From: an uncultured delta proteobacterium
GTDB lineage: Bacteria; RBG-13-61-14; DRUE01
Length of the DNA: 9,419 bases
Direction of reading: 5' to 3'
Assembly: GCA_903930515.1 (NCBI GenBank)
Contig: CAIYYW010000345.1
Span: 1-9,419 of the forward strand
In this document: piece by piece, positions 1 through 9,419 of the stretch
Position numbering within the stretch: the stretch's first letter is position 1
Layout of the letters: each line of letters starts with the position of its first letter
Position numbers and translations under genes: made by a program
Notes under the pieces: generated by a model
What the model was told of the DNA's origin: nothing
Databases searched by the model: none
What the model saw: only the letters and a program-made list of their open reading frames with translations

Positions 1-1
1 G

Positions 2-709
2 CTGACGGCGAAGTTGCTGATGGAGAAGCGGGGCCGGAAAATTCTGGTGGTGGACGCGGACCCGGCAATGGGATTGTCTTACGCGCTCGGGATCAAAGAC
101 CGCGGCACCATAGCCGAGGTCCGGGCGGAATTGATCAAGTCCGCCCGGGTGGCGCAGGATGAAAATGACCGGCAACAACTCGCCGCGATGCTTGACTACC
201 TGATTTTGGAGGCGATGAAGGAACATATTGGTTTCAGCTTCCTGGCAATGGGGAGGAGCCGGGAAAAAGGATGCTATTGCACGGTCAACAATCTTCTCCG
301 GGAAAGCATTGAGGCGCTGGCGGAAAATTTTGACTGGATCGTGATTGACGCCGAGGCCGGGATGGAGCAGGTGAGCCGGGAGGTGACCGGCCGGGTGAAT
401 TTCCCGATCCTCATAACCGATTCCAGCCTGCGCGGGATCAAGACCGCGGAGGCGATCGGCCAGGCCTTGAATTCAAGTTCGCAGGCCGCGCCCGCCGGCG
501 TGATCTTCAACCGGGCCGATTCCCTGGAGCCTTCCCAGATCAAACATCTGAGCGAGGCCGGGCTTAACTGTCTCGGGTCCATACCTTCCGACCAAAACAT
601 ACTCCGCTTTGACCAGGAAGGCCGGAACCTGCTGGACCTCCCCTCGGATTCCAAGGCCGTCTCCGCCCTGAAAAATATCCTTACGGAAAGTAAAATCTTC
701 CCGGCCTGA
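2..709 (+). CDS. CooC/MinD-family P-loop ATPase, 5'-truncated by window edge
   Basis: The reading frame is open from base 2 and runs into the window as LTAKLLMEKRGRKILVVDAD, the helix that normally follows a GKGGVGKT P-loop. The true start and Walker A motif therefore lie upstream, and the ATG at base 20 is internal. The visible part has the DADP switch I motif, a Cys-Tyr-Cys (CxC) pair at 272-280 and a switch II/Walker B-like segment, VIDAEAGMEQVSR. CooC proteins use such a CxC pair at the dimer interface to bind metal, and drive ATP-dependent nickel insertion into carbon monoxide dehydrogenase. The segment after switch II (ITDSSLRGIKTAEAI) also matches CooC-type ATPases. The fold is secure. 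The specific metallochaperone role is inference, because no CO dehydrogenase gene is visible. The gene converges on the lipoprotein gene 92 bases downstream. Confidence 0.85.
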   Translation: MTAKLLMEKRGRKILVVDADPAMGLSYALGIKDRGTIAEVRAELIKSARVAQDENDRQQLAAMLDYLILEAMKEHIGFSFLAMGRSREKGCYCTVNNLLRESIEALAENFDWIVIDAEAGMEQVSREVTGRVNFPILITDSSLRGIKTAEAIGQALNSSSQAAPAGVIFNRADSLEPSQIKHLSEAGLNCLGSIPSDQNILRFDQEGRNLLDLPSDSKAVSALKNILTESKIFPA

Positions 710-729
710 TCCGAAAACCCCATTGTGCC

Positions 730-748
730 GGACGCGGCCTCCGGGTCC
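730..748. terminator. Possible hairpin between convergent genes, no U-tract
   Basis: In the 92-base gap between the two convergent stop codons, GGAC at 730-733 pairs with GTCC at 745-748. An inner CGG/CCG stem (735-737 with 741-743) closes a CCT loop, with one G/G mismatch. It is followed directly by the palindrome GGTTAACC (750-757). No run of T follows on either strand, so it is not a classical intrinsic terminator. It could pause or protect 3' ends of both transcripts. Weak call. Confidence 0.22.
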
Positions 749-801
749 AGGTTAACCGACTGCAACCTTATTGATCAAAGTAGTCTCGGGTCAAGCGTCT
801 C

Positions 802-2469
802 CTACTTGCCGCCGCAAGCGCCGCCGCAAGCTCCGCCTCCGCCTCCGCCGCCTCCGCCGCCTCCGCCGCAAGCGCCGCCTCCGCCGCCTCCGCCTTTACC
901 GCCGGGCTCAGGGCCGCTGAGTTTCTTGTCGCAGTTCTTCAGCGTCTCGTTGTACTTGCAGAGCTGAGTCTTTATCTCTTCGGCGGAGAGACCGGAGAAC
1001 TGGAACTTGTTGTTGGCCAGCCAAGTAGGGCTGCCGCCGATGCCCAGGCCCTCGGCGATCTTGATGTTCTCGCGCAAGATCTGCTTGCCTTCACCGGCGA
1101 AGCACTTCTCAATCACCCCGGCATTGATACCGTTAGAGCCGGTACACTCCTGCCAGTTCTCGGAGGCGATGTTTTGGTTGCGGCACAGGATGTAGTCCAT
1201 GTACTTGAAGTTCTTCTTGTAGTTCTTGATCGCGCACAGTTCTCGGATATCCTCATCCACCTCGGCCTGGCCGTGCATAGACTTGAAGCCTTCACCCTCG
1301 GCCGAGGCAATGAAATTAACATTGAACGCGATGCCGTTGTTGAAATTCTTCAGCACTTCGGACATGGCGTTCAGCGCCTTCACGCCGAATGGGCAGTGGG
1401 ACATCACGAACACGTCCAGGCGCTTGGGCGCCTCCTGGCGGCACACCAGGGCTTCTTTGCAGTCCTGGTCGTCGCAGTCCACCTTGCCGTCTCCGGTGTC
1501 GTCCTGCTGGTTGTCGCAGATCTCCTTGGAGGGGTCGAACTTGGCGCCCGCGCTTAACTCGAGGTAGTCGCCCCGGGGTTGCAGTAAGCGCTTGACGCGC
1601 TCGTAGTTGTCGGCCTTCTCCACATCCTTGCCGAACAGGATGGCCGGCAGCAAACTCAGGCCGAGATCGGTGTAGAACTTTTTCCCGTCCTCCTCGGTGT
1701 ACTCCTTCACGCTGAACTGGGCGCCTGGGAACATGCCTTCCAGGCGGCCTTTCCATAGCTCGGCGCTGCACCCGGCGCAACGCTTGTCGGTTACGATGGT
1801 GATAAGAACCTTGACCGGCGGAGGCAGGGTTGCGCACAGCGCCGGCTTATCCTTTGGAAACGCGTCGCAGATAGCGCGCGAGAAGGCCATCTCGCCGCGC
1901 GGCCCCTTGTAGGGCTTGCCGCCGATGAAGATGGTGGGGCTGCCCCCGGCTTTACGGGCCTGGGCCTTGGCGAAGGAGGCCCTGAGCAACTCGGCGGACT
2001 CGGGCCCCTCGTAGCAGGCCTTCAACTTGGCGGTGTCCAGTACGATCTCCTGCGCGCAACCTTCCCAGTTGCCCGGGATGTCGCGCGGATTCTTGTTCAT
2101 GCAGTTGATGAACTTGAGCGCCAAGGCCGGGCGGTACTTCATGGCGCACAGTTGCACCTGGTCGCCCTTGACCTCGCTCTCGCCGTGCAACGAACTAAAC
2201 TGCCCGTTGGCGTCCTTGCCGATGAAATCAATGGCCAGGTCCACATCCCCGCCCATCTTCTCCATGACCGGAGCGATGGCCTGCTCGACCTGCGTGCCGT
2301 ATGGGCACTTCGACATAACATAAAACTCTACCTTGGCCTTCTCAGCCACGGTCTGCTTGGGGCCCTCGCTTCCCCTGGAACAACCCGGGACCACGCACAG
2401 GAGGCCGGCCAGCAAACCGGCGGCCAGTCCGAAAACCAAGATCCCATAGAATTGATACATTTTTCTCAT
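802..2469 (-). CDS. Lipoprotein with three thioredoxin-fold units and Gly/Cys-rich C-terminal tail
   Basis: This 555-residue protein was probably exported and anchored as a lipoprotein: basic start, hydrophobic stretch about 7-28, then VVPGC with Cys30 as a plausible lipidation site (Pro at -2 is not ideal). Unit 1 (about 46-212) has YVMSKCPYG at Cys55 and a GGSPT cis-proline-type loop at 175-179. Unit 2 (about 219-300) is thioredoxin-like with CAGC at 231-234. An Asp-rich insert with Cys residues (318-343) follows. Unit 3 (about 351-515) repeats unit 1, with FVMSHCPFG at Cys359 and GGSPT at 478-482. The last about 33 residues are Gly with Cys533, Cys547 and Cys551. Units 1 and 3 resemble DsbA/GILT-like thiol proteins but keep one Cys of the usual CxxC. 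Start choice: GGGGG lies 7 bases before the ATG. It probably acts in periplasmic thiol chemistry or metal/arsenic binding; the role is inferred from the domains and from lying beside acr3. Substrate unknown. Confidence 0.85.
   Translation of the reverse strand: MRKMYQFYGILVFGLAAGLLAGLLCVVPGCSRGSEGPKQTVAEKAKVEFYVMSKCPYGTQVEQAIAPVMEKMGGDVDLAIDFIGKDANGQFSSLHGESEVKGDQVQLCAMKYRPALALKFINCMNKNPRDIPGNWEGCAQEIVLDTAKLKACYEGPESAELLRASFAKAQARKAGGSPTIFIGGKPYKGPRGEMAFSRAICDAFPKDKPALCATLPPPVKVLITIVTDKRCAGCSAELWKGRLEGMFPGAQFSVKEYTEEDGKKFYTDLGLSLLPAILFGKDVEKADNYERVKRLLQPRGDYLELSAGAKFDPSKEICDNQQDDTGDGKVDCDDQDCKEALVCRQEAPKRLDVFVMSHCPFGVKALNAMSEVLKNFNNGIAFNVNFIASAEGEGFKSMHGQAEVDEDIRELCAIKNYKKNFKYMDYILCRNQNIASENWQECTGSNGINAGVIEKCFAGEGKQILRENIKIAEGLGIGGSPTWLANNKFQFSGLSAEEIKTQLCKYNETLKNCDKKLSGPEPGGKGGGGGGGACGGGGGGGGGGGGACGGACGGK
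805..903. repeat. Low-complexity GGN-codon tract encoding Gly/Cys tail
   Basis: On the + strand this reads as runs of ccgcct/ccgccg units broken by three gcaagc/gcaagct-type units. On the coding (-) strand it encodes near-pure glycine with three Ala-Cys-Gly-Gly insertions, the last two adjacent just before the stop. The hexamer-like repeat could change length by slippage. It belongs to the 3' end of the lipoprotein gene and is in frame throughout. Confidence 0.8.
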
Positions 2470-2626
2470 GCGATTACCCCCTTTTTTTAGTTAAGCTTCC
2501 CCATTGGTTGGACAACTTTTTGCCCGATTTATGTTAGACCCTTCACATACGAAAAAATTACTTTTTGAGCCCCGGCCAAGAAGATCACCTGAAAGGAATG
2601 ACCCCAGGAATTCAGATGCCGTCCCT

Positions 2627-2667
2627 TGCCGGGTTTTCTTCGCTAACTATCTTACCCTGACCCGGCA
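2627..2667. other. Inverted repeat in the lipoprotein gene leader
   Basis: TGCCGGG at 2627-2633 and CCCGGCA at 2661-2667 are perfect complements separated by 27 bases. The arms bracket the candidate -10 box of the lipoprotein promoter. On the + strand the second arm is followed by GTTTTTT, which looks terminator-like, but no + gene lies upstream. It could be an operator with two half-sites or chance. Nothing else stands out in the rest of the 253-base leader (2470-2722) beyond this, the promoter and the short dyad at 2694-2707. Confidence 0.3.
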
Positions 2668-2677
2668 GTTTTTTCAA
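2649..2677 (-). promoter_or_regulatory. Candidate sigma-70-type promoter for the lipoprotein gene
   Basis: Reading the - strand, TTGAAA (2677-2672) is followed after exactly 17 bases by TAAGAT (2654-2649), a good -35 and a fair -10 box. Transcription would start near 2642 and give a leader of about 170 bases before the ATG at 2469. This suggests the lipoprotein can be transcribed apart from the ars operon, though read-through from acr3 is not excluded. Confidence 0.45.
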
Positions 2678-2693
2678 CATCCCCTTCTCCCCG

Positions 2694-2707
2694 GATTGAC
2701 CTCAATC
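2694..2707. promoter_or_regulatory. Short dyad GATTGA-CC-TCAATC between acr3 and the lipoprotein promoter
   Basis: Six-base arms with a 2-base centre form a perfect dyad 16 bases downstream of the acr3 stop codon and 16 bases upstream of the candidate -35 box of the lipoprotein gene. The centre is too short for a good RNA hairpin, so a protein-binding site is more likely than a terminator. It may be chance. Confidence 0.25.
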
Positions 2708-2722
2708 ATCTGTGGCAACCCC

Positions 2723-3766
2723 TCAGGCCCTCTCGGCAAAATATTTTCTCTTGAAATAGAGCGCCAGGACGACCAGACTGATCATCACCGGCACTTCAAC
2801 CAGCGGCCCGATTACCGCGGCAAAGGCCTGGCCCGAAGAGATCCCGAACACCGCCACCGCCACCGCAATGGCAAGCTCGAAATTATTGCTGGCCGCGGTG
2901 AAAGCCAGGGTTGCGGTCTTGCCGTAGTCGGTGCCGATTTTTTTGCCCATGAAAAAACTGACCAGGAACATAACCAGGAAATAAATCAGGAGCGGGACCG
3001 CAATCCGAACCACATCCAGCGGGATTTTGACGATGTATTCGCCCTTGAGCGAAAACATGACGATGATGGTGAAGAGGAGCGCGATCAGGGTGAGCGGGCT
3101 GATGGTCGGGATGAATTTTGTGGTGTACCAGTCCTTGCCCTTGAGCTTGATCAAAACCAAGCGGGTGATCATGCCGGAGAAGAAGGGGATGCCGAGATAG
3201 ATGAACACGCTCTTGGCGATCTGGGCGATGGTGACCTTGACCACCGAGCCTTCCAGGCCGAACCAGGTGGGCAAAACCGTTATGAAAATATAGGCGTAAA
3301 CCGAGAAAAAGAGCATCTGAAAAATGGAGTTGAACGCCACCAGGCCCGCGGCGTATTCGGTGTCGCCTTCGGCCAGGTCGTTCCAGACAATCACCATGGC
3401 GATGCAGCGGGCCAGCCCGATCATAATCACGCCGTACATATATTCCGGCCGGTCGGGCAGGAAAATTATAGCCAGGAAGAACATCAGGACCGGGCCGATA
3501 ATCCAGTTTTGGATCAGGCTCAATCCCAGCACCTTCCAGTTCCGAAACACCGGGCCCATCTCCTCATACTTCACCTTGGCCAGCGGCGGATACATCATCA
3601 GGATCAGCCCGATGGCAATGGGCAGGTTGGTGGTGCCCACGCTGAATTGGCCGATGAACGCGGGCGCCCCGGACCAGAAATACCCAAGGCCCACGCCCAC
3701 GGCCATGGCCGAAAAAATCCACAAGGTCAAAAACCGGTCCAGCAGAGAAAGCTTTTTCCTCTCCAT
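2723..3766 (-). CDS. acr3: Acr3-family arsenite efflux permease
   Basis: This inner-membrane protein of about 347 residues, with about ten hydrophobic segments, exports arsenite using the ion gradient. It carries the Acr3 signatures: [17 protein letters not shown] in the fourth membrane region, with the conserved cysteine (about residue 121), then [20 protein letters not shown] near 290-310, and [10 protein letters not shown] with the conserved glutamate near 324. Length is normal for the family. Start choice: GGGAGG at 3778-3773 lies 6 bases before ATG at 3766, whereas the GTG six bases upstream (3772) directly abuts it. The ATG is 2 bases after the stop of the preceding unknown gene, so the two are probably translationally coupled. 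It is the last gene of the ars operon. Confidence 0.95.
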
Positions 3767-3768
3767 CG

Positions 3769-4215
3769 TCACCCTCCCAGAAAAAGTATCGTCGCGAAAT
3801 AATGGTCGCGCGGATTTTTAAACAGGAGCGGGAGTTTGAACTGGCCGCGCATCATTCCGAAAGCAAAAGAGCTTATGCTGTCCGAGAGCGCGATCAGGCC
3901 CAGATGGATGGCGTGCAATTCCACCTGCGCCAAAGGCTCCGGCCCTTCATCCAAGACCCGGCTGGTCCAGCCCTCGGAACCAATTTCCACCAGGAGCGGA
4001 TCGCAATAGAAATCCAACTGGCGGATTATGATGCTCTTGCCCGCTGAGCTCGCGAGCCAGCGTTGGATCAGCTTTTTTCTCGTCGGGTCCGCGTAGGCGC
4101 GTTTAAACAGCGGCTCCAGATGAAAATCTTTCACGCTCTCCCAGAACATATTATGGTGCGCCTTCAGACCCGCGACCATCCCCGTCGGATTTTCTGATCC
4201 GGATTCCTTGGGCAT
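3769..4215 (-). CDS. Unrecognised 148-residue protein within the ars operon
   Basis: I do not recognise this family. The product is 148 residues, soluble-looking and mixed in charge, with a single Cys in the segment [15 protein letters not shown] (about 65-79) and several histidines (20, 21, 32, 101, 104). No signal peptide, thioredoxin motif or clear membrane segment is seen; the stretch [20 protein letters not shown] (101-120) is mildly hydrophobic. It begins 4 bases after the small thioredoxin stop and ends 2 bases before the acr3 ATG, and its 3' end holds the acr3 ribosome site. This placement argues for a real gene serving the operon. The frame is open over its full length. Function unknown. 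Confidence 0.7.
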
Positions 4216-4219
4216 TAAA

Positions 4220-4462
4220 TCACTTCTTCAATTCCGAAAGAATCTTCTTCAACTCCGGCACCGCGGGAATTTTGCCCTGGCTGATAATTTTCCCGTCAAC
4301 CACCACCGCCGGGGTCATCATTACGCCCAGCTTGGCAAACTCGGCCACATTGGTGATATGAGAAATATCCGCGGCCAGGTCCAGCTCCGCGCAGGCGTTG
4401 ACAACATTCTGCTCCGTGGTCTGGCATCTCGGGCATCCCGAACCTACGACTTGAATCTTCAT
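4220..4462 (-). CDS. Small cytoplasmic thioredoxin (redox-active disulfide family), CPRC active site
   Basis: The product is an 80-residue thioredoxin-fold protein beginning MKIQVVGSGCPRCQ, with active-site Cys10 and Cys13 and a TPAVVVDGKII cis-proline segment. This is the short 'redox-active disulfide protein 2' (thioredoxin_3, MTH895-like) type. It has no export signal, so it acts in the cytoplasm. Start choice: AGGAGG (4477-4472) is 9 bases before this ATG but only 3 before an ATG two codons upstream (4468), and the MKI start is usual in the family. It sits just downstream of the arsG-like gene. From memory, arsEFG clusters include a small thioredoxin-type partner, so this may be the ArsE-like member, but I do not assign the symbol. 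It may supply electrons to the ArsG-like membrane protein. Confidence 0.88.
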   Translation of the reverse strand: MKIQVVGSGCPRCQTTEQNVVNACAELDLAADISHITNVAEFAKLGVMMTPAVVVDGKIISQGKIPAVPELKKILSELKK

Positions 4463-4486
4463 GGCCATTTGCCTCCTGTTATTTTT

Positions 4487-5176
4487 TTATATTATTCCGA
4501 AAACATATGACAGCACATAATAAATTCCGACTAAAATAAAAATCACCCCGGTAATCCTTTTTGCGTAAAACTCCACCCGGTTCAGGTTTTGATAAAATTT
4601 GCCCACATATTCGGAACCGGCCGCGATCACCACCGCGAACCCCAGCACCGGCAGCGCACTGCCCAGGCCGTAGATCAAGGGCAGGCCGATTGCGGATTTC
4701 ACCTTCAAAGAAATCGGGATCAGGCTTCCGAAAAAAAGCGCCGCGGAAATTGGACAGAAGGCCAGGGCGAATAACGCTCCCAATAAAAAAGTTCCGATCA
4801 GGCCGGATTGGCTCAGTCGCCTGGACAATTTTTCCGGGGGCGTAAAGCCGGGCAGATTCATTTTGAATAAATTCAGTAAAAACATTCCGATCAGGATCAG
4901 GATGATGCCCAGAATTTTGTTGATATAAATCTGGAGAAAATTGGAGAGCGCGGAGATGTTGAGCGCCAGCTTGACAATGATCATACTGATCGCGATATAG
5001 GTTATGCTCCTGCCGAGGCCGTAAAGGATTCCGGATAAAAACACAATGGACTTTTTTGAGACCTGGTAAGAGATCAGAGAAATAGAGGCGATATTGGTTG
5101 CCAGAGGGCAGGGGCTGATTGAGGTCAAAATTCCTAGCCAGAGCGCGGAAGTCATCCCTAAAAGATACTCGTTCAT
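4487..5176 (-). CDS. arsG: ArsG-family / CcdA-like membrane protein
   Basis: The product is a 229-residue polytopic inner-membrane protein of the CcdA/DsbD-transmembrane superfamily. SISPCPLATNIASISLIS (Cys23) and LAFCPISAALFFGSLIPIS (Cys141) are the two equivalent half-repeats, each with a Cys-Pro at the membrane helix, as in CcdA where this pair passes electrons across the membrane. The first motif matches proteins named ArsG in arsEFG operons, where ArsG is described as an efflux permease for trivalent aromatic aminoarsenicals. Six hydrophobic segments are visible. The ATG overlaps the arsF stop (ATGA, 5173-5176) with AAGGA 6 bases upstream, so translation is coupled. Efflux and disulfide transfer are both possible roles; the retained cysteine pair favours at least a redox function. 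Confidence 0.88.
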   Translation of the reverse strand: MNEYLLGMTSALWLGILTSISPCPLATNIASISLISYQVSKKSIVFLSGILYGLGRSITYIAISMIIVKLALNISALSNFLQIYINKILGIILILIGMFLLNLFKMNLPGFTPPEKLSRRLSQSGLIGTFLLGALFALAFCPISAALFFGSLIPISLKVKSAIGLPLIYGLGSALPVLGFAVVIAAGSEYVGKFYQNLNRVEFYAKRITGVIFILVGIYYVLSYVFGII

Positions 5177-5739
5177 TGCTGATCCTTGAGAAACCCCCGA
5201 ACCTGTTCTTGAACATATTTAATAAAAGCCGGCTGGTCCCGCACCAAAGTCCAAATTTGATCCAGGTTCTTCCATTGCTTTTGTTGTCCCCGTTCCAGCT
5301 CCACCAATACCAAGGACTTGGTGATCAGTTGATAGTCCTGGATAAAATGGCGGTTGTCCGGCTCGTCCACATTGACCGAGAGAAACTTGAGTTTGCCGGC
5401 TTGCAGTTCCTTCCCGAATCCGGCTTCAATCGCTGCTTTTGAATATTGCTCAATAGTCAAACAAGTAGAACAGCGATGAGTGCCGTGAAAATAATAGGCG
5501 ATAACCTGCAGCGCCGGCTGATCCTGACATTCCGGATCGTTGGCCCCGCAATGGGAGTCGGGATTGGACGCGGTTTCCTGGCCAGGCTCAGGCTCCGACG
5601 GAGGCGATGCTTGAATCCCGGTTTGCGCCGGAGGGGTTTGATCTTTCGCATTATGCTTGGCATAGCCGAACACCAGATAAGCGATGCTGGCCATCACAAA
5701 ACCTGAAAGAATGATTTTGATAATTTTCTTGGGATTCAT
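5173..5739 (-). CDS. arsF: ArsF-family membrane-anchored periplasmic thioredoxin-like protein
   Basis: This 188-residue protein has an uncleaved-looking signal anchor (about 6-27), a Pro/Glu-rich linker with Cys64 and Cys71, then a thioredoxin-like domain from about 78. The domain motif YYFHGTHRCSTCLTIEQYS has CSTC at 90-93, and FLSVNVDEPDNRHF and TKSLVLVELERG follow. These match the family named 'nitrophenyl compound nitroreductase subunit ArsF', reported with ArsE to act on nitro-aromatic arsenicals such as roxarsone. The active site would face the periplasm. It overlaps arsG by 4 bases and follows the permease gene by 26 bases, with a GGAGGAG run upstream. The extra linker cysteines could form a second disulfide. 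Family call good; the reaction in this organism is inferred. Confidence 0.88.
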   Translation of the reverse strand: MNPKKIIKIILSGFVMASIAYLVFGYAKHNAKDQTPPAQTGIQASPPSEPEPGQETASNPDSHCGANDPECQDQPALQVIAYYFHGTHRCSTCLTIEQYSKAAIEAGFGKELQAGKLKFLSVNVDEPDNRHFIQDYQLITKSLVLVELERGQQKQWKNLDQIWTLVRDQPAFIKYVQEQVRGFLKDQQ

Positions 5740-5765
5740 CTTCCTGCTTTTCTCCTCCCGGGAAA

Positions 5766-7067
5766 TTATTTAAAAAACGCTCCGAAAAAGATTCCGGTCA
5801 GGGTTGCCATCACGATTACCAAGGAAACATAAGCGATGGTTTTTTTGGTTCCCAGGATGCTCCGGATCACCAGCATACTGGGCAAAGAGAGCGACGGACC
5901 GGCAAGGAGCAAAGCCAACGCGGGTCCTTTGCCCATTCCGCTCCCGAGCAAGCCCTGCACAATCGGAACCTCGGTCAGGGTGGCAAAATACATAAACGCG
6001 CCAACCACCGACGCGGAAAAATTGGCGAGAAAAGAATTCCCGCCCACGGATTTGCCGATCCAGTCCGGAGGGATGATTCCCTGTCCGCCCGGTTTTCCCA
6101 GCAACAAGCCGCTGATCAGAATCCCGATCAGGAGCAAAGGCATAATCTGTTTGGTCAGTCCCCAGGTGGCGCTGAACCAATTTTCCATCTCCCCCTTCTG
6201 GGTGCTGGTGAAAATCCCGAGCGCCGCGGCGCCTCCGGCAAAGGGAATGATCGGATGGGTCGGAAAAAGGATCGCGAGCGCAATCACCGCTGCCCCGGCC
6301 AAAACCATTTTCCACCATTTCATCCCGAACCATAGAATCAGGATCACTCCGAAGAGCAAGGCCGAAGCAGAGGTGATGATCCATTTGACGGAATAGATCC
6401 GATACCAGAATCCGCTCTCGGCCCCGGACTCGCCCCAATTGGCAAAAACCAAGATCGCGACCATTGCCGCGAAATATAAAATATTCTGCCAGAGCGGCCG
6501 CTTCACCTCCGGCTCCGGCAGGCTCATTTGCGCCTCCGCCCGTTCCTGTTCCTCGCGGCGGAAAAGCAAATGCATCAACAGCCCGATGACGATGCTGAAC
6601 AGAATCGCGCCCACTCCCCGCGCCACTCCTATTTGCAAACCCAGGATTCGGGCGGTGAGAATGACGGCCAGGACATTGATCGCCGGTCCGGAATAAAGGA
6701 AAGCGATGGCCGGTCCCAGTCCGGCGCCGTTCTTCCAGATGCCGGCAAAGAGCGGGAGCACGGTGCAGGAGCAAACCGCCAGGATGCCGCCGGAAGCCGA
6801 GCCGACCCCGTAAGCCAGAACCTTGTTGGCTTTGGGTCCGAGATACTTGATCACCGCGGCCTGGCTGACAAAAACCGAAATCGCCCCGGCAATGAACAAA
6901 GCCGGGATGATACAAAGAATCACATGCTCGCGCGCATACCATTTGAGCAGCTCCAGAGAGCCGATCACCGCGTCATTAAACCTGCCCCGGCCGAGCGGGA
7001 GATAGAACAAAACCAGGAATCCCGCGACGATCAAAACCAGCGCTTTCCATTCCTTCTTCCAGTCCAC
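5766..7067 (-). CDS. ArsP-like permease (COG0701/DUF318), probable organoarsenical efflux
   Basis: The product is a 433-residue inner-membrane permease of the family that includes ArsP (trivalent methyl- and aromatic-arsenical export) and other metal permeases. Two homologous halves are visible. The first has GGILAVCSCTVLPLFAGIW, with a membrane CxC pair (Cys99, Cys101), then FLYSGPAINVLAVILTARI. The second has FATLTEVPIVQGLLGSGMG and LLAGPSLSLPSMLVIRSILG. A charged cytoplasmic loop (about 170-192) joins them. Start choice: GGGGAG (7080-7075) lies 7 bases before GTG at 7067. A TTG two codons upstream (7073) is only 1 base from it, so GTG is preferred. The gene follows arsR by 42 bases and precedes arsF by 26. 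Longer than the short ArsP type. The arsenic role is inferred from the operon; the substrate could also be another soft metal compound. Confidence 0.85.
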   Translation of the reverse strand: MDWKKEWKALVLIVAGFLVLFYLPLGRGRFNDAVIGSLELLKWYAREHVILCIIPALFIAGAISVFVSQAAVIKYLGPKANKVLAYGVGSASGGILAVCSCTVLPLFAGIWKNGAGLGPAIAFLYSGPAINVLAVILTARILGLQIGVARGVGAILFSIVIGLLMHLLFRREEQERAEAQMSLPEPEVKRPLWQNILYFAAMVAILVFANWGESGAESGFWYRIYSVKWIITSASALLFGVILILWFGMKWWKMVLAGAAVIALAILFPTHPIIPFAGGAAALGIFTSTQKGEMENWFSATWGLTKQIMPLLLIGILISGLLLGKPGGQGIIPPDWIGKSVGGNSFLANFSASVVGAFMYFATLTEVPIVQGLLGSGMGKGPALALLLAGPSLSLPSMLVIRSILGTKKTIAYVSLVIVMATLTGIFFGAFFK

Positions 7068-7109
7068 TTTCAAACTCCCCGGTTTAATACAACTGCTTTC
7101 CTGATTATT

Positions 7110-7442
7110 TCAGCGGCCCCGGCCCTTGATCACCTTCAGCCGCTTCCGCACATCCTCCTTCATCGTCGCTTCCACGCAGCCCAGAAGCTGAGTGATGCAG
7201 GGACACCGGAGCCGGTAATAAACGCTGGTCCCGCGCTTCTCGGATTCAATCAGGCCGGACGCGCGCAGGATGGACAGGTGCTTGGAAATGGTGCTGATGT
7301 CGGACCCAACGAGGTCGGTCAACTCCCACACGCACCTCTCCCCGCAGGCCAGTTCGTCCACCATCGCCAAGCGCGCCGGATGCGCCAGCGCCTTCAAAAT
7401 CCGCGCCTGCAATTGATACCGTTCCTGATTCCCTCTCTTCAT
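7110..7442 (-). CDS. arsR: ArsR/SmtB-family arsenic-responsive repressor
   Basis: This 110-residue winged-helix regulator is first gene of the operon. ILKALAHPARLAMVDEL (15-31) and the recognition helix DISTISKHLSILRASGLIE (48-66) are typical, followed by a wing with VYYRLR. Cysteines are at 33, 37, 80, 82 and 89. The E. coli-type CVC metal site in helix 3 is reduced to GERCVWEL, while RCPC and GC at the C-terminal end give a cluster like those of ArsR variants that bind arsenic there. The ATG at 7442 has no Shine-Dalgarno sequence and sits at the edge of a perfect dyad and about 6 bases from the predicted transcript start, so a near-leaderless message is likely. A TTG at codon 11 is a weaker alternative start. 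Confidence 0.93.
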   Translation of the reverse strand: MKRGNQERYQLQARILKALAHPARLAMVDELACGERCVWELTDLVGSDISTISKHLSILRASGLIESEKRGTSVYYRLRCPCITQLLGCVEATMKEDVRKRLKVIKGRGR

Positions 7443-7465
7443 TGCCTATTTGGTAAAATAGGCAA
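7442..7465. promoter_or_regulatory. ArsR operator: perfect 24-base dyad
   Basis: TTGCCTATTT (7442-7451) and AAATAGGCAA (7456-7465) are exact inverted complements around a GGTA centre. The dyad contains the whole candidate -10 box of the ars promoter and ends on the first base of the arsR start codon. ArsR/SmtB repressors bind such AT-rich dyads as dimers, so autorepression of the ars operon is the simple reading. It lies about 65 bases upstream of the candidate beta-lactamase promoter, probably too far to block it. Confidence 0.8.
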
Positions 7466-7483
7466 ATATAGGTTATTTGTCAA
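7455..7483 (-). promoter_or_regulatory. ars operon promoter
   Basis: On the - strand a consensus TTGACA (7483-7478) is followed after 17 bases by TATTTT (7460-7455). Transcription should begin near 7448, leaving only about 6 bases before the arsR ATG. The -10 box and start point lie inside the dyad, so repressor binding would block polymerase directly. The next three genes have no space for another promoter. Confidence 0.7.
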
Positions 7484-7515
7484 GTCCCGACTCCGGCCCG
7501 CGGCTCAAGTGATTT

Positions 7516-7536
7516 TTCCGGCCGGAATGGTAGAAT
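7516..7536 (+). promoter_or_regulatory. Palindrome plus extended -10 element upstream of the beta-lactamase genes
   Basis: A perfect 12-base palindrome TTCCGGCCGGAA (7516-7527) abuts TGGTAGAAT (7528-7536), which reads as an extended -10 (TG, one base, then TAGAAT). No good -35 box is seen at the right distance, as is common for extended -10 promoters. Transcription from near 7543 would leave the GAGGAG ribosome site (7544-7549) at the very 5' end. The palindrome could be an operator. The promoter call is moderate to weak. Confidence 0.38.
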
Positions 7537-7556
7537 TTAGTCTGAGGAGAAAAGGA

Positions 7557-9116
7557 ATGAAAAAGACTTTTGTTCACGCCCTGATGTTGGTGTCCGTTTT
7601 CGGCCTTCTGGCCGGAAATCTTCGGGCGGAATCCGCGGCTCCCGGCACCGTAAATAATTTCAGCCTTTCCCCGGAACTGTCCCAAAAGCTTGAGCGATCC
7701 GCGCAGGAGGGAATGAAGAAGTGGCATGCGCCGGGACTGGCCATCGGAATTGTCCAGGGCAACACTGTGATCTGGTCCGGATACTTCGGATATTCGGACA
7801 TCAAGGAAAAGAAGCCGGTGGGCGAGAGCACGGTTTTCCGGATCGGGTCCATTTCCAAGACCTTCACCGCGATCGCGATGATGCAGCTTTATGAGCAGGG
7901 CAGGTTCCAGCTTTCCGATCCCGAGAGCAAATACACCCCGTTCCCGCTCTTCCGCAACCAGAGCGGCTGCTGTCCGGATCCGACCCTGCTGAATATTTTC
8001 ACGCACACCTCAGGCGGAGGAGAATTCAAGCGGCTGCAAGACGCCCCCAAATTCCGTCGTGATTTTTACGGCCGGACGAACTTGCGCGCGCGCAAAAGTT
8101 TTACCGAGCTTTTCAAAAACGGGATCCACACGCGGATTTGTCCGGGAACCAAATGGTCTTATTGCAATTTTTGTGTGGGCTCGCTCGGGATGGTGGTGGA
8201 GCAGATCAGCGGCCAGACTTTCCACAAATACACGGACGAGCGCCTTTTCCAGCCCCTGGGCATGAACTCAAGCAGTTTCTATGAAACCGACCTGACCCAG
8301 GCCAACCTCGCCGTCGGATATCGCTACCAGGAGAAGAAGAAAGATTTTCAACCGGACCGGATCTCTTTCCTGGACACGGATGTGGTCGCGGCCGGGAATG
8401 TTTATGCCACGGTCCCGGATATGTCGCGCTATATGATGGCGCTCCTTGGCGGCGGAAAGCTGGGCGACTTCCGGCTATTGAAAAAGGAAACCCTGGACCT
8501 GATGTGGACCCCGCACTATCAAACCGATCCCCGACTGCCGGCGATGGGGATCATTTTCATCCTGGAAAACCAATTCGGCCACCGACTGGTCTGGCATAAT
8601 GGCGGAATGCCGGGATTCACTTCCAGCATGATCCTGGCCCCGGATGACCGGCTTGGGGTGGTGGTCCTGAACAACGCTGATTCGGACGCGCCGGACAATC
8701 TTGCGCTCGGCATCTACAAAATCCTTTTCAACCACCAGCCCCCGCAAAATAAAATTGTTTCCCCGAAAGAGGCGCTAAAAAAACTTGCCTGGACTTATGT
8801 TTCCGCTCAGCCGGATTTTTTGACCGATCTGAGATTCATCATGGGGACCTTCGGCGTTTTGCAGGTGCGGCTCAAAAAGGACGGCCTGGTCATCGCTTTT
8901 CCGGGCAAGGACCTTCCGCTCGAGCAGGTGAATCCGGCGGACCCCTATTACTTCCGGGTCATTAATGACCGGAGCGAATCCGAGAATTTCATAATATTCA
9001 AGCCGGGCGCGGATGGCAAGGCCCGGAGCATTCTTTTCGGGTTTAACGAGTTTGTCCGGCGCGAGGATCAGCGCCGGGAGATTTGTCCCGCCAAAACGGG
9101 CGAGGAGAAAAAATAA
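7557..9116 (+). CDS. Secreted class C-type beta-lactamase/serine hydrolase
   Basis: The product is 519 residues with a signal peptide (about 1-24, cleavage after LRA) and a penicillin-binding-protein-like serine hydrolase domain (about 38-390). Catalytic motifs are SISK (Ser98, Lys101), YCN (Tyr202-Asn204) and HNGG (347-350) in place of KTG. A C-terminal domain of about 130 residues follows. These fit the beta-lactamase/EstB/D-aminopeptidase-type family (PF00144), acting outside the inner membrane on peptides, esters or possibly beta-lactams; the HxG-type third motif suggests esterase or peptidase as much as lactamase. Start choice: GAGGAG is 7 bases before the ATG and a signal peptide begins there, although the frame is open far upstream, antisense to the permease. 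Several Cys residues (138, 139, 195, 203, 206) may form disulfides. It is divergent from the ars operon. Confidence 0.9.
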   Translation: MKKTFVHALMLVSVFGLLAGNLRAESAAPGTVNNFSLSPELSQKLERSAQEGMKKWHAPGLAIGIVQGNTVIWSGYFGYSDIKEKKPVGESTVFRIGSISKTFTAIAMMQLYEQGRFQLSDPESKYTPFPLFRNQSGCCPDPTLLNIFTHTSGGGEFKRLQDAPKFRRDFYGRTNLRARKSFTELFKNGIHTRICPGTKWSYCNFCVGSLGMVVEQISGQTFHKYTDERLFQPLGMNSSSFYETDLTQANLAVGYRYQEKKKDFQPDRISFLDTDVVAAGNVYATVPDMSRYMMALLGGGKLGDFRLLKKETLDLMWTPHYQTDPRLPAMGIIFILENQFGHRLVWHNGGMPGFTSSMILAPDDRLGVVVLNNADSDAPDNLALGIYKILFNHQPPQNKIVSPKEALKKLAWTYVSAQPDFLTDLRFIMGTFGVLQVRLKKDGLVIAFPGKDLPLEQVNPADPYYFRVINDRSESENFIIFKPGADGKARSILFGFNEFVRREDQRREICPAKTGEEKK

Positions 9117-9118
9117 AG

Positions 9119-9419
9119 ATGAGACAATTTTGGATTTTTCTGGGGCTGGCTTGCCTGGCTTTGCCCGTGCTTTTGAGAGCGGAGGACCCGGCGCAGGTCA
9201 ACAATTTTTCGCTCAGCCCCGAACTTTCCCGCCGGCTGGAAGAATATGCGCAGGAGGGGATGAAGAAATGGCATACGCCCGGACTCGCAATCGGGATCGT
9301 CAAAGGCGATCAACCGGCCTGGCAGGGATACTTCGGGTACGCGGATTTGAAGCGGAAAAAACCGGTCCTGGAAGATTCGGTGTTCCTGATCGGGTCGGTT
9401 TCCAAGACCTTCACCGCCA
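9119..9419 (+). CDS. Second tandem beta-lactamase-type serine hydrolase, 3'-truncated by window edge
   Basis: The first 100 codons are visible. They encode a signal peptide MRQFWIFLGLACLALPVLLRA, then a domain starting with VNNFSLSPELS and reaching the catalytic SVSK motif (Ser93, Lys96). By eye about three quarters of 73 aligned residues match the preceding gene, so this is a tandem paralog. The signal peptides differ more than the mature parts. The ATG is 2 bases after the upstream stop, with GAGGAG at 9102-9107 (11 bases before it, rather long), so the pair is likely co-transcribed. The remainder lies outside the window. Confidence 0.9.
   Translation, partial: MRQFWIFLGLACLALPVLLRAEDPAQVNNFSLSPELSRRLEEYAQEGMKKWHTPGLAIGIVKGDQPAWQGYFGYADLKRKKPVLEDSVFLIGSVSKTFTA

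Follow-up and report, generated by a model that had tools for sequence, protein, structure and literature searches.

The description of arsenic operons that carry the genes arsE, arsF and arsG goes back to a 2019 paper of Chen, Zhang and Rosen, to judge from the citations of that work in PMC9144182 and PMC10190100, and the names given to the corresponding protein families assign nitroreduction to ArsE and ArsF and efflux to ArsG, the latter role also being given to ArsG in the cited passage of PMC9144182. Earlier, Castillo and Saier (2010, PMC2963123) had noted a CcdA protein, a thioredoxin and "redox-active disulfide protein 2" within ars operons in eight instances. They raised transmembrane electron transfer by CcdA, then judged it less likely, and linked the trio to arsenate reduction by ArsC. 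The trio that they described is probably arsEFG.

Here we analysed a window of 9,419 nucleotides (the whole stretch of DNA considered), which is part of a 3.65 Mb genome in 401 contigs (G000:C345). A sequence-only reading of this window had pointed out three adjacent genes with the cysteines CPRC, Cys23/Cys141 and CSTC, all of which we also read in the sequence, and had compared them to the logic of thioredoxin-CcdA systems, a comparison that did not mention the named arsEFG system or the 2010 precedent. The three proteins are an ordinary member of arsEFG, and lie within an ars operon on the minus strand that runs, in order, arsR, ArsP_1 permease, arsF, arsG, arsE, a gene for a 148-aa protein, and acr3 (Table 1), such that the trio is transcribed F-G-E on the same strand as ArsR, ArsP_1 and ACR3. 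The arsF stop and arsG overlap by 4 nt, and a gap of 18 nt separates arsG from arsE. Outside its own genome, the 148-aa protein was found only in one near relative (L006). Downstream of acr3, at 802-2469 (minus strand), the window encodes a lipoprotein-like protein of 555 aa whose thioredoxin domains are of the GILT/DsbA type (motifs CPYG, CPFG and CAGC). It also contains an acidic double-disulfide repeat and ends in a tail rich in Gly and Cys, and it could be a client of an outward-directed thiol relay. Divergent from the operon, on the plus strand, are two tandem, clearly related beta-lactamase-type serine hydrolases (7558-9116 and 9119-9419), the second of which is incomplete at the end of the window.

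Table 1. Features of the ars operon in the window, and ArsF genes with an in-frame UGA in relatives
Feature	Position	Strand	Basis
arsR, ArsR/SmtB-type repressor	7110..7442	-	NF033788 above cut-off
ArsP_1 family permease, upstream of arsF	5766..7073	-	Pfam PF03773, 5e-74
arsF, 188 aa: N-terminal membrane anchor or signal, linker, putative outside-facing thioredoxin-fold domain	5173..5739	-	NF040494, 118 bits (cut-off 60)
ArsF active-site codons, C90-S-T-C93	5461..5472	-	motif in 146/147 distinct ArsF
arsG, 229 aa: six-helix membrane protein of the CcdA/DsbD superfamily, predicted N-out/C-out	4487..5176	-	NF040495, 262 bits (cut-off 200)
ArsG Cys23 codon, first-half motif S-P-C-P	5108..5110	-	142/142; aligns with first cysteine of CcdA
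ArsG Cys141 codon, second-half motif F-C-P (P-C in CcdA)	4754..4756	-	142/142
arsE, 82 aa: cytoplasmic MTH895-type mini-thioredoxin	4220..4468	-	TIGR00412 ("MTH895/ArsE family"), 85.4 bits (cut-off 62)
ArsE active-site codons, C12-P-R-C15	4424..4435	-	CxxC in 133/133 distinct ArsE
148-aa protein outside known families, encoded between arsE and acr3	3769..4215	-	without Pfam or NCBIfam match
acr3, ACR3 arsenite efflux transporter	2723..3772	-	TIGR00832, 452 bits
UGA-containing ArsF genes with SECIS-like hairpin (relatives)	L156:2358-3623, L157:3088-3609, L185 about 1489-1860	-	UGA at first active-site Cys

Cys23 and Cys141 are the only cysteines of ArsG in the window. The protein matches PF13386 (DsbD_2) at 49.4 bits and PF02683 (DsbD_TM) at 36.1 bits, both above gathering, and its sole significant match of solved structure, by profile as well as by fold, is CcdA (5vkv, "membrane electron transporter"). 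Positive charges in loops 1, 3 and 5 suggest an N-out, C-out topology, and in a structure model that is weak (pLDDT only 65) the two cysteines lie at or beside predicted helix breaks. The sequence-only reading had placed both of them at the Cys-Pro positions of the two CcdA half repeats, which holds for the first and not for the second. In the first half repeat (S21-P22-C23) the cysteine follows proline, as in CcdA/DsbD, whereas in the second (C141-P142) it precedes proline, and in the alignment with 5vkv it is residue 143, about two residues away, that lies opposite the second CcdA cysteine. Across 142 distinct ArsG sequences residue 143 varies among I, V, T, L and M and is never Cys, whereas P-C stands in both halves of each of the 19 CcdA/DsbD-type paralogues whose match was readable. 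The best internal-repeat offset in ArsG is 120, in agreement with the 5vkv alignment; an offset of 118, which would set Cys141 opposite Cys23, found no support. Since the second cysteine lies across the proline from where each paralogue checked has it, the geometry of a disulfide between the two is not assured, and we regard ArsG as a relative within the superfamily that has an invariant motif of its own rather than as a CcdA, one that may work in a CcdA-like manner. In the L049-phylum sample described below the two groups are well separated, with ArsG proteins at 212 bits or more and CcdA-like paralogues at about 62 or less, and only broken genes and one protein (G209) in between.

Conservation and linkage were followed in two samples, the distinct-sequence counts being pooled from both. 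In the ArsF-first sample, an ArsF alignment was scanned against one genome per species (84,980 species), with no conditioning on ArsG, and gave 80 loci, in every one of which ArsG adjoins ArsF on the same strand; ArsE is missing from the examined stretch in five of them. In the ArsG-first sample, 484 genomes of two phyla were searched by HMM regardless of ArsF, and ArsF was present in all 95 genomes with an ArsG over the cut-off, comprising 25/25 in the phylum of L049, a Desulfobacterales MAG (247 genomes), and 70/70 in that of L021, an Omnitrophota MAG (237 genomes); the Fisher p of about 1e-94 ignores relatedness and MAG incompleteness. At locus level, ArsF adjoins ArsG on the same strand in 55/55 of the over-cut-off ArsG-first loci. 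The system is carried by about 30% of the sampled Omnitrophota-type genomes. ArsG occurs in only 2/398 sampled Pseudomonadota-type genomes, and ArsF in 5/295 of Nitrospirota type.

Non-conservation of the cysteine pair in ArsG beside ArsF had been named beforehand as a result that would refute a relay, and both cysteines are in fact kept in every distinct sequence, a degree of conservation that lies far outside what chance would give, such that among ArsG proteins over the cut-off neither the pair nor the presence of ArsF varies. The CxxC of ArsE is likewise without exception, and the ArsF motif occurs in all distinct sequences except a deleted second copy in L126, with Cys at position 90 in 143 and selenocysteine (Sec) in three. 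Some loci depart from the usual arrangement. A tandem duplicate of arsF precedes arsG at L081:4812-6697, and G399 likewise has two adjacent ArsF. One ArsF-like gene without ArsG (L163:1895-4108) adjoins instead a gene for a fusion of an anchored thioredoxin with a canonical CcdA domain, with an ArsC-like phosphatase after and a TauE-like permease before. This fusion was rejected as a Rosetta stone for ArsE, given its N-terminal anchor and a thioredoxin that is probably outside. The one ArsG-like protein without ArsF (L161) has a TlpA-like thioredoxin gene nearby.

The N-termini of the two thioredoxin-like partners suggest that one lies inside and the other outside the membrane. ArsF carries a hydrophobic N-terminal stretch (residues 5-27 in the window protein) that recurs in 164 of the 169 ArsF tested. 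An AlphaFold2 model (pLDDT 86) gives it a thioredoxin fold over residues 71-188 (VIA Z about 10), and it has no Pfam match. Alignment input for folding comprised the window and relatives' loci, with L005 and two other rows left out. ArsE in the window has no hydrophobic N-terminus, and in 153/159 cases the protein starts within 15 aa of its CxxC; it belongs to the Pfam family Thioredoxin_3, and its closest solved relative is MTH895 (1ilo, E 7e-12). No flavin domain, of the nitroreductase/flavodoxin-like type or otherwise, was recognised by Pfam in ArsE, ArsF or ArsG.

In three relatives (G112, G192 and G519), all members of one order (46 genomes), the ArsF gene that adjoins ArsG carries an in-frame UGA which falls precisely on the Cys90 column, the first active-site cysteine. 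The site peptides in this set are FHGTYQ-U-VTC, FHGKFR-U-PTC and FHGAYQ-U-PTC, and each gene has a SECIS-like hairpin of 8 bp whose loop of three nucleotides occupies nt 21-23 when the U of UGA is counted as 0; a stem of at least 7 bp at that position occurs in none of 138 Cys-type ArsF. SelB and tRNA-Sec were over the cut-off in both genomes checked, G112 and G192, and G519 is known by its UGA and hairpin only. ArsF is probably a selenoprotein in these relatives, and a natural Sec at position 90 argues that this residue is a redox nucleophile, metalloid binding by Sec also being compatible. The ArsF family is not named, by family id or by name, in a 2026 inventory of prokaryotic selenoproteins (PMC13188914), and no further UGA form was found among the 295 Nitrospirota-type genomes. 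Outside ars operons there are also divergent lone ArsF-like genes with U-x-x-C, at L158:2812-3276 and L188:1378-1779 (both plus strand; G040 and G518), with weaker hairpins than those of the three above; a signal peptide is absent from the G040 protein and present in that of G518. G393 and G023 have in-frame TGA within ArsG, and L027 has it at its end; these cases were rejected as Sec and put down to start-site, decayed-gene or frame effects.

We propose, with moderate confidence, that arsEFG is a transmembrane dithiol relay dedicated to the arsenic operon, a role for ArsG that we favour over the annotated one of efflux. Cytoplasmic ArsE would draw electrons from the thioredoxin system of the cell and reduce a Cys23-Cys141 disulfide in ArsG, which would pass them outward to the membrane-anchored, thioredoxin-fold ArsF, whose first active-site Cys (Sec in some relatives) would then attack an oxidised arsenic compound outside the membrane or, alternatively, an arsenic-damaged or oxidised thiol there. 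The ArsP_1 permease and ACR3 encoded in the operon would take care of exporting trivalent arsenic. A thiol relay had already been suggested by the sequence-only reading, and it is strengthened by the invariance of the six cysteines, the linkage of ArsF and ArsG, the topology and the Sec of relatives, while the thioredoxins near the ArsF of L163 and the ArsG-like protein of L161 speak for it too. The displaced second cysteine and the five loci in which ArsE is missing count against it. We infer the disulfide and the direction of electron flow, and the ArsG cysteines would also suit export of bound As(III).

That last point is the core of the alternative that survives best, which we nevertheless consider unlikely, namely that ArsG works as an efflux permease whose substrates are trivalent arsenicals (amino-aromatic or methyl), with Cys23 and Cys141 as As(III) thiolate ligands in the translocation path, and with ArsE and ArsF reducing the compound before export. 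Essential cysteines are known in other arsenical permeases, and an invariant pair would fit an As(III)-binding permease equally. The family names (NF040495, NF040494) point the same way, as does PMC9144182, which counts ArsG as an efflux transporter, citing Chen, Zhang and Rosen 2019. However, the operon already holds an ArsP_1 permease and ACR3, as operons in relatives usually do, the studied members of the superfamily of ArsG carry electrons via cysteines in TM1 and TM4, and a plain pump leaves unexplained both the pairing with an outward thioredoxin in 95/95 genomes and the Sec of ArsF.

What the relay would serve can be approached through the neighbours. Recurrent ones across 81 loci are ArsP, ACR3, ArsR, an arsenite methyltransferase (NF008823, 366 bits in one member), ArsC and a regulator that we take to be DUF134-like. 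An ArsP-like gene is found in 72/86 loci, and arsC-like genes in 11/81. In 17/80 loci an arsM gene of the same orientation lies upstream of arsF at a distance of no more than 850 nt, the gene order arsM-arsE-arsF-arsG being seen at L065:3909-4697 and in 16 others. No nitroreductase family was recognised among the neighbours recurring in at least four of the 81 loci, and no arsenic-transforming enzyme common to every locus was found. This last result would suit a relay for general repair, in which outside thiols (e.g. cysteines of transporters or lipoproteins) are kept reduced under arsenic stress and no arsenical is reduced, as would the generic thioredoxin fold of ArsF and the cysteines contained in the transporters of the operon; we hold this reading to be improbable given that the system sits consistently in ars operons beside ArsR, ArsP and ACR3, and in some cases ArsM or ArsC. 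The arsM and arsC-like neighbours, with no nitroreductase recognised among the recurrent ones, lead us to infer methylated or inorganic arsenic as the natural substrate and nitroaromatics as a side activity. The nitro- or pentavalent organoarsenicals proposed by the sequence-only reading find no support in the window, and nitroarsenicals are unlikely as the natural substrate. Direct nitroreduction of nitrophenyl arsenicals by ArsE and ArsF as the main biological role is scarcely credible, despite the family names and the title of Chen et al. 2019 as it is cited in PMC9144182 and PMC10190100, because both proteins are of thioredoxin fold without a flavin domain and apparently sit on opposite sides of the membrane, no nitroreductase was recognised among the recurrent neighbours, and synthetic nitroarsenicals are no expected pressure on the Omnitrophota-type genomes, about 30% of which carry the system in our sample.

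A fuller claim, put forward only tentatively, is that ArsG, rather than being a pump, forms a separate class of transmembrane thiol conduit in which the second Cys is displaced (C-P in place of P-C), that ArsF is its extracytoplasmic reductase and, in one order, an unlisted selenoprotein, that the substrates are methylated or inorganic arsenic, and that current annotation is mistaken about ArsG and misleads about ArsF. The interest lies in this functional reassignment of ArsG and in the selenocysteine variants of ArsF. Were it true, the curated efflux-pump annotation of NF040495 would change to that of an electron carrier, and arsenic resistance would gain a dedicated outward route for reducing power. 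The Sec form of ArsF would offer an independent handle on the identity of the nucleophile, and the displaced Cys of ArsG a natural variant for how CcdA-type carriers move a disulfide across the membrane.

Among known systems, the arsEFG of Chen, Zhang and Rosen (2019) is matched by the three window proteins, all over curated cut-offs and in an ars operon setting; it differs in the role assigned to G, which is efflux there, whereas the sequences analysed here speak rather for electrons passing through it. A Prevotella nigrescens plasmid carries the same set of F, G, thioredoxin and permease, plus ArsC and ACR3. The thioredoxin-CcdA/DsbD-periplasmic reductase systems of cytochrome c maturation and the Dsb pathway share a cytoplasmic thioredoxin, a membrane protein of six helices whose TM1 and TM4 each hold one Cys, and an outward thioredoxin-fold partner. 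In contrast to these, ArsG has C-P rather than P-C as its second motif, ArsE is an MTH895-type mini-thioredoxin, ArsF is a family of its own, sometimes with Sec, and the context is an ars operon.
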